DNA of 58,891 nucleotides from Elusimicrobiota bacterium (GTDB lineage: Bacteria > Elusimicrobiota > Elusimicrobia > UBA1565 > UBA9628): contig JACRDP010000030.1 in NCBI GenBank assembly GCA_016212855.1, forward strand, positions 1 through 58,891. Reading direction: 5' to 3'. Position numbers and translations under genes: made by a program. Under the pieces are notes generated by a model. It was not told the DNA's origin and made no database searches. It saw only the letters and a list, made by a program, of their open reading frames with translations. Shown here in pieces: positions 1 through 58,891 of the stretch. Within the stretch, counting starts at the first letter, position 1. The number at the start of each line of letters is the position of its first letter.

Positions 1-2
1 AA

Positions 3-1277
3 TTAACGGGGGCGGCGGCGCGTGCGCCAGAACTTGCGCTTGGGGCGGCCGGGGACGGGGACGCCGGCGGGGCGATGCGCGCCCGGCGGGGTGTGCTGAT
101 GCTGCTGGGGAGGGCGCGGGCCGGTGTGATGCTGGCCGTGCGTGGAGGCCGGGGCCTTGCGGTAGTCGAAGCCCTCGAGCGTGCGGCGTTCGATGCCCTT
201 TCCGAGCTTGCGCTCGATGGTGCGGATCATGCCGTCGTCGGCCGACGTCACGAGCGTGTAGGCGTCGCCGGTCTTCGCGGCGCGGCCGGTGCGGCCGATG
301 CGGTGGACGTAGGCCTCGGGCGTGTCGGTGATGTCGTAGTTGATCACGTGCGAGATCTGCGACACGTCGATGCCGCGCGCGGCGATGTCGGTGGCGACGA
401 GGACGTGGACCTTGCCGGCGCGGAAGGAGTCGAGGGCGGCCTTGCGCTTGTTCTGCGAGAGGTTGCCCTGCAAGGACGTCGAGGAGTGTCCGGCGTCCTT
501 GACCTTGTCGGCGACGCGCTTGGCGCGGTGCTTGGTGCGGGTGAAGACGAGGACGGACTCGCTGTCGATCTTTTCCAATAGGGCCAAGAGGAGAGGAGTC
601 TTAAGATGCTCCACGACGGGGTACAGCGCGTGGGTGACCGTGGTGAGCGCGACGTCGTGGTTGACCTGCACCGTGGCCGGATTGGTCAGGCACTCGTGCG
701 CGAGCCCGCGCAGGGCGTCGGGCATGGTCGCGGAGAACAGCAAGGTCTGACGTTGCTTGGGCAGCTTGGCGAGGATGGTGCGGATCGAGGGGAGAAAGCC
801 CATGTCGAACATCTGGTCGGCCTCGTCGAGGACGAGCACCTCGACGCCGCCGGGTTTGAAATGGCCCTGCTGCATGTGGTCGATGAGCCGGCCGGGGCAG
901 GCCACCACGATCTCGCAGCGGCCGTGCAGGTGCTGAATCTGCTGATGCATGCTCACGCCGCCGTACACGGTGGCCGCGCGCAGGCCCGTTCCGCGGCCGA
1001 GCGCGTCGAAGCTCTCCTTGATCTGCTCGGCGAGCTCGCGCGTCGGAGCGACGATCAAGGCGCGCACGACGCCGCGCGGCCCGGAGCTGAGCCGGTGCAG
1101 GATGGGCAAAGCGAACGCGGCCGTCTTGCCGGTGCCCGTCTGGGCGAGGCCGAGCACGTCGCGGCCTTCCATGACCGTGGGGATCGCCTGGGTCTGGATC
1201 GGAGTGGGGACCGAGTAGCCGCAGGACTTCAGCGCGGCGTTGATGGTCGGATGGAGGTGGAACGTGTCGAAACTCAG
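3..1277 (-). CDS. DEAD-box ATP-dependent RNA helicase (RhlE-like)
   Basis: RNA unwinding enzyme of the DEAD-box family, cytoplasmic, probably acting in ribosome assembly or RNA turnover. The motifs appear in order: Q motif (PTPIQ), Walker A AQTGTGKT, PTRELAEQ, PGRLID, DEAD followed by MFDMGF, SAT, ATDIAARGID and HRIGRTGR. The tail is a short His/Pro-rich segment ending in a very basic stretch, typical of RhlE-type RNA-binding tails. The first ATG (1172) would remove the Q motif. The frame upstream contains no ATG, GTG or TTG before a stop, so I start it at CTG 1277, giving about 424 aa beginning MSFDTF. That CTG sits exactly 6 nt after a TACAAT -10 box, as in the leaderless genes elsewhere in the window. 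Function is sure; the CTG start is inferred. Confidence 0.9.
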   Translation of the reverse strand: MSFDTFHLHPTINAALKSCGYSVPTPIQTQAIPTVMEGRDVLGLAQTGTGKTAAFALPILHRLSSGPRGVVRALIVAPTRELAEQIKESFDALGRGTGLRAATVYGGVSMHQQIQHLHGRCEIVVACPGRLIDHMQQGHFKPGGVEVLVLDEADQMFDMGFLPSIRTILAKLPKQRQTLLFSATMPDALRGLAHECLTNPATVQVNHDVALTTVTHALYPVVEHLKTPLLLALLEKIDSESVLVFTRTKHRAKRVADKVKDAGHSSTSLQGNLSQNKRKAALDSFRAGKVHVLVATDIAARGIDVSQISHVINYDITDTPEAYVHRIGRTGRAAKTGDAYTLVTSADDGMIRTIERKLGKGIERRTLEGFDYRKAPASTHGQHHTGPRPPQQHQHTPPGAHRPAGVPVPGRPKRKFWRTRRRPR

Positions 1278-1283
1278 ACGTCA

Positions 1284-1289
1284 ATTGTA
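1284..1289 (-). promoter_or_regulatory. -10 box of the helicase gene, leaderless spacing
   Basis: TACAAT on the minus strand ends 6 nt before CTG 1277, placing the predicted transcription start on the C of the start codon. I see no good -35 at 16-18 nt spacing. Confidence 0.45.
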
Positions 1290-1356
1290 GCATTTGCGCG
1301 GTTCCGGTTCCGGAGCCGGCGGGTCTGCGCGGCATGAAAATTGCTTGAATATCGGC

Positions 1357-2079
1357 GTGAGCGAACTCAAGGATTCCATCGTCTCGTACTACGATCAGGT
1401 CGCGAACCGGTACGGAGTTCAGCACGGCACGGACCTTTACGGCTGCACGTGGGGGATCAAGAATTATTATCTTCCTCTCATCGAGCGGTTCGTCCCGCGC
1501 GGCTCCGAAATCCTGGAAATCGGCTGTGGAACCGGCCGGTTCACCGAGATCCTCAAGCAAGGCGCCGCCAAGATCAAGGCGATCGATCTGAGCCCGATGA
1601 TGATCAAGGTCGCGCAGGAGCGCAATCCGGGCGTCGAATTTCACGTGGGAGACTGCGAGAAGCTCGAGCCGTTCCGGGACGGGGAATTCAGCGCCGTCGC
1701 CGCGTTCAACACCTTCTCTTATTATCCGAACAAGAAGCGCGCTCTCGCCTCGATCCACCGCGTGCTGAAGAAGGACGGAATCTTCTTCGATCTCGACATG
1801 AACGCCTTGAATCCGGTCTACATCATGAGTTACTGGATGAACCGCAACGAGATGAAGGATTGGTTCGAATACATCAAGGAGAGCACGCGCGGGAATCTGG
1901 CCGCGATGTTCGACGAGGCCGGCTTCGACGTGATCCATCAGGACACGCTTTGCTGGATACCGAACGCGCTGAACAAGCCGATGGTTTCGCTTCTGATCCC
2001 TCTCGACGCGATTTTGTCGAGGATCCCCTTCATCCGGGAATACGCGATGCGCGTCGTCGTCGTAGCGCGTAAACGGTGA
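1357..2079 (+). CDS. SAM-dependent class I methyltransferase
   Basis: Predicted small-molecule or lipid methyltransferase of 240 aa with a Rossmann fold. Motif I is ILEIGCGTGRFTE (about residues 50-62), followed by an acidic beta-2 end (AIDLSPMM) and a GDCEKLE motif III region. The frame is open from 1294, but the upstream codons encode a low-complexity Gly/Ser/Arg run. I choose GTG 1357 (MSELKDSIVSYYD), which gives a normal methyltransferase N-terminus. Its stop overlaps the GTG of the polysaccharide deacetylase by 4 nt, so the two are co-translated. The substrate cannot be read from sequence; the partner suggests a cell-surface glycan or lipid. Confidence 0.8.
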   Translation: MSELKDSIVSYYDQVANRYGVQHGTDLYGCTWGIKNYYLPLIERFVPRGSEILEIGCGTGRFTEILKQGAAKIKAIDLSPMMIKVAQERNPGVEFHVGDCEKLEPFRDGEFSAVAAFNTFSYYPNKKRALASIHRVLKKDGIFFDLDMNALNPVYIMSYWMNRNEMKDWFEYIKESTRGNLAAMFDEAGFDVIHQDTLCWIPNALNKPMVSLLIPLDAILSRIPFIREYAMRVVVVARKR

Positions 2080-3464
2080 AGTCCTACTTCCTCGAATTCT
2101 TCCAGCTTCACTCCCGGCCGGGCGCGGACGTCCGGATCGTCTCCGTGGAGGCCCCGCTCAAGGCGGAGCAGTTCCCGCCGAATACGATCTTCATCAACCG
2201 GACGTCTCCGCTCGCAGTGCCGGCGCCGCTGCTGGAGCTCGAAGCGTCCTTCTGCAAGGGCCTCACTCCGGGACGGTGCTACCTTCCCAACATCCCCGTC
2301 TTCGACGCGCGCGCGGCCGTGCCGGCCGAGTACCGGGAGCGCGGCCGGCCGATCGCTTTTCTGGACCGGATCCCGGCGATCATCGAGTATCCGGAAAACC
2401 GCTTCTGGTTCAATTTCGACGTGCACGGCGCCATCCAGACGATCCAGCGCGAGCGCTATTTCACGAAGCCGCGTCCCCTGTACACCTACCTGCCCTTCAA
2501 CGTTCAAACGATCCCGCCCGGCCTGCGTCAGGCGGCGAGCAAGCTGCTGAAGGGGGGCAAGGCCGGTCCTAAGCCGTCCGGCGGCACGGCGCTTTTCCCC
2601 GAATACCCGAAGGATTGGGCGGTCGAGCTGCTGACCAACGCGTTCCGTCACTGCGCGGAAAAAACGACGGGCGCGACGTTCGAGCCGCGTCTTTGGCCGC
2701 AAGGGAAAAAATACGCCTTCATCGTGACGCACGACGTCGATTCGGCCTGGTTGTACAAGGACGACAATCTCGCCGGCTTCATGAAGATGGAAGGCGACAT
2801 GGGCGTTCCCGGCGCCTGGTATTTCGTGAACAACCTGTATGAGCACGACTATGCGAAGATCGACCGGCTCGTCGCCGGCGGCCATGAGATCGGCCTTCAC
2901 GGCGACAACCACGACCACAAGATTTCGTTCCTGTCCGACGCGGAGATCGAGAAGCGCCTGTCCGGCTGCCGGAAGCTGATCGATCGCTACCGGATCACGG
3001 GCTACCGCGCGCCGCACTATCTCCGGACGCCCCGGTTCTACGAGCACTTGAAGCGCTACGTCCGTTACGATACGAGCATGCACGACGCCTACAACCCGAC
3101 CTCCAAGGTCTCGTTGATGCGAGAGGGCTGTTCGTCGCTCCTTCCGTTCACGTTGTCGGACGATCAGGAGAGCTTGCTCGAGCTGCCGATCACGATCCCG
3201 GAGGACTACGAGCTGTACGACCCGGAGGCCGGCGCGTCCTCCGTCATCGAGGGCCAGCTGGCGCAGATCGCGGAGGTCAAACGGCGCGGCGGCCTCGCGA
3301 ATTTGGTGATCCACCCCGAGCCGCATTTCACGGGGCGAAAGCCGTGCTTCGAGGCCTTCACGGAGGTCCTGCGCAGCGTCTCGAAGGATCCCGAGTGCTG
3401 GATCGTGCTGCCTCGGGACCTCAATGACTACTGGCGGCGCCTTGCGCCGGCCGCGACTCGGTAA
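2076..3464 (+). CDS. Polysaccharide deacetylase family protein
   Basis: Predicted NodB-fold carbohydrate esterase (CE4-like) of 462 aa that would remove acetyl groups from a surface or cell-wall polysaccharide. Metal-site and catalytic motifs are visible: THDVDS (motif 1, general-base Asp plus metal Asp), GGHEIGLHGDNHDH (motif 2 metal histidines) and GYRAPHY (motif 3). A long N-terminal extension of about 210 residues precedes the deacetylase domain and is unlike short NodB enzymes. There is no signal peptide, so a cytoplasmic or membrane-associated role in glycan synthesis is likely. Starts at GTG 2076 inside the GTGA overlap with the methyltransferase. Confidence 0.8.
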   Translation: MKSYFLEFFQLHSRPGADVRIVSVEAPLKAEQFPPNTIFINRTSPLAVPAPLLELEASFCKGLTPGRCYLPNIPVFDARAAVPAEYRERGRPIAFLDRIPAIIEYPENRFWFNFDVHGAIQTIQRERYFTKPRPLYTYLPFNVQTIPPGLRQAASKLLKGGKAGPKPSGGTALFPEYPKDWAVELLTNAFRHCAEKTTGATFEPRLWPQGKKYAFIVTHDVDSAWLYKDDNLAGFMKMEGDMGVPGAWYFVNNLYEHDYAKIDRLVAGGHEIGLHGDNHDHKISFLSDAEIEKRLSGCRKLIDRYRITGYRAPHYLRTPRFYEHLKRYVRYDTSMHDAYNPTSKVSLMREGCSSLLPFTLSDDQESLLELPITIPEDYELYDPEAGASSVIEGQLAQIAEVKRRGGLANLVIHPEPHFTGRKPCFEAFTEVLRSVSKDPECWIVLPRDLNDYWRRLAPAATR

Positions 3465-3561
3465 AGAGGCAGGCGTTGGGCGTCGGCGCGGTTTCCACGT
3501 CTTGCGCGGTCAGCCCCAGCCCGTGCAGCGCGTCGAGCAGCTCGAGCGCCTGCGTCATGCC

Positions 3562-3669
3562 GAGATCGGCTGGCTCGGGATGAAGTCCGGCAAGGGCTTC
3601 TACGATTACGCGTCCTCGTCTCCCCCGCCCAATGCGGGCGTGCTCGAACTGCTCGCGGCGCGCAAATAA
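3562..3669 (+). pseudogene. Possible C-terminal remnant of a 3-hydroxyacyl-CoA dehydrogenase
   Basis: The frame ending at TAA 3667 encodes GWLGMKSGKGFYDYA, which matches the conserved C-terminal signature of 3-hydroxyacyl-CoA dehydrogenases (G-x-L-G-x-K-[ST]-G-x-G-F-Y-D-Y). The residues before it in this frame do not look like the family. Only the last ~25 codons look native, so this is probably a decayed fragment left by deletion. The minus strand just upstream reads ALELLDALHG, loosely like another piece of the same domain, which may be chance. Confidence 0.4.
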
Positions 3670-3697
3670 AAAGCCCTCCACGCGTGGAGGGCTTTTT
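3668..3697. terminator. Bidirectional intrinsic terminator
   Basis: A perfect GC-rich hairpin (GCCCTCCA/TGGAGGGC around a CGCG centre) is flanked by five A on the left and five T on the right, so it works on either strand. On the minus strand it lies 14 nt past the CCA end of tRNA-Asp and is its natural terminator. Confidence 0.85.
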
Positions 3698-3710
3698 ACA
3701 TCGGAAAATC

Positions 3711-3788
3711 TGGCGGGGCCGACGGGATTTGAACCCGCGATCTCCGCCTTGACAGGGCGGCGTGTTAGGCCAGCTACACCACGGCCCC
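3711..3788 (-). tRNA. tRNA-Asp (GTC)
   Basis: Cloverleaf on the minus strand: acceptor GGGGCCG/CGGCCCC, D-arm, anticodon stem CCGCC/GGCGG with loop CTGTCAA (anticodon GTC), and T-arm GCGGGTTCAAATCCCGT. The 3' CCA is encoded (TGG at 3711-3713 on the plus strand). Confidence 0.95.
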
Positions 3789-3831
3789 GCAACGCGATGA
3801 GTATAGCAAAATCCATTCCGTATTTTCCCGC

Positions 3832-3860
3832 TTGACGAAATCCCGTTAAGGGTATATCCT
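3832..3860 (+). promoter_or_regulatory. Sigma70-type promoter of the receiver-domain gene
   Basis: TTGACG (3832-3837), 17-nt spacer, TATCCT (3855-3860), then 6 nt to ATG 3867. The predicted transcript starts on the start codon. Confidence 0.7.
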
Positions 3861-3866
3861 CCCGCC

Positions 3867-4301
3867 ATGTCCCGCATTCTCGTGGTGGACGACGACGAAG
3901 CGATCCGCGACGTGCTCAAGGACCTGCTCTTCGGCGGGGGCGGGCACTCGATCGACACCGCCGCCGACGGGGACGAGGCGATCAAGAGAGTTTCGAAGCG
4001 GCCCTACGATCTGATCATCCTCGACAAGCACATGCCGGGCCTCTCCGGCCTGGAGACCTTGTCGCGGCTCAAGAAGCTTCCCAACGCGAAAGGCGCGCGC
4101 GTCCTGATGTGCACCGCGGCCGACACGCTCAGCGACGTCGACGAGGCGCTGTCGGCGGGCGCCGACGACTACATCTCCAAGCCCATCGACACCAAGCGCC
4201 TCGCCGAGAAGGCCGCGAAATGGGCCGCGGCCTCGACGGTTCCCGCGGACGCTCCCGGCGGCCTGGGCGGCCTGGTCGGCCGCCTGTTCGGTCCAAAGTG
4301 A
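3867..4301 (+). CDS. Single-domain response regulator (CheY-like receiver)
   Basis: Phosphoacceptor signalling protein of 144 aa. The receiver domain covers residues 1-122: acidic pocket DDDE (8-11), phosphoacceptor D53 (LDKHMPG), switch Thr in MCTAAD and conserved Lys in ISKPID. There is no output domain. The tail is a short Gly-rich linker ending in GLVGRLFGPK, which resembles the tail of the PP2C phosphatase at 10686. No cognate kinase is adjacent; the nearest is at 5627. Translation is probably leaderless. Confidence 0.9.
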   Translation: MSRILVVDDDEAIRDVLKDLLFGGGGHSIDTAADGDEAIKRVSKRPYDLIILDKHMPGLSGLETLSRLKKLPNAKGARVLMCTAADTLSDVDEALSAGADDYISKPIDTKRLAEKAAKWAAASTVPADAPGGLGGLVGRLFGPK

Positions 4302-4314
4302 TAAACTGGCGCAC

Positions 4315-4386
4315 GGGCCGTTAGCTCAGCGGTAGAGCGACCCCCTTACACGGGGAAGGTCGCAGGTTCGATCCCTGCACGGCCCA
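4315..4386 (+). tRNA. tRNA-Val (TAC)
   Basis: Acceptor GGGCCGT/ACGGCCC with discriminator A, D-arm TAGCTCAGCGGTAGAGC, anticodon loop CTTACAC (anticodon TAC) and T-arm GCAGGTTCGATCCCTGC. CCA is not encoded. The first anticodon-stem pair is an A-A mismatch, with four GC pairs below it. Confidence 0.93.
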
Positions 4387-4391
4387 AGCTT

Positions 4392-4925
4392 TTAGGCGAG
4401 GTCGACCCAGACGCGGCGGCAGGCTTTGCACACGGCGCCGCCCACGGTGTCGCGGAACAGGACGTGGGCCGTCTTCTCCGGGCACAGCCGGTCGCCGCTT
4501 TCCAGCGGTTCGAGCTCCTCGCGGCAGCGCGGGCACTTGCCCGCGGCGAACGTCAGCGGGTCGCGGCACTCCGGGCAGAACGAGCGCGCGCCCGGGATAT
4601 GGTCCTTGACCGGCGGGGCGGGGGACTCGAGCGCGACGATGTCGAACTGGCAGCTTCCGCATTGGCGACGCAGGGCGATGCCGGGCGCCTCGCAGTTCGG
4701 GCAAGGGGCGAGGGCTTCGTCGTCCGAGGCCGGGGCCGGCTCCTCGTGCGGGGCCGCGCCGATCGACTGCATGTAGGACTCGATGAGGCGCAGCGCCTCT
4801 TCCTCGCGCTCTTCCTGCACGGCGATCCGGATCTCGAAGGGCATGTTCGCGGCGGAGAGACGCTCGGCGATGGCGGGCGCCTCGTCCGGTTGGGAGGTGC
4901 GAAAGACGATGCGGCCGTCGCTCAC
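4392..4925 (-). CDS. DUF2007-like domain plus zinc-ribbon protein
   Basis: 177 aa, cytoplasmic. The N-terminal ~60 residues (RIVFRTSQPDEAPAIAERL...) resemble the small ferredoxin-like DUF2007 'putative signal-transducing' domain. The rest carries paired zinc-ribbon knuckles: CPNC/CGSC, CPEC/CPRC and a final CPE.../CKAC. This suggests a metal-binding or nucleic-acid-associated adaptor. Function unknown. Starts at ATG 4925, overlapping the stop of the 78-aa gene by 4 nt (ATGA). Confidence 0.75.
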   Translation of the reverse strand: MSDGRIVFRTSQPDEAPAIAERLSAANMPFEIRIAVQEEREEEALRLIESYMQSIGAAPHEEPAPASDDEALAPCPNCEAPGIALRRQCGSCQFDIVALESPAPPVKDHIPGARSFCPECRDPLTFAAGKCPRCREELEPLESGDRLCPEKTAHVLFRDTVGGAVCKACRRVWVDLA

Positions 4926-5158
4926 TGGCCTTCCGGCCCTTTGGCGGCGGGCATGGTCTTGCGTAGTTCCTCGAGCCGCGCCTTCGTCCCGGCGGCCTGC
5001 TCCTGGACCGAGGCGAGGAACTTCTTCGCGTAGTGGCCCTGGATGTCGTCGGCCTTGTAGTAGGGGATCTCGAACTTCAGGCTCTCGGCGGTCTGATCGA
5101 GTCCGGCGAGCAGGCGCTCGAGATATTCCGCGAGCTTGACGGGGTCGGTCGGCTCCAT
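4922..5158 (-). CDS. Small conserved-looking protein, unknown function
   Basis: 78 aa, charged and helical (LAEYLERLLAGLDQTAESLKFEIPYYK...), with no signal peptide or membrane segment. It sits between the HMA-like secreted protein (13 nt upstream) and the zinc-ribbon protein (4-nt overlap), so it is part of a three-gene operon. A TAGTAT sequence 9 nt upstream of its ATG could be an internal -10. I do not recognise the family. Confidence 0.7.
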   Translation of the reverse strand: MEPTDPVKLAEYLERLLAGLDQTAESLKFEIPYYKADDIQGHYAKKFLASVQEQAAGTKARLEELRKTMPAAKGPEGQ

Positions 5159-5170
5159 GCGGAGATGATA

Positions 5171-5512
5171 CTACTTGCCGAGCTTGTAGGCGATGCCGCG
5201 CAGGTCGTAGTGCCCGCCGAGGTTGGCGAGCCGCTCCGCGCGGCGCAAGGTCTTATGCAGGGAGGCGACCTTGAGCGTGTGATTGAGGCGTACGGAGACG
5301 GTCGCTTCGGATTTGTCGAAGTTCACGGACGCGGAGTCGACCTCCGGCAGCTTGGCCCACTCGGCGGAGATCGCGCGGCCGCACACCGTGGACAGCAGGC
5401 CGGTCAGGGCGATCGTGTAGCGGCCGGGGGGGAGCTCCGTGAATTCACGCGTGGTCACGGGAGCGGCGGAGGCGGAAGAGGCGAGCGCGAGCGCCAAGAG
5501 CAGGATCTTCAT
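5171..5512 (-). CDS. Secreted HMA-like (heavy-metal-associated fold) protein
   Basis: 113 aa with a signal peptide (MKILLLALALASSASA) and then one ferredoxin-like domain. The pattern TVCGRAISAEWAKLPEVDSASVNFDKSEATVSV matches the HMA layout (loop, helix, then GV..V.V...A.V). Only one Cys of the usual CxxC metal site remains, so it may bind metal weakly or have another periplasmic role. Probably the first gene of the minus-strand operon. Confidence 0.65.
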   Translation of the reverse strand: MKILLLALALASSASAAPVTTREFTELPPGRYTIALTGLLSTVCGRAISAEWAKLPEVDSASVNFDKSEATVSVRLNHTLKVASLHKTLRRAERLANLGGHYDLRGIAYKLGK

Positions 5513-5520
5513 TCCTCAAT

Positions 5521-5549
5521 AGCATAACAGCCGCACCGTGAAATGTCCA
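5521..5549 (-). promoter_or_regulatory. Promoter of the HMA-like gene operon
   Basis: Minus strand: TGGACA (5549-5544), 17-nt spacer, TATGCT (5526-5521), then 8 nt to ATG 5512. Confidence 0.55.
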
Positions 5550-5626
5550 TGACCGAGGATATCCGAGGAAATGGTCGCGTCCATCGTTGTAGGAAGCGAC
5601 CGCTTGATTTGTTAGGATGAGCCCGC

Positions 5627-7045
5627 GTGGATCTATTCGGACGAGCCTCCTGGATCATGTTCGCCGCCGGCGCCATCCCGACCGGGCTGGCGGGCTGGTG
5701 GCTCGGCAATCACGCCGGTCAGCCGTTGACGCCGGGCGCGCTCATTCTCATCGTCGTCGCCGTCGCCGCCTCGCTCTTATCGGCCTATCTGGCCTGGCGC
5801 TGGTTCGTCGCACCCCTGCGCGAGCTCGAGCGCGGGCTCGAGCGCTGGACGAAGGGCGACCTGACTAGGACGCTCGACGAATCGCGCCTGGCCGGCTGGC
5901 GGCGGCTGGGGCGGCAGTTCGACTCGGCGCAGGAGGACATGCGCCGCGCCCTCGACGAGGCGCATGCGGGCCTGGCGCGCGAGCGCGCCCGCCTGGAGAC
6001 GCTCGTCGAGCGGATTCCCGACGCGCTCGTCATCACGAACCTGCGCGGCGAGGTGATGTTTCTCAACGCGGCCGCGCTCCCGCTGTTCGGAGCCGGCCGC
6101 GAGGACGTCGTCGCCGGAGGCAAGGGCCTGCTCCAGCCGCGCGATCCCGCGAAGTGGCGCCTGCGCGTGCAGGACGTGCTCAAGGCGCACACCTCCGGCG
6201 GCGTCATGGAGCTTCCGGCGGCCGCCGGCGGCCAGCCGACGAGCTTCCGCACCTTGGTCACGATGTTCACCGATCCCGTGACCGGCGATTTCGGCGTGCT
6301 GATGATGCTGCGCGACCAGACCGCGGAGAAGCGCATCGACGCGCTGAAGGAGGAGTTCTTCCAGGCCGCGGCGCACGATTTGCGCGCCCCCTTGTTCGCG
6401 GTCCAGGGCTATCTGCGGCTGCTGAAGAAGTCGTTGGAACCCGACGACCGTCAGAAGAACTGGCTCGAGGCGATCGATCAATCCTGCGAACGCCTGACCG
6501 CCCTGGTCAAGGACGCGCTCGACGCCGCGCGCATCGAGAGCGGCCAGCTCAAGCTGATGCCCGCGACGGTGGAGCCGAGCGCGCTGCTGCGCCGCGCCGC
6601 GCGGCTGTTCCAGCCGATGGCGGATGAAAAAGGCGTCCGTCTCGAGACGCGCCTCAACGACGGGGCGCCCGCGTCGTTCGAGGCCGACGAGCGCCTCGTC
6701 GAGCGCCTGGCGCACAACCTCGTCGCCAACGCCATTAAATTCACGCCGAAAGGCGGTCTCGTGCTGCTCGAGGCCTCGGCCGCGGGCCCGGACCGCGTGG
6801 AGTTCGTCGTGACGGACACGGGCCCCGGAATTCCCGAGGCCCAGCGCGCCGCCGTGTTCGAGAAATTCCGCCAGCTCGACACCGGTTTGCCCAAGTCCGG
6901 TTTCGGCCTCGGCCTGTCGATCTGCGCCAAGATCGTCAAGCTGCACAAGGGCGAGATCTGGGTTCAGCCCGCGAAAACCGGCGGCGCCCAGTTCGTCGTT
7001 CGACTGCCGTTGGTTCAGATTCCTAAGGAGATAATTAAAAAATGA
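5627..7045 (+). CDS. Membrane sensor histidine kinase (HAMP-PAS-HisKA-HATPase)
   Basis: 472-aa inner-membrane two-component sensor. Two N-terminal membrane segments (about 8-30 and 38-62) enclose almost no periplasmic loop, so the signal is probably sensed in the membrane or by the PAS domain. A HAMP-like linker (RELERGLERWTKGDL) is followed by PAS (LVERIPDALVITNLRGEVMF), HisKA with phospho-His H250 (AAAHDLRAP), the N box (HNLVANAIKFTP) and G boxes (DTGPGIP, GFGLGLS). Starts at GTG 5627, 8 nt after a TAGGAT -10-like box. Its stop overlaps the bioY ATG by 4 nt; no response regulator is in the operon. Confidence 0.88.
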   Translation: MDLFGRASWIMFAAGAIPTGLAGWWLGNHAGQPLTPGALILIVVAVAASLLSAYLAWRWFVAPLRELERGLERWTKGDLTRTLDESRLAGWRRLGRQFDSAQEDMRRALDEAHAGLARERARLETLVERIPDALVITNLRGEVMFLNAAALPLFGAGREDVVAGGKGLLQPRDPAKWRLRVQDVLKAHTSGGVMELPAAAGGQPTSFRTLVTMFTDPVTGDFGVLMMLRDQTAEKRIDALKEEFFQAAAHDLRAPLFAVQGYLRLLKKSLEPDDRQKNWLEAIDQSCERLTALVKDALDAARIESGQLKLMPATVEPSALLRRAARLFQPMADEKGVRLETRLNDGAPASFEADERLVERLAHNLVANAIKFTPKGGLVLLEASAAGPDRVEFVVTDTGPGIPEAQRAAVFEKFRQLDTGLPKSGFGLGLSICAKIVKLHKGEIWVQPAKTGGAQFVVRLPLVQIPKEIIKK

Positions 7046-7629
7046 TCGCCCATGCTAAGTCCTTTTCCGTTTTGGCCGACGAGGTTTTCCCGTCCAAAGG
7101 GCTCGTCCGCGATTCCGTGGCGGTCGTTGTAGCGTCACTTTTCATCGCCGTTTGCGCGCAGGTCCAGATTCCCCTTCCGTTCACTCCGGTTCCGATCTCC
7201 GGCGGTACGTTGGGTGTTTTGTATACGGGAGCCCTCTTGGGTTCCCGCCGCGGCTCCGCCGCAGTGCTCCTCTACCTGCTCGAAGGTTCCGTCGGATTCC
7301 CGTTCTTCTCGGGCGGGGCCGGAGGCTTCGTTCATCTCCTCGGACCGACGGGGGGGTATCTGGCCGGTTTCCCGGTCGGCGCCTTCTTCACCGGTCTCCT
7401 CGCCGAGCGCGGCTGGGACCGCACGCCGGGCAAGGCGTTTCTCGCCATGCTCGCCGGAAGCGCCCCGATTTTCGCGCTGGGCCTGCTCGGCCTGGCGCGC
7501 TTCGTGCCGTCCTCCACGCTTCTGGCGCAGGGCCTCTGGCCCTTCGTTCCGGGGGACCTCGTCAAGTCCGCCGCGTCCGCCGGCTTGCTCCCGTTGGGCT
7601 GGAAACTGCTCGGTGAAAAGCGGAACTGA
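7042..7629 (+). CDS. bioY: BioY biotin transporter substrate-binding subunit
   Basis: 195-aa S component of an ECF-type vitamin transporter that takes up biotin across the inner membrane. About six hydrophobic segments are present, with the BioY hallmarks IPLPFTPVPISGGTLGVLYTG, a Gly-rich GGAGGFVHLLGPTGGYLAGF core and a terminal region ending PGDLVKSAASAGLLPLGWKL. EcfT and EcfA are not in the window, so it would use a shared energising module or act alone. It starts in the ATGA overlap with the histidine kinase, an unusual partner. Confidence 0.92.
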   Translation: MIAHAKSFSVLADEVFPSKGLVRDSVAVVVASLFIAVCAQVQIPLPFTPVPISGGTLGVLYTGALLGSRRGSAAVLLYLLEGSVGFPFFSGGAGGFVHLLGPTGGYLAGFPVGAFFTGLLAERGWDRTPGKAFLAMLAGSAPIFALGLLGLARFVPSSTLLAQGLWPFVPGDLVKSAASAGLLPLGWKLLGEKRN

Positions 7630-7636
7630 AACGGGG

Positions 7637-7665
7637 TTGACAGGTTCCGGTGACCCGTTTATACT
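7637..7665 (+). promoter_or_regulatory. Near-consensus sigma70 promoter of the kinase operon
   Basis: TTGACA (7637-7642), 17-nt spacer, TATACT (7660-7665). The expected transcript start is near 7672, giving a ~24-nt leader before ATG 7696, so this operon is not leaderless. Confidence 0.75.
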
Positions 7666-7695
7666 GTGCCCGATTCGTGAATCTGCGCGCTATTA

Positions 7696-10689
7696 ATGAA
7701 GAATAAAGGCCGCCTGCTCGACGCCATTATGGGGTTGGTGCTCACCGCCCTCGTCGCGGGCAGCTACCTGATCGGCGAGCCTTTCCTCCAAGGGATCGAG
7801 TTCAAGGCCTACGACCTGCGCGCGAAGCTGCGCCAAGATCTCAAGCCGCCGCCCGAGATCGTGCTCGTCGCCATCGACGAGGACTCGATCGCGCAGATGG
7901 GCCGCTGGCCGTGGCCGCGTTCGCGCATGGCCGCGGTCGTCGAGAAGATCCACGCGGCCGGTCCGAAGGTGATCGGCCTCAACGTCCTGTACTCCGAGCC
8001 CGAGCAGAACCAGGGCCTCATCGAGGTCAAGCGGCTCGAGGAGAAGTACAAGGAGCTGCTCGTGAGCCGCAAGATCTCGCAGAAGGGCGTCGACTTCGCG
8101 CTCGAGTTCTCGTCGTCGACCGTCGCGATGGACTCGGACTCGAAGCTGCTCGCGGCGCTGCAGGCCTCGGGCGACGTCGTGCTTCCGCTGTTCTTTCCGA
8201 CGGGGACCGTCGGGGGCAAGCCGCCCGCCGTGCCGGCCGCCGTGTCGAGCGCCGCGATCGCGGGGCCCGTCGCGCCCTCCGCCCTCGAAGAGGCGAAGAT
8301 CGCGTACCCGATCGAGGCGTACTCCGCCGCCGCGGCCGGCCTCGGCCACGTCAATCTCTACACGGAGTCCGACGGCGTGCTGCGCCGCGAGGCGCCGCTC
8401 GTGCGCTACGGCGAGCATTGGTATCCGTCGTTCGCGACGCGGCTGACCATGGCCTATCTCGGCCTCAAGCCCGAGGACGTCAAGTTCGAGCCCGGGACCG
8501 CGCTGACCTTGGGCAAGGTGCGCGTGCCCCTCGACTCCGAGAGCCGCATGGCGGTCCTGTTCAACGGCCCGCAGGACACGATCCGCTCCGCGCCCTTCGC
8601 CAACGTCATGTCCGACAAGGTCGGCCCCGAGTTCTTCAAGGACAAGATCGTCATCGTCGGCCTGACCGCGGCGGGCCTCTCGACGCAGTGGAACACGCCG
8701 GTCGCGCAAGGCTTCGCGTCGCTCGAGGTCGCGCCGAACGTCATCGAGAACATTCTGCACTCGAAGTCCCTGACGCGGCCGCCGTGGGCCGAGAAGGCCG
8801 AGCTCGGCCTGATCGCGCTGATGGGTCTGTTCATCATGGTCGTCCTGCCGCGTCTGAGGGCGATGTGGGGCCTGGTCGTCAGCCTCGTGTTCGCGCTCGC
8901 GCTGTTCGGCGCGGGCACCTATCTCTTCATGAACGGCCAGTGGCTGCAGGTCGCGTATCCGACGGTGCTGCTGCTGGCGGGCTACCTCGTGATCATCTCC
9001 AAGAGCTTCCTCGTCACCGAGAAGGGCAAGGAGCTCGTCGAGGCCTCCGCGATCGAGACGAACAAGATGCTCGGCCTGTCCTTCCAGGGCCAGGGCATGC
9101 TCGACATCGCCTTCGAGAAGTTCCGCCTGTGTCCGCTCGACGACAACATGAAGGACACGCTGTACAATCTCGCGCTCGATTTCGAGCGCAAGCGCCAGTT
9201 CTCCAAGGCCGGCGCCGTGCTCGAGCACATCTCCGCGAAGGACCCGAAGTACAAGGACGTGGTCGAAAAATCCAAGATGCTCAAGGCCGCGTCCGAGGGA
9301 GCCGTGTTCGGAGGCGTCGGCGGCGGCAAGAAGGACGGCACCATCATGGTGGCCGGCGGCAAGACCAAGCCCACGCTCGGCCGCTATGAGATCGAGAAAG
9401 AGCTCGGCCGCGGCGCGATGGGCGTCGTCTATCTCGGCCGGGATCCCAAGATCAACCGCATGGTCGCGATCAAGACCATGATGCTCGAGGAAGGCTCGGA
9501 CGGCGAGTCGACGAAGGCCGTGAAGGAGCGCTTTTTCCGCGAGGCCGAGTCGGCCGGCACCCTCAACCATCCGAACATCGTGCGCATCTTCGACGCCGGC
9601 GACGAGAACGACGTCGCCTACATCGCGATGGAGCTGCTCGACGGCCACGATCTCGTCAGATACGGGCAGAAGGACTCCTTGCTGCCCGTGGAGAAGGCGC
9701 TCGACTATATCGCGACCGTCGCCGACGCGCTCGACTACGCGCACGCGCAGGGCATCGTGCACCGCGACATCAAGCCCGCCAACGTCATGCTGCTCAAGGA
9801 CGGCTCGATCCGCGTCGCCGACTTCGGCATCGCCCGCATCACCGCGTCCTCGAAGACCGCGACGGGCACCGTCATGGGCACGCCGTCCTACATGAGCCCT
9901 GAGCAGGTCGCGGGCAAGAAGGTGGACGGCCGCTCCGACCTGTTCTCGCTGGCGGTCGCGCTGTACGAGCTCACGACGGGCGAGAAGCCCTTCAAGGGCG
10001 GCGACGGCATCGGCACGCTCCTGTTTCAGATCGCCAACGACCCGCATCCCGATCCTCTGACGGTCAACCCGCGGCTGCCCGCCGGCCTGAAGGCGGTCAT
10101 CGACAAGGGCTTGGCGAAGAATCCCGACGACCGCTACCAGCGCGGCTCCGAATTCGCGGCCGCCATCCGCGGCGCGCTGACGGGCGCTCCGGCGGCGGCG
10201 CCCGCGCCGGCGCCGAAGGCGTCGATCACGGACCCGACGATCACCTCCGAGACGGCGCCCGTGCCGCAGGAGTTAACTCGTCCGCTCGCGCCCGCTCCCA
10301 AGCCGGCCGCGTCGGAGCGGACGATCGGACCCGAGATCACCGGGCCGATTCCCGCGAAGGTCTTGCCGCCGGCACCCGCACCGGCCGCGCCGCCAAAGCC
10401 GGCCGCGGCGGAGAAGACCGTCTTGATCGGCCCCGACATCACGATCCCCGGCCTCAACGACAAGCCCAAGGCGCCCGCGACGCCTAAACCAGACGCCACG
10501 ATCGATTCGCCGAAGGCGAATCTAGATGGTCCGATGCCCGCGTCCCCTTCCGATTTCAACACGTTTTCGATCGAGCGCCCGCAGCACGGAGGCGTGGGGC
10601 CCGCCGTCAAGGCGCCGCTGCCCGGGCCCGACCCGGACGGCACGATGCGCATGCCGCCGCCCAAGCAAAACCCGCAGGAGCCTGTGTGA
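7696..10689 (+). CDS. CHASE2-domain transmembrane Ser/Thr protein kinase
   Basis: 997-aa membrane kinase. One N-terminal TM segment (about 9-28) precedes a large extracytoplasmic CHASE2 sensor (about 30-350, with PPPEIVLVAIDEDS and GRWPWPR). A cluster of TM helices at about 372-436 is followed by a helical TPR-like linker and the kinase domain (about 560-830): GRGAMGVVYLG, VAIK (K593), HRDIKPAN (D691), ADFG and MSPEQ. The C-terminal ~150 residues are Ala/Pro-rich with repeated Thr-Ile-x-x-P-x-Ile-Thr-like motifs, plausible phosphothreonine sites for the FHA protein two genes down. The stop overlaps the phosphatase start (GTGA). Co-encoded with PP2C and FHA, so it probably forms a reversible phosphorylation switch. 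Confidence 0.92.
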   Translation: MKNKGRLLDAIMGLVLTALVAGSYLIGEPFLQGIEFKAYDLRAKLRQDLKPPPEIVLVAIDEDSIAQMGRWPWPRSRMAAVVEKIHAAGPKVIGLNVLYSEPEQNQGLIEVKRLEEKYKELLVSRKISQKGVDFALEFSSSTVAMDSDSKLLAALQASGDVVLPLFFPTGTVGGKPPAVPAAVSSAAIAGPVAPSALEEAKIAYPIEAYSAAAAGLGHVNLYTESDGVLRREAPLVRYGEHWYPSFATRLTMAYLGLKPEDVKFEPGTALTLGKVRVPLDSESRMAVLFNGPQDTIRSAPFANVMSDKVGPEFFKDKIVIVGLTAAGLSTQWNTPVAQGFASLEVAPNVIENILHSKSLTRPPWAEKAELGLIALMGLFIMVVLPRLRAMWGLVVSLVFALALFGAGTYLFMNGQWLQVAYPTVLLLAGYLVIISKSFLVTEKGKELVEASAIETNKMLGLSFQGQGMLDIAFEKFRLCPLDDNMKDTLYNLALDFERKRQFSKAGAVLEHISAKDPKYKDVVEKSKMLKAASEGAVFGGVGGGKKDGTIMVAGGKTKPTLGRYEIEKELGRGAMGVVYLGRDPKINRMVAIKTMMLEEGSDGESTKAVKERFFREAESAGTLNHPNIVRIFDAGDENDVAYIAMELLDGHDLVRYGQKDSLLPVEKALDYIATVADALDYAHAQGIVHRDIKPANVMLLKDGSIRVADFGIARITASSKTATGTVMGTPSYMSPEQVAGKKVDGRSDLFSLAVALYELTTGEKPFKGGDGIGTLLFQIANDPHPDPLTVNPRLPAGLKAVIDKGLAKNPDDRYQRGSEFAAAIRGALTGAPAAAPAPAPKASITDPTITSETAPVPQELTRPLAPAPKPAASERTIGPEITGPIPAKVLPPAPAPAAPPKPAAAEKTVLIGPDITIPGLNDKPKAPATPKPDATIDSPKANLDGPMPASPSDFNTFSIERPQHGGVGPAVKAPLPGPDPDGTMRMPPPKQNPQEPV

Positions 10690-11513
10690 AGACGAAAGAC
10701 AAGGTCGAAGTCGCCGGAGCCACCGACCCGGGCTGCGTGCGCAAGAACAACGAGGACAATTTCGCGGTCGAGCCCGATCTCGGCCTGCTCGTCGTCGCCG
10801 ACGGCATGGGCGGGCACAACAGCGGCGAGGTCGCCAGCGACCTGGCCGCCAAGACCATCGTCGACTACGCGCGCAAGATGCTGGGCGGCGCCAAGACCAT
10901 GGTGCCGGAGGGCGGAACCGAGGGGCTGACTCCGCGCGGGCGCCAGCTCGAGTTCTTCATCAAGTCGGCCAACGCGATGATCTACGAGAAGGGCCGCGCG
11001 TTCCCGAAGGACGCGGGCATGGGCACGACGGTCGTATCCGCGATCGTCGACTCGAAGTCGATGACGGTCGCCCACGTCGGCGACAGCCGGCTCTACCTCT
11101 GGCGTCGCGGCGAGCTCACCCAGCTGACCGAGGACCACAGCCTCGTCGGCGAGCAGGTCAAGCGCGGACAGATCACGGCCGACGAGGCCGCGCGCTCGAC
11201 GATGCAAAATATTTTGACGCGCGCGCTGGGAGCGGACAAGGATGTCCAGGTGGACGTGGCCGAGCATCCGCTCCTGCCCGGGGATCTCGTCCTTCTCGCG
11301 TCCGACGGCCTGTCCAAGATGGTGCTCGACGCCGACGTCGCGGCCGTGATCGCGGCGGAGGTCGAGCCGCAGAAGATCGTGGACGTGCTGATCGCCAAGT
11401 CGCGCGCCGCGGGCGGCGTGGACAACATTTCGATCGTGGCCGCCAAAATTCCCGCCGCGGGCGGCGGGAGCGGCGGCGTCAAAGGCCTGGTTTCGAAGCT
11501 GTTCGGACGTTGA
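10686..11513 (+). CDS. PP2C-family Ser/Thr phosphatase
   Basis: 275-aa metal-dependent phosphatase expected to reverse the neighbouring kinase. Motifs: KNNEDN (metal Asp), VVADGMGGHNSG, GMGTTVV, AHVGDSRLYLWR, EDHS, LLASDGLSKMV and GGVDNIS. It is cytoplasmic, with a Gly-rich linker and a terminal amphipathic GLVSKLFGR tail. Starts at GTG 10686 overlapping the kinase stop, so translation is coupled. Confidence 0.93.
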   Translation: MKTKDKVEVAGATDPGCVRKNNEDNFAVEPDLGLLVVADGMGGHNSGEVASDLAAKTIVDYARKMLGGAKTMVPEGGTEGLTPRGRQLEFFIKSANAMIYEKGRAFPKDAGMGTTVVSAIVDSKSMTVAHVGDSRLYLWRRGELTQLTEDHSLVGEQVKRGQITADEAARSTMQNILTRALGADKDVQVDVAEHPLLPGDLVLLASDGLSKMVLDADVAAVIAAEVEPQKIVDVLIAKSRAAGGVDNISIVAAKIPAAGGGSGGVKGLVSKLFGR

Positions 11514-11534
11514 CTTGAATACAGGGAGACATTG

Positions 11535-12263
11535 ATGCCGAAGCTGCTGCTGAAGTTCAACGCGGCCGTCATTAAGGAAGTGGCGATGGACAAGCCATCC
11601 TTGACCGTCGGGCGTAAGGACGACAACGACATCGTCATCGACAACCCGGCCATTTCCGGTCACCATTGCCGTCTCTCGATGGAGGGCGGCGGCTATTACG
11701 TCGAAGACCTCGAGTCCACGAACGGCACGTTCGTCAACGAGAAGAAGATCAAGAAGTCCGGCCTGCACCACAACGATGTCGTCGGCCTGGCCAAACACGC
11801 GCTCGTCTTCCTCAACGAGGCCGAGGCCGCCGCCGAAGCCGCGAACCAGCCGTCCTCCGACGCGACCATGGTGCTGACGCCGCAGAAGCAGGCCGAACTC
11901 GTCGCCGCGTCCTCGGCCTCCGCGAAGCCCGCGGGCCCCGAGAAGCAGGGCTGGCTGCGCATCCTGCAAGGCGTGGTGGACGTCAACGAGTACGAGTTGA
12001 AGGGAATGTCCACTTATATCGGAAAATCCGATCGCGTCCAAATCCAGATCAAGGGCTCCGGCCTGTTCGGCTCGGCGCCCGAGGTCGCGGCGTCGGTGCA
12101 TCGCAAGCCCGAGGGCTTCGTCCTCGTCGCCGTCACCGAGGGTTATCCGCTCGTCAACGACGTCAAGGTCGCCGGCTCGACCGTCCTGAAGGAAGGCGAC
12201 ATGATCGTCTGCGGCTCGACGAAGATGATGTTCGAGTTGCGCGACGCAGCGCCGGCGAAATAA
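11535..12263 (+). CDS. FHA-domain protein
   Basis: 242-aa phosphothreonine reader. The N-terminal FHA domain (about 15-90) has all the hallmarks: LTVGRKDDNDIVID, SGHHCRL and STNGTFVN. A second beta-rich region (about 150-235, KGMSTYIGKSDRVQIQI...KEGDMIVCG) looks like a second, degenerate FHA-like fold. ATG 11535 is preceded by the SD GGGAG at good spacing. Third gene of the kinase-phosphatase-FHA operon; likely binds Thr sites in the kinase tail and relays its state. Confidence 0.92.
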   Translation: MPKLLLKFNAAVIKEVAMDKPSLTVGRKDDNDIVIDNPAISGHHCRLSMEGGGYYVEDLESTNGTFVNEKKIKKSGLHHNDVVGLAKHALVFLNEAEAAAEAANQPSSDATMVLTPQKQAELVAASSASAKPAGPEKQGWLRILQGVVDVNEYELKGMSTYIGKSDRVQIQIKGSGLFGSAPEVAASVHRKPEGFVLVAVTEGYPLVNDVKVAGSTVLKEGDMIVCGSTKMMFELRDAAPAK

Positions 12264-12279
12264 GCGGGGAGCGAAGTCC

Positions 12280-14799
12280 ATGAGACGCGCGCGAGCGACG
12301 CTGGTGCTCCTCCTCGCGGCGTCCCTTCCGATCCGCGCCGAGACGACCTCCGACCCGCTCTGGTCCCTGCTGGCCTCCGCCGTCCTCCCCGCCGACGAGG
12401 CGGCCGCCCGTGAAGCGGGCGACGGCTCCGACGCAAAAGGTCTGGCCGGTTTGCAGGCCGACCTTCAGCTGCTCTCCGAAGGTCTCGAGAGCTTCCGCGA
12501 CGAGGCGCAGGTCAAGGTGTCGCTCGTCCGTCTCGAGCCGCGCGTCGCGCCGGCGATCCGTCCGTACTTCCGCGACCGGGCGACGAGCCTGCGCACGATC
12601 TATCGCACCTTGGCCGTCGTCGATTACACCTGGGCAAAGCGCTTCCCTGAGCCACCTTGCGAGCCCGAGCGCGCCCGTAGACGCCTCCTTGTCTCCGACG
12701 ACGGTCTGTTTTGCAACGCGGACGGAACCTCGGCGCCCTGGCTCGTTTCCTTGCTTGGGTCCGGCGCCGCCGGTAAATCCGCCGAGGCCGCGCTCGACAA
12801 GGCGTCCGCCAAGAAGAAGCTCGATGAGGCAGCCTACGCTCTCCGCCGCGCGCAGATCCGCCGCCTGACCTTGGCGCTGGCCTCCGACAAGGCCGTCGGC
12901 GCCGCCCGTTCGAAGCTGTATTGCGCCCGCGCCGACGCCTTCGAGGACTTGGCGGAGTCCCAGGTCCCGTTAGCGAGCCATGTCCTCGCCTCGCGCGCCT
13001 CCGGCCCCGCCCCCGAAGCCGCCGTCTATTTCGTCGATGGCGCCCGCCGCGCCGCGGCGACCCTGCTGCGCGTCAACGGCGAGTTCGTCCTTCTCACCGA
13101 CGCCCGCGCGGTCGAAGGAATCGATCGGGCGAAGCTTCGTTCCCGAAGCGAGGAGCAAACGGCCGCGGTCCTGCGCCGCGACGCGACCCTGGGTCTGGCC
13201 ATTCTCTCTTTTTCCGGCGAAAAAAAGACGCCGGCCCTCGTTCTCTCCAAGAACAATCCTTCGAAGAACGACCTCGTGTCCGCCATCGGCCATGACGACG
13301 TCGCGGGGCACTGGACCAAGACTTCGGGCCTCGTGACGAAAGCCGGGGCCGTCTCCTTCCAAACCGACGCTGCGATCTCCGCCGGCTTCACGGGAGGCCC
13401 CGTCCTCGATGGCGCGGGCGAGGTCGCGGGCGTGCTCGTCTCGCGAGCGGCCGACGTCGAGGAGAAGCGCTGGCCTGTCGCCGTGCCCGCGCAGACCCTC
13501 GCGCGTTGGCTCGACGGCCCGATCGAGCTGTCCGTCTCCGAGGAGACCATCGAGAACGCCGGCACCGCAGCGATTCTCACCAAGGCGGGGCCGAGCGGAC
13601 TAACTGAAACCGGCCTTGGCGCGTGGAACATCGGCTCGCTTCCGCCGCCGCCCGGGGAGCCGCGGAGCGTGTGCGTGTCCCGCTGTGGAGGCGGCTCGAG
13701 TTATTCCGGGAGTTCGTCGTACTCGTCTGGCGGGGAGGAACTCGGCCAGGCGCTCGGCCAACTCGGAGCACAGCTCATCCTGAAGGGCCTGCCGGCTCTA
13801 TTCCAAGGCATCGGCAAGCTATTCTCGAAGAAACCGAAGGCGAGCGCGGTGGACCAGCTTGTCGACAACCGGCGCCGGTCTCCGCCGACCGAGACTCCGA
13901 AGCCCCCTCCGGATCCGCTGAAGCCTTCTTCGTTATCATTGAGCGTTTCTCGGACGTCGCTGGCGCAGGGAGAGGAGGTCGAGGCCGTCGCGACGGTCGG
14001 CTTCACCGGCAAGGACGGCGGCCGCTCCGGTCATTCGGTCTCGTTTACTGTCGTGCCCGGTGGGAAGCTGAACTGCCCGCCGGGCGCGACAGACGCGGGC
14101 GGCATCGCGCGGGTGAAGTGCCAGGCGATCATCATCGAGGGCGACCGCACGTTCGACGCGCTTCAGGACGAGACGCGTCGGCGATTGGGGTTGAAGACCC
14201 CGGAACGGATCAAGCGCAAGCCAGCCAAAAACGACCCGATCGGCGCGCTCAAAGAACGTGCGGAAGGCTCTCAGGATAAACTCGTCATCGAGGAAGAGAA
14301 GCAGCCGATGACGGGCACGGATACGCCCGGGCTCGACAAGACGATAAGTGCTGAAGAGCCCGAGGAATATGTTGTTAAAGGTGATCGAGTAACGTTGAGC
14401 GGAACACTCGGCAGTCTCAGCAATTCGACTGACGTCATTGTTCATGATAGACCGTGCTCGAATGGAGCCAAGCTTGTCGAATCGGTTGGGGGAATACTCA
14501 AGTGCATATCAGAAAATGGGAACGAGGCGTTCCGGTCGGAAGTTCCCGACGAAGATGATATTGAGAAGCCTGAGCGTCGCAAGGGTAAGCCATCCGTGGG
14601 ATTCCGCCCGGAAAATACGCCGACCGGCACTATACCTATCGACCAAGCCGGGCTGACAACTGAAGAAATACATCGAATCAAGAAGAGGCTGCAAGCGGGG
14701 GCAGCTGAATGGGTAGGAGTTACTCCCGATAAACATATCATTACGTCCGAGGATGGCGAAGCTGTCGATAACGGTCCTATGGATAGGTTCAACAAGTAA
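12280..14799 (+). CDS. Secreted pseudoprotease / Ig-like protein with an AT-richer C-terminal domain (candidate polymorphic-toxin-type effector)
   Basis: 839 aa with a signal peptide (RATLVLLLAASLPIRA). Residues about 246-416 have the layout of a trypsin-like (HtrA/S1C) fold, but the catalytic positions look lost: LLTDARAV where His is expected, TLGLAIL where Asp is expected, and GFTGGPVL where GNSGGP is expected. Next come a Ser/Gly stretch (467-487), a hydrophobic segment (488-515), a Pro-rich linker and an Ig-like domain (about 543-624). Coding DNA becomes clearly AT-richer from about 14,280. The last ~60 residues (AGLTTEEIHRIKKRLQ..., then GVTPDKHIITSEDG) look like an exchangeable C-terminal domain, followed at once by two small AT-rich genes. 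SD GGGAG; 16 nt after the FHA gene. The toxin role is inference. Confidence 0.6.
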   Translation: MRRARATLVLLLAASLPIRAETTSDPLWSLLASAVLPADEAAAREAGDGSDAKGLAGLQADLQLLSEGLESFRDEAQVKVSLVRLEPRVAPAIRPYFRDRATSLRTIYRTLAVVDYTWAKRFPEPPCEPERARRRLLVSDDGLFCNADGTSAPWLVSLLGSGAAGKSAEAALDKASAKKKLDEAAYALRRAQIRRLTLALASDKAVGAARSKLYCARADAFEDLAESQVPLASHVLASRASGPAPEAAVYFVDGARRAAATLLRVNGEFVLLTDARAVEGIDRAKLRSRSEEQTAAVLRRDATLGLAILSFSGEKKTPALVLSKNNPSKNDLVSAIGHDDVAGHWTKTSGLVTKAGAVSFQTDAAISAGFTGGPVLDGAGEVAGVLVSRAADVEEKRWPVAVPAQTLARWLDGPIELSVSEETIENAGTAAILTKAGPSGLTETGLGAWNIGSLPPPPGEPRSVCVSRCGGGSSYSGSSSYSSGGEELGQALGQLGAQLILKGLPALFQGIGKLFSKKPKASAVDQLVDNRRRSPPTETPKPPPDPLKPSSLSLSVSRTSLAQGEEVEAVATVGFTGKDGGRSGHSVSFTVVPGGKLNCPPGATDAGGIARVKCQAIIIEGDRTFDALQDETRRRLGLKTPERIKRKPAKNDPIGALKERAEGSQDKLVIEEEKQPMTGTDTPGLDKTISAEEPEEYVVKGDRVTLSGTLGSLSNSTDVIVHDRPCSNGAKLVESVGGILKCISENGNEAFRSEVPDEDDIEKPERRKGKPSVGFRPENTPTGTIPIDQAGLTTEEIHRIKKRLQAGAAEWVGVTPDKHIITSEDGEAVDNGPMDRFNK

Positions 14800-14812
14800 A
14801 TCGGAGAAATAA

Positions 14813-15235
14813 ATGGCAAAAGTCGAGATTTCGATCAGAATAAACCATCCGGAATGGCCCGCTGAGAAAATCTCAAAGTTGTTGAATGAAGAGCCGGAGC
14901 TCAGTCGCACAGTCGGAGAGCCAAGAACGACTCCGATGGGGGATCCACTCAAAGGCGTAAATCGCGAGACGCATTGGCTAACGACGCTGGACTATCGCGG
15001 TAACTCCGTTACAGAGGCCATCAAGTTCTCGACCAACCGATACGCGCAGTTTAAGGGAGTGTTTCAGGAAATCCGCATAACTGGTGGCGATGTCGAGTTT
15101 TTCATAGGCTGGTTCTTGAAAAAAAGGGGGGGAGACGGCGAAGTAATCCCGGCTGATGTGTTGAAGCGGGTCGGCGAATTGGGGGTCTCTCTCAGTTTTG
15201 ATATCTACGGGCCTGAAACGAGGACGGATCCCTGA
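14813..15235 (+). CDS. DUF4279-like protein, candidate immunity protein
   Basis: 140 aa, cytoplasmic. It matches the DUF4279 pattern: an N-terminal beta strand with HP (NHPEWPAEKISKLLN), a GEPRTTPMGDPLKG motif, THW, a mid-region ITGGDVEFFIGWF and a C-terminal ELGVSLSFDIYG. Such proteins often sit beside polymorphic toxin genes. It starts 13 nt after the large secreted protein with SD GGAG. Base composition is AT-rich relative to the rest of the window, which supports transfer together with the upstream C-terminal domain. Confidence 0.65.
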   Translation: MAKVEISIRINHPEWPAEKISKLLNEEPELSRTVGEPRTTPMGDPLKGVNRETHWLTTLDYRGNSVTEAIKFSTNRYAQFKGVFQEIRITGGDVEFFIGWFLKKRGGDGEVIPADVLKRVGELGVSLSFDIYGPETRTDP

Positions 15236-15273
15236 CCGCGGGGGAGTGGAAGAGTGTTGAAACCTGGAGAAAA

Positions 15274-15774
15274 ATGAAAAAGCCAGCAGATCAATTTCGT
15301 TCCGGCTTTGCGCAAACACTGATCAGACGCCTATTCAAATCTACGCCGGACTTCTTCAGCGGGCGGGGGCTTCTGGTCACCTGCCTCGATAGCAATTGTG
15401 CGCCGGCTGAATCGGCCCCCCTGATCCGAGAATTAAGCGATTGGGGAGTCGCCCCCGAAATTATCGGGAAATATTTTTGGGTACCGCCGGAACTGGTGAA
15501 TAAATTCGTGGGTGAATGTCGCGCCCTCACTGGTTTCGACGAAATTTATCTAATGCGCACGAAGCCGACCAGCGACTTGGTGCTACGGAGCGTTCCGTCG
15601 GTGGCCTCGTGTATGTTTACCGGGGATCCGCCCGTCGAAGTAGTCGAAAATATGAAAGAAATCGGAGCGACGCGTTACGCCTCGGACGGCATTGGCATAG
15701 GCCTGAACTACGTTTGTGAGATCGAATCACTTCAACGGCAGATCGATTTATTGGGTAATGAACTGCCTCGATGA
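15274..15774 (+). CDS. Small AT-rich gene, unknown; possible second immunity protein
   Basis: 166 aa with no signal peptide or membrane segment. I do not recognise the family. Visible features are an N-terminal helix (FAQTLIRRLF), SAPLIRELSDWGVAPEIIGKYFW and a C-terminal helix. SD GGAG lies upstream of ATG 15274. It follows the DUF4279-like gene by 38 nt and shares its atypical base composition, so it probably came in with the same cassette. Confidence 0.6.
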   Translation: MKKPADQFRSGFAQTLIRRLFKSTPDFFSGRGLLVTCLDSNCAPAESAPLIRELSDWGVAPEIIGKYFWVPPELVNKFVGECRALTGFDEIYLMRTKPTSDLVLRSVPSVASCMFTGDPPVEVVENMKEIGATRYASDGIGIGLNYVCEIESLQRQIDLLGNELPR

Positions 15775-15857
15775 ACGGTGACGAGCCAATAGCGCCTTCC
15801 CCTAAGACCCGCGCGCGGCAGGGCCTCTTGCCCGCTCCGAAGTGCCCCGTCGGTCCC

Positions 15858-15886
15858 TTCTGATCTGGACGTTACGACGCTATTCT
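15858..15886 (+). promoter_or_regulatory. Weak promoter of the 167-aa secreted protein gene
   Basis: TTCTGA (15858-15863), 17-nt spacer, TATTCT (15881-15886), then 6 nt to ATG 15893. The -35 is poor, but the -10 and spacing fit the leaderless pattern. Confidence 0.4.
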
Positions 15887-15892
15887 GTCCGC

Positions 15893-16396
15893 ATGAAGCG
15901 CATTCTCCTCGCCGCCCTGCTCCTCCAGCCCGCGTTCGCGCGCGCGGAGTCGGCGCTCGGCAGCCTGGTCGGCATGGCCGCGTCAGCGGCCGAGGACAAG
16001 GGACCCGACGCGGGGGAGACTCCGAAAGACGAAGCGAAGCCGGCGCAGGGTTCATCCACCGCGCCGGCCGAGGAGATGCCTGCATCCGAACAAGCCCGCG
16101 CCCGCGTCGAGTCTCCGCGCCCCGAGCCGGCGCGCACGCCGCAGCCCTCGCGCAAGGACGACGACGGCCCCTCCGTCGCCGTTCCCGCGTCGCAGCCCCC
16201 GCGCATCTGGACGCGCCTGTTCGCGTCTTTGCTCCCGCCGCTGTCTCGTTCCGCCGCGTTCGAGGTCGAGGCGTCGACGGAGGCCCCGCGCGCGCTTCCC
16301 GCCCCGACCCGCCCGGCGACCCCGGCCTCCGCCGCCGGTTCCGCGCAGGGCTTGCGGGAGTTCGTGGCTTTAGCGACCGCGCCGTCCGCGGACTAG
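15893..16396 (+). CDS. Secreted Ala/Pro-rich protein, unknown function
   Basis: 167 aa beginning with a clear signal peptide (MKRILLAALLLQPAFARA). The rest is low-complexity Ala/Pro/Glu-rich and probably disordered, with one more ordered patch (RIWTRLFASLLPPLS). The frame is open further upstream (from 15842), but ATG 15893 gives the signal peptide and sits 6 nt after a -10 box. Base composition is back to the high-GC norm, so it lies outside the AT-rich cassette. Confidence 0.6.
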   Translation: MKRILLAALLLQPAFARAESALGSLVGMAASAAEDKGPDAGETPKDEAKPAQGSSTAPAEEMPASEQARARVESPRPEPARTPQPSRKDDDGPSVAVPASQPPRIWTRLFASLLPPLSRSAAFEVEASTEAPRALPAPTRPATPASAAGSAQGLREFVALATAPSAD

Positions 16397-16443
16397 CGCT
16401 AAGTATCGTCGTTTTCGCGCCGGCGTCGCGGCCTGCGAAACTG

Positions 16444-16485
16444 TTGACCTAGATCAATACTCCGCGTGCCCCCCGGGGTTATAAT
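16444..16485 (+). promoter_or_regulatory. CRP/FNR-family site at -41.5 with a consensus TATAAT box
   Basis: TTGAC-CTAG-ATCAA (16444-16457) differs by one base from the FNR consensus TTGAT-N4-ATCAA. TATAAT lies at 16480-16485, predicting a transcript start at 16492. The dyad centre (16450.5) is then at -41.5, the canonical class II activator position. There is no good -35, as expected for an activated promoter. It would control korA-korB-sucC-sucD. Confidence 0.65.
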
Positions 16486-16491
16486 AGGCGA

Positions 16492-16539
16492 ATGCGGAGC
16501 CGCGCGGCCGCGACGCTGTCCGACGGAGAATCCCTGTGA
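16492..16539 (+). CDS. Putative leaderless 15-codon upstream ORF of korA
   Basis: ATG 16492 lies 6 nt after TATAAT, on the predicted transcript start. The frame MRSRAAATLSDGESL ends in a TGA that overlaps the korA GTG (GTGA). It could couple korA translation to a leaderless start, or simply be chance. An SD-like GGAG also lies before the korA GTG. Confidence 0.4.
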   Translation: MRSRAAATLSDGESL

Positions 16540-18404
16540 GCGACACCTCCACCCAGCCGAAGCCGAACACCCTTCCGATCGAGGAGATCGAGTCCGCGGT
16601 CATCCGTTTCGCGGGCGATTCCGGAGACGGAATCCAGCTGACCGGCATGCAGTTCACGACGACGACCGCCTTCGCCGGCAACGACCTCTCGACCTTCCCC
16701 GACTATCCCGCCGAGATCCGCGCCCCCGTGGGCACGACCGCCGGCGTCTCCGGCTTCCAGATCCAGTTCTCGTCGCGCCAGGTGCTCACCCCCGGCGACG
16801 CGCCCGACGTGTTCGTGGCGATGAACCCGGCCGCGCTCAAGGCCAACATCCACGACGTGAAGAAGGGCGGCATGATCCTCGTGAACAAGGACACGTTCAA
16901 CGCGGGCAACCTGAAAAAGGCCGGCTACGAGGTCAACCCGCTCGAGGACGGCTCGCTGTCCGAGTTCCGCGTGATTCCCGTCGAGCTCGGCCGCCTCACG
17001 CGCAACGCGCTCGACGGCATGGGCCTCACGGCCACCGAGACTGAGCGCTGCAAGAACTTCTTCGCGCTCGGCATGATGTACTGGCTCTACGATCGCCCGA
17101 TGTCCGCGACGCTGAAGTGGATCGAGACCAAGTTCAAGAAGAACCCGAAATATGTCGAGGCGAACCACAAGGCCCTGCACGCCGGCAACGCATACGCCGA
17201 GACCGCCGAGATCTTCGGCCATCACTTCCGGGTGAACAAGGCCCCGATCAAGCCCGGCCTGTACCGCAACATCACGGGCAACGAGGCGACCGCTCTCGGC
17301 TTCATCGCGGCCTCGGTCGCCGCCGGCCGCCCGCTGTGGTACGGCTCGTATCCCATCACGCCCGCGTCCGACGTTCTTCACGAGCTTTCGAAGAACAAGA
17401 ACTTCGGCGTGAAGACCTTTCAGGCCGAGGATGAGATCGCGGCCATCGGCAGCGCCATCGGCGCGGCCTTCGCGGGTCATTTGGCGCTCACCGGCACGTC
17501 CGGGCCCGGCGTGGCGCTCAAGGCCGAGGCGATCGGCCTCGCGGTCATGACCGAGCTTCCGCTCGTCATCCTCAACGTGCAGCGCGGCGGGCCGTCCACC
17601 GGCCTTCCGACGAAGACCGAGCAGGCCGACCTGTTCCAGGCGTTGTACGGCCGCAACGGCGAGTGCCCCGCGATCGTCGTCGCGGCGGCGACGCCCGGCG
17701 ACTGCTTCACGATGGCCTACGAGGCCTCGCGCCTCGCGGTCAAGTACATGACGCCGGTCTTCCTCCTGACCGACGGCTACCTCGCCAACGGCTCCGAGCC
17801 GTGGCTGATCCCCGACGCGTCGAAGCTGGCGCCGTTCGACAAGGTCGCGCTCCCGCCCGTCGGAGACTTCAAGCTGTACAAGCGCGATCCCGAGACGATG
17901 GCGCGTCCGTGGGTCGCGCCCGGCACGCCCGGCTACGAGCACCGCCTTGGCGGCATCGAGAAGCAGGACGTGACCGGCAACATCTCCTACGATCCCGACA
18001 ACCACGAGCGCATGGTGCGCCTGCGCGCCGCGAAGGTCAACAAGGCCGCCCAGGACATCCCGCCGCTGGAAGTCCTCGGCGCGAAGAAGGGCAAGGTCCT
18101 CGTCATCGGCTGGGGCGGCACCTACGGCGCCATCACCGCCGGCGTGCAGAACCTGCAAAAAGCGGGCAAGAGCGTTTCCTCCGTGCACCTGCGCAACCTC
18201 AATCCGCTCCCTCCGGACCTCGGCGACATCATGGCGAACTTCGACCACGTCGTCGTGCCGGAGCTCAACATGGGCCAGCTGCTCAAGGTCATCCGCGCGA
18301 AGTACCTCGTCCCCGCGACGGGCCTCAACAAGATCAAGGGCCAGCCCTTCAAGGTCACCGAGATCGAAGCCGGCATCGACGCGATCCTCAAGGGGGATAA
18401 ATAA
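16536..18404 (+). CDS. korA: 2-oxoglutarate:ferredoxin oxidoreductase, alpha (gamma-alpha fused) subunit
   Basis: 622-aa subunit of the CoA-dependent 2-oxoacid:acceptor oxidoreductase that makes succinyl-CoA, CO2 and reduced ferredoxin. The N-terminal ~200 residues are the gamma domain (RFAGDSGDGIQLTGMQ). The alpha domain follows, with GNEATALGFIAASVAAGRPLWYGSYPITPAS, an AEDEIAAIGSAIGAAFAG segment and TGTSGPG. The start is GTG 16536 with SD GGAG. The neighbouring sucCD supports 2-oxoglutarate rather than pyruvate as substrate. Oxygen sensitivity of this class fits the FNR-like site upstream. Confidence 0.93.
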   Translation: MSDTSTQPKPNTLPIEEIESAVIRFAGDSGDGIQLTGMQFTTTTAFAGNDLSTFPDYPAEIRAPVGTTAGVSGFQIQFSSRQVLTPGDAPDVFVAMNPAALKANIHDVKKGGMILVNKDTFNAGNLKKAGYEVNPLEDGSLSEFRVIPVELGRLTRNALDGMGLTATETERCKNFFALGMMYWLYDRPMSATLKWIETKFKKNPKYVEANHKALHAGNAYAETAEIFGHHFRVNKAPIKPGLYRNITGNEATALGFIAASVAAGRPLWYGSYPITPASDVLHELSKNKNFGVKTFQAEDEIAAIGSAIGAAFAGHLALTGTSGPGVALKAEAIGLAVMTELPLVILNVQRGGPSTGLPTKTEQADLFQALYGRNGECPAIVVAAATPGDCFTMAYEASRLAVKYMTPVFLLTDGYLANGSEPWLIPDASKLAPFDKVALPPVGDFKLYKRDPETMARPWVAPGTPGYEHRLGGIEKQDVTGNISYDPDNHERMVRLRAAKVNKAAQDIPPLEVLGAKKGKVLVIGWGGTYGAITAGVQNLQKAGKSVSSVHLRNLNPLPPDLGDIMANFDHVVVPELNMGQLLKVIRAKYLVPATGLNKIKGQPFKVTEIEAGIDAILKGDK

Positions 18405-18405
18405 C

Positions 18406-19434
18406 ATGCCCGACGAAATGGAGATTCTCCCCGCGGCGGGCCCGATCGTCCAGACCGCCAAGGACTTCAAGTCCGACCAGATGGTCCGCTGGTGCCCCGG
18501 CTGCGGCGACTTCGCGATCCTCGCGACCGTGCAGAAGATCATGCCGACGCTCGGCATCCCGCGCGAGAAGATCGCGTTCGTCTCCGGCATCGGCTGCTCC
18601 TCGCGCTTCCCGTACTACATGAACACGTACGGCTTCCACTCGATCCACGGCCGCGCGCCGACGGTGGCGACCGGCCTCAAGTGCGCGAACCCCGACATGC
18701 AGGTCTGGGTCGTGACCGGCGACGGCGACGGCCTCTCGATCGGCGGCAACCATCTCATCCACGCCCTGCGCCGGAACGTGGACCTCAAGATTCTGCTTTT
18801 CAATAACAGAATTTATGGGTTGACCAAGGGCCAGTACTCGCCGACGTCCGAGATCGGCAAGAAGACGAAGTCCTCGCCGATGGGCACGATCGACATGCCG
18901 CTCAACCCGATGGCGCTGGCGCTCGCCTCCGAGGCCAGCTTCGTCGCCCGCGCGGTCGACACCGACCTTCCGTTCCTGGGTGAGGTCCTCACCCGCGCCG
19001 CCCATCATAAGGGCTCGGTCTTCATCGAGATCTTCCAGAACTGCATCGTCTTCAACGACGGCGCCTTCGAAGACGTGGCCGCGAAGGAGATCCGCGAGGA
19101 TAAGATGATGAAGGTCTACCACGGCAAGCCCATGATCTTCGGCGCGAAGAAGGACAAGGGCATCGTCCTCAACGGCCTGGAGCCCGAGGTCGTCACCTTC
19201 GATCCCGCCAATCCGCCCAAGAACCTGCTCATCCACGATGAAAAGGCTCCGAGCGCGACGCTCGCGAACTTCCTCGCCCACATGGCCGAGCCGGTGCCCC
19301 AGGGCATCTTCCGGTCCGTCGAGCGCCCGATGCTTCACGAGATGATGGACGCGCAGATCGATCAGGCGAAGAAGGACAAGCCCGCGAACCTGCAGAAGCT
19401 GCTGAACGGCCCCGAGACCTGGACCGTCGCCTAG
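18406..19434 (+). CDS. korB: 2-oxoglutarate:ferredoxin oxidoreductase, beta subunit
   Basis: 342-aa thiamine-diphosphate-binding subunit that partners KorA. MVRWCPGCGDF and GIGCSSR supply cluster/TPP-site cysteines. GDGDGLSIGGNHLIHALRRN plus LLFNNRIYGLTKGQYSPTS form the TPP-Mg motif. It starts 1 nt after the korA stop and has a C-terminal extension typical of KorB. Confidence 0.94.
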   Translation: MPDEMEILPAAGPIVQTAKDFKSDQMVRWCPGCGDFAILATVQKIMPTLGIPREKIAFVSGIGCSSRFPYYMNTYGFHSIHGRAPTVATGLKCANPDMQVWVVTGDGDGLSIGGNHLIHALRRNVDLKILLFNNRIYGLTKGQYSPTSEIGKKTKSSPMGTIDMPLNPMALALASEASFVARAVDTDLPFLGEVLTRAAHHKGSVFIEIFQNCIVFNDGAFEDVAAKEIREDKMMKVYHGKPMIFGAKKDKGIVLNGLEPEVVTFDPANPPKNLLIHDEKAPSATLANFLAHMAEPVPQGIFRSVERPMLHEMMDAQIDQAKKDKPANLQKLLNGPETWTVA

Positions 19435-19441
19435 GAGATCC

Positions 19442-20599
<1,158 letters not shown>

Positions 20600-20600
20600 C

Positions 20601-21497
20601 ATGGCCATCATCCTCGACAAAGACTCGAAGGTCGTCGTCCAGGGCTTCACCGGCTCGCAGGGCACCTTCCACTCCAAGCAGTGCATCGAGTACGGCACGC
20701 AGATCGTGGCGGGCGTCACTCCCGGCCGCGGCGGACAGACCCATCTCGACCGCCCGGTGTTCAACACCGTGCACGACGCCGTGCGCAACACCGGCGCGTT
20801 CGTGTCCATGATCCTCGTCCCGGCGCCGTTCGCCGCCGACTCGATCATGGAGGCCGTGGACGCCGGCTGCTCCGTCGTCGTCTGCATCACCGAGGGCATT
20901 CCGGTGATGGACATGGCCAAGGTCAAGCGCTACATCCAGCAGGTCGAGCGCTCCGGCCGCGAGATCACGCTCATCGGCCCGAACTGCCCGGGCGTGATCA
21001 CGCCCGGCCAGTGCAAGCTCGGCATTATGCCGGCCTTTATCCATAAGCCCGGCCGCATCGGCGTCGTGTCCCGCTCGGGCACGCTCACCTACGAAGCCGT
21101 CGACCAGCTGACCAAGCGCGGCCTGGGGCAGTCCACCGTCGTCGGCATCGGCGGCGACCCGATCAACGGCTCCAGCCACGCCGACATCCTCGCCAAGTTC
21201 GAGGCGGACGCCGAGACCGACGCGATCGTGATGATCGGCGAGATCGGCGGCTCGGGCGAGGAGGAAGCCGCGCGCTTCTTCAAGGACAAGATGACGAAGC
21301 CGGTGTTCGGCTTCATCGCCGGCAAGGCCGCTCCCGAGGGCCGGCGCATGGGCCACGCGGGCGCGATCGTCGAGGGCGGGGCCGGCACGCACGCCTCGAA
21401 GGTCAAGGCCATGCGCGAGGCGGGCATCACCGTCATCGACAACCTCTCCGGCATCGGCGAGGCCGTCGCGAAGTCGCGCCGCTCGCTCGCGGCCTGA
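20601..21497 (+). CDS. sucD: Succinyl-CoA synthetase, alpha subunit
   Basis: 298-aa CoA-binding and phospho-histidine subunit. [16 protein letters not shown] is the CoA-binding Rossmann region, [10 protein letters not shown] is a conserved loop, and the phosphorylated His is near residue 252 in [15 protein letters not shown]. Starts 1 nt after the sucC stop. Last gene of the korAB-sucCD operon. Confidence 0.95.
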
Positions 21498-21513
21498 CCC
21501 CCATAGCGTCCAG

Positions 21514-21542
21514 TTGACACTCGGCGAACCCGGGGGTATACT
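21514..21542 (+). promoter_or_regulatory. Sigma70 promoter of the two-component pair
   Basis: TTGACA (21514-21519), 17-nt spacer, TATACT (21537-21542), then 7 nt to ATG 21550: a leaderless or 1-nt-leader transcript. Confidence 0.75.
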
Positions 21543-21549
21543 CCGGGCA

Positions 21550-21927
21550 ATGAGCGAGAAAGGGCCGCTATCGATCCTGGTCGTCGATGACGACAAGAAC
21601 CAGCGCAGCATGCTCGCGTTCGCGTTGAGCGACCGGGGCTACCGGGTCGTGTCCGTCGAGAGCGGGGCGCTCGCCGTCGAGAGCGCGAAGAAGGAGAAAT
21701 TCGACGCGGCGATCTGCGACATCATGATGCCCGGCGTCAACGGCGTCGCCGCCCTCGCTCAACTCAAGAAAGCCCAGCCGGGCCTGAAGGTCATCATGGC
21801 GACCGCGTATGCGACGACGGCGCTCGCGGCGGCCTCGATGAAGGGCGGGGCGACGGGCTACATCGCGAAGCCCTATGACCTGAAGGAGCTCTTCGCGATG
21901 CTCGACAAAGCCCTCGCCGGGCCGTGA
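21550..21927 (+). CDS. Single-domain response regulator
   Basis: 125-aa receiver domain: DDDK acidic pocket near 14-17, phosphoacceptor D57 (CDIMMPG), ATAYAT switch region and AKPYD lysine. There is no output domain, so it acts by protein contact or phosphotransfer. The frame opens at 21514, but that codon lies inside the -35 box; ATG 21550 next to the -10 is the better start. Overlaps the histidine kinase start (GTGA), so they form a pair. Confidence 0.9.
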   Translation: MSEKGPLSILVVDDDKNQRSMLAFALSDRGYRVVSVESGALAVESAKKEKFDAAICDIMMPGVNGVAALAQLKKAQPGLKVIMATAYATTALAAASMKGGATGYIAKPYDLKELFAMLDKALAGP

Positions 21928-23492
21928 GGCTCGATAGCCGTCTCCTCCTGTTATTCGTCGTCGTGTCTCTGGTCTTCGCCCGCCTGATCAGCGCCTCCTC
22001 GCGCAGCGCCGTCCACGCCGTTCTCATCGAAAAGCTCGAAGCTCCGGCCTTGGTGCGAACGGGGGAGATCAAGGCTTCCATGGACGTCGGCCTGCGCTCG
22101 GGCGACGAGGCCGAACTGCTCGGCGAGTACCTGCGCGGTTGCCTCGGAAGCTACGGCGCTTCCTACGCCGCCGCGCTCGACAAGGACGGCCGTGTCGTCC
22201 TCATCGAGCGCGTGTCGGGCCTGGGGCCGGCGCCGGGGAGCTTCGCCGAGACCGGCGCGACCGAACACGGCGGCCGTCCGGTTCACCAGTTGATCGTGAC
22301 ATCGAGCCGCGGGGCGCTTCTGCTCGGCTGGGACCTCAGCGAGGCGCTGCGCACCGAGCAAGACATCGCGGTGAAGATCTTCCTCTACACGAGCCTCGCC
22401 GGAGGGCTGGCGCTCGTGCTGCTGTTCTTCCTCATGCGCGACTTGGTGCGCCGCTTCGACAAGATGAGCGGCGACATCCTCGACCAGCTTCGCGACGGGG
22501 TGTTCGTCATCGATGGGGAGGGAAAAATCCGGACGGTCAACCCGGCCCTCTTGAAAATGCTCGGCTACGGAGAGCGCGAGCTCATCGGGCGCCCGGCCTC
22601 GGTGCTCCTCGCCGCGGGCGCCGGCGGCGCCCTGTTGGCGCCCGTCGAGAACGCCGAATTACGCCTGCGGCGCCAGGATGGCGGCTTCGTCCCGGTCCTG
22701 CTCTCGGTGTCGCTGCTGCGTGAGGGCGCCGGGGCGCCGTCGGGGATCATCTGCGCGGTGCGCGACGTGACCGAGCTCAAGCGCAAGGACGCCGAGCTCA
22801 AGGAGCGCGAGGCGCTGCTCCGCAGCGCGGACAAGCTCTCCGCCGTGGGCCGGCTCGCGGCCGGGATCGCGCACGAGATCAACAATCCGCTGGGCAGCAT
22901 CCTCGGCTTCGCGCAGGCGGCCGCGGCGCGGCTCAAGCCCTCGGAGGCGCTGTCGATGCCGCTGCGCGCGATCGAGGAAGAGGCTCTGCGCTGCCGTAGC
23001 TTGGTGAAAAGCCTGCTCTCTTTTTCACGCGAAGGCCGCGACGCGCTCGAGGAGCTGGAGCTGGCGCCCGTCATCGAGGGCACGCTCGGCGTGATCGAGG
23101 CCCAGGCGCGCGTGCGCGGCGTGCCGATCGCGCGCGAGTTCGCGGCCGGGTCGCGCGCGCTCGGCGACCGCGGCCAGATCCAGCAGATCGTGATGAACCT
23201 GTGCACGAACGCGCTGGACGCGATGCCCGACGGCGGAACCTTGACCGTGCGCTGCGGAGTCCGGGGCGCGAACGTTTATATCGAGGTCCAGGACGAAGGC
23301 CCGGGAATTCCCGAGGACATTCGAGGACGCATCTTCGACCCGTTTTTCACCACCAAAGACGTCGGCCAGGGCACCGGCCTGGGGCTGTCGCTCGTGCACG
23401 AGATCGTCGTCCGGCACCGGGGCACCGTGAGCGCGTCGGACGCGCCCGGCGGAGGGACGTTGATGCGCGTGGAGCTACCCGCAGCGTCCTAG
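21924..23492 (+). CDS. Membrane PAS sensor histidine kinase (NtrB/AtoS type)
   Basis: 522 aa. TM1 (about 8-28), an extracytoplasmic sensor of about 120 residues, TM2 (about 153-175), PAS (LRDGVFVIDGEGKIRTVN), then HisKA with GRLAAGIAHEINNPLG (H317) and an HATPase domain (NLCTNALDAMP, DEGPGIP, GTGLGLS). The AHEINNPL box is typical of NtrB/AtoS-like kinases that often act on sigma54 activators, but here the partner is a bare receiver. GTG start in the GTGA overlap. Confidence 0.9.
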   Translation: MRLDSRLLLLFVVVSLVFARLISASSRSAVHAVLIEKLEAPALVRTGEIKASMDVGLRSGDEAELLGEYLRGCLGSYGASYAAALDKDGRVVLIERVSGLGPAPGSFAETGATEHGGRPVHQLIVTSSRGALLLGWDLSEALRTEQDIAVKIFLYTSLAGGLALVLLFFLMRDLVRRFDKMSGDILDQLRDGVFVIDGEGKIRTVNPALLKMLGYGERELIGRPASVLLAAGAGGALLAPVENAELRLRRQDGGFVPVLLSVSLLREGAGAPSGIICAVRDVTELKRKDAELKEREALLRSADKLSAVGRLAAGIAHEINNPLGSILGFAQAAAARLKPSEALSMPLRAIEEEALRCRSLVKSLLSFSREGRDALEELELAPVIEGTLGVIEAQARVRGVPIAREFAAGSRALGDRGQIQQIVMNLCTNALDAMPDGGTLTVRCGVRGANVYIEVQDEGPGIPEDIRGRIFDPFFTTKDVGQGTGLGLSLVHEIVVRHRGTVSASDAPGGGTLMRVELPAAS

Positions 23493-23558
23493 ATGTTATA
23501 GGCCATTCCGCCGCACATCTGTGCCGGGCGTCTCGCGCCCGGCGCGCGCCCGGCCCCC

Positions 23559-24221
23559 TTATTTCTTGTTCTGCTGCATCAACTTCTGGACTTCGGGGTT
23601 GTCGATTCCGCCGGGGATATTTTTGAGCATGTCCTTCATGTCCCCGCCGCCCTTGCCCGCCTGCGGATCGGCGACGCCCGTCATGCCCTGGCCTCCGGTC
23701 GGCTTGGGCGATTTCTGCGTAAAATTATTGCTGATGCTCTTCGTGCCCTGCAGCTTGGGCATGGTGAAGGACTTCTGGCCTCCCTTCTTGGCGGTGGCCT
23801 TGAGCTCGGGCGCGGGCGCGGGCGCCGGCGCGGCGGGCGCCACGGTCGGCGTCGAGGCCTTGGGCGCTTCGGCGGGCTTGTCCTGATAGTAGGAGTTGCT
23901 GCCCTTGACCATGTCGAGCGACGACCCTCCGCCCACCGGCGTCATACCGGCCTGGCCGGCGACGGGCAAGGACGACTGACCCGCGGGCACGGCGACCGCC
24001 GAATTGATCGTCACCGTCTGGCTGACGTTGACCTTGGCTTCGCCGCCCTCGCGGCGGTCGAACATCACCGAGGCGTTGGGCACCCGGGCGGCCTTGGACT
24101 CGCCCATTTTGATGTATACCACCCCTAAGAGGGGGAGCAGCAAGGAGGCGGCTCCGCCGGCGAGGAGCAGGACGGTACGCTTCTTGCGTCCTTCCTGCAC
24201 CTCCTGCTCGGGCGTGTCCAT
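23559..24221 (-). CDS. Membrane-anchored low-complexity protein, unknown function
   Basis: 220 aa. A single N-terminal TM segment (about 16-38, TVLLLAGGAASLLLPLLGVVYI) anchors a probably disordered extracytoplasmic part rich in Ala/Pro/Gly/Lys. It ends in a short helical patch (DMKDMLKNIPGGIDNPEVQKLMQQ). No recognised domain. Convergent with the sensor kinase and divergent from the riboswitch operon, so a role in the motor-like machine is only a guess. Confidence 0.65.
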   Translation of the reverse strand: MDTPEQEVQEGRKKRTVLLLAGGAASLLLPLLGVVYIKMGESKAARVPNASVMFDRREGGEAKVNVSQTVTINSAVAVPAGQSSLPVAGQAGMTPVGGGSSLDMVKGSNSYYQDKPAEAPKASTPTVAPAAPAPAPAPELKATAKKGGQKSFTMPKLQGTKSISNNFTQKSPKPTGGQGMTGVADPQAGKGGGDMKDMLKNIPGGIDNPEVQKLMQQNKK

Positions 24222-24229
24222 GTCCGGGG

Positions 24230-24258
24230 AGTGTATCAGGGCGGTGGCGGCTTGTCCA
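24230..24258 (-). promoter_or_regulatory. Promoter of the 220-aa membrane protein gene
   Basis: Minus strand: TGGACA (24258-24253), 17-nt spacer, TACACT (24235-24230), then 8 nt to ATG 24221. Confidence 0.6.
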
Positions 24259-24298
24259 GGCCCCGTCAGTCGCAGTAATAACGCTCATTTTCCAGGGC

Positions 24299-24326
24299 TT
24301 GACAAAGGCAACAATTCCGTTACACT
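24299..24326 (+). promoter_or_regulatory. Promoter of the riboswitch-controlled operon
   Basis: TTGACA (24299-24304), 16-nt spacer, TACACT (24321-24326). Predicted start near 24333, leaving a leader of about 175-210 nt that holds the aptamer. One of the few genes here with a long leader. Confidence 0.7.
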
Positions 24327-24420
24327 GGTCGGGTAGCATCCTGTTTCGCGCTTCCGGACCGTTTTTGGATCGGGGGGTTGGTGATCCAGCGGGTGGTCCG
24401 GTGCCCGTAGGCGCCCTACA

Positions 24421-24500
24421 GGCGATAACGGCAAACCCGGCGTAAGCCGGGGGCGCAAAGCCATGACTCCCGGTCGTTTGGGGAGCGTCAGGCTACCGAA
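24421..24500 (+). promoter_or_regulatory. Cyclic-di-GMP-I (GEMM-I) riboswitch aptamer
   Basis: The conserved core is present in order: CGGCAAACC, P2 hairpin CCCGGC-GTAA-GCCGGG with a GNRA tetraloop, CGCAAAGCC (ending at 24462), P3 (GACTCCC...GGGAGCGTC, 24465-24489) as tetraloop receptor arm, and GGCTACCG (24491-24498) closing P1. This matches the GEMM-I consensus. A 5-bp hairpin AGGGG/CCCCT (24526-24540) lies between the aptamer and GTG 24541 and contains an SD-like AGGGG, a plausible translational switch. Ligand is probably c-di-GMP; the cAMP-GMP variant is not excluded. Confidence 0.85.
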
Positions 24501-24540
24501 TGAATAGATGCCCGCTATAATTGCGAGGGGCTTGACCCCT

Positions 24541-26121
24541 GTGCGCTGCGTGCGCGCGTCGGTGCTTGCACAGACCTTGGCGCGCGCTTTCGCTTTTATG
24601 GGCCTCGCGACCTCCGCCTTCGCGCAGGCCGGCGGCACCCCTGGCGCCTTCCTGCAGTACGGCGTCGGCGGCCGCGCACTCGCGATGGGCGGCGCCTACT
24701 ACGCGATCTCGGACGACGCGAGCGCCGCCTACTGGAACCCGGCCGGCCTGTCCCAGCTCCAGCGCAAAGAGTTCACCACGATGCAGGCGACCTTGTTCCA
24801 GCAGACCAAGCTGACCTATTTCAGCATGGCGTATCCGACGAAGAGCGGCTCCACCTTCGCGCTGAGCATGACCCAGCTCGCCAACTCCGGTTTCGAGAAG
24901 GTGGACGTGGTGCTCAACCCCGCGACCAACGAGCCGCAGACGATCACCTCCGGCGGCTCGTTCGCCGATCAGCAGCAGGCCATGGGCCTGTCCTGGGGCA
25001 AGGGCGTGACCGAGACCGTCAGCTTCGGCATGGGCGTCAAGCAGGTGACGCGCAAGCTCGGCGGTTCCTCCGACAACTTCAAAACTCTCGACCTCGGCGC
25101 GATGAAGACGATGGGCGCCGCCTACCGCCTCGGCTTCGGCATGCAGAACGTCTTCGCGATGCGCAGCGGCGACACGGACGACAAGCTGCCCGTCGTCATC
25201 AAGCTCGGCAACTCCTTGCGTCTGTTCAAGGAACGCCTGACGCTCGCCGCCGATATCAACAAGGTCCTCAACGGCGACACCGACATGCGCTTCGGCGGCG
25301 AGTATTGGGTCTCGCGCTGGTTCGCGTTCCGGTTCGGCTTGCTCGGCCTGCCCAAGATTCAGGAGACCGACTTCGGCTTCGGCTTGAACTTCAAGAGTTT
25401 CGCCCTCGACGTCGCCCAGGGCATCCACGATCTGGGCTCCTCCACGCGCTTTTCGGTTACCTTCCGCTTCGGCCAGTCGCGCAGCGACCGCTCGACGGTG
25501 CAGGTCAAGAACTTCATCAAGCAGGGCATGGAGGCCTTCCAGGAGGGCAACTTCGCGCTCGCCGCGCAGAAGTTCAACCAGGCCCAGGACGCCGCGCCCG
25601 GCAACAAGCAGGTCGCCACGATGATCGCGCGCCTCAATAACGTGACGGCCTTCGTGCCCCAGGCGAGCGGCGGCGAAGAGTACGTGACCTTCATCCGCCG
25701 GGGTGCTATCGCCTACGTGGACGGCCGCGACCTGAAGGTCTCGGTCAACGCCCTGCGCTACGCCTTCAACAAGAACTCTCGCGACGAGAAGCTTCTCGGC
25801 CTGCTGAACATGGTCGAACGCGAGGCCGGCGCCGCGGATCCGACGCGCCGCATGGAAGGCCCCGAGCAGTTCACCTTCATCGACCAGAAGGTCTTCGACG
25901 CCCGCCAGTCCATCTACGACGGCAAGTACGACGCCGCGGTGCGCCGCGCGCAGGATGTGCTCGACCTCGAGCCGAACAACGTGACCGCGCTCGAGATCAT
26001 GGGCTCCGCCTTCTTCCTGATGGAGCAGAAGGACAAGGCGGTCGCGGTGTGGCGCCGCGTCCTGGAGATCGACCCGAACAATCGCTCGGTCCGGGAGTTC
26101 CTCCAGTCGATCCGCCAGTAA
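24541..26121 (+). CDS. PorV/PorQ-type outer-membrane barrel with C-terminal TPRs
   Basis: About 526 aa. The signal peptide (...TLARAFAFMGLATSAFA) precedes a FadL/PorV-like barrel that opens with the family signature GVGGRALAMGGAYYAISDDASAAYWNPAGLSQL. After the barrel (to about residue 315) come helical TPR-like repeats (AFQEGNFALAAQKFNQAQ..., IYDGKYDAAVRRAQDVLDLEPNN, AVWRRVLEIDPNN), probably periplasmic. The frame also has ATG 24508; I prefer GTG 24541 because it follows an AGGGG and gives a normal signal peptide. First gene after the c-di-GMP riboswitch and upstream of the FliG/MotAB genes, so it may be their outer-membrane component. Confidence 0.8.
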   Translation: MRCVRASVLAQTLARAFAFMGLATSAFAQAGGTPGAFLQYGVGGRALAMGGAYYAISDDASAAYWNPAGLSQLQRKEFTTMQATLFQQTKLTYFSMAYPTKSGSTFALSMTQLANSGFEKVDVVLNPATNEPQTITSGGSFADQQQAMGLSWGKGVTETVSFGMGVKQVTRKLGGSSDNFKTLDLGAMKTMGAAYRLGFGMQNVFAMRSGDTDDKLPVVIKLGNSLRLFKERLTLAADINKVLNGDTDMRFGGEYWVSRWFAFRFGLLGLPKIQETDFGFGLNFKSFALDVAQGIHDLGSSTRFSVTFRFGQSRSDRSTVQVKNFIKQGMEAFQEGNFALAAQKFNQAQDAAPGNKQVATMIARLNNVTAFVPQASGGEEYVTFIRRGAIAYVDGRDLKVSVNALRYAFNKNSRDEKLLGLLNMVEREAGAADPTRRMEGPEQFTFIDQKVFDARQSIYDGKYDAAVRRAQDVLDLEPNNVTALEIMGSAFFLMEQKDKAVAVWRRVLEIDPNNRSVREFLQSIRQ

Positions 26122-26141
26122 AAAGATGAGGATAAATCGTC

Positions 26142-26170
26142 TTGAATCCGTAACACGGCCCCCTTACACT
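26142..26170 (+). promoter_or_regulatory. Internal promoter before the FliF/FliG-like gene
   Basis: TTGAAT (26142-26147), 17-nt spacer, TACACT (26165-26170), then 9 nt to ATG 26180. It would allow expression independent of the riboswitch. Confidence 0.6.
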
Positions 26171-26179
26171 TCTTGGCGT

Positions 26180-28222
26180 ATGCGCATCGTCGCGTTCGCG
26201 GTACTGCTCGCATGGTCGGCGGCCCTCCGGGCCGGGGCCGGCGTCGTGTCGCCGGACCTCGGCTTGCTCGAACAGCAGAACCACATCAAGGCGGACTCGG
26301 AGCTGAAGATCCAGCGCGACGTCCTCGATACGATTCTCGGTAAAGGTAAGGCGTCCCCATTTGTCGACGTGGAGATGGAGGTCAAGCTCGAGAGCGAGGA
26401 GTCCCAGCGCTCGGGCATGGGCGTGGCGGAAAAATACAAAGAGAAGGCGCCCGGTCCCAAGGGCGGCATGCAGACGACCTTCGTGCTGCCCGGCATTCCG
26501 AAGCCGAAGACGATCACGCAGGGTCCGGAGACTCCCGACCGCCCCGAGGCGTCGCAGGCTCAGCAGGCGCAGCAGATGAAGGGCGTGCAGGAGGAGCGGT
26601 TCTCCATCAAGCCCACGTTTAAGCGCTTCCAGGTGACCGTGATCCACGACGACACGGTGCTCGATCCGCTGAAGGACAAGAAGCGGCTCGATCTCGTGCG
26701 CGAGCGCATCGTGGACGCGATGTCGCAGTACAAGCTGGCGCCCGACGCGGTGGCGTTCCGCCCGACGAAGTTCGACAAGCCGCCGCTCGTGGATTGGCGC
26801 GAGGATTTCAAGAAACCGTCCGTCTATCTGCCCCTGCTTTATGCTCTGCTCCTGCTGCTGTTCCTCTCGTTCCTGTTCGGGCCGCTGCGCCGCTTTTTCT
26901 CGCAGTACGTCGCCGCGCTGCGCGAGGCGAAGAAGGGCGAGTACGAGGTGCTCAACAAGGCCGAGGACGAGAAGGACGGCGAGGACGAAGGCGACGATTC
27001 GTTGGAAGAGCTCACGAAAGGCGAGCTCGATATCATGCTGGGTCGCAAGCAGCCGGAGCCCCCTCCGGCGCCCCCGGAGGAGGATGAGGACGCCATGAAG
27101 AAGTTCGAGCCGTTCACGTACATTACCGAAGAAAACTTTAAGCGTCTGGCGAACCTCTTTCTCGTCCGCCAGGACGAGCCGTGGCTCGTGACCGTCGTGC
27201 TCAGCTATCTCAAGCCCGAGATCGCGCGCGCGACCTTGACCTTGCTGCCCGTCGAGCTCCAGGCGAAGATCGCGATCGAGGCCCTCAAGATCCGCCAGGT
27301 GACCCGCGAGCAGCTCATGGCGATCGACGCCGACATCAAAGAGTCCGTGGACTTCGTCGTCGGCGGCATGGAGCGCCTGACCCAGATGCTCGACGAGGCG
27401 GACACGCTCACGCGCGCGAACATCCTCGAGTACCTCAAGAACGAGAAGCCCGACGTGTACCGGCGCGTTCGCAAGTTCATCCTGACGTTCGAGGACGTCA
27501 CGACCTTCCCCGACCGCGATATGCAGACGATCGTGCGCGAGCTCAAGACCGAGGCGATGGCCAAGGCCCTGCAGGGCGCGGCCCCCGACGTGGTCAACAA
27601 GTTCCTCTCGAACATGTCTGCGGGCGCGGCGTCTTTGCTCAAGGAATCCATCGAGTACGCGGCGGGCCTCACGCCCACGCAGATCGAGGAGGAGCGCTCG
27701 AAGATCATGGACGTCGTGAAGGTTCTCGAGAAAGAGGGCAAGGTGAACGTCCGGCAGAGCCGCGGCGACGCCTTCTCCGGCTTTCATGAGGAAGTGGCCG
27801 GCGGCGGCGGCGACAAGTACGCGGCTCGCACGCGCGCGGGCGAGCAGGCGGTCGCGAATCTCCTCGGCGCGGGCGGAGGTTCGGCGACCGGAGCTCCCGC
27901 GACCGGAGCTCCCGCGACCCCGTCCATGCCCGCTCCCGTTCAGGCCTCGGTGTCGCCGGCGCAGGCCGAGGCGGCCAAGCCCTATCTCCAGGCCGGCATC
28001 CAGTATCACGACGCCGGACGCTTTCAGGAGGCGGCGCAGTACCTTGAGTACGCGCTGTCCCAGGACGGAACTCAATGGCAGGGGCGGCAGTATCTGGCCA
28101 ACTGCTACGTGCAGTTGGGCCGCCAGAACGAGGCGATCGCGCAGTTCGAGCAAGTCCTGCTCTCCAACCCCGATCCGGGGCTGAGGCAGTGGGTGGACGG
28201 AATGAAGGCGCAGGCGATTTGA
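26180..28222 (+). CDS. FliF/FliG-like inner-membrane fusion protein with C-terminal TPR
   Basis: 680 aa. A signal peptide (MRIVAFAVLLAWSAALRAGA) is followed by a periplasmic segment like the FliF C-terminal ring domain (LDTILGKGKASPFVDVEMEVKLE; FKRFQVTVIHDD...LVRERIVDAM). One TM segment lies at about 215-237, then an acidic linker. Residues about 313-533 form a FliG-like middle and C-terminal region: LSYLKPEIARATLTLLP, TRANILEYLKNEKPDVYRRVRKFILTFED, DRDMQTIVREL, ALQGAAPDVVNKFLSNMS. A Gly/Ala/Pro linker and a TPR pair (about 603-675) end it. No flagellar structural genes are nearby, so it is probably the base of a motor-derived envelope complex with MotAB downstream. Confidence 0.75.
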   Translation: MRIVAFAVLLAWSAALRAGAGVVSPDLGLLEQQNHIKADSELKIQRDVLDTILGKGKASPFVDVEMEVKLESEESQRSGMGVAEKYKEKAPGPKGGMQTTFVLPGIPKPKTITQGPETPDRPEASQAQQAQQMKGVQEERFSIKPTFKRFQVTVIHDDTVLDPLKDKKRLDLVRERIVDAMSQYKLAPDAVAFRPTKFDKPPLVDWREDFKKPSVYLPLLYALLLLLFLSFLFGPLRRFFSQYVAALREAKKGEYEVLNKAEDEKDGEDEGDDSLEELTKGELDIMLGRKQPEPPPAPPEEDEDAMKKFEPFTYITEENFKRLANLFLVRQDEPWLVTVVLSYLKPEIARATLTLLPVELQAKIAIEALKIRQVTREQLMAIDADIKESVDFVVGGMERLTQMLDEADTLTRANILEYLKNEKPDVYRRVRKFILTFEDVTTFPDRDMQTIVRELKTEAMAKALQGAAPDVVNKFLSNMSAGAASLLKESIEYAAGLTPTQIEEERSKIMDVVKVLEKEGKVNVRQSRGDAFSGFHEEVAGGGGDKYAARTRAGEQAVANLLGAGGGSATGAPATGAPATPSMPAPVQASVSPAQAEAAKPYLQAGIQYHDAGRFQEAAQYLEYALSQDGTQWQGRQYLANCYVQLGRQNEAIAQFEQVLLSNPDPGLRQWVDGMKAQAI

Positions 28223-28245
28223 AGGCTTCTTAAGGAGACACCACG

Positions 28246-30516
28246 ATGGGTATCGACGATAAGTTCCCGCCGCCGCCGCCCCTGCCCCCGGGCAAGGGGG
28301 GCGCGCCCATGCCGCCGCCGCTGCCGTCTTCGGCGGGCAAACCTCCGGCGCCTCCGCCTCTTCCTTCTATGCCCGCCCGCTCGGGAGGGCTTCCCATGCC
28401 GCCTCTGCCGTCGTTCGGCGGGCCGGTTCCGACGTCTTTACCGCCCGTGCCTCCTTCTTTCGGCGCTGGTACGCCGTCTTTACCCTCTATGCCTCCGGAC
28501 CGGAGCAGGGAGCGCGAGGACAAGACCGAGCGCATGAAGAGCGATTTCGAAAGCAAGCTTCAGGAGCTGGAGAAGAAGCTGAGCGAGGAGCGGGAGAAGT
28601 CCCTGCTTCTGCAATTCAAGAGCCAGGAGGAAACGGTCACCGCCGCCAAGGTGGAGGTGTCTCTTAAGGAACTTCAAGAGCGACTCCGCCGCGACCGCCG
28701 CGACCAGGAGGCCGAGGAGACCCGCGGCAAGCTCGAGCGCAAGGCGGCTGAGCTCGAGACGCGGCTCGCGCAGGAGCGCGAGACGTGGGTGTCCACGCTC
28801 AAGGGCCAGCTCGCCTCCCGCGAGTCGCAGGATAAGGAGGTCGAGGCTCATTTCGCCGTGCGGCTGCAGGAGATGGAGCGGCGCTGGCTCGAAGAGAAGG
28901 CGCAGTGGCAGAAGGCCGCGCTCGCCAAGGACGACGAGGTGCGGACCTTGCGCGCCCTGGCCGAGAAGCTGCGCGGCGCCGACACCGAGCTCACCAAGGC
29001 CGTCGGCGAGCGCAAGCTGCTCGACGAGCGGCTCACCGAGGTTCTCCAGGAGCGCGCCGAAGCCGTCGCGCGCCTGCAGTCGGCCGCCGAACGCGAAAAG
29101 GAGGCGATCCAGCTGCGCGCCGATCTTCAGCTCTCGCGCCAGCAGGCCGCGCTGATCCAGGAACGCCTGGAGCGCGATCTCGCCGGCCTGCGTCACAGCT
29201 CGCGCGAGCGCGAGGAGCGCCTGATGGCCGACCAGGAGCGCCTGCAGCGCGACCTGGCGTCGGTCAAACAGAGGCTCGAAGCGGAGCACGACGCCGATCT
29301 GCGCCGCGCGAAGGCTGAGCACGACGCGGATCTTGTCAAACACGTCGAGGCCGCGGACAAAGCCGTCGCCGAGCTGCAGCGCCTGCGCTCGGTCGCCGGG
29401 GCGCTCGAGCGCCAGGGCGCCTCCGCGCGCGCGCAGCTCGACGAGATGCGCCGAGCGGCCGTCTCCTGGGAAAAGACCCAAGAGCGTTATAAGGCCGAGT
29501 TCGTCGTCCTCCAGCGCAAGTGGGTCGAGCGCGAGAAAGAGGTCCGCGCCGAGGCCGTGCAGTCCTCGCTTCAGATGGTCGAGGCGGAGAAGACGCGCCT
29601 GCGCATCCAGGCTCAGGACGAGCTCAATACCCGCGCGGCGAAGATCGCCGACCAGCTCCGGCTCGAGAACGAGTCCGAGCAGAAGCGCATGGAGACGCGC
29701 CTGCGCTCCGAACTCGAGCGCGAGGTCGCCGAACGCCGCTCGGCCATGCAGGCCGAGCTCGACGGCGCGCGCGTGCAGGGCGAGGCCGAGCTTGGCCGCC
29801 TGCGCCGCGAGCTTCAGCAGAAGGATGCCGCGTGGGGCGAGCGGCTTCTCGCCAAGGAGTCGGAGCTGATCGGCCAGCGTTCGCGCGCCGACGAGCTCGC
29901 GGGCCGGGTGTCGCGCGAGGAGGAGGCTCACGCCGCCGCGCTGCGCGACCGGCTCGAACTCGAGAAGCAGCTCGAGGGGCTGCGCGAGCAGCTCGGCGCC
30001 CAGCAGTCGTCGCTGCGCGCCTTCCAGGACCGGGCGGCCGCGGCGGACGCGGAGAAGTCACGGCTCGAGCACGAGAAGACCGAGCTCGAACGCTTGGCCA
30101 GCGCCCAGGCGGCGCAGGTGTCGAGCACGCAGGAGGCTCTCGAGGCGACCCGCCTTCAGCTCGCCCGCGAGACGCAGTCCGGCAAGATATTACAGAACGC
30201 GCGCGAGCAGGCCGAGAAGGCGCTCGTCTCGCAGAAGGCCGAGGTGGCGCGCGCCGTCCAGGCCAACAAGAACGAGCTCGAGCGCGTGTACCGCGCCGAA
30301 AAGGACCGCGCCGACGCCGCGATCGCCGCGGCGCAGGCCCAGGCCGACGCGGCGCTGCAGGCCGAGCGCGAGCGCCTGGAGGCCGAGAAGCAAAACGCCG
30401 TGGACGCGGCCCGGGCCGAGGCCGCCGCGCTGGCGCAGAAGCTCGAGGAGTGCCGTAGCCAGTCCCTGATGGACAAACTCTTCAAGAAGGAGGGCGAAGG
30501 TGATAAGCCTGCATAA
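28246..30516 (+). CDS. Proline-rich head, long coiled-coil protein
   Basis: 756 aa. Residues 1-85 are repeated Pro/Gly-Met/Leu-Pro motifs (PPPPPLPPG, PMPPPLP, PPPLPSMP), a flexible adhesive head. Residues about 88-745 are an almost unbroken highly charged coiled coil. The end is SLMDKLFKKEGEG. There is no signal peptide, so it is cytoplasmic, probably a filament or scaffold bound to the FliG-like protein. Polar coiled-coil proteins of this general kind accompany bacterial gliding motors, but homology cannot be judged from coiled coil alone. 23 nt after the FliF/FliG-like gene; overlaps flbD by 17 nt. Confidence 0.75.
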   Translation: MGIDDKFPPPPPLPPGKGGAPMPPPLPSSAGKPPAPPPLPSMPARSGGLPMPPLPSFGGPVPTSLPPVPPSFGAGTPSLPSMPPDRSREREDKTERMKSDFESKLQELEKKLSEEREKSLLLQFKSQEETVTAAKVEVSLKELQERLRRDRRDQEAEETRGKLERKAAELETRLAQERETWVSTLKGQLASRESQDKEVEAHFAVRLQEMERRWLEEKAQWQKAALAKDDEVRTLRALAEKLRGADTELTKAVGERKLLDERLTEVLQERAEAVARLQSAAEREKEAIQLRADLQLSRQQAALIQERLERDLAGLRHSSREREERLMADQERLQRDLASVKQRLEAEHDADLRRAKAEHDADLVKHVEAADKAVAELQRLRSVAGALERQGASARAQLDEMRRAAVSWEKTQERYKAEFVVLQRKWVEREKEVRAEAVQSSLQMVEAEKTRLRIQAQDELNTRAAKIADQLRLENESEQKRMETRLRSELEREVAERRSAMQAELDGARVQGEAELGRLRRELQQKDAAWGERLLAKESELIGQRSRADELAGRVSREEEAHAAALRDRLELEKQLEGLREQLGAQQSSLRAFQDRAAAADAEKSRLEHEKTELERLASAQAAQVSSTQEALEATRLQLARETQSGKILQNAREQAEKALVSQKAEVARAVQANKNELERVYRAEKDRADAAIAAAQAQADAALQAERERLEAEKQNAVDAARAEAAALAQKLEECRSQSLMDKLFKKEGEGDKPA

Positions 30517-30730
30517 GCTCAACGGCATGGAGGTCGTCGTCAACGCCGAGCTCATCGAGACCCTCGAGCCCGGGCCCCAGACCGTCGTCCACCTCGCGAC
30601 CGGCAATAAGATTCCGGTGAGGGAGGGGGCTGACGTCATCATCGCGAAAGTGGTGGAATACAGGAAGGCCGTGAACGCGGCGGGAAAGCCGGTCAATCCG
30701 ATCGCGGGCTACGAAAGGCAGAAGAGCTAA
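30500..30730 (+). CDS. flbD: FlbD-family flagellar-associated protein
   Basis: 76 aa. It matches the small FlbD family: starts MISLHKLNGMEVVVNAELIETLEPGP and continues with a TVVHLATGNKIPVREGADVIIAKVVEYRK region. FlbD genes normally lie just before motAB, as here, supporting a flagellar-motor origin of this operon. GTG start at 30500, with SD AAGGAGG inside the coiled-coil gene's end. Confidence 0.8.
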   Translation: MISLHKLNGMEVVVNAELIETLEPGPQTVVHLATGNKIPVREGADVIIAKVVEYRKAVNAAGKPVNPIAGYERQKS

Positions 30731-30745
30731 GGAGCCGAATACTTC

Positions 30746-31570
30746 ATGGATATCGCAACGGTCGCGGGAATTTTCACCTTCGTCGGCCTGGCCGTCTTCA
30801 TGATCTTCCACAGCGAAGGCGTGGCCGGCTTCAAGCCGTTCATGAACATGGAGGCCGTGTTCATCGTCATGGGCGGCACCTTCTGCGCGACCTTGGTGAA
30901 CTATCCGTTGGCCCAGGTGATCGGCGTCGGCAAGATCATCCGCAAGACCTTGATGTCGCACGGCGGGGACGACACCTCGGAGATCGTCGTGACCTTCGTC
31001 AACCTCGCGCAGAAGGCCAAGAAGGAGGGCTTCCTCGCCCTGCAGAACGATCTCAAGAACATCAAGAACGACTTCCTGCGCCGCGGCGTCCAGCTCGTCG
31101 TCGACGGCGCCGACCACGAATTCATCCGCAACATGCTGGAGACCGAGATCGGCTTCATCCGGGAACGGCACAAGGGCGGCGCCGAGATTCTCAACGCGTT
31201 GGGCACCTATTCGCCCGCCTTCGGCATCATCGGCACCGTGCTCGGCATGATCATGATGCTGTCCTCGATCGAAGACGTGGCGCAGGTTCCGCGCCGCATG
31301 GCCCTCGCGTTGTCCGCCGCCTTCTACGGCCTGGGCTCGGGCTACCTGATCTTCCTGCCCATGGGCGGCAAACTGCGCGCGCGTTCGGAGGAGGAACTGC
31401 TGCTCAAGGAAATCATCATCCGCGGCGTGCTGCTGCTCCAGAGCGGCGCGACGCCGTCCGTCGTCGAGGCCAACCTCAAGGCTTATCTGGCGCCGTCTCA
31501 ACGCCTGATCGTCAAGACGCCCCCCGCGGCAGGGGCGCCGGGAGGGCCGGCCGCGCCGCCGGCCGCCTAA
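30746..31570 (+). CDS. motA: MotA stator protein
   Basis: 274-aa ion-channel stator subunit of the inner membrane. Four TM segments are visible: about 5-23, 31-50, and the conserved pair at about 150-205 (SPAFGIIGTVLGMIMMLSS and LALSAAFYGLGSGYLIFLP). A cytoplasmic loop between TM2 and TM3 includes VVDGADHEFIRNMLETEIGFIRERH. A Pro/Ala-rich tail follows. With MotB it converts proton or sodium flow into force, here probably on the FliG-like protein. SD GGAG before ATG 30746. Confidence 0.92.
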   Translation: MDIATVAGIFTFVGLAVFMIFHSEGVAGFKPFMNMEAVFIVMGGTFCATLVNYPLAQVIGVGKIIRKTLMSHGGDDTSEIVVTFVNLAQKAKKEGFLALQNDLKNIKNDFLRRGVQLVVDGADHEFIRNMLETEIGFIRERHKGGAEILNALGTYSPAFGIIGTVLGMIMMLSSIEDVAQVPRRMALALSAAFYGLGSGYLIFLPMGGKLRARSEEELLLKEIIIRGVLLLQSGATPSVVEANLKAYLAPSQRLIVKTPPAAGAPGGPAAPPAA

Positions 31571-31579
31571 CAGAACTCT

Positions 31580-32341
31580 ATGCCGATGCGCGCGCCGAAG
31601 GGCTTCATCGACGAGACCGACCCCAAGGTCGCGAAAGTCGGCCATCCCGCGCCCGCCTGGGTCGTCTGCTACGCCGACCTGATGACCGAGCTGGTCTGCT
31701 TCTTCGTCATTCTTTACGCCCTCTCCGCCGCTCTGAACAAGAACGTCCAGAACGCCGCGCAGCAGGTCAAGGAGATGATGGACAAGGGGCAGATGAAGGG
31801 CGAGGTCAAGATCGACAAGGAAGGCCTCAAGATTTCGATCGAGGAGCAGGGCGGCGCGTCGTTCTTCGGCGTGGGCGCGGCCGAACCGACGCCCGAGATC
31901 GACGGCAAGCTCGCCTTGCTCACGCCGGCGATCGCCAAACTCGCCGTCGATCATGAAATCCTCGTCGAGGGCCATACCGACGGCCAGGCCATTCACAACG
32001 ACTACTTCGACTCGAACTGGGAGTTGTCCACCGCCCGCGCGACGAGCGTTGCGCGCCTGCTTATCGAGAAGTACCGCATGCCCGCCGCCAATCTCGGCGC
32101 GGTCGGCTACGGCGGCAACCGCCCGATCGCCACGAACGACACGCCCGAGGGCCGCGCCAAGAACCGGCGCGTCGTCATTTTCGTCAAGAGCGGCACGATC
32201 CCCAAAAAGACCGACAAGGACGGAAGGGCGCTGCCCGAAGATAAACCCGGAGAAATCAAGCCCGCTGAAGCCCCGGCGCCTGCGCCCGCGGCGTCGAGGG
32301 AAAATCCCGAATCTCCGTCGGCGTCCCCGGCGGCCGAATGA
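31580..32341 (+). CDS. motB: MotB stator protein with OmpA-type peptidoglycan-binding domain
   Basis: 253 aa. One TM segment (about 27-47, WVVCYADLMTELVCFFVILYA) carries the ion-binding Asp (D33, in YADLMTEL). The periplasmic OmpA-like domain (about 110-215) has LVEGHTDGQ, NWELSTARA and NRRVVIFV, anchoring the stator to peptidoglycan. The tail is Pro/Ala-rich. Follows motA by 9 nt. Key residues are intact, so the ion channel should work. Confidence 0.92.
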   Translation: MPMRAPKGFIDETDPKVAKVGHPAPAWVVCYADLMTELVCFFVILYALSAALNKNVQNAAQQVKEMMDKGQMKGEVKIDKEGLKISIEEQGGASFFGVGAAEPTPEIDGKLALLTPAIAKLAVDHEILVEGHTDGQAIHNDYFDSNWELSTARATSVARLLIEKYRMPAANLGAVGYGGNRPIATNDTPEGRAKNRRVVIFVKSGTIPKKTDKDGRALPEDKPGEIKPAEAPAPAPAASRENPESPSASPAAE

Positions 32342-33063
32342 TAGAATATCCCATGCGACGCGCACTTCTCCTCGTCGGAGCGATCCTCGTTTCGGCCGCG
32401 TGCGGGCCCTCGAACAAGAACGTCGTCGTCGAGGACTTCGCCGAAGGCCGCATCGTCGACTTGTCCATCACCGAGAAGCTCACCGGCACCTCGGAGTTCC
32501 TGCTTTTCTCCACCTCGAAGAAGACCCAGTTCCTGGACGGCTACATTCAGGGCGTCATCACCGACTACCAGGACAACCCGGTGCAGGGCGTGGTCGTGCG
32601 CGCCGTCGCCAGCGGCGAGAACACGCTCGAGGAAGGCGAGGCCCGGCCGTCCGGCTTCGCGACGAGCTCCTTCGACCCGGGCGTCTCCGACACCAACGGC
32701 TTCTACCGCATCCGCTTCTCCCTGCCGATCCTCGGCAACAAGGTCGACATCCGCGGCCGCATGCTCTACAACCCCGGCTGGGAGCAGGAGCGCGACAACC
32801 TGGGCAAGTCGTACGAGCCGCAGACCAAGCAGAGCCAGTATCGCCTGTACTACGACCGCAAAAACGGCCGCATCATCTTCTCCGAAGGCGTGCGCAAGAC
32901 CGTGGTGTCGCCCGTGAATTCCAAGGGCGCGGCGAAGTCGCCGCCTCTGCCCGGCGCGGAGGCGCCCAAGCCCGTCGAGAAGTCCAAGCCCGCGGACGGG
33001 GCGCCTCCCGCCGCCGGCGCCGGCGCGGACGACCTCTTCAAGGGATTCGGTTTCGGACAGTGA
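32338..33063 (+). CDS. Lipoprotein with carboxypeptidase-regulatory-like (beta-sandwich) domain
   Basis: 241 aa. Type II signal peptide with lipobox LVSA-C. A transthyretin-like regulatory domain follows (YIQGVITDYQDNPVQGVVVRAVASG ... SDTNGFYRIRFSLP), then a Pro/Ala/Lys-rich tail ending FKGFGFGQ. ATG 32338 overlaps the motB stop (ATGA). A second ATG at 32353, 5 nt after TAGAAT, would give a shorter signal peptide and is also plausible. Likely an envelope component of the MotAB-associated complex, last of its genes. Confidence 0.75.
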   Translation: MIEYPMRRALLLVGAILVSAACGPSNKNVVVEDFAEGRIVDLSITEKLTGTSEFLLFSTSKKTQFLDGYIQGVITDYQDNPVQGVVVRAVASGENTLEEGEARPSGFATSSFDPGVSDTNGFYRIRFSLPILGNKVDIRGRMLYNPGWEQERDNLGKSYEPQTKQSQYRLYYDRKNGRIIFSEGVRKTVVSPVNSKGAAKSPPLPGAEAPKPVEKSKPADGAPPAAGAGADDLFKGFGFGQ

Positions 33064-34223
33064 CCGTCTACCTCGACCACAACGCGACCACCCCTGTTCG
33101 TCCCGAGGTCGTGGACGCCATGCTGCCTTGGTTGCGCGAGGGCTACGGCAATCCGAATTCCGTCTACTCTCTGGGCCAGCGCGCGCGCGGCGCGATCGAG
33201 CGCGCGCGAGAGCAGGTCGCGGCCTTGCTCGGCGCCTGCGACGCGTCCGAGATCGTATTCACCTCCGGCGGTTCCGAATCAGACGTGCTCGCGATCGCCG
33301 GCGGCGCCTGGCAGATCCACGACGAGACGAAGGGAAAGCGCCGCAAGGTCGTCACGACCAAGATCGAGCACGACGCCGTCCGCCTGCTCGCCGGCCAGCT
33401 GCGCCGCCGCGGTCTCGAGGTCCTCGAAGCGGGCTGCGGCGCGGACGGCGTGACCGACGTCGCCGCGTTCTCGGCCATGCTCGACGAGGCCACGGCCGTC
33501 GTCAGCGTCATGCACTCCAACAACGAGACCGGCGTCCTCCAGCCCGTCGCCGAGCTCGCCGCCTCCGCGCGCGCCGCGGGCGCGCTCGTCCATACGGACG
33601 CGGTGCAGTCGCTCGGCAAACTGAAGCTCGACGCCAAGGCCCTGGGCGTCGACCTGCTCGCGGTCTCCGGCCACAAGGTCAACGCGCCCAAAGGAGTCGG
33701 CGCGCTCTGGATCAAGCGCGGCGTCCGCCTCTCCCCCGTCGTCACCGGCCATCAGGAGAAGAACCGGCGCGGCGGCACCGAGAACACCGCGTCCATCGTC
33801 GGCTTCGGATTGGCCTGCGAACTCGCCGGCCGCGAGCTGTCCGCGGCCGCGTCCCACGCCTTGGCGTTGCGCAAAAAGATCGAGGCCGGGGCCCTGCGTG
33901 TTGTGGGCGCGCGTCTTAACGGTCATGCCGGACTGCGCCTGCCCAACACCGCGCACCTGAGCTTTCCCGGCGTCGACGGCCACCACCTTGTGGTCGCCCT
34001 CGACCTCGAAGGCATCTGTGTCTCGAGCGGCCCGGCCTGCTCCTCGGGCGCGTCCACGCCCTCGCACGTACTCACCGCGATGGGCGTCCCCGCGGAGCTC
34101 GCCACCGGCTCGATCCGCGTGTCGGTCGGCTGGGGCAGCACCGACGCCGACGTCGACCGCTTTCTCGCCGTCCTGCCGAAGGCGGTCGAGAAGCTCCGCG
34201 CCGCTGAAAAGGTGTCCGCGTGA
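33060..34223 (+). CDS. nifS: Cysteine desulfurase (NifS/IscS type)
   Basis: 387-aa PLP enzyme that takes sulfur from cysteine and supplies it to MnmA or Fe-S assembly. Motifs: YLDHNATTPVRPEV, HSNNETGVLQP, HTDAVQSLGK, PLP lysine K206 in SGHKVNAPKG, and persulfide Cys C327 in SSGPACSSGASTPSHVL (long loop, IscS/NifS class). GTG 33060 overlaps the lipoprotein stop (GTGA); its own stop overlaps the mnmA start. The mnmA partner indicates a role in tRNA 2-thiouridine synthesis. Confidence 0.93.
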   Translation: MTVYLDHNATTPVRPEVVDAMLPWLREGYGNPNSVYSLGQRARGAIERAREQVAALLGACDASEIVFTSGGSESDVLAIAGGAWQIHDETKGKRRKVVTTKIEHDAVRLLAGQLRRRGLEVLEAGCGADGVTDVAAFSAMLDEATAVVSVMHSNNETGVLQPVAELAASARAAGALVHTDAVQSLGKLKLDAKALGVDLLAVSGHKVNAPKGVGALWIKRGVRLSPVVTGHQEKNRRGGTENTASIVGFGLACELAGRELSAAASHALALRKKIEAGALRVVGARLNGHAGLRLPNTAHLSFPGVDGHHLVVALDLEGICVSSGPACSSGASTPSHVLTAMGVPAELATGSIRVSVGWGSTDADVDRFLAVLPKAVEKLRAAEKVSA

Positions 34224-35287
34224 AAAAGCGCGTTCTCGTCGCGATGTCCGGCGGCGTGGACTCCTCCGTCGCCGCCGCGATGGTGGCGGAGCGCGGCGAC
34301 GAGGCCGTGGGCGTGACGATGAAGCTTCTCGCCCGCGCCGAGACCGGCTTCGGCTGCTGCGGCTCGCCCGCCGACGTGGACGACGCCAAGCGCGTGGCCG
34401 AGAAGCTCCGCATCTCCCATTACGTTTCGGACATGGCCGAGATCTTCGAGTCGAAGGTCATCCGCCCCTATCTCGACGCGTACCTCGGCGGCACGACGCC
34501 CAATCCGTGCGTGGAGTGCAACCGCTCGCTGAAGTTCGGCCACCTGCTCGGCCTCGCCGCGGCCTGGGGCTGCGACGCGGTCGCGACGGGTCATTACGCG
34601 CGGGTCATCGGCGGCGTCCTGCACAAGTCGCTCGATCAGGCGAAGGACCAGAGCTATTTCCTGTACTCGCTCGACGCGACGGCGCGCGCGCGCGCCGACT
34701 TTCCGGTCGGGTCGCTGAGCAAGGACGCCGTCCGGGCCAAGGCCCGCGAACTCGGCCTCAAGACGGCGGACAAGCCCGAGAGCATGGAGACCTGCTTCGT
34801 GCCCGACCGCGACGTGCGCGGCTTCGTCGCCGCCCACGCCGACGCGTCCGCGCCGGGGCTGGCCTCGGGGCCGATCCGCGACCGGTCGGGACGCGTTCTC
34901 GGACAGCACACGGGACTCGCGTCCTACACGATTGGACAGCGCTCCGGTTTGGGGTTGTCGGGGCCGGAGCCGAGATATGTGGTGAGAATCGATGCCAAGG
35001 AAAACGCCGTCATCGTGGGCAGCACCGACGAGCTCCAAACGCGCGAGATCACCGTCGGGGCAATGACTTTGAACGGCGAACGGAATGGGGAAACCTTCCA
35101 GGCCGAAGTGCGAATCCGCCATCGCCATGTTCCGACGCCCTCGACGATTACGCTTCACGACGGCACGGCAACGATTACTTTTCATGAACCCCAGCGGGCG
35201 CCTGCCCCGGGACAAGCGGCGGTTTTCTACGACAACGAGGCTGTTATCGGTGGCGGAACGATCTTGCGCGCAGGAGGTGCCTCTTGA
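34220..35287 (+). CDS. mnmA: tRNA-specific 2-thiouridylase MnmA
   Basis: 355 aa. Inserts sulfur at U34 of tRNA-Lys/Glu/Gln wobble positions. P-loop AMSGGVDSS (about 8-16), catalytic C97 in NPCVECN and C192 in ETCFVPD, ATGHYAR and QAKDQSYFLY. The C-terminal beta-barrel is present (PEPRYVVRIDAKENAVIVG). GTG 34220 lies in the GTGA overlap with the desulfurase, a natural sulfur-relay pair. Confidence 0.95.
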   Translation: MKKRVLVAMSGGVDSSVAAAMVAERGDEAVGVTMKLLARAETGFGCCGSPADVDDAKRVAEKLRISHYVSDMAEIFESKVIRPYLDAYLGGTTPNPCVECNRSLKFGHLLGLAAAWGCDAVATGHYARVIGGVLHKSLDQAKDQSYFLYSLDATARARADFPVGSLSKDAVRAKARELGLKTADKPESMETCFVPDRDVRGFVAAHADASAPGLASGPIRDRSGRVLGQHTGLASYTIGQRSGLGLSGPEPRYVVRIDAKENAVIVGSTDELQTREITVGAMTLNGERNGETFQAEVRIRHRHVPTPSTITLHDGTATITFHEPQRAPAPGQAAVFYDNEAVIGGGTILRAGGAS

Positions 35288-35748
35288 AGAACATCTTTTT
35301 AGCGGCGGCGATCCTTTCATCCGGGTGTGCCGGCATGTTCGGCGGCAAAGACGAAGCCACGGTCGATTTTGAGAAAGAGACAAGCGCCAACGAGGCGCGC
35401 GTGAAGGAAGACCGCGTGCGCTCCGCGCTCGCCCAGCTCGAGACGAGCCTGTCGGATTACACGAAAACCGAGAAGAAGAAGCCCATTCCCGCGAAGCTCG
35501 AGCTGCTGGTGCCCAAATACATCGCCGCGATCCCGACGCTCGACCTGCCCGTGTGCGGGCACGAGTCGAACAAGGTCGAGGTGTACTCGCCCGAGATCCT
35601 CCGCGACGGCGCGATCGACGGTTCGCGCCTGCGCGCCACCGGCCATTGGGGCTACGTGTTCACCAGCGAGCGGATCGTGATCTTCGTGGACTGCCTGAAG
35701 CCGTCGCTGCGCGGCGTGCCCTGGTACCAGGAGCGCGGCGTTTACTGA
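35284..35748 (+). CDS. Small lipoprotein, unknown function
   Basis: 154 aa with lipobox LSSG-C near residue 15. After a short helical charged part (SALAQLETSLSDYTKTEKKKPIP) it has AKLELLVPKYIAAIP...LPVCGH and a two-Cys C-terminal part, slightly reminiscent of the soluble part of type II pseudopilins, but without the pilin N-terminus. Starts at TTG 35284 overlapping the mnmA stop (TTGA). Its 3' end overlaps glpD by 7 nt (convergent). Confidence 0.65.
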   Translation: MKNIFLAAAILSSGCAGMFGGKDEATVDFEKETSANEARVKEDRVRSALAQLETSLSDYTKTEKKKPIPAKLELLVPKYIAAIPTLDLPVCGHESNKVEVYSPEILRDGAIDGSRLRATGHWGYVFTSERIVIFVDCLKPSLRGVPWYQERGVY

Positions 35749-37085
35749 TAGCGACGGCGGAACTCGTTCTCGTCGCTGATCGGCGTGAGTCCGGCCGCCC
35801 GTCGCGCGAGGTGCGTGGCGAAGCCCGCCCCGAGGTAGGACAGCGCGTGCAGTTCGCGCAGCAACGGCTTAGTGCGCAAGAACTTCTTGAGGTCCGGCGA
35901 CGGATGGGGCCAATCGGGAATGTCGGTCACCGGCTTGCCGTCCAAGGTCAATGACTGCGTTCGGCAGGCCGCCGACACCCCGAGCTTGCGGCAGACCTCG
36001 TCCACGGCCGTCTCGGCCATGATCCGGTAATCCGACATCTTCCCGCCGCCGATCGTCAGGAAACCGCCGAGTCCGTCTCGCGACTCGTGGTCGTACACTT
36101 CGAAATCCCGGGACAGTTGTTTTTCAGAGCCCGGCTGGCCGAGGATGGGGCGCGAGCCCACGATGGTTGAGTCGTGGCGTTCGGGCCAGCTTGCGAAGTA
36201 GCGCTTCACCGAGCGCGTCAGGTAGCCGATCTCGTCGTCCGTGGTGCGGGTCTCATCGGGATCGTCGGGCCCCGGCAGATCGGTCGGTCCCACCCAGGTC
36301 CCGAGCGGGGAGGGCACGACGAACACGTAGCGGTTCTTGCCCTCGGCCTCCAACAACAAACCCACCGGCGTCAGGGCCTTGTTCTTGTAGATCAAGTGCG
36401 TGCCCTTCATCAGCCGCAGCGGCGTGCGCACGCCGGCGAGGGTCGAAACCTTGTCGATCCACGGCCCGGCCGCGTTGACGGTGATCTTTCCGCGCAGCTC
36501 GCGGCCGCCCGCGCGGATTCCGGCCACTCGCCCGCCTTCTTTGAGGATCTCCGTGGCGGGCGCGTCGAGAAACACTTCGGCGCCGGCCGCCTGCGCCGAC
36601 TCGAGCGTGCGCCGCGCCAGCGCCTCGGCGTCCACCCACCACTCGTCGAAGGCGATCGCGCCGAGCAAGCCTTCGGCGGTCAAGCCCGGAACGATCTTTA
36701 ACGCCGCCTCAGGCGTCAACCGGAGATGAGGGCGGCCGTACTTCATCGGCTGGAAGCGGTCGTACTCCTCGAACATGGTCTCGACGGTTTCGAGACCGCG
36801 CGCGTGTCCTTTATAGACCGGCCAGACGATGGGCAGCCGCGTGAGCAGGTCGCCGGACGTGCGTACGATATGGCCGGAGTCCCAGCAGGAGGAATGCGTC
36901 GTGAGCCGGTCGTATAAGAGATAGCGCACGCCGCCGTGGATCAGGTGGGTCGACGTCGCCGTCGTGCCGCCGCCGGGCCTGGCCTTCTCCACCAAAGCGA
37001 CCTTCAGGCCCCGCAAAGCCGCGTCGCGGGCCACGCCCGCTCCGGTCACGCCCCCGCCGACGACCACGAGATCGAACTCCGTCAC
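35742..37085 (-). CDS. glpD: FAD-dependent glycerol-3-phosphate dehydrogenase
   Basis: 447-aa membrane-associated flavoenzyme that oxidises sn-glycerol 3-phosphate to DHAP and feeds electrons to quinone. N-terminal FAD fold VVVGGGVTGAGVARDAALRGLKVALVEK, then THLIHGGVRYL, INVNAAGPW-like KITVNAAGPWIDK, LMKGTHLIY and the C-terminal DTIVGSRP-like STIVGSRPIL. Slightly short for GlpD (~500 aa). GTG 37085 overlaps the stop of the MBL gene (GTGA). The open frame runs further upstream, but that part overlaps the nuclease gene in another frame and is spurious. Confidence 0.88.
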   Translation of the reverse strand: MTEFDLVVVGGGVTGAGVARDAALRGLKVALVEKARPGGGTTATSTHLIHGGVRYLLYDRLTTHSSCWDSGHIVRTSGDLLTRLPIVWPVYKGHARGLETVETMFEEYDRFQPMKYGRPHLRLTPEAALKIVPGLTAEGLLGAIAFDEWWVDAEALARRTLESAQAAGAEVFLDAPATEILKEGGRVAGIRAGGRELRGKITVNAAGPWIDKVSTLAGVRTPLRLMKGTHLIYKNKALTPVGLLLEAEGKNRYVFVVPSPLGTWVGPTDLPGPDDPDETRTTDDEIGYLTRSVKRYFASWPERHDSTIVGSRPILGQPGSEKQLSRDFEVYDHESRDGLGGFLTIGGGKMSDYRIMAETAVDEVCRKLGVSAACRTQSLTLDGKPVTDIPDWPHPSPDLKKFLRTKPLLRELHALSYLGAGFATHLARRAAGLTPISDENEFRRRYQ

Positions 37086-38485
37086 TCGAGCTGGAACTCC
37101 TGGCCATACTCGGGGCATTCGACGCGGTCGATGCCTTCGGCGTGCAGATGCTCCTTCAAGGCGAGGCGGTCCTTCGGGTCGCCGTGGACGAGGAAGATCG
37201 TGCGGGGACGGGGGGCGTGCGCTTTCATGAACCAGAGCAGGTCGTCGCGGTCGGCGTGCGCGGAAAAGGTGTGGAGGGTCTGCACGCGCGCCCACACTTC
37301 GTGTTCGAGCCCGAAGATCTTCACTTTCTTCGCGCCCTCCTGCAGGCGGCGGCCGAGCGTGCCCTGGGCCTGGTAGCCGACCAGGAGGATCGTCGTCGTG
37401 TCCTTGCCGATGTTGTTGCGCAGGTGGTGCAGGACGCGTCCGCCCTCGCACATGCCGGAGGCGGAGAGAATGATCATCGGCCCCTCGGCGGAGTTCAGCT
37501 TCTGGGAGTCCTCGACGGTGCGGCTGTAGCGCACGCTCTCGAAGTCGAAGGGGCTGCCCTCCCGAGCGACGTAGTCCCGGAACTCGGGGGAGAATGAGAA
37601 GCCGGACGCGTGGCGGTCGAAGATCTCTGTGATGCTGACCGCCATCGGGCTGTCCACGATGATCGGCAGCTTGGGGACCTGCTTGCGGCGCATCATCTTC
37701 TCGAGCACGAAGACGAGCTCCTGGGTGCGCTCGAGCGCGAAGCTCGGGATGACGATCTTTCCCTTCTCCGCGATCGTCCGCTCGATGACCTCCTTCATGA
37801 TGGCCTCGACCCGGTCCACGGGGTCGTGGAGGCGGTCTCCGTAGGTGCTCTCGATCAGAAGGTAGTCCACAGGGTTGGAGACCTTGGGCGGTTCCATCAG
37901 TATGGTTTTGCGCCGGCCGAGGTCTCCGGTGAAGAGCACGTTGCGCGTTCCCTTCGCCGTCTTCGTCTCGACGCGGATCATGGCCGAGCCCAGGACGTGG
38001 CCCGCGTTGTGGAACCGGAAGCGGACCTTGTCGTTCAGGGGGATCCAGGTCTCATAAGGATGCGTTCGCAGCAACGCGATCGCGGCCTTCGCGTCCTCGG
38101 TGTTGTACAGCGGCGCGATACGCTCCGGATTCCCGTCCCGCGCGTGCATCTTGTTGAAAAAGTCGGCGTCGTTTTCCTGCAGGTGCGCCGAATCGAGGAG
38201 CATGATCGCGGTGATGTCCTTCGTGGCCTCGGTGCAGTGGATCGGGCCCTTGAAGCCGCGCTTGACGAGCAGAGGAAGGCTGCCGCAGTGGTCCACGTGC
38301 GCATGGGACAGCAGGACCACGTCGACCGTCTTCGGGTCGAAGGGCGTCTCGCGATTCTTGGCGATGGCCTCCTTGCGGTGGCCCTGGAACAGCCCGCAGT
38401 CGAGCAGGATCTTGAGCCCCTCCGCCTCGAGCAGATGCCTGGAGCCCGTCACTTCGCCGACCCCGCCGTGAAACCCGATCTTCAT
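37082..38485 (-). CDS. Metallo-beta-lactamase/beta-CASP ribonuclease-like protein
   Basis: 467-aa zinc-dependent nuclease of the beta-CASP family, likely in RNA processing. HAHVDHCGSLP is the zinc-binding HxHxDH motif, FTGDLGRR carries the bridging Asp, and the beta-CASP motifs follow: VDSPMAVSITEIF, ILSASGMCEGGR, HTFSAHADRDDL and VHGDPKDR. ATG 38485 is 6 nt after TACACT; the frame is open 24 nt further up, but those codons overlap the promoter. First gene of a pair with glpD. Confidence 0.92.
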   Translation of the reverse strand: MKIGFHGGVGEVTGSRHLLEAEGLKILLDCGLFQGHRKEAIAKNRETPFDPKTVDVVLLSHAHVDHCGSLPLLVKRGFKGPIHCTEATKDITAIMLLDSAHLQENDADFFNKMHARDGNPERIAPLYNTEDAKAAIALLRTHPYETWIPLNDKVRFRFHNAGHVLGSAMIRVETKTAKGTRNVLFTGDLGRRKTILMEPPKVSNPVDYLLIESTYGDRLHDPVDRVEAIMKEVIERTIAEKGKIVIPSFALERTQELVFVLEKMMRRKQVPKLPIIVDSPMAVSITEIFDRHASGFSFSPEFRDYVAREGSPFDFESVRYSRTVEDSQKLNSAEGPMIILSASGMCEGGRVLHHLRNNIGKDTTTILLVGYQAQGTLGRRLQEGAKKVKIFGLEHEVWARVQTLHTFSAHADRDDLLWFMKAHAPRPRTIFLVHGDPKDRLALKEHLHAEGIDRVECPEYGQEFQLE

Positions 38486-38491
38486 ACGCAG

Positions 38492-38520
38492 AGTGTACGA
38501 AATGGGCAAGTTGGTGTCAG
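38492..38520 (-). promoter_or_regulatory. Promoter of the beta-CASP gene, -35 lies in the palindromic repeat
   Basis: Minus strand: CTGACA (38520-38515), 17-nt spacer, TACACT (38497-38492), then 6 nt to ATG 38485. The -35 lies within the left arm of the inverted repeat at 38512-38588. Confidence 0.65.
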
Positions 38521-38588
38521 GCCTTCCGATTTTCGATTCTCGAGCGCACTGTCGGTCGGAGAATCGAAAATCGGAAGGCCTGACACCA
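38512..38588. repeat. Perfect 30-bp inverted repeat with 17-nt centre
   Basis: Arms 38512-38541 and 38559-38588 are exact reverse complements. The outer end is TGGTGTCAGGCCTTCC and the inner part is AT-richer (GATTTTCGATTCTC). It sits between two divergent genes, so it is not a terminator. It looks like a mobile palindromic element (REPIN- or MITE-like) rather than a protein-binding operator, given its length. No transposase is in the window. Confidence 0.85.
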
Positions 38589-38609
38589 GTCGGCGCGAAA
38601 CGGTAATGG

Positions 38610-38615
38610 TAGAAT
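38610..38615 (+). promoter_or_regulatory. Extended -10 promoter of PBP1A
   Basis: TGGTAGAAT: an extended -10 (TGn) with TAGAAT at 38610-38615, 9 nt before ATG 38625. No -35 at normal spacing. Confidence 0.5.
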
Positions 38616-38624
38616 CAGGCGGTC

Positions 38625-40882
<2,258 letters not shown>

Positions 40883-40895
<13 letters not shown>

Positions 40896-41950
40896 TCTCG
40901 CAGGGCCGCGGCGGCGCGGCGGTCGAACTCCTTTCGCAGCGCGGCCTTCGCGTCTTCCTTCATGAACAGCGACTCGAGACCCGCGCGAGCGACCTGCGCC
41001 AACTCGCGCGGCGCGAAGCCGTGCTCCTGCGCCAACGCCCGGTACTCGTGAATTAAATCCACGCCGAACACGCCGGGATCGTCGGTCGAGAGCGAGACCT
41101 TCACGTCGCCGTCGAACCAGTCGCGGACCGGATGCGTTTTGTAGGAAGACACCGCTCCGGTGCGGACGTTCGAGGTGAGATTCGCTTCGATCACAATCCC
41201 CGCGGCGCGAATCGCCTTGACGAGGTCGGGGCGGGCGCGCAGCTGCACGCCGTGTCCGATGCGGTTGACGCCCAATTCAAGCGCGTCTTCGAGCTCGCGC
41301 CCGCGCGGCGCCTCGCCGGCGTGCGCGGTGAGGCCGAGCCCGGCGGCGCGGCCCGCGCCGAGCCAGCGCGTGTAGTTCGACAGCGCCTCGTTTCCGGCCC
41401 CGGCGTCGGCGACGTCGAGGCCGACGACTCCTTTTCCGGCGAAATCGACCGCGAGCGCGGCCATCTCCTCGTTCTTCTCGCGCGAGACGACGGAGAACGG
41501 GCGCAGGAGGCAGATGATGACCCCGAAGCCGACGCCGAAATCCCTCCTTCCTCTGTCCGCGCCGCGCAAAGCGGCCTCGAGCGCCTGTCGGGGCGTGAAC
41601 TCCTTCGTCTCCTGCAGGACCGGCGCGAATCGCAGCTCGTGGTACAGCACGTTTTGACGCGCCGCCTCGCGACCGGCTTCATACGCGGCGATTTCCACGG
41701 CCGCGGCCGACTTGAGCAGCGGGTAAAAGGCGTCGAAGGCGGCGAGCACCTCGCCTAAAGCCTCGCGCGGCTTCTCCACGACGACCTTGCGGCGGATTTC
41801 GTCGAGGGACAGAGTCTTGAGGGGAGAATCCGGGACGTATTGCGCGAGCCGCTGAACGGTTTGGGGCGAAAGGGCGCCGTCGAGATGAAGATGGTTCTCG
41901 ACCTTCGGCAGCGCGAGGAGGAACTTCTCGAGGCGCGCGTCCGGCTTCAC
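40883..41950 (-). CDS. add: Adenosine deaminase
   Basis: 355-aa zinc-dependent amidohydrolase that converts adenosine to inosine in purine salvage. Metal and catalytic motifs: NHLHLDGAL (HxH), TAHAGEAP (metal His plus catalytic Glu), RIGHGVQL and SLSTDDPGVFG (metal Asp). ATG 41950 overlaps the alr stop (ATGA). The related adenine-deaminase group cannot be fully excluded. Confidence 0.9.
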
Positions 41951-42990
41951 ACGTAGACGCGGGGAGCGCGCGCGGCGGTGCGGCGGATGGGCAGCTCCAC
42001 CGCGTCGCCGGGCTTGAGCCCGGGCAGGCCGCTCGCGTCCACCAGAGTATGCGCGATGCCGCAGCGGCCGACGAAGGGGAGATTCACGCCGTCCTTCTTG
42101 CCCCAGAAAGACTGGCTGGCGCCGAGGCCGATGAGGCGCTCGGCGGGCTGCATGGTGAGGCCGTCGGCGTAGCCGACCGGGAGCGTGGCGACGGTCATGC
42201 GCCGCGGCACCAGGTATTCGCTCGCGTAGCCGATCGACGAGCCCTTCGCGGCCTCGCGCACCGAGAGCACGCGCGCGAAGAAGCGCCAGGGCATCTTGAG
42301 CGCGGCCGGCTTGAGCTTGGAGCGATTGATGCCGTACAAGAGATTTCCGATGCAGGCCTGGTTGAAGCGCCGGTGCGGGAAATCCATGAAGACCGTCGAG
42401 TTGGCGGCGCGCAGATTGATTCCGGGGTACTGACCGGCGAGCTTCTGGAACAGTCCGAGCTTCTCTTCGGCCTCGACGGCGTTCTTGCCGGGCATGTAGC
42501 CGAGGTGGGCCGAGACCCCGTCCACGGTCAGGCTCTTGAACTTCTTGAGCGCGGACATCAGCGCGGGCAGCTCCTTCGGGTTAAGGCCCCAGCGGCCGAG
42601 GCCGAAATCGAGATCGATTTGGAGCTTGAACTTCTTGCCGGTCTTCGCGAGCGCTTTCGCCCGCTCGAGCGAGTCGATGACGGGGATGACGCCGAGCTTG
42701 GCCGCCCAGGCGCTTTCCTCGGTCAGAAACGGCGCGAGCATCTGGATCGGGGCCTTGATGCCGGCCCGGCGCAGCCCCTCGGCTTCGCGGAGGTCGCGCA
42801 CGCCTAGCCGTTCGGCCCCCACCTTGAGCACGGCCTTCGAGACCTCGACGGCCCCGTGGCCGTAGGCGTCGGCCTTCACGGCGGCGATGAAGCCGGCGCC
42901 TTTCGGGAGCTGGGATTTGATCCAGGCGGCGTTGCCGGCGATCGCGGAGAGGTCGATCTCGGCCCATTTCATGAAGCGGGAGGCGGGCAT
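41947..42990 (-). CDS. alr: Alanine racemase
   Basis: 347-aa PLP enzyme making D-alanine for peptidoglycan. WAEIDLSAIAGNA is the N-terminal signature. The PLP lysine is in AAVKADAYGHGA, with LGVRDLREAEGLR; the second active-site Tyr lies in SIGYASEY and PVGYADGL is the conserved loop. ATG 42990 is 7 nt after a TAAGAT -10-like box; ATG 42972 is an alternative start. Forms an operon with add. Confidence 0.93.
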   Translation of the reverse strand: MPASRFMKWAEIDLSAIAGNAAWIKSQLPKGAGFIAAVKADAYGHGAVEVSKAVLKVGAERLGVRDLREAEGLRRAGIKAPIQMLAPFLTEESAWAAKLGVIPVIDSLERAKALAKTGKKFKLQIDLDFGLGRWGLNPKELPALMSALKKFKSLTVDGVSAHLGYMPGKNAVEAEEKLGLFQKLAGQYPGINLRAANSTVFMDFPHRRFNQACIGNLLYGINRSKLKPAALKMPWRFFARVLSVREAAKGSSIGYASEYLVPRRMTVATLPVGYADGLTMQPAERLIGLGASQSFWGKKDGVNLPFVGRCGIAHTLVDASGLPGLKPGDAVELPIRRTAARAPRVYV

Positions 42991-43075
42991 GGGGGGTATC
43001 TTAATAAAAATGCGCCGGGACGGCTGGGTGGCGAATCGCGATATCTGATATAACCACTGGCTGAAGGCTCATGAC

Positions 43076-43468
43076 ATGAGAGCGCACCTTATTTTTTACG
43101 TCTTAAACCAGAAAGTCAGCGCGACATTCTACGCGCGCGTGCTGGGTTTGCAGCCGCAGCTCGACGTTCCCGGGATGACGGAGTTCAGGATCGGCGACGG
43201 CGTCGTTCTCGGCCTCATGCCCGCCGACGGCATCAAGCGATTGCTCGGCGACAAGCTTCCGGATCCCAAGGACGCCGCGGGCATTCCCAGAGCGGAACTG
43301 TATCTGCTCACGGATGAGCCCGGCCGGTATCACCGAAGGGCCTTGGAGCACGGAGCGAAAGAACTGAGCCCGCTGTCGATGCGGGATTGGGGACACGAAG
43401 CGGCCTACAGCCTGGATCCCGACGGTCATGTGCTGGCTTTCGCTCGCGATGTCGCGGGCGGACGCTGA
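43076..43468 (+). CDS. Glyoxalase/VOC-superfamily protein
   Basis: 130-aa single-domain VOC protein with paired beta-alpha-beta-beta-beta halves (HLIFYVLNQKVSATFYARVLGLQPQ ... ELYLLTDEPGRYHRRALEHGAKELSP ... DPDGHVLAFA). Such proteins are often metal-dependent lyases, dioxygenases or resistance proteins. The usual metal-binding His near the N-terminus is present (HLIFYV), but substrate is unknown. Followed by a two-gene unit after 9 nt. Confidence 0.75.
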   Translation: MRAHLIFYVLNQKVSATFYARVLGLQPQLDVPGMTEFRIGDGVVLGLMPADGIKRLLGDKLPDPKDAAGIPRAELYLLTDEPGRYHRRALEHGAKELSPLSMRDWGHEAAYSLDPDGHVLAFARDVAGGR

Positions 43469-43477
43469 CCCTATTCT

Positions 43478-43969
43478 ATGCGCACCTATCGCCTCGCCCC
43501 GATGACCGCGGATTTAAGGATCGCCAGCGTGATCATGTTGTGCCTCCCGGCCGCGTTCCTCGTCGCCGTCCTGGCGGGACATCGCCTGATGTGGGGGCCG
43601 CTCGTCTTCATCGGCGGTATCTACGCTTGGATCTGGCTTCTCTTCCGGCCCACTTCCTTCGATGTCGGCCGCGATGAAATCGAGGTCGTCTGGCCCCTCA
43701 AGCGCCGCGTCATTGCGAGAGGCGGCATCACATCGGCCCGGATCGTCGACGCCAAGGAATTGAAGCGCGAGGTCGGCTGGGGCGCGCGCGTCGGCGCGGG
43801 CGGTCTGTGGGGAGGCTTCGGCTGGCTGTGGACGACGCGGCGCGGGATCGTCCAGATGTATATTTCGAGGACGGACCGGTTCGTCTGGCTCGAGCGCGGC
43901 GCGGAACGGCCGTGGCTCATCACTCCGGAGTGTCCCGAGGAATTCGTCCGCGAACTGGGATCGCGATGA
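43478..43969 (+). CDS. Membrane protein with a PH-like domain
   Basis: 163 aa. Two TM helices at the N-terminus (about 15-35 and 41-60) precede a bacterial PH-like beta domain (FDVGRDEIEVVWPLKRRVIARGGITSARIVDAKELKRE ... RFVWLERG). This two-TM-plus-PH layout is common in uncharacterised bacterial envelope proteins. Its stop overlaps the GNAT start (ATGA). Confidence 0.65.
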   Translation: MRTYRLAPMTADLRIASVIMLCLPAAFLVAVLAGHRLMWGPLVFIGGIYAWIWLLFRPTSFDVGRDEIEVVWPLKRRVIARGGITSARIVDAKELKREVGWGARVGAGGLWGGFGWLWTTRRGIVQMYISRTDRFVWLERGAERPWLITPECPEEFVRELGSR

Positions 43970-44439
43970 TCTCGCTGCGCGACGCCAAGCCCCGCGACAT
44001 CCCCGCGTTCTACGCGATGCACGCCGATCCGGAGTCCAACCGGCGCGGCGCCTTCACGCCCAAGAAGCGGCCGGCGTTCTTCCTCCACTGGAAGAAAGTC
44101 CTGAAGAACCGCCTGATCGTGAAGAAGGCGATCGTCGCCGACGGCGAGGTCGCCGGCTACGTCGTGAGCTTCTATCGCACCGGAACGGGAAAGCCGAAGC
44201 GGCGGGAGATCGGCTACTGGGTCGCGCGCGAGCATTGGGGGGAGGGCCTCGCCTCGTGGGGCCTCGCGGAACTGCTCAAAACACACAAGACGCGCCCGCT
44301 TTACGCGCGCGTCGCCAAGACCAATCCCGCGTCGTTGGCCGTCGCCCTGAAATGCGGCTTCAGGAAGTGGAAGCAAGGTTCGTACGCGAACGAAAAGGGA
44401 AGGACCGTCGAGGAGCATGTGCTCGTGTTGAGGAAATAG
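43966..44439 (+). CDS. GNAT-family N-acetyltransferase
   Basis: 157 aa. Acetyl-CoA-dependent transferase fold: ISLRDAKPRDIPAFYAMHADPESNRRGAF, IVADGEVAGYVVSF, IGYWVAREHWGEGLASWGLAELL (motif A) and NPASLAVALKCGFRKW (motif B). It resembles the RimJ/RimL-type group that acts on protein N-termini or small molecules. ATG 43966 lies in the ATGA overlap; the frame is open further upstream inside the PH-like gene but is not coding there. Confidence 0.8.
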   Translation: MISLRDAKPRDIPAFYAMHADPESNRRGAFTPKKRPAFFLHWKKVLKNRLIVKKAIVADGEVAGYVVSFYRTGTGKPKRREIGYWVAREHWGEGLASWGLAELLKTHKTRPLYARVAKTNPASLAVALKCGFRKWKQGSYANEKGRTVEEHVLVLRK

Positions 44440-44456
44440 CCGCTCAACGCGCCGTC

Positions 44457-44485
44457 TTGACGCTCGCGCGCCCTTGGGTTACACT
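44457..44485 (+). promoter_or_regulatory. Sigma70 promoter of the TIR gene
   Basis: TTGACG (44457-44462), 17-nt spacer, TACACT (44480-44485), then 6 nt to ATG 44492: leaderless layout. Confidence 0.7.
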
Positions 44486-44491
44486 GGGCCG

Positions 44492-45265
44492 ATGCCCAAG
44501 GTGTTCGTCTCGTATCGCCGTCAGGAGAGCCAGGACGTGACGGGCCGGATTTGCGACCGGCTGCAGCAGGCTTTGCCCAAGACGGACATCTTCCGCGACG
44601 TCGACAGCATCCCCATGGGGCAGGACTTCCGCAAGGTCCTGGAATCGGCCGTCGCGGGCTGCGACGTGGTCTTAGTCGTCATCGGCCCTGCCTGGACCTC
44701 CGCGGCCGTCGAAGGGCGGAGGCGGCTCGAGGATCCCAACGACTACGTGCGTATCGAGGTGGAAACGGCGCTCAGGCGCGGGATTCCCGTCGTGCCTCTG
44801 CTCGTCGCGAATGCGGGCATGCCGAAAGAGAACGAACTGCCCGAAACCCTCCGCGAGTTCGTGTTCCGCAACGCCCGCAGCGTCCGTCCCGACCCCGATT
44901 TTCACGGCGACATGGACCGCCTCGTCCGCGAACTCAAGACGCTGTCCGGAGCCGGGGGATCGTCCCTGCCCGAGCTGCCGCGCGAAGAAAGACGCGTCGT
45001 GCTGGTCGCCTTGATTTCGGCTATCGTCGTCGGACTGGCTCTCACCTCGTTGTACGCCAGCCAGGCGCTCCGGGTCATGCGTCAGAACTGCCAATCCGAG
45101 CGCCATCAGACCGATCCATCGGACTGTTATAAAACGGCCCGGATCTATGAGTGGATACCGCTCGGGACCAAGGACGCCGTGGATCTCTACGAGACAGTCT
45201 GCTCGCGCGGAGTCGGTCCGGTGAAGGACCAAGCCTGTTCGCGTAAATCCGAACTCGAGCGCTAA
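44492..45265 (+). CDS. TIR-domain protein with a transmembrane segment
   Basis: 257 aa. The TIR domain (1-150) opens KVFVSYRRQESQDVTGRI, with FRDVDSIPMGQDFRK and the conserved acidic helix NDYVRIEVETAL expected to hold the NADase glutamate. A hydrophobic segment (about 175-192, VVLVALISAIVVGLALTSLY) precedes a ~60-residue Cys-containing C-terminal part, presumably extracytoplasmic. TIR proteins act as NAD-consuming effectors in several bacterial defence systems; no defence partner is adjacent. The start is ATG 44492 at the leaderless position, not the longer frame from 44474. Confidence 0.82.
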   Translation: MPKVFVSYRRQESQDVTGRICDRLQQALPKTDIFRDVDSIPMGQDFRKVLESAVAGCDVVLVVIGPAWTSAAVEGRRRLEDPNDYVRIEVETALRRGIPVVPLLVANAGMPKENELPETLREFVFRNARSVRPDPDFHGDMDRLVRELKTLSGAGGSSLPELPREERRVVLVALISAIVVGLALTSLYASQALRVMRQNCQSERHQTDPSDCYKTARIYEWIPLGTKDAVDLYETVCSRGVGPVKDQACSRKSELER

Positions 45266-45287
45266 GCCGTCGCGCCCAGGTAAAAAG

Positions 45288-45293
45288 TAGAAT
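45288..45293 (+). promoter_or_regulatory. -10 box of hemC
   Basis: TAGAAT ends 6 nt before ATG 45300 (leaderless spacing). No convincing -35. Confidence 0.45.
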
Positions 45294-45299
45294 CCCTTC

Positions 45300-46196
45300 A
45301 TGGCGATCCTCAAGATGGGCACCCGCGGTTCCGCGCTCGCGCTCGCGCAGTCGAGCCAGGCGGCGCGCGCCCTCGAAAAGCTCCATCAAGGCCTGACGGT
45401 CGAGACCGTCGTCATCAAGACGACCGGCGACCTGTTCGGCGCTCCCTCGCCGGAAAAGGCCAAGCTTCTTCCTCAGGGCGCGAAAGGGCTGTGGGTCAAA
45501 GAACTCGAAGAGGCTTTGCTCGACGGGCGCGTCGACTTCGCCGCGCACAGCGCCAAGGATCTGCCCGCGACGCTTCTGGGCGGCCTCTCGATCGCGGCCT
45601 ACCCGGAGCGCGAGGACCCGCGCGACTGCGTCGTGGGGAAGAAGTGGAAGGAGCTGAAGGCGGGTTCCAAAGTCGCGACGTCTTCGTTGCGGCGCTCGTT
45701 GATGGTGCAGGCCGCGATCCCCGGCGCCGTCCTGCTTCCCTTAAGAGGCAATCTCGACACGCGCCTGCGCAAGCTCGCCGAAGGCGAATTCGACGCGATG
45801 ATCGCCGCCGTCGCCGGTCTCAAGCGCCTCGGCCGCGGCGCGGAAGCCAAAGAGCCCATCGACCCCGCCGTCATGCTCCCGTCCCCGGCGCAGGGCGCGC
45901 TCGCGCTCGAGATCCGGTCGGACCGCAAGGACGTCCGGGAGATCGTCCGGTCGCTCGATCACGCGCCTACGCGCATCTGCGTCGAGTTCGAGCGCGCCTT
46001 CCTGGCCGAAGTCGGCGGCGGCTGCGGCTCGCCGGTCGGCGCCTATGCGCGCCTGCAGTCGGGCGGGGTCGTGCTGGAAGGGTTCTACGCCCATGAGGGC
46101 GCGACGAGCGGCCGGCGCGTCGCGGGCCATTGCGCCGACTCCTCGAGACGCGAAGCCTTCGTCAAAGACCTCGCCGCCCAAGCGACGCGGAAATGA
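45300..46196 (+). CDS. hemC: Porphobilinogen deaminase (hydroxymethylbilane synthase)
   Basis: 298-aa enzyme that polymerises four porphobilinogens to hydroxymethylbilane in tetrapyrrole synthesis. MGTRGSALALAQ is the N-terminal signature, the catalytic Asp is near residue 87 (HSAKDLPA), and the dipyrromethane-cofactor Cys C242 is in EVGGGCGSPVGAYA. No other hem gene is nearby. Its stop overlaps the mfd start (ATGA). Confidence 0.94.
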   Translation: MAILKMGTRGSALALAQSSQAARALEKLHQGLTVETVVIKTTGDLFGAPSPEKAKLLPQGAKGLWVKELEEALLDGRVDFAAHSAKDLPATLLGGLSIAAYPEREDPRDCVVGKKWKELKAGSKVATSSLRRSLMVQAAIPGAVLLPLRGNLDTRLRKLAEGEFDAMIAAVAGLKRLGRGAEAKEPIDPAVMLPSPAQGALALEIRSDRKDVREIVRSLDHAPTRICVEFERAFLAEVGGGCGSPVGAYARLQSGGVVLEGFYAHEGATSGRRVAGHCADSSRREAFVKDLAAQATRK

Positions 46197-49100
46197 GCAA
46201 GCTCGTCGGCGCGCCCGGCTCCGGGGCGCGCGCTTTTCTCGCGCGGCGCATCCTGTCGGGACAGCCGCCGGCGGGGATCGAAGCGCCCAAAGGCCCGCTT
46301 GTCCTCGTCCTGGCGGATAGCGACGCCGTCGAAGACGTCGCCGACGCGGTCAAGGCCTTGGCTCCGTTGTTCGGCGACCACGCCGAGACCGTCGCGACGT
46401 TCGGCGACGACGCGCGCGAGCGCCTCGCTTCGCTCGAGCTCGCGCGCGGCGGGGCCCGTCTTATCCTCGCGACCCCGGAGGGCCTCTGCGCCCCGGCGCC
46501 CGGAAAGGCCGACTTCACGGCCAAGACGGTGCGCTTTCGCGCCGGCGATCACAGCCCGCGCGAGAGCGCGATCGAGGCGCTGGCGGCGGCGGGTTATCAG
46601 CGCGTCGAGTTCGTGGAAAGCCCCGGCGAGTTCGCCGTGCGCGGCGCCGTGCTGGACTTTCACGCCCTCGAGCCCGCGATCGCCTACCGCGTGCTCTACG
46701 ATGAGGACCGCGTCGCCTCGATCCGGCCGTTCGATCCCATTTCCCAAGAGCCCTCGGCCGTGCAGGCCCAGGCCGTCGCGACCCCGGCGGAGGAGCCCGG
46801 AGAAGGCGGACGCGTCTCGGATTGGCTGAGGGACGGCGCGCTGTGGCTGATCGGCGAGGGGGCGAACGTCGAGGTCCCCGAGGGCGTACCGAGTTTCAGC
46901 TTGGGGCGCGGAACCGCGACGGCGACGGACGAGAAGGATTTCGGCGCACGCCAGGTCGGGCCGTTCGGCGGAAACGTGAAGCTCGCTTGGGCGGAAATGA
47001 AGCGCGACGCCGAGCGCGCTCAGAAGGTGATCCTGTTCAGCTTGAATCACGGCGAGGACACGCGCCTGCAGGAAATCCTGAGCGAGGAGATCCCCGGAGT
47101 CCCGGTTCAGTTTCTCATCGGCCCCCTGCGCGAGGGCTTCCGGCACGCGCAGTCCGAGCTGGCGGTGTACGCGACGTCGCAGATCTTCGAGCGCGACTGG
47201 CGCGGCGTCGGGCGCTGGAAGCGTTTCGCGGCCAAGGGCGCCGGCACCGCGCGCTGGCGTGAGCTCAAGAACGGCGACTATGTCGTCCATCAGGACCACG
47301 GGGTGGCGCGTTATCAGGGTTTGGAGCCGATCTCCGTATTAGGTCACAGTCCGCAGGACTGTGTGAAGCTCGAGTACCGCGGCTCGGACCGGCTCTTCGT
47401 GCCTCTGACGGAGTTCGACCGCGTGCAGAAATACGCCGGGGCGGAGGGCAAACGCCCGCGCCTGTCGTCTCTCGACACGCGTACGTGGGAGGAGGTCAAG
47501 AAGCAGGTCGCCGAGGGCGTGCGCGACCTGGCGCAGGAACTGCTGAGGCTGCAGGCGCGCCGCGCGGCCAAGCCCGGGCATCAGTTTCCCAACGAGTCCC
47601 ACATGGAGCGCGAGTTCGCCGACGGCTTCCCTTATGAGCCGACCGAGGACCAGGCCAAGGCCATCGCCGACACGCTCGAGGACATGATGACCCCGCGGCC
47701 CATGGACCGGCTCGTCGTCGGCGACGTCGGCTTCGGCAAGACCGAGGTCGCCATGCGCGCCGCGTTCAAGTGCGCGATGGGCCTCAAGCAATGCGCGGTG
47801 CTCGCGCCGACGACCGTGCTCGCCGACCAACACTTCCGGACGTTCTCGCGGCGCATGGCGGGCTTTCCGGTGCGGCTGGCGATGATGACGCGCTTCCAAA
47901 CGAAGGCCGAGCAGAAGCTGATCCTCGAGGACTTGAAGGCCGGCAAGGTCGACGTCGTGATCGGGACCTCGCGCCTCCTGCAGAAGGACGTCCGCTTTCA
48001 CGATCTGGGCCTGATCGTCATCGACGAAGAGCATCGCTTCGGCGTCGGCGACAAGGAGAAGCTGAAAAAGATCCGCGAGAACGTGGACGTGCTCGCGCTG
48101 TCGGCCACGCCGATTCCGCGCTCTCTGCACCAGTCCATGACGGGCCTGCGCCAGATTTCGCTGATCCAAAGCGCCCCGGCCGGACGCCAGCCCATCGTGA
48201 CGCGGGTGGGGCCGTGGGACGAGCGCGTGATTTCTACTGCTATAGCTGAGGAGCTCGCGCGCGGCGGTCAGGTGTACTACGTGCACAATCGTGTGCGCAG
48301 CATGGCCGACACGCTCGCCCAGGTGCGCGAGCTGTCCGGCGGCGCGCGCGTGTCCATGGTGCACGGGCAGATGAAGGGCGCCGAGATCGAGAAGGCGATG
48401 TGGGACCTGGCCCAGCGCAAAAGCGACGTGCTCGTGGCGTCGACCATCATCGAGTCCGGCCTGGACATTCCCAGCGTGAACACCATGCTCGTCGAGGACG
48501 CTCAGGACTTCGGCCTGGCCCAGTTGTATCAGCTGCGCGGGCGTATCGGGCGCGAGAAAAGCCGGGCGTTCTGCTATCTTTTTCATCCGGCGGATTCCAA
48601 GCTGAAGGAACTGCCCGAGGACGCGGTGAAACGCCTCGACGCGCTGAAGGAATTCGGGGCTTTGGGCGCGGGCATTAAATTAGCTCTTCGTGATTTGGAA
48701 ATCCGCGGCGCGGGCGACCTTCTGGGCGCCAAGCAGCACGGCTTCATGAACGCGGTCGGCGCCGATTACTACGCCCAACTGCTGGAAAGCGAGGTCTCAC
48801 GCCTGCGCGGGCGGCGTATGGAGGAAGACGACCGGCCGGTCGAGGTGGACCTGCGGCTCTCGGCCTATATTCCCCAAGATTATCTGCCCGGCGAAATCGA
48901 GCGCCTGAAGATATACAAGCGCGCCTTGCGCGCGACGCCGGACGAGACCAGGGCGATCCTGGCCGAGCTCGAACGCCTGTCGGGTCCGCCGCCCCAGCCC
49001 GTGAAGAACCTCTTCGAGATGCTGGCCCTGCGCGCCGAGGCGCGGCGCGCCAAGGTCGCCGAGATCACCGAGAAGGACGGGGCCGTCGAAATCCGCTGGC

Positions 49101-49258
49101 GCGCGGACGCCCCGCCGCACCCCGACGCGCCCGCGCGTTGGATAAAGGCTTTCGGCAAGCGGGTGTCCTTCGTTCCTTCCTTTGAGGGAGACGCCGTGCG
49201 CCTGACGCTCGGCGAGCAAACCGCGATCGCCGCCGTGCGCGCCTTTCTTCAGGCCTGA
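46193..49258 (+). CDS. mfd: Transcription-repair coupling factor
   Basis: 1021-aa translocase that removes stalled RNA polymerase at lesions and recruits UvrA. The N-terminal UvrB-like module (about 1-330) is followed by the RNAP-interacting CarD-like domain (NGDYVVHQDHGVARYQGL). The helicase motor has Walker A GDVGFGKTEVAMRA, DEEH and ALSATPIPRSL, then QLRGRIGRE and the C-terminal TRCF domain (VDLRLSAYIPQDYLP). Somewhat shorter than the E. coli protein (1148 aa). Starts at ATG 46193 overlapping hemC. Confidence 0.95.
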   Translation: MSKLVGAPGSGARAFLARRILSGQPPAGIEAPKGPLVLVLADSDAVEDVADAVKALAPLFGDHAETVATFGDDARERLASLELARGGARLILATPEGLCAPAPGKADFTAKTVRFRAGDHSPRESAIEALAAAGYQRVEFVESPGEFAVRGAVLDFHALEPAIAYRVLYDEDRVASIRPFDPISQEPSAVQAQAVATPAEEPGEGGRVSDWLRDGALWLIGEGANVEVPEGVPSFSLGRGTATATDEKDFGARQVGPFGGNVKLAWAEMKRDAERAQKVILFSLNHGEDTRLQEILSEEIPGVPVQFLIGPLREGFRHAQSELAVYATSQIFERDWRGVGRWKRFAAKGAGTARWRELKNGDYVVHQDHGVARYQGLEPISVLGHSPQDCVKLEYRGSDRLFVPLTEFDRVQKYAGAEGKRPRLSSLDTRTWEEVKKQVAEGVRDLAQELLRLQARRAAKPGHQFPNESHMEREFADGFPYEPTEDQAKAIADTLEDMMTPRPMDRLVVGDVGFGKTEVAMRAAFKCAMGLKQCAVLAPTTVLADQHFRTFSRRMAGFPVRLAMMTRFQTKAEQKLILEDLKAGKVDVVIGTSRLLQKDVRFHDLGLIVIDEEHRFGVGDKEKLKKIRENVDVLALSATPIPRSLHQSMTGLRQISLIQSAPAGRQPIVTRVGPWDERVISTAIAEELARGGQVYYVHNRVRSMADTLAQVRELSGGARVSMVHGQMKGAEIEKAMWDLAQRKSDVLVASTIIESGLDIPSVNTMLVEDAQDFGLAQLYQLRGRIGREKSRAFCYLFHPADSKLKELPEDAVKRLDALKEFGALGAGIKLALRDLEIRGAGDLLGAKQHGFMNAVGADYYAQLLESEVSRLRGRRMEEDDRPVEVDLRLSAYIPQDYLPGEIERLKIYKRALRATPDETRAILAELERLSGPPPQPVKNLFEMLALRAEARRAKVAEITEKDGAVEIRWRADAPPHPDAPARWIKAFGKRVSFVPSFEGDAVRLTLGEQTAIAAVRAFLQA

Positions 49259-49282
49259 GGAGAATGATAGGATGGGCTCGAG

Positions 49283-50101
49283 ATGACTCGGGCCCATTTT
49301 ATTTTGATCCTGGCGCTTCTTTCCGCCGCCTGCCGCGGCGAGAAGGACCCCGTCGTCGCCCGCGTGGGCAAGCTCAAGATCACCCAAAGCGAATTTCAGC
49401 GCAAGCTCGGCGAGGTCTCCCAGGGCTATCAGGACTACGTCTTGTCGCCCAGCGGCCGTCGGCAATTCCTGGACGTCCTGATCCGCGAAAAGCTCGTGCT
49501 CGCCGCCGCCCAGCAAAGCGACGTGCCGCGCTCCCCGGAGTTCCGCGCCCAGCTCGAAAAGCTGCGCCGGGAAGAGGAGGACCGCGTGCGCGAGGGCGGC
49601 GACTACCTGCTGACCTCGATGTGGATCGAGAATCTGCGCATGCGCGGGGAGCTCAAGATCGACGAGAGCGACGTGCGCGACTACCTGGCCAAGCACCCGC
49701 TCGAAGTCGATATGCGCCACGTCCTGCTCGGCTCGCCCGAGGCCGCGGCCGAGGTCGCCAAGCGGCTGCGCTCCGGCGCCAATTTCGTCAAGGTCGCCAA
49801 GGAGCAGTCGCTCGACGCCGCGACCGCCAACGACGGCGGCAAGCTGCCCACGTCGCTGTACGGCGAAGTGATTCCGGAGCTCGAAGAGGTCGTCTTCCAC
49901 ATGCGCGTGGGCGAGATCGGCGGCCCGCTGAAGAGCAAGTTCGGCTACCACGTCCTGCGCAAGGACGGCGAGAAGAAAGTGTCCCTCGAGGAAGGGCGGT
50001 CTCGCGTCGCCCGCCTGCTTGAGAAGCAGAAGCTGGACGCCCATCTCCAGTCGATCCAGGCCAAATTCCCGGTGGAGGTCGTCGATGAACAGTTCAGGTA
50101 G
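49283..50101 (+). CDS. PpiC-type peptidyl-prolyl isomerase lipoprotein
   Basis: 272-aa periplasmic foldase anchored by a lipobox (LSAA-C, residue 17). The N-terminal chaperone helices (ARVGKLKITQSEFQRKL) lead to one parvulin domain (DMRHVLLGSPEAAAEVAKRLRSGANFVKVAKEQS ... GGKLPTS ... GPLKSKFGYHVL). SurA/PrsA-like, likely helping outer-membrane or secreted proteins fold. TAGGAT (49268-49273) lies 9 nt before the ATG. Overlaps the next foldase gene by 17 nt. Confidence 0.88.
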   Translation: MTRAHFILILALLSAACRGEKDPVVARVGKLKITQSEFQRKLGEVSQGYQDYVLSPSGRRQFLDVLIREKLVLAAAQQSDVPRSPEFRAQLEKLRREEEDRVREGGDYLLTSMWIENLRMRGELKIDESDVRDYLAKHPLEVDMRHVLLGSPEAAAEVAKRLRSGANFVKVAKEQSLDAATANDGGKLPTSLYGEVIPELEEVVFHMRVGEIGGPLKSKFGYHVLRKDGEKKVSLEEGRSRVARLLEKQKLDAHLQSIQAKFPVEVVDEQFR

Positions 50102-51185
50102 GACGTTGGCGCTCGGTCTCCTGGCGCTCTGCGTGCCGGCGAGCGCCAAGCTGCTCGAGGACACGGTCGCGGTCGTCAACGGCTCGCCGATCCTCCTGTC
50201 GGAGTATCAGAAGGAAGCGGCGACGGCCATGGACTATTGGAGCAAGACCAATCCCGTCGCCCTGGCCGATCCGGCCAACGTGCTCAAGCTGCGCGAGAGC
50301 ACGCTCGAGCAGCTCATCGACCGCGAGCTCCTGATCCAGGAGGGCGCCAAGCTGAAGCTGAAGGTGCGCGAGCGCGAGATCGACAACGCGGTCGACGAGA
50401 TCAAGGCCCGCTACAAGAAGGGCGACAACGGCGAGCCGCTCTCCGACGCCGAGGCCGAGGCCGCGTTCCAGGCCGGGCTCAAGAAGGAAGGCCTCGACTG
50501 GACGAAGTTCCGCGAACGGCTGTCTCACCAGATCATGGCGCGCAAGACGATCGACGAGGCCGTGAAGTCGAAGATGACCGCGCCGACCGAGGAAGAGACG
50601 AAGGCTTACTTCGCCAAGATTCAGTCCTACATCGACAGCAAGAGCACCGACGTGCCCAAGGGCATGGACGAAGAAGACGCGATGGCGCTGCGCGAGGTGG
50701 CCGGCCAGATCAAGGCGCTCAGCTCCGAGCGCGTGCGCGTGCAGCGCGTGCTGATCCGGCTGTCTCCGGGCGCTTCGGAGAACGAGAAAAAGCGCGCGCA
50801 GAAGACCGCTCTCGCCGTGAAGAAGCGCCTCGACGACGGCGAGGAGTTCGCCAAGGTGGCGGCGGAGGACTCCGAGGATCCCGACAGCGCCAGGCGCGGC
50901 GGCGACCTCGGCTACGTCCTGCGCGGCGTGGCGCCGCCGGAGCTCGAGAAGGCCGCGTTCACTCTCGGCGTGGGCGACACGAGCGGGCCGGTTTACACCG
51001 AATCGGGCTACAACGTCATCCGCGTCACCGAGAAGCGCGCCGCGGAGAAGCCCGAGTACGAGAAGTTCAAGGACGAGCTCGCGAACTTCCTGGGCGGGGC
51101 CAACTTCCAGAAGAAGATCGAGGCGTTCGTGAAGGGCCTGCGCGACAAGGCGACGATTGAGCGCAATCTCCCCGCGACTCCCTAA
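50085..51185 (+). CDS. SurA-like periplasmic chaperone/PPIase
   Basis: 366 aa with a signal peptide (RTLALGLLALCVPASA). The SurA N-domain (EDTVAVVNGSPILLSEYQKEA ... ESTLEQLIDRELLIQEGAKLKL) is followed by a parvulin domain (VRVQRVLIRLSPGAS ... KKRLDDGEEFAKVAAEDSEDPDSARRGGDLGYVLRG ... YTESGYNVIRV). Outer-membrane protein folding role is likely, with the lipoprotein foldase upstream. I chose ATG 50085, inside the end of that gene, because the upstream frame is Arg/Ser-rich shadow sequence. Confidence 0.88.
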   Translation: MNSSGRTLALGLLALCVPASAKLLEDTVAVVNGSPILLSEYQKEAATAMDYWSKTNPVALADPANVLKLRESTLEQLIDRELLIQEGAKLKLKVREREIDNAVDEIKARYKKGDNGEPLSDAEAEAAFQAGLKKEGLDWTKFRERLSHQIMARKTIDEAVKSKMTAPTEEETKAYFAKIQSYIDSKSTDVPKGMDEEDAMALREVAGQIKALSSERVRVQRVLIRLSPGASENEKKRAQKTALAVKKRLDDGEEFAKVAAEDSEDPDSARRGGDLGYVLRGVAPPELEKAAFTLGVGDTSGPVYTESGYNVIRVTEKRAAEKPEYEKFKDELANFLGGANFQKKIEAFVKGLRDKATIERNLPATP

Positions 51186-52089
51186 GGTCCTCGCCTTTAC
51201 TTTCGGCGATCCGGCGGGCGTGGGCCCGCGCGCCGCGCTCGCCTCCGTTCGCGCCGGCGCCCTCGTTCGCGGCGTCTCGCCGGTATTCGTCGGAGATGTC
51301 TCCGTTTGGAAGCGCGCCGGCTGGCGTTGCGCCGACGGCCCCGTTCACGACACCCGCCTCGGGCTCAAGCCTCCGAAGCCGGGGCGACCGACGCCGGACG
51401 GCGGCCGCCTCTCGGCCGCGTCCTTCGAGGAGTCGCTGAACCTGATCGCTCGGGGCCTCGCGGGCGGGGTGGTCACGGCCCCGGTCTCGAAGATGGGTTG
51501 GTCCCAGGCGGGCTATCCCTGGCGCGACCACACCGAACGCCTGGCCGACTTTGCCGGCGCGCCGGACGCCCAGATGGTGCTCGGCGTTCCGTCACGCGGG
51601 CTGTGGTGCGCGACCGCCACGCGACATATCCCTTTAAAGGAGGTTTCGCGCCGCTTGAACGCCTGCGCGATTACCGCCTGCGCGGCGGACCTCGCCGCCG
51701 CGCTGCGCCGGCTCGGGATCAAGAAGCCGCGCCTCGCACTGTGCGGCCTGAACCCGCATGCGGGCGAGGGAGGCCTCATCGGAACGGAGGAGCGCGCGTT
51801 GTTGGCGCCGCTGGCGAGGAAGCTCCGTCTCGCCGGCCCCCTGCCGTCCGACTCGGCCTGGAGGCTGCACGCCGAGGGGGAGTTCGATGGGCTCGTCTGC
51901 CTGTACCACGACCAGGCCTTGATCCCGCTGAAGGCGCTCGGCGGCTTGGCGGGGGTCAACTGGACCTCGGGGCTGCCCTTCGTCCGGACCTCGCCGGCTC
52001 ACGGCACCGCCTATGAAGCGGCGGCCGCGGGTCGTTTGGACCCCGCGGCCGCCATCGAATCGGCCCGGCTTGCGTCTCGCTTGCTTTAA
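51157..52089 (+). CDS. pdxA: 4-hydroxythreonine-4-phosphate dehydrogenase
   Basis: 310-aa NAD- and metal-dependent enzyme of DXP-dependent vitamin B6 synthesis. TFGDPAGVGPRAAL is the N-terminal signature, followed by HTERLADFAG, LCGLNPHAGEGGLIGTEE (metal His), CLYHDQALIPLKAL and RTSPAHGTAYEAA (metal His). It starts at TTG 51157, 29 nt inside the SurA-like gene; no better start exists before the first motif. Its stop overlaps that of the minus-strand gene. Confidence 0.93.
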   Translation: MSAISPRLPKVLAFTFGDPAGVGPRAALASVRAGALVRGVSPVFVGDVSVWKRAGWRCADGPVHDTRLGLKPPKPGRPTPDGGRLSAASFEESLNLIARGLAGGVVTAPVSKMGWSQAGYPWRDHTERLADFAGAPDAQMVLGVPSRGLWCATATRHIPLKEVSRRLNACAITACAADLAAALRRLGIKKPRLALCGLNPHAGEGGLIGTEERALLAPLARKLRLAGPLPSDSAWRLHAEGEFDGLVCLYHDQALIPLKALGGLAGVNWTSGLPFVRTSPAHGTAYEAAAAGRLDPAAAIESARLASRLL

Positions 52090-52454
52090 GCCAGCGCCGT
52101 GAACGGCTTCTTGAGAGCGTCCAAGATGAAGATCACCTCATTCGGCTTGAGGAAGGAGATTTCATACAGCTTACGCTCCGGAAAAGGCGTCTTGGTGTTC
52201 TTCATGTAGGCCTTCACGAATTTCCGGGTGGCCACGAATCTCTTTACGCCCATCTCGTCGCGTTTGGCCGCGAGCGTGTCGAGGCTGACCTCTTCTCCTT
52301 CATCGTTCGCGACGACGTCGGCGGCGATCGCTTGGATATCGGCCGATTGCGGGTCGATCTTGAGTCCCTTCAGGAAAGTTTCCGTTTCGGGGCTGAGCGC
52401 CGACGCGGACGCGGCGGCGAAGAGAGCGAGGGCGGCGAATACGAACTGTCTCAT
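52086..52454 (-). CDS. Secreted small protein, unknown function
   Basis: 122 aa with a signal peptide (MRQFVFAALALFAAASASA). The mature part is helical and charged with no Cys (KRDEMGVKRFVATRKFVKAYMKN, LKPNEVIFILDALKK). Unrecognised. Unlike most genes here it has a true leader with a strong SD (GGAGGTG) and a promoter facing away from the TPR-kinase gene. Confidence 0.7.
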   Translation of the reverse strand: MRQFVFAALALFAAASASALSPETETFLKGLKIDPQSADIQAIAADVVANDEGEEVSLDTLAAKRDEMGVKRFVATRKFVKAYMKNTKTPFPERKLYEISFLKPNEVIFILDALKKPFTALA

Positions 52455-52477
52455 GGGACACCTCCAGCGACGATCGG

Positions 52478-52506
52478 AGTATAACAGGCCCGCCTTGACA
52501 TTTCAA
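52478..52506 (-). promoter_or_regulatory. Promoter of the 122-aa secreted protein gene
   Basis: Minus strand: TTGAAA (52506-52501), 17-nt spacer, TATACT (52483-52478). Its -35 directly abuts the -35 of the divergent kinase promoter. Confidence 0.7.
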
Positions 52507-52523
52507 GGGGTGGGGGCTACACT
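52495..52523 (+). promoter_or_regulatory. Promoter of the first TPR-kinase gene
   Basis: TTGACA (52495-52500), 17-nt spacer, TACACT (52518-52523), then 7 nt to ATG 52531 (near-leaderless). Confidence 0.75.
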
Positions 52524-52530
52524 GCGAAAG

Positions 52531-54972
52531 ATGAGACTCCCGGCCCTAATGGCGCTTGCGTTGCTTCTGCCTTTCGGGGCGTCGGCCACTGACCCGGTGA
52601 CGGGCGAGACCGGCGCGACGGGATCGGGAGCTGCGCCCGCAGGCGGAACCGGGAACGGCCTGAAAGAAAAAAAGCTCCTGCTCCTCTTCGGCGGCCCGGT
52701 CGCTCAGGTCGGCGAAGAGGTGGCGAGGGACCGGGAACGATACCGGAATCCCGCCGAACTTCAAAAACTCGTCGATTCCAAGTTCACGGAAGCGGATCGT
52801 TTGGAACCGGAGTACCAGGAATTCCAGAAAATGTTCGTCAACCAGGTCCTCGTCTCGATCGGGCCGCCGCCGCCCGCGTCCAAGCCCAAGATCGAGGTCC
52901 CGATCAACGCGACGAATCCTCCGGAAGGCGCCGTGGCCGTTCGTCCCGCACCCGCCGGTTACGGCGAGCAGTACATGCGGAACATCAACCAGCCCTGGGT
53001 CCCCGAGCAGGTCGGCAAGCGCGCGCTCGAGCGCAACGACTTCGCCCAGGCCTTCCAGGACTATTCGAAGGCCCTCGAGCTGGGCGACACCCGGCCCGAG
53101 GTGTACCTCGGCTACGGCGTCTCCGCGCTCCAGCTCAAGGACTACGCGCTCGCCGCGCAGACCGCGAAGATTCTCCTCAGCGCCAATCCGAAGGATAAGG
53201 ACGCTCTGACCCTCTACCACGCCTCAGCGGGTCGCGCGCCTGCCGTGAACCTGCCGTCCGTTCTCGGCGGAGGCGGCTCCGGCGCGAACCTCGCGACAGG
53301 CGGTCCCCCGGCAGGCGCGGCGCTGCCCGCGGGCTTCGCCGCGGGCGGCTTCGGCGGGTCGGGACGAACGGCGGAGCAGGTCGCGGCGGCCGCGCGCGCG
53401 CAGGCGGCGGCGGCGGGGCCGGACGCGGTCCAACGCTCGGCGCTGATCACCAAGGACGTGCAGTCGGCTCTCTACGTCAAGGACTATCCAACCGCGCACA
53501 ATCTCGCCTCTCAGGCCATCACGCTCAACAACGCCAACGTCCAAGCCCTGAATTTCCGCGCGATCGCCTCGAACAAGATGCACCGCTACAATGACGCGGT
53601 GACCGACGCGAGCGCGGCGCTGGCGCTGGCTCCCGGCAACGGAGCCGTGCTGCAGACCCGCTCCTGGGCCTTCGCCAAGCAGGGTCTCTTTCAGGAGGCG
53701 CTCAAGGACGCCGAGGACACCTTGTCGCGTAATCCCTCCGACCCCTACGCCTACCAGAATAAGGCGATGGCCCTGGCCGGTATGAAGGACCGCGCCGGGG
53801 CGTTGGAGGCCCTGGCCCGTTCGGCCGCGCTCGATCCGCGCTTTAAGAATCGTTACGAGCGGGCCCTGCAGCTTCCGCAGGATCAGGACCTGAGCCTGCT
53901 GTTCGACGACGAGACGGCGGCGTCCGCGGCCGCCGCAGCCGCGGCCCAGCCGCCGCGCACCGGCAAGCGCTTCGCGCGCCTGGCCCTGCTCTCGGGCATG
54001 GGCGGCATCCTCATCGCGCTGGGCATCCTGCACGTCGTCTCGGCGAGCTGGCGCGAGAAGGTGAACATGACGATCCGCCGCGTGCTGGCGTCCTCCGACG
54101 CGGCGGGCACAGACGCCTCCGTCGCCGTCGCGACGCCGCTGCCTTCCTCTCCGGGAGGGGCCTTCTGGCTCCAGTACGAGCTGGTCAAGGAGATCGGCCT
54201 GGGCGGCATGGGCGTGGTCTATGAGGCGAAGGACCGTTCGCTCGAGCGTCGTGTGGCGGTCAAAAAGATGCGCGACGAGATCCGCATCGACCCGCACGAG
54301 CGTCGCCGCTTCGTCAACGAGGCCAAGCTCGTGGCCCAGCTCCATCATCCGAACATCGTGGACATCTACGCCATCGTCGAGGAAGGCCAGGAGGTCTACC
54401 TCGTGTTCGAGTACGTCACGGGCCGCACGCTCCACGACCTGATCAAGGCGGAAGGGCCCATGAGCCTCGAGGCCGCGCGCGGCGTCCTCGCCGCGACCGC
54501 CGGGGCCGTCGAGCACGCGCATGCGGCGCAGATCGTCCACCGCGACCTCTAGCCTTCGAACATCATGATCACCGACGACGGCCGCATCAAGGTCATGGAC
54601 TTCGGCGTCGCGCGCCAGGCCAAGGACGCGATCACCAAGATGTCCATGACGAACACGGTCGTGGGCACGCCGCCCTATATGGCGCCCGAGCAGGAGCAGG
54701 GCACCGTGCGCCGCGAGTCCGACGTATTCGCTTTGGGCGTCTGCCTCTACGAGATGGTGACGGGCCAGCTGCCTTTCTCGGGCGGAGGGGCGGCCATGCT
54801 CCTCAATAAGCTCAACGGCAAGCACATCCCGCCCAGCCAGCGGAACCCGGCTTTGCCGGCTTCCCTTGATGAAGTCATCGCCAAGGCCTTGGTCCCCGAT
54901 CCGGATAAGCGCTACCCCACCCCGGACGCGCTCGTGGCGGCTCTGGACGCCGTCATTTCCGCCCGCGCGTAA
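52531..54972 (+). pseudogene. TPR/transmembrane Ser/Thr kinase interrupted by an amber codon
   Basis: The frame would encode 813 aa: signal peptide (MRLPALMALALLLPFGASA), TPR-like repeats (about 165-230 and 310-450), a TM segment (about 485-510) and a kinase domain (EIGLGGMGVVYEA, VAVKKM, HRDL, then PSNIM, MDFGVAR, MAPEQ). TAG at 54550-54552 replaces the lysine codon of HRDLKPSN (the paralog downstream has HRDMKPSN). The frame then stays open and fully kinase-like to TAA 54972, so this is a single A-to-T change, a sequence error or recoding. If translation stops, a 673-aa protein lacking the catalytic C-lobe remains. The longer frame from 52228 is antisense to another gene and was rejected. 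Confidence 0.8.
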
Positions 54973-55032
54973 AAGCACGATTACGGGCGTATTTCAGGGC
55001 GATAAAAGGTCGGTAAAACCCGCCTGCCTGAC

Positions 55033-55061
55033 TTGACAGGGTCCCCGGGCCCTCTTACACT
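55033..55061 (+). promoter_or_regulatory. Promoter of the second TPR-kinase gene
   Basis: TTGACA (55033-55038), 17-nt spacer, TACACT (55056-55061), then 6 nt to ATG 55068 (leaderless layout). Confidence 0.75.
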
Positions 55062-55067
55062 GAGGAT

Positions 55068-57752
55068 ATGAACATTCGTCCCCTCCTCTTTGCCCTCTCC
55101 TTCGTGTTTGCGGCCTCTATCGCCCGTGCCGGCTGCGCGTACGACGTCAAAACCAAGGTATTCACGCCGGACGGCTGTCAGCATTCCGAATCGCGGATGG
55201 GTCAGGATTTGATCGACGCCGCCGAGGCCGCCGCGAACAAGACGATCAACGCGACGGCCGCGGACCCGACAAAAACTACTACTACTCCGCCGCCTCCTCC
55301 TCCTCCCGCTCCTACGAAACTCGTTACTAAACAGGAGTTCGTCAATCAGTTGAGAGAGCAGGAGGCCGCGGCGTTGGCGGATCCGGACAACACGAAGTAC
55401 AAGACGGTGATCACGGATACCACGCGCCGGATGATCCATCAGCTCAAAGACAACGAGATGTATGACCCCGCCCAGGCCAAAGCGTTGGGTCCGCTGTTTG
55501 ACGTGCAGATTCAGGAGCAAGATTCGATCTGGAAGCTCAACAATCAGCGCGCCGCCGGCCAGCTCCGACCGGGAGAATACGAGACCCAACTGCAGGACAT
55601 CGTGAATCGGTCGAACGATGCCATGAAGCCCATCCCGCCGGGCGTCGTCATGGACGTATTCCACCCCATATTCAACACGACGTGGGGCGAATTTCAGAAA
55701 GCCCTCGGTGACAGCAACGCGCCCGTCTCCGGACTGCCCACCTCGAAACACATCGGCGGCATGCTCGACGCGGACCCGAAGAACGCGGCGAACTGGGCGT
55801 TGAGCGGGGCTGAGAAGCTCCAGAACGGCGACATCGCGGGCGGCCTGAAGGCGTTGAATCAGTCGATCGCGCTCGGCGGCACGGCCGACGCCTTCGGTAT
55901 GCGCGGCGGCATACTCCTGGACAAGAAGGACTATGAGGGAGCGTACAAGGACGCGCTCTCGGCGCTCAAGCTCAGCCCCGGCGATCAGCCCTTGACGGGC
56001 CTGCTCAAGTCCGCCGAGGGACGCATCCCTCCGGAGAGGGCCGCGGCGCTCGCGGCCGGCTCGTCAGCGGCCGGAGGCGGCGCGGGCGGCGCCGGCGGAG
56101 GGTCAGAGCGTTCGAACGCGAGCAGCGGCTTCGCGACGGGCGGCTTCGGCTCGAGCGGAGCGCGGTCGGTCGCGGGCATGACCTCCGCCGCGGTCATCGC
56201 CTCGAGCCAGAAGCTCGACGAGGCCCGCCGCTTGATGTCGATCGGCGACTTCGCCGGCGCCGTGGCCGCGGCCCAGCGCGCGCTCGAGCTCAATCCGAGC
56301 AACGCGGCGGCGCACGGTTTTCTGTCCATGATCTACGCCCGCAAGGGCGACTACGCGCGCGCGATCGCCTCGGCCAACGCGGGCTTGGCACTCGCTCCCC
56401 ACGACGCCGCCTTGCTCGGCAGCAAGGCCTACGCGGAAAACCGCGCGAAGCGCTACCGCGACGCGCTGGCGACGTCCAACGCCTTCATTGAGGCCGACCC
56501 GCGCAATCCCCTGGGCTACGCCTACCGCGCCCACGCCTACGGCGGGCTCGGCGACAAGGACGCGATGATGTCGGACATCGGCCGGGCGGCGTCGATGGAC
56601 CCGCGCTTTCAGAAGGCCGCCGCCGACGCGGCGGCGCTGCAGCTGCCTTCGAGCGCCGACATCCTGTTCATGTTCCCCGGCGAGGATCCCGTCGATTCGC
56701 CCGCCGCGGCCGCGGCTCCGCGCCGCAGCTTCGGTCTCGTGCTCGGCGCCGGCCTGCTCGGCGGCCTGCTGCTGGCTCTCGGCCTGCTCTCCACCGTGCT
56801 CGCGCCGCTCAAGGAGTCGGTGGTGTCGGCTTTCACGAAAGCGACGCGCCGCGGTCCGTCCCTGCACGAGCTCGAGCAGCCGGCCGAGGAGGCCGCGTCC
56901 GGAGGGCTCGCCGCCGGGGCCGCCGCGGGGCTCATCCGCGGCCAATACGAGATCTCCCGGCAAATCGGCGCGGGCGGCATGGGCACGGTCTATGAAGGGA
57001 CGGATCGTTCGCTCAACCGGCGGGTGGCGATCAAGAAGATGCGCGACGAGCTGCGCGTCAACGCGCGCGAACGCGACCGCTTCATCATCGAGGCCAAGAC
57101 CGTCGCCTCGCTGCATCACCCGAATATCGTGGACATCTACGCGATCGCCGAGGAAGGCGACGACGTCTATCTCATCTTCGAGTACGTCGAAGGCCGGACC
57201 GTCCACGACATCATCCAAGCGAACGGGCGTCTGCGCGTGGAGGACGCGGCGCGGGTGACGCGCGCCATCGCGGACGCGCTCGCCTACGCGCACGCGCACG
57301 GCGGGATCCACCGCGACATGAAGCCCTCGAACGTGATGCTCAACGGCACCGGCGTGATCAAGGTCATGGATTTCGGCATCGCGCGCCTGGCCAAGGACGC
57401 GATGACGCGCTATTCGATGACGAACACCGTCGTGGGCACGCCGCCGTACATGGCGCCCGAGCAGGAGCAGGGCGTGGTGCGCAAGGAGTCCGACGTGTAC
57501 TCGCTCGCGATCTGCGCCTACGAGATGCTGACCGGAAAGCTGCCCTTCATCGGAGTCGCCGCCGGGATGCTCATGAACAAGATCAACATGAGCTATATCC
57601 CGCCCTCGCGCGCGACCGCGGGGCTGCCCGGGGCGCTCGACGAGGTGTTCGCCAAGGCTTTTCAGGCCGACCCGGAGAAGCGCTACCGCACGCCGCAGGA
57701 GTTCGCGGCGGCGCTGGAACGGTCCCTCGGCGGCTCGGTGCGTTCGTCCTGA
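55068..57752 (+). CDS. Extracytoplasmic-TPR, transmembrane Ser/Thr protein kinase
   Basis: 894-aa receptor-like kinase. Signal peptide (PLLFALSFVFAASIARA), a Thr/Pro linker, helical region, and TPR repeats (about 235-310 and 380-520) outside the membrane. A TM segment lies at about 560-582, then the cytoplasmic kinase (about 625-890): GAGGMGTVYEG, VAIKKM, HRDMKPSN, MDFGIAR, MAPEQEQG. All catalytic residues are present. A Gly/Ser-rich stretch with GFATGGFG recurs in the upstream paralog (GFAAGGFG). Its own promoter; 8 nt before the third paralog. Confidence 0.9.
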   Translation: MNIRPLLFALSFVFAASIARAGCAYDVKTKVFTPDGCQHSESRMGQDLIDAAEAAANKTINATAADPTKTTTTPPPPPPPAPTKLVTKQEFVNQLREQEAAALADPDNTKYKTVITDTTRRMIHQLKDNEMYDPAQAKALGPLFDVQIQEQDSIWKLNNQRAAGQLRPGEYETQLQDIVNRSNDAMKPIPPGVVMDVFHPIFNTTWGEFQKALGDSNAPVSGLPTSKHIGGMLDADPKNAANWALSGAEKLQNGDIAGGLKALNQSIALGGTADAFGMRGGILLDKKDYEGAYKDALSALKLSPGDQPLTGLLKSAEGRIPPERAAALAAGSSAAGGGAGGAGGGSERSNASSGFATGGFGSSGARSVAGMTSAAVIASSQKLDEARRLMSIGDFAGAVAAAQRALELNPSNAAAHGFLSMIYARKGDYARAIASANAGLALAPHDAALLGSKAYAENRAKRYRDALATSNAFIEADPRNPLGYAYRAHAYGGLGDKDAMMSDIGRAASMDPRFQKAAADAAALQLPSSADILFMFPGEDPVDSPAAAAAPRRSFGLVLGAGLLGGLLLALGLLSTVLAPLKESVVSAFTKATRRGPSLHELEQPAEEAASGGLAAGAAAGLIRGQYEISRQIGAGGMGTVYEGTDRSLNRRVAIKKMRDELRVNARERDRFIIEAKTVASLHHPNIVDIYAIAEEGDDVYLIFEYVEGRTVHDIIQANGRLRVEDAARVTRAIADALAYAHAHGGIHRDMKPSNVMLNGTGVIKVMDFGIARLAKDAMTRYSMTNTVVGTPPYMAPEQEQGVVRKESDVYSLAICAYEMLTGKLPFIGVAAGMLMNKINMSYIPPSRATAGLPGALDEVFAKAFQADPEKRYRTPQEFAAALERSLGGSVRSS

Positions 57753-57760
57753 GAGAACTT

Positions 57761-58891
57761 ATGACCACCAAACCCCTCGTCCGATTCGCCGCCGCGGCCT
57801 TGGCGGCGGCTTCGCTCGTCACGACCTCCGCCGCCAAGCCGAAGGCCCCAGGTCAGGGTCAGCCGGGGCAAGGCATGCCCGGACGGGGCAACGGCTACAC
57901 GAAGGAGCAAGTCGTCCCGCTGGCCCTCGCGGGGTTCGACACGCTTCAGCAGGCCCTCGACGCGACGTACAAAGACCAGGGATATGGGCAGACCGTCGTG
58001 GCCGCGAAGGCCAAGTTCCAGGAGAACGCGCAAGCTGCGCTGCCCGAGACCAACCCGAACGGACAGCCGAAGCGCTACAGCGACCGCGAGCTGTGGGTGA
58101 TGCAGCAGGTCGTCGACGTGACCGTGAGGACCGTCCAGGACGGCATCTCCATCATGGTCGAAGGCAGGAGAAAAGGGGTCAGCGCCGAGGACATCGATCA
58201 CAATCTCCGGACGATGCGGGCCCAGAACGCGGTCAAGATCCAACGGATCGTGGACGACAACGCGCACGAGCTGGGTTCGGCGGGCGCCGGGTTCGCTGGC
58301 GGCATCGTCGATCACCTCGGCCCCGACGGCGCCCGCAATTCCGAGGGCACGCCCTTCTGGCTCGATCCGAAAAAATCCCCGCTCGTCGTCCTGGCCATGG
58401 AGTCCACCAATTGCGTGATGCATCCGGAGCAGTGCAAGATCACGGTCTCGCCGCCCGTCGTTACGCCCACGCCGACGCCCACGCCCGCGCCTCCGCCGGT
58501 GGTGAGCAATCCGACCACGGGCAAGCCGGAGACGCCGTCGAATCCGAAGCCCGAGCCGGAGTATCCATCCAATCCTCAGCCCGAGACGCCGGCCGGCAAC
58601 GGCGGTCCCAGCGTGGACCAGCTCTACTCGAACATCACCAACGGCGCGAGCGGCGCCGGCGCGGTCAACGTGATGAACGACCGGGGCGCGTACCTGTTGG
58701 AGCGGGGCCGCTATTCCGACGCGCTCCAGCTGGCCAAGACCGCGTTGAGCCTCGATCCGAAGAACAAGAACGCCCTCGCCTTGCTGCACTCCGTCAACGG
58801 ACGCGTCGAGGGCGGCGCCGTCGGCGCGGCGGGCGGCGCGGACGCCGCGGCCCGCGCCGCCGCGCTCGGCGCCGGCGGCCGCGAGGGCTTC
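57761..58891 (+). CDS. Secreted TPR protein, probable third TPR-kinase paralog (truncated by window end)
   Basis: Open from ATG 57761 to the last base, 377 codons seen. Signal peptide (VRFAAAALAAASLVTTSAA), a helical domain (about 45-180), a Thr/Pro-rich linker (VTPTPTPTPAPPPVV) and one TPR (GAYLLERGRYSDALQLAKTALSLDPKN). An Ala/Gly-rich stretch follows, at the same relative place as in the two upstream kinases. The kinase half, if any, lies beyond the window. It follows the second kinase by 8 nt, so it is in that operon. Confidence 0.7.
   Translation, partial: MTTKPLVRFAAAALAAASLVTTSAAKPKAPGQGQPGQGMPGRGNGYTKEQVVPLALAGFDTLQQALDATYKDQGYGQTVVAAKAKFQENAQAALPETNPNGQPKRYSDRELWVMQQVVDVTVRTVQDGISIMVEGRRKGVSAEDIDHNLRTMRAQNAVKIQRIVDDNAHELGSAGAGFAGGIVDHLGPDGARNSEGTPFWLDPKKSPLVVLAMESTNCVMHPEQCKITVSPPVVTPTPTPTPAPPPVVSNPTTGKPETPSNPKPEPEYPSNPQPETPAGNGGPSVDQLYSNITNGASGAGAVNVMNDRGAYLLERGRYSDALQLAKTALSLDPKNKNALALLHSVNGRVEGGAVGAAGGADAAARAAALGAGGREGF

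What the first reader, a model, noticed from the sequence alone, without database searches (positions are those of the whole stretch)
24299..33063. Flagellum-free MotAB/FliG-like envelope machine under a c-di-GMP-type riboswitch
One co-directional block holds a GEMM-I aptamer, a PorV-type outer-membrane barrel with TPRs, a membrane protein joining FliF-like and FliG-like regions, a proline-headed coiled-coil scaffold, FlbD, MotA, MotB (ion-binding Asp intact) and a lipoprotein. Nothing for rod, hook, filament or export is present. Together they span outer membrane, peptidoglycan, inner membrane and cytoplasm, as expected of a stator-driven machine for gliding, adhesin movement or secretion. 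A flagellar-motor origin is clear from FlbD-MotA-MotB; the rest is inferred from gene order and domains.
Basis: partly seen in the sequence, partly recalled or inferred. Interest (0 to 1): 0.9.

Follow-up and report, generated by a model that had tools for sequence, protein, structure and literature searches.

The report
Flagellar motor repurposed without a flagellum
These bacteria of the phylum Elusimicrobiota seem to lack flagella but keep the flagellum's ion-driven rotary motor, rebuilt with a one-piece rotor and linked by the same class of RNA switch to a giant (over 11,000-residue) surface protein, which suggests a motor that moves or exports surface adhesins rather than turning a propeller.

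The parts
24421..24501 (+). c-di-GMP-I-clan riboswitch aptamer (RF03167) in the leader of the operon
   Evidence: Rfam 67.2 bits, gathering 59; covariation over 72 distinct matches; upstream of PorV in 60 of 60 testable named loci
24508..26121 (+). PorV/PorQ-family outer-membrane barrel with C-terminal TPRs (start codon uncertain)
   Evidence: NF033709 3e-29, 102.6 bits over cut-off 90; TPR_2 9.3e-10
26126..28222 (+). natural FliF-FliG fusion: signal peptide, FliF RBM3-like ring domain, TM near residues 233-251, FliG middle and C-terminal domains (about 328-542), TPR (about 611-698)
28246..30516 (+). proline-headed coiled-coil protein, no TM by hydropathy, presumed cytoplasmic scaffold
   Evidence: no Pfam/NCBIfam hit; a homolog downstream in 48 of 48 testable loci
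30500..30730 (+). FlbD (PF06289), GTG start overlapping the coiled-coil gene
   Evidence: PF06289 6e-20
30746..31570 (+). MotA-type stator subunit
   Evidence: PF01618 6.2e-27; phmmer 6ysf MotA 7.8e-53
31580..32341 (+). MotB-type stator subunit, Asp33 and peptidoglycan-binding OmpA residues kept
32338..33063 (+). lipoprotein with a weak CarboxypepD_reg-like stretch
   Evidence: lipobox by a loose regular expression in 44 of 48 orthologs; PF13620 0.034
23559..24221 (-). divergent 220-aa proline-rich protein with an N-terminal hydrophobic stretch, conserved beside the operon in close relatives; role unknown
   Evidence: no Pfam hit; tblastn hits in named loci

Best explanation
It is a flagellum-independent, ion-driven rotary machine. 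SHOWN by sequence and structure comparison: a MotA/MotB stator with intact Asp and peptidoglycan-binding residues, encoded with a rotor in which a FliF RBM3-type ring domain, one TM helix and the FliG torque domain are one polypeptide; export gate, C-ring switch, rod and hook genes were searched and not found. SHOWN genetically: the motor operon and a giant protein with a T9SS-like C-terminal sorting domain are neighbours in much of the phylum and, in the window's genus where they are apart, each carries a c-di-GMP-I-class riboswitch. INFERRED: MotAB, anchored to peptidoglycan, turns or pushes a ring of the fusion protein through its FliG domain; the periplasmic ring passes the force, with the PorV-TPR barrel and lipoprotein, to giant T9SS-like adhesins at the outer membrane, which are moved (gliding, retraction) or driven out. 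A cyclic dinucleotide sets expression of both. Without FliM/FliN and without the R281-type residue of FliG, direction switching of the usual kind is unlikely.
For: Fusion domains. Flagellum missing: FlhA 1 of 198, FliMN_C over cut-off 1 of 198 (3 of 198 at E<=1e-3), Flg_bb_rod 1 of 62, the over-cut-off hits all in G032. Synteny in testable named loci: PorV 66/69, coiled coil 48/48, FlbD, MotA, MotB 42/48 each, lipoprotein 38/48. Riboswitch 60/60 where PorV has 900 bases upstream, 47 of these loci not used for the model. T9SS-like domain upstream 33/56, 26 of them within 500 bases; TIGR04183 matches 15/15 domains at E<=0.01. Same giant family linked or unlinked: own 11,353 aa and G110 14,428 aa, 37.5% over 6,857 columns; own and G189 65.7% throughout. 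Closed G198 (CP096137): two model matches, motor and giant, Rfam agrees. In G094 one site lies before a SprA-like gene. Rotor and stator trees share their main groups over 24 pairs, Mantel r 0.817, 0/2000 permutations. Interface: FliG D288 position Glu in 76/76, MotA R90 position Lys or Arg in 57/57.
Against: FliG R281 position is Gly in 72/76 and MotA E98 position Gln in 34/57, so half of the recalled E. coli charge contact is gone. Contact of MotA with the fusion was not modelled. No motility or localisation data. 23 of 56 loci, mostly relatives of the window, lack the sorting domain upstream. Riboswitch exceptions: no match before the motor in G170 and G006 (14 of 16 genomes with the main fusion have one); three named loci without a PorV hit, L125, L126, L136, have no aptamer match either. 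The model also finds sites away from both gene sets, ten in G053, which has no fusion match. SprA-like genes occur in 78 of 80 genomes, also where the fusion is missing, and not in G000. A few sequences sit differently in the two trees, and linked genes co-diverge without touching. G198 has only one FliG_C protein, so paralogous machines are not universal.
Confidence: 0.62

Rival explanations
1. Secretion motor: the MotAB/FliF-FliG machine stands in for the GldLM motor of T9SS and powers export of giant CTD proteins through the SprA-like translocon, with no surface movement.
For: PorV-family barrel in the operon, CTD giants next door, SprA-like genes in 78 of 80 genomes, one riboswitch before a SprA-like gene. 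GldM not found in 80 genomes, but no control rang.
Against: SprA-like and CTD matches also occur in genomes without a fusion match, for example G053 and G010, so the motor is not required for all such export.
Confidence: 0.22
2. An envelope energiser of the Tol/Ton kind: the motor pulls on or remodels the outer membrane or drives uptake, and the giant protein is only co-regulated.
For: PorV-TPR barrel and lipoprotein; a paralogous machine in the same genome sits beside a TonB-dependent receptor.
Against: That receptor belongs to the type-2 cluster, not to this operon; a T9SS-like domain is upstream in 33 of 56 loci.
Confidence: 0.1
3. A decaying flagellar remnant kept for minor functions.
For: All torque parts are flagellar relatives.
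Against: Operon order, riboswitch and key residues are conserved widely; a fused rotor and paralogous machines are elaboration, not decay.
Confidence: 0.03

Closest known systems
Bacterial flagellar motor (FliF, FliG, MotA/MotB)
   Same: FliF RBM3-type ring domain, FliG M and C domains, MotAB with ion-binding Asp and PG-binding domain, FlbD-family gene before motA
   Different: FliF and FliG parts are one protein with only one FliF ring domain, FliG_N only at E 0.12, added TPRs; no FlhA, FliM/FliN, rod or hook found; PorV barrel, lipoprotein and giant CTD protein instead
Type IX secretion / gliding machinery of Bacteroidota (GldLM, SprA, PorV, SprB)
   Same: ion-driven inner-membrane motor, PorV/PorQ-family barrel, SprA-like genes in the phylum, giant protein with T9SS type A-like C-terminal domain
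   Different: motor is MotAB with a FliG rotor; SprA-like hits lie below the family cut-off; PorK/N and PorU not tested, GldM test had no working control; phylum is Elusimicrobiota
Myxococcus Agl-Glt gliding machine (recalled)
   Same: MotAB-like motor and a cytoplasmic coiled-coil protein in a trans-envelope complex
   Different: no FliG or FliF there as recalled; Glt proteins not searched here
c-di-GMP-I riboswitches (RF01051, RF03167)
   Same: aptamers reach Rfam gathering scores before the motor (RF03167) and the giant (RF01051)
   Different: control a non-flagellar motor and a giant protein; ligand of the motor variant not tested

Membership tests
Bacterial flagellum | FliG torque domain | tested here: met
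Bacterial flagellum | FliF MS-ring protein | tested here: inconclusive
   one RBM3-like domain; no further FliF domain or first FliF TM recognised
Bacterial flagellum | MotA/MotB stator | tested here: met
Bacterial flagellum | type III export gate (FlhA) | tested here: not met
   own genome none; 1 of 198 phylum genomes, G032; controls rang in 4 of 14
Bacterial flagellum | C-ring FliM/FliN | tested here: not met
   none in G000; 1 of 198 over cut-off, G032; two more below cut-off
Bacterial flagellum | rod/hook proteins | tested here: not met
   PF00460 in 1 of 62, G032; none in G000 or closed G198
Bacterial flagellum | flagellin filament (fliC), ATPase fliI | not tested
   searches spent on other markers
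T9SS / Bacteroidota gliding | substrates with C-terminal sorting domain | tested here: met
   TIGR04183 matches 15 of 15 A4 domains at E<=0.01, best 1.2e-7; the one member printed in full is under the cut-off (19.8 of 23 bits); FlgD models match 15 of 15 too. A4 domain found in 74 of 80 genomes, 13 times in G000
T9SS / Bacteroidota gliding | SprA/Sov translocon | tested here: inconclusive
   five ORFs of relatives 3.7e-41 to 2.8e-51, 140-174 bits, cut-off 200; 78 of 80 genomes at E<=1e-3, none in G000
T9SS / Bacteroidota gliding | GldL/GldM motor | tested here: inconclusive
   TIGR03517 0 of 80, but no control genome rang; GldL not searched
T9SS / Bacteroidota gliding | PorV barrel | tested here: inconclusive
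   PorV/PorQ family model over cut-off (102.6 of 90) but the PorV equivalog far under it (22.3 of 250 bits)
T9SS / Bacteroidota gliding | PorK/N ring, PorU sortase | not tested
   no search run
c-di-GMP-I riboswitch | aptamer sequence and structure | tested here: met
c-di-GMP-I riboswitch | binds c-di-GMP | not testable with these tools
   needs in-line probing

The most novel reading that the evidence does not exclude
The flagellar rotor-stator pair exists in nature as a free-standing power unit: Elusimicrobiota use a fused FliF-FliG ring turned by MotAB to glide or haul giant T9SS-like adhesins of more than 10,000 residues over the cell surface, under cyclic-dinucleotide riboswitch control, and in many lineages have multiplied it into several specialised machines per cell.
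Probability: 0.5. Interest if true: 0.95.

Novelty: categorically new. Interest (0 to 1): 0.9.

Why it matters
As far as I know (recalled), every characterised FliG works in a flagellum. A widespread machine with FliG, a FliF ring domain and MotAB but no flagellum would show that the rotary motor is a separable module, bears on how flagella arose or were dismantled, gives a possible function to the huge proteins for which Elusimicrobiota are noted (PMC11573180, passages), and joins two motility worlds (flagellar motor, T9SS-type gliding). The direct tests are clear: tomography, a MotA-FliG co-structure, imaging of one giant protein.

Tried and rejected
Rejected: a flagellar regulon elsewhere in the genome (families FlhA, FliM/N, rod/hook only). 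Rejected: chance gene order. SprA-like presence as a marker of this motor: it is found in 78 of 80 genomes, also without a fusion match. GldM search silent everywhere including controls, so no conclusion. hhalign of the N-terminal domain with a wrongly chosen G032 ORF gave nothing; with a C-terminal piece of the G032 FliF only 26 columns, probability 28; the structure comparison settled it. Plain Foldseek against the PDB never got a slot; VIA-align rows are a second look at Foldseek's own list, not a search. A self-BLAST of the own giant printed no repeat pairs; not pursued. A strict DNA pattern found the aptamer in only 17 of 67 loci incl. the window; the covariance model replaced it. My NifS reference (part of 33063-34223) was out of frame (one search printed that it holds stops); its rows are dropped and used in no count. 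The fusion outside Elusimicrobiota could be looked for only with one pattern-based scan of the 84,980-species set, which kept the best 80 of 98 relatives; those with a phylum-level name are Elusimicrobia/Elusimicrobiota or Endomicrobia types, others are titled only 'bacterium'; other phyla are not excluded. Literature: listings showed no description of this operon; one search is of little use because 'FliG' as a word start also matches 'flight'; preprints and most subscription papers are not held. Residue numbers R90, E98, R281, D288, D289, K264, R297, P173, P222 are recalled E. coli numbering; two papers searched for some of them held none. That family f3 are gut types is my guess and is not used.
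Full report
WHERE AND WHAT. The window is contig C25 of an anonymous 2.5 Mb, 72.66% complete genome. Named records with fusion proteins up to 89% identical are titled Elusimicrobia or Elusimicrobiota bins, one of them a MAG deposited as a complete chromosome, CP096137, handled here as G198. The reported block is real. In order: aptamer RF03167 at 24421-24501; PorV/PorQ-family barrel with TPRs; FliF-FliG fusion; coiled coil; FlbD; MotA; MotB; lipoprotein. MotA is of the flagellar kind: best PDB relative 6ysf MotA, 7.8e-53; NCBIfam places it nearest MotA, MotP and PomA, below their cut-offs.

NO FLAGELLUM. FlhA was found in 1 of 198 phylum genomes, not in the window's. FliMN_C passed its cut-off in 1 of 198 (3 of 198 at E<=1e-3). 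Flg_bb_rod was found in 1 of 62 genomes, a set that included the window's and G198. The over-cut-off hits are all in G032, whose contig C2 holds the FlhA, FliM/N, rod and FliG matches; its only FliG_C match is an ordinary FliG of about 355 aa. fliC and fliI were not searched; in G198 only FliG_C (1 match) and rod proteins were tested. A published figure legend also notes absence of flagellar genes in Elusimicrobia (PMC7031533, passage). The fusion query matched 67 of 198 genomes at E<=1e-3, a count that includes paralogs, ordinary FliG and weak hits; 45 of 198 have a best match of 1e-40 or better by my count of the same list.

SYNTENY AND REGULATION. In 80 named loci, counting only those with enough flank, PorV precedes the fusion in 66 of 69, a coiled-coil homolog follows in 48 of 48, FlbD, MotA and MotB in 42 of 48 each, the lipoprotein in 38 of 48. 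The six without FlbD-MotA-MotB hits are L115, L127, L131, L132, L134, L135; in the last five the coiled coil lies 6 kb or more downstream, and two unnamed relatives of that kind have a 1,601- and a 2,103-aa ORF in between. A covariance model from 17 aptamers gave 74 matches at E<=0.01 in 99 sources, none in the paralog loci included. Covariation is strong (17 of 22 pairs with changes on both sides, 94.7% of cells paired), on an alignment fitted to that structure. An aptamer stands before PorV in 60 of 60 testable named loci, 47 of them not used for the model, and in 15 of the 16 unnamed loci L040-L055, many of them the same contigs. Exceptions: G170 (L053) and G006, so 14 of 16 genomes with the main fusion have a site before the motor; L125, L126 and L136 show neither PorV nor aptamer. 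Several loci carry two in tandem; in L132 Rfam calls one RF01051 and the other RF03167.

THE GIANT. Upstream of the aptamer in many clades lies a co-directional giant ORF, open at the edge of the fetched DNA in the first look, whose last 130 residues form a conserved domain. It matches the T9SS type A sorting domain TIGR04183 in 15 of 15 sequences at E<=0.01, best 1.2e-7; PorU, PorZ and FlgD models match as well. Such a domain lies upstream in 33 of 56 loci with at least 3 kb before PorV, within 500 bases in 26; in L133 and L134 the hit is a short stand-alone ORF, in L114 it is 7.1 kb away. Open frames around the domain reach 17,000-19,000 codons in some genomes, not always beside the motor. 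I read complete ORFs of 14,428 aa (G110, beside the motor), 11,262 aa (G189) and, in the window's own genome, 11,353 aa at C10:40860-74921 minus. In G198 the gene is broken into several frames, whether by sequencing error or decay I cannot tell. Own and G110 proteins are relatives (37.5% over 6,857 aligned columns), own and G189 are 65.7% identical throughout. Two scanned pieces of the own giant carry bacterial Ig-like domains. Elusimicrobiota are already noted for huge proteins, to which that study assigned no COG (PMC11573180, passages).

THE LINK. In the window's genus the giant is not next to the motor. Yet about 1.4-1.5 kb before its start, ahead of two small conserved reading frames, G000, G189 and G198 each have an aptamer, which Rfam calls RF01051. 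G198 has two matches to the model at E<=1e-3, motor operon and giant operon; as in every genome of that search only 150 first-look candidates were scored. G000 has a third, weaker one (C10:7314). In G110 the two aptamers flank the giant. In G094 one lies shortly before a SprA-like gene. The association is not exclusive: several genomes have further sites that I did not place, and G053 has ten sites and no fusion match. SprA-like ORFs of about 1,800 aa match TIGR04189 at 3.7e-41 to 2.8e-51, below its cut-off, and matches occur in 78 of 80 genomes, also without the fusion, but not in G000.

ROTOR MEETS STATOR. G000 and many other genomes hold further fusion-plus-MotAB clusters, in G000 one beside a TonB-dependent receptor and one beside histidine kinases. 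FastTree trees of 24 FliG parts and their MotA partners (no support values examined) recover the same four main groups, while four divergent sequences and some inner branches sit differently; Mantel r 0.817, 0 of 2000 permutations as high. One genome contributes several types, so species descent alone does not give this, but joint inheritance of linked genes would. In the main type the D288 position of FliG is Glu in 76 of 76 and the R90 position of MotA Lys or Arg in 57 of 57, whereas the R281 position is Gly in 72 of 76 and the E98 position Gln in 34, Glu in 22, Asp in 1 of 57; other types vary more. The P173 and P222 positions of MotA are Pro in 57 of 57. This fits a kept but altered torque interface and loss of the switch, in keeping with missing FliM/FliN; it is an inference.

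MECHANISM. I think most likely that MotAB, fixed to peptidoglycan by MotB, drives a ring of the fusion protein, and that this ring, through its periplasmic domain and the PorV-TPR and lipoprotein partners, moves giant T9SS-like adhesins at the surface. The nearest working model is Flavobacterium gliding, where GldLM powers both secretion and movement of the adhesin SprB (PMC8986121, abstract and passages). A recent survey of MotAB divides it into flagellar and other ion transporters (PMC12505986, abstract and outline); I did not place this MotA in its tree. Whether the output here is movement or export is open. Nothing here measures ion flow, rotation or motility.

Noticed in passing
G000 C14 (L036:9581-13188) and C30 (L037:8251-15388): Two further FliF-FliG fusion plus MotAB clusters in the same genome, one beside a TonB-dependent receptor and a CHAT-domain TPR protein, one beside two histidine kinases.
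   Followed up: partly
L132:7342-7719, also L119, L127, L131, L134, L051, L054, L055, L214: Tandem riboswitches before the motor operon, in L132 one canonical c-di-GMP-I and one GGC variant: a possible two-input switch.
   Followed up: partly
L253:1507-1580 (G094:C4:400787-400872): Riboswitch of the same class shortly before a SprA-like gene.
   Followed up: partly
L043:2475-4064 (minus): Caspase-fold Peptidase_C14 protein downstream of MotB, where other operons have the lipoprotein gene.
   Followed up: no
G053: Ten riboswitch matches in a genome of the same class without a fusion match; their genes were not examined.
   Followed up: no
G032:C2 about 95000-131000: The only genome of 198 with FlhA and over-cut-off FliM/N; it has rod/hook matches and an ordinary FliG but no fusion operon.
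   Followed up: partly
G121, G037, G012, G006, G043: Open frames of 17,000-19,000 codons around the T9SS-like domain, among the longest bacterial frames I know of (recalled).
   Followed up: partly
window 23559-24221 (minus): Divergent 220-aa proline-rich protein conserved beside the operon in close relatives, unknown role.
   Followed up: no
window 34220-35287: A gene I labelled MnmA (by recall) follows the operon in many named loci across families, an old but probably unrelated neighbour.
   Followed up: no
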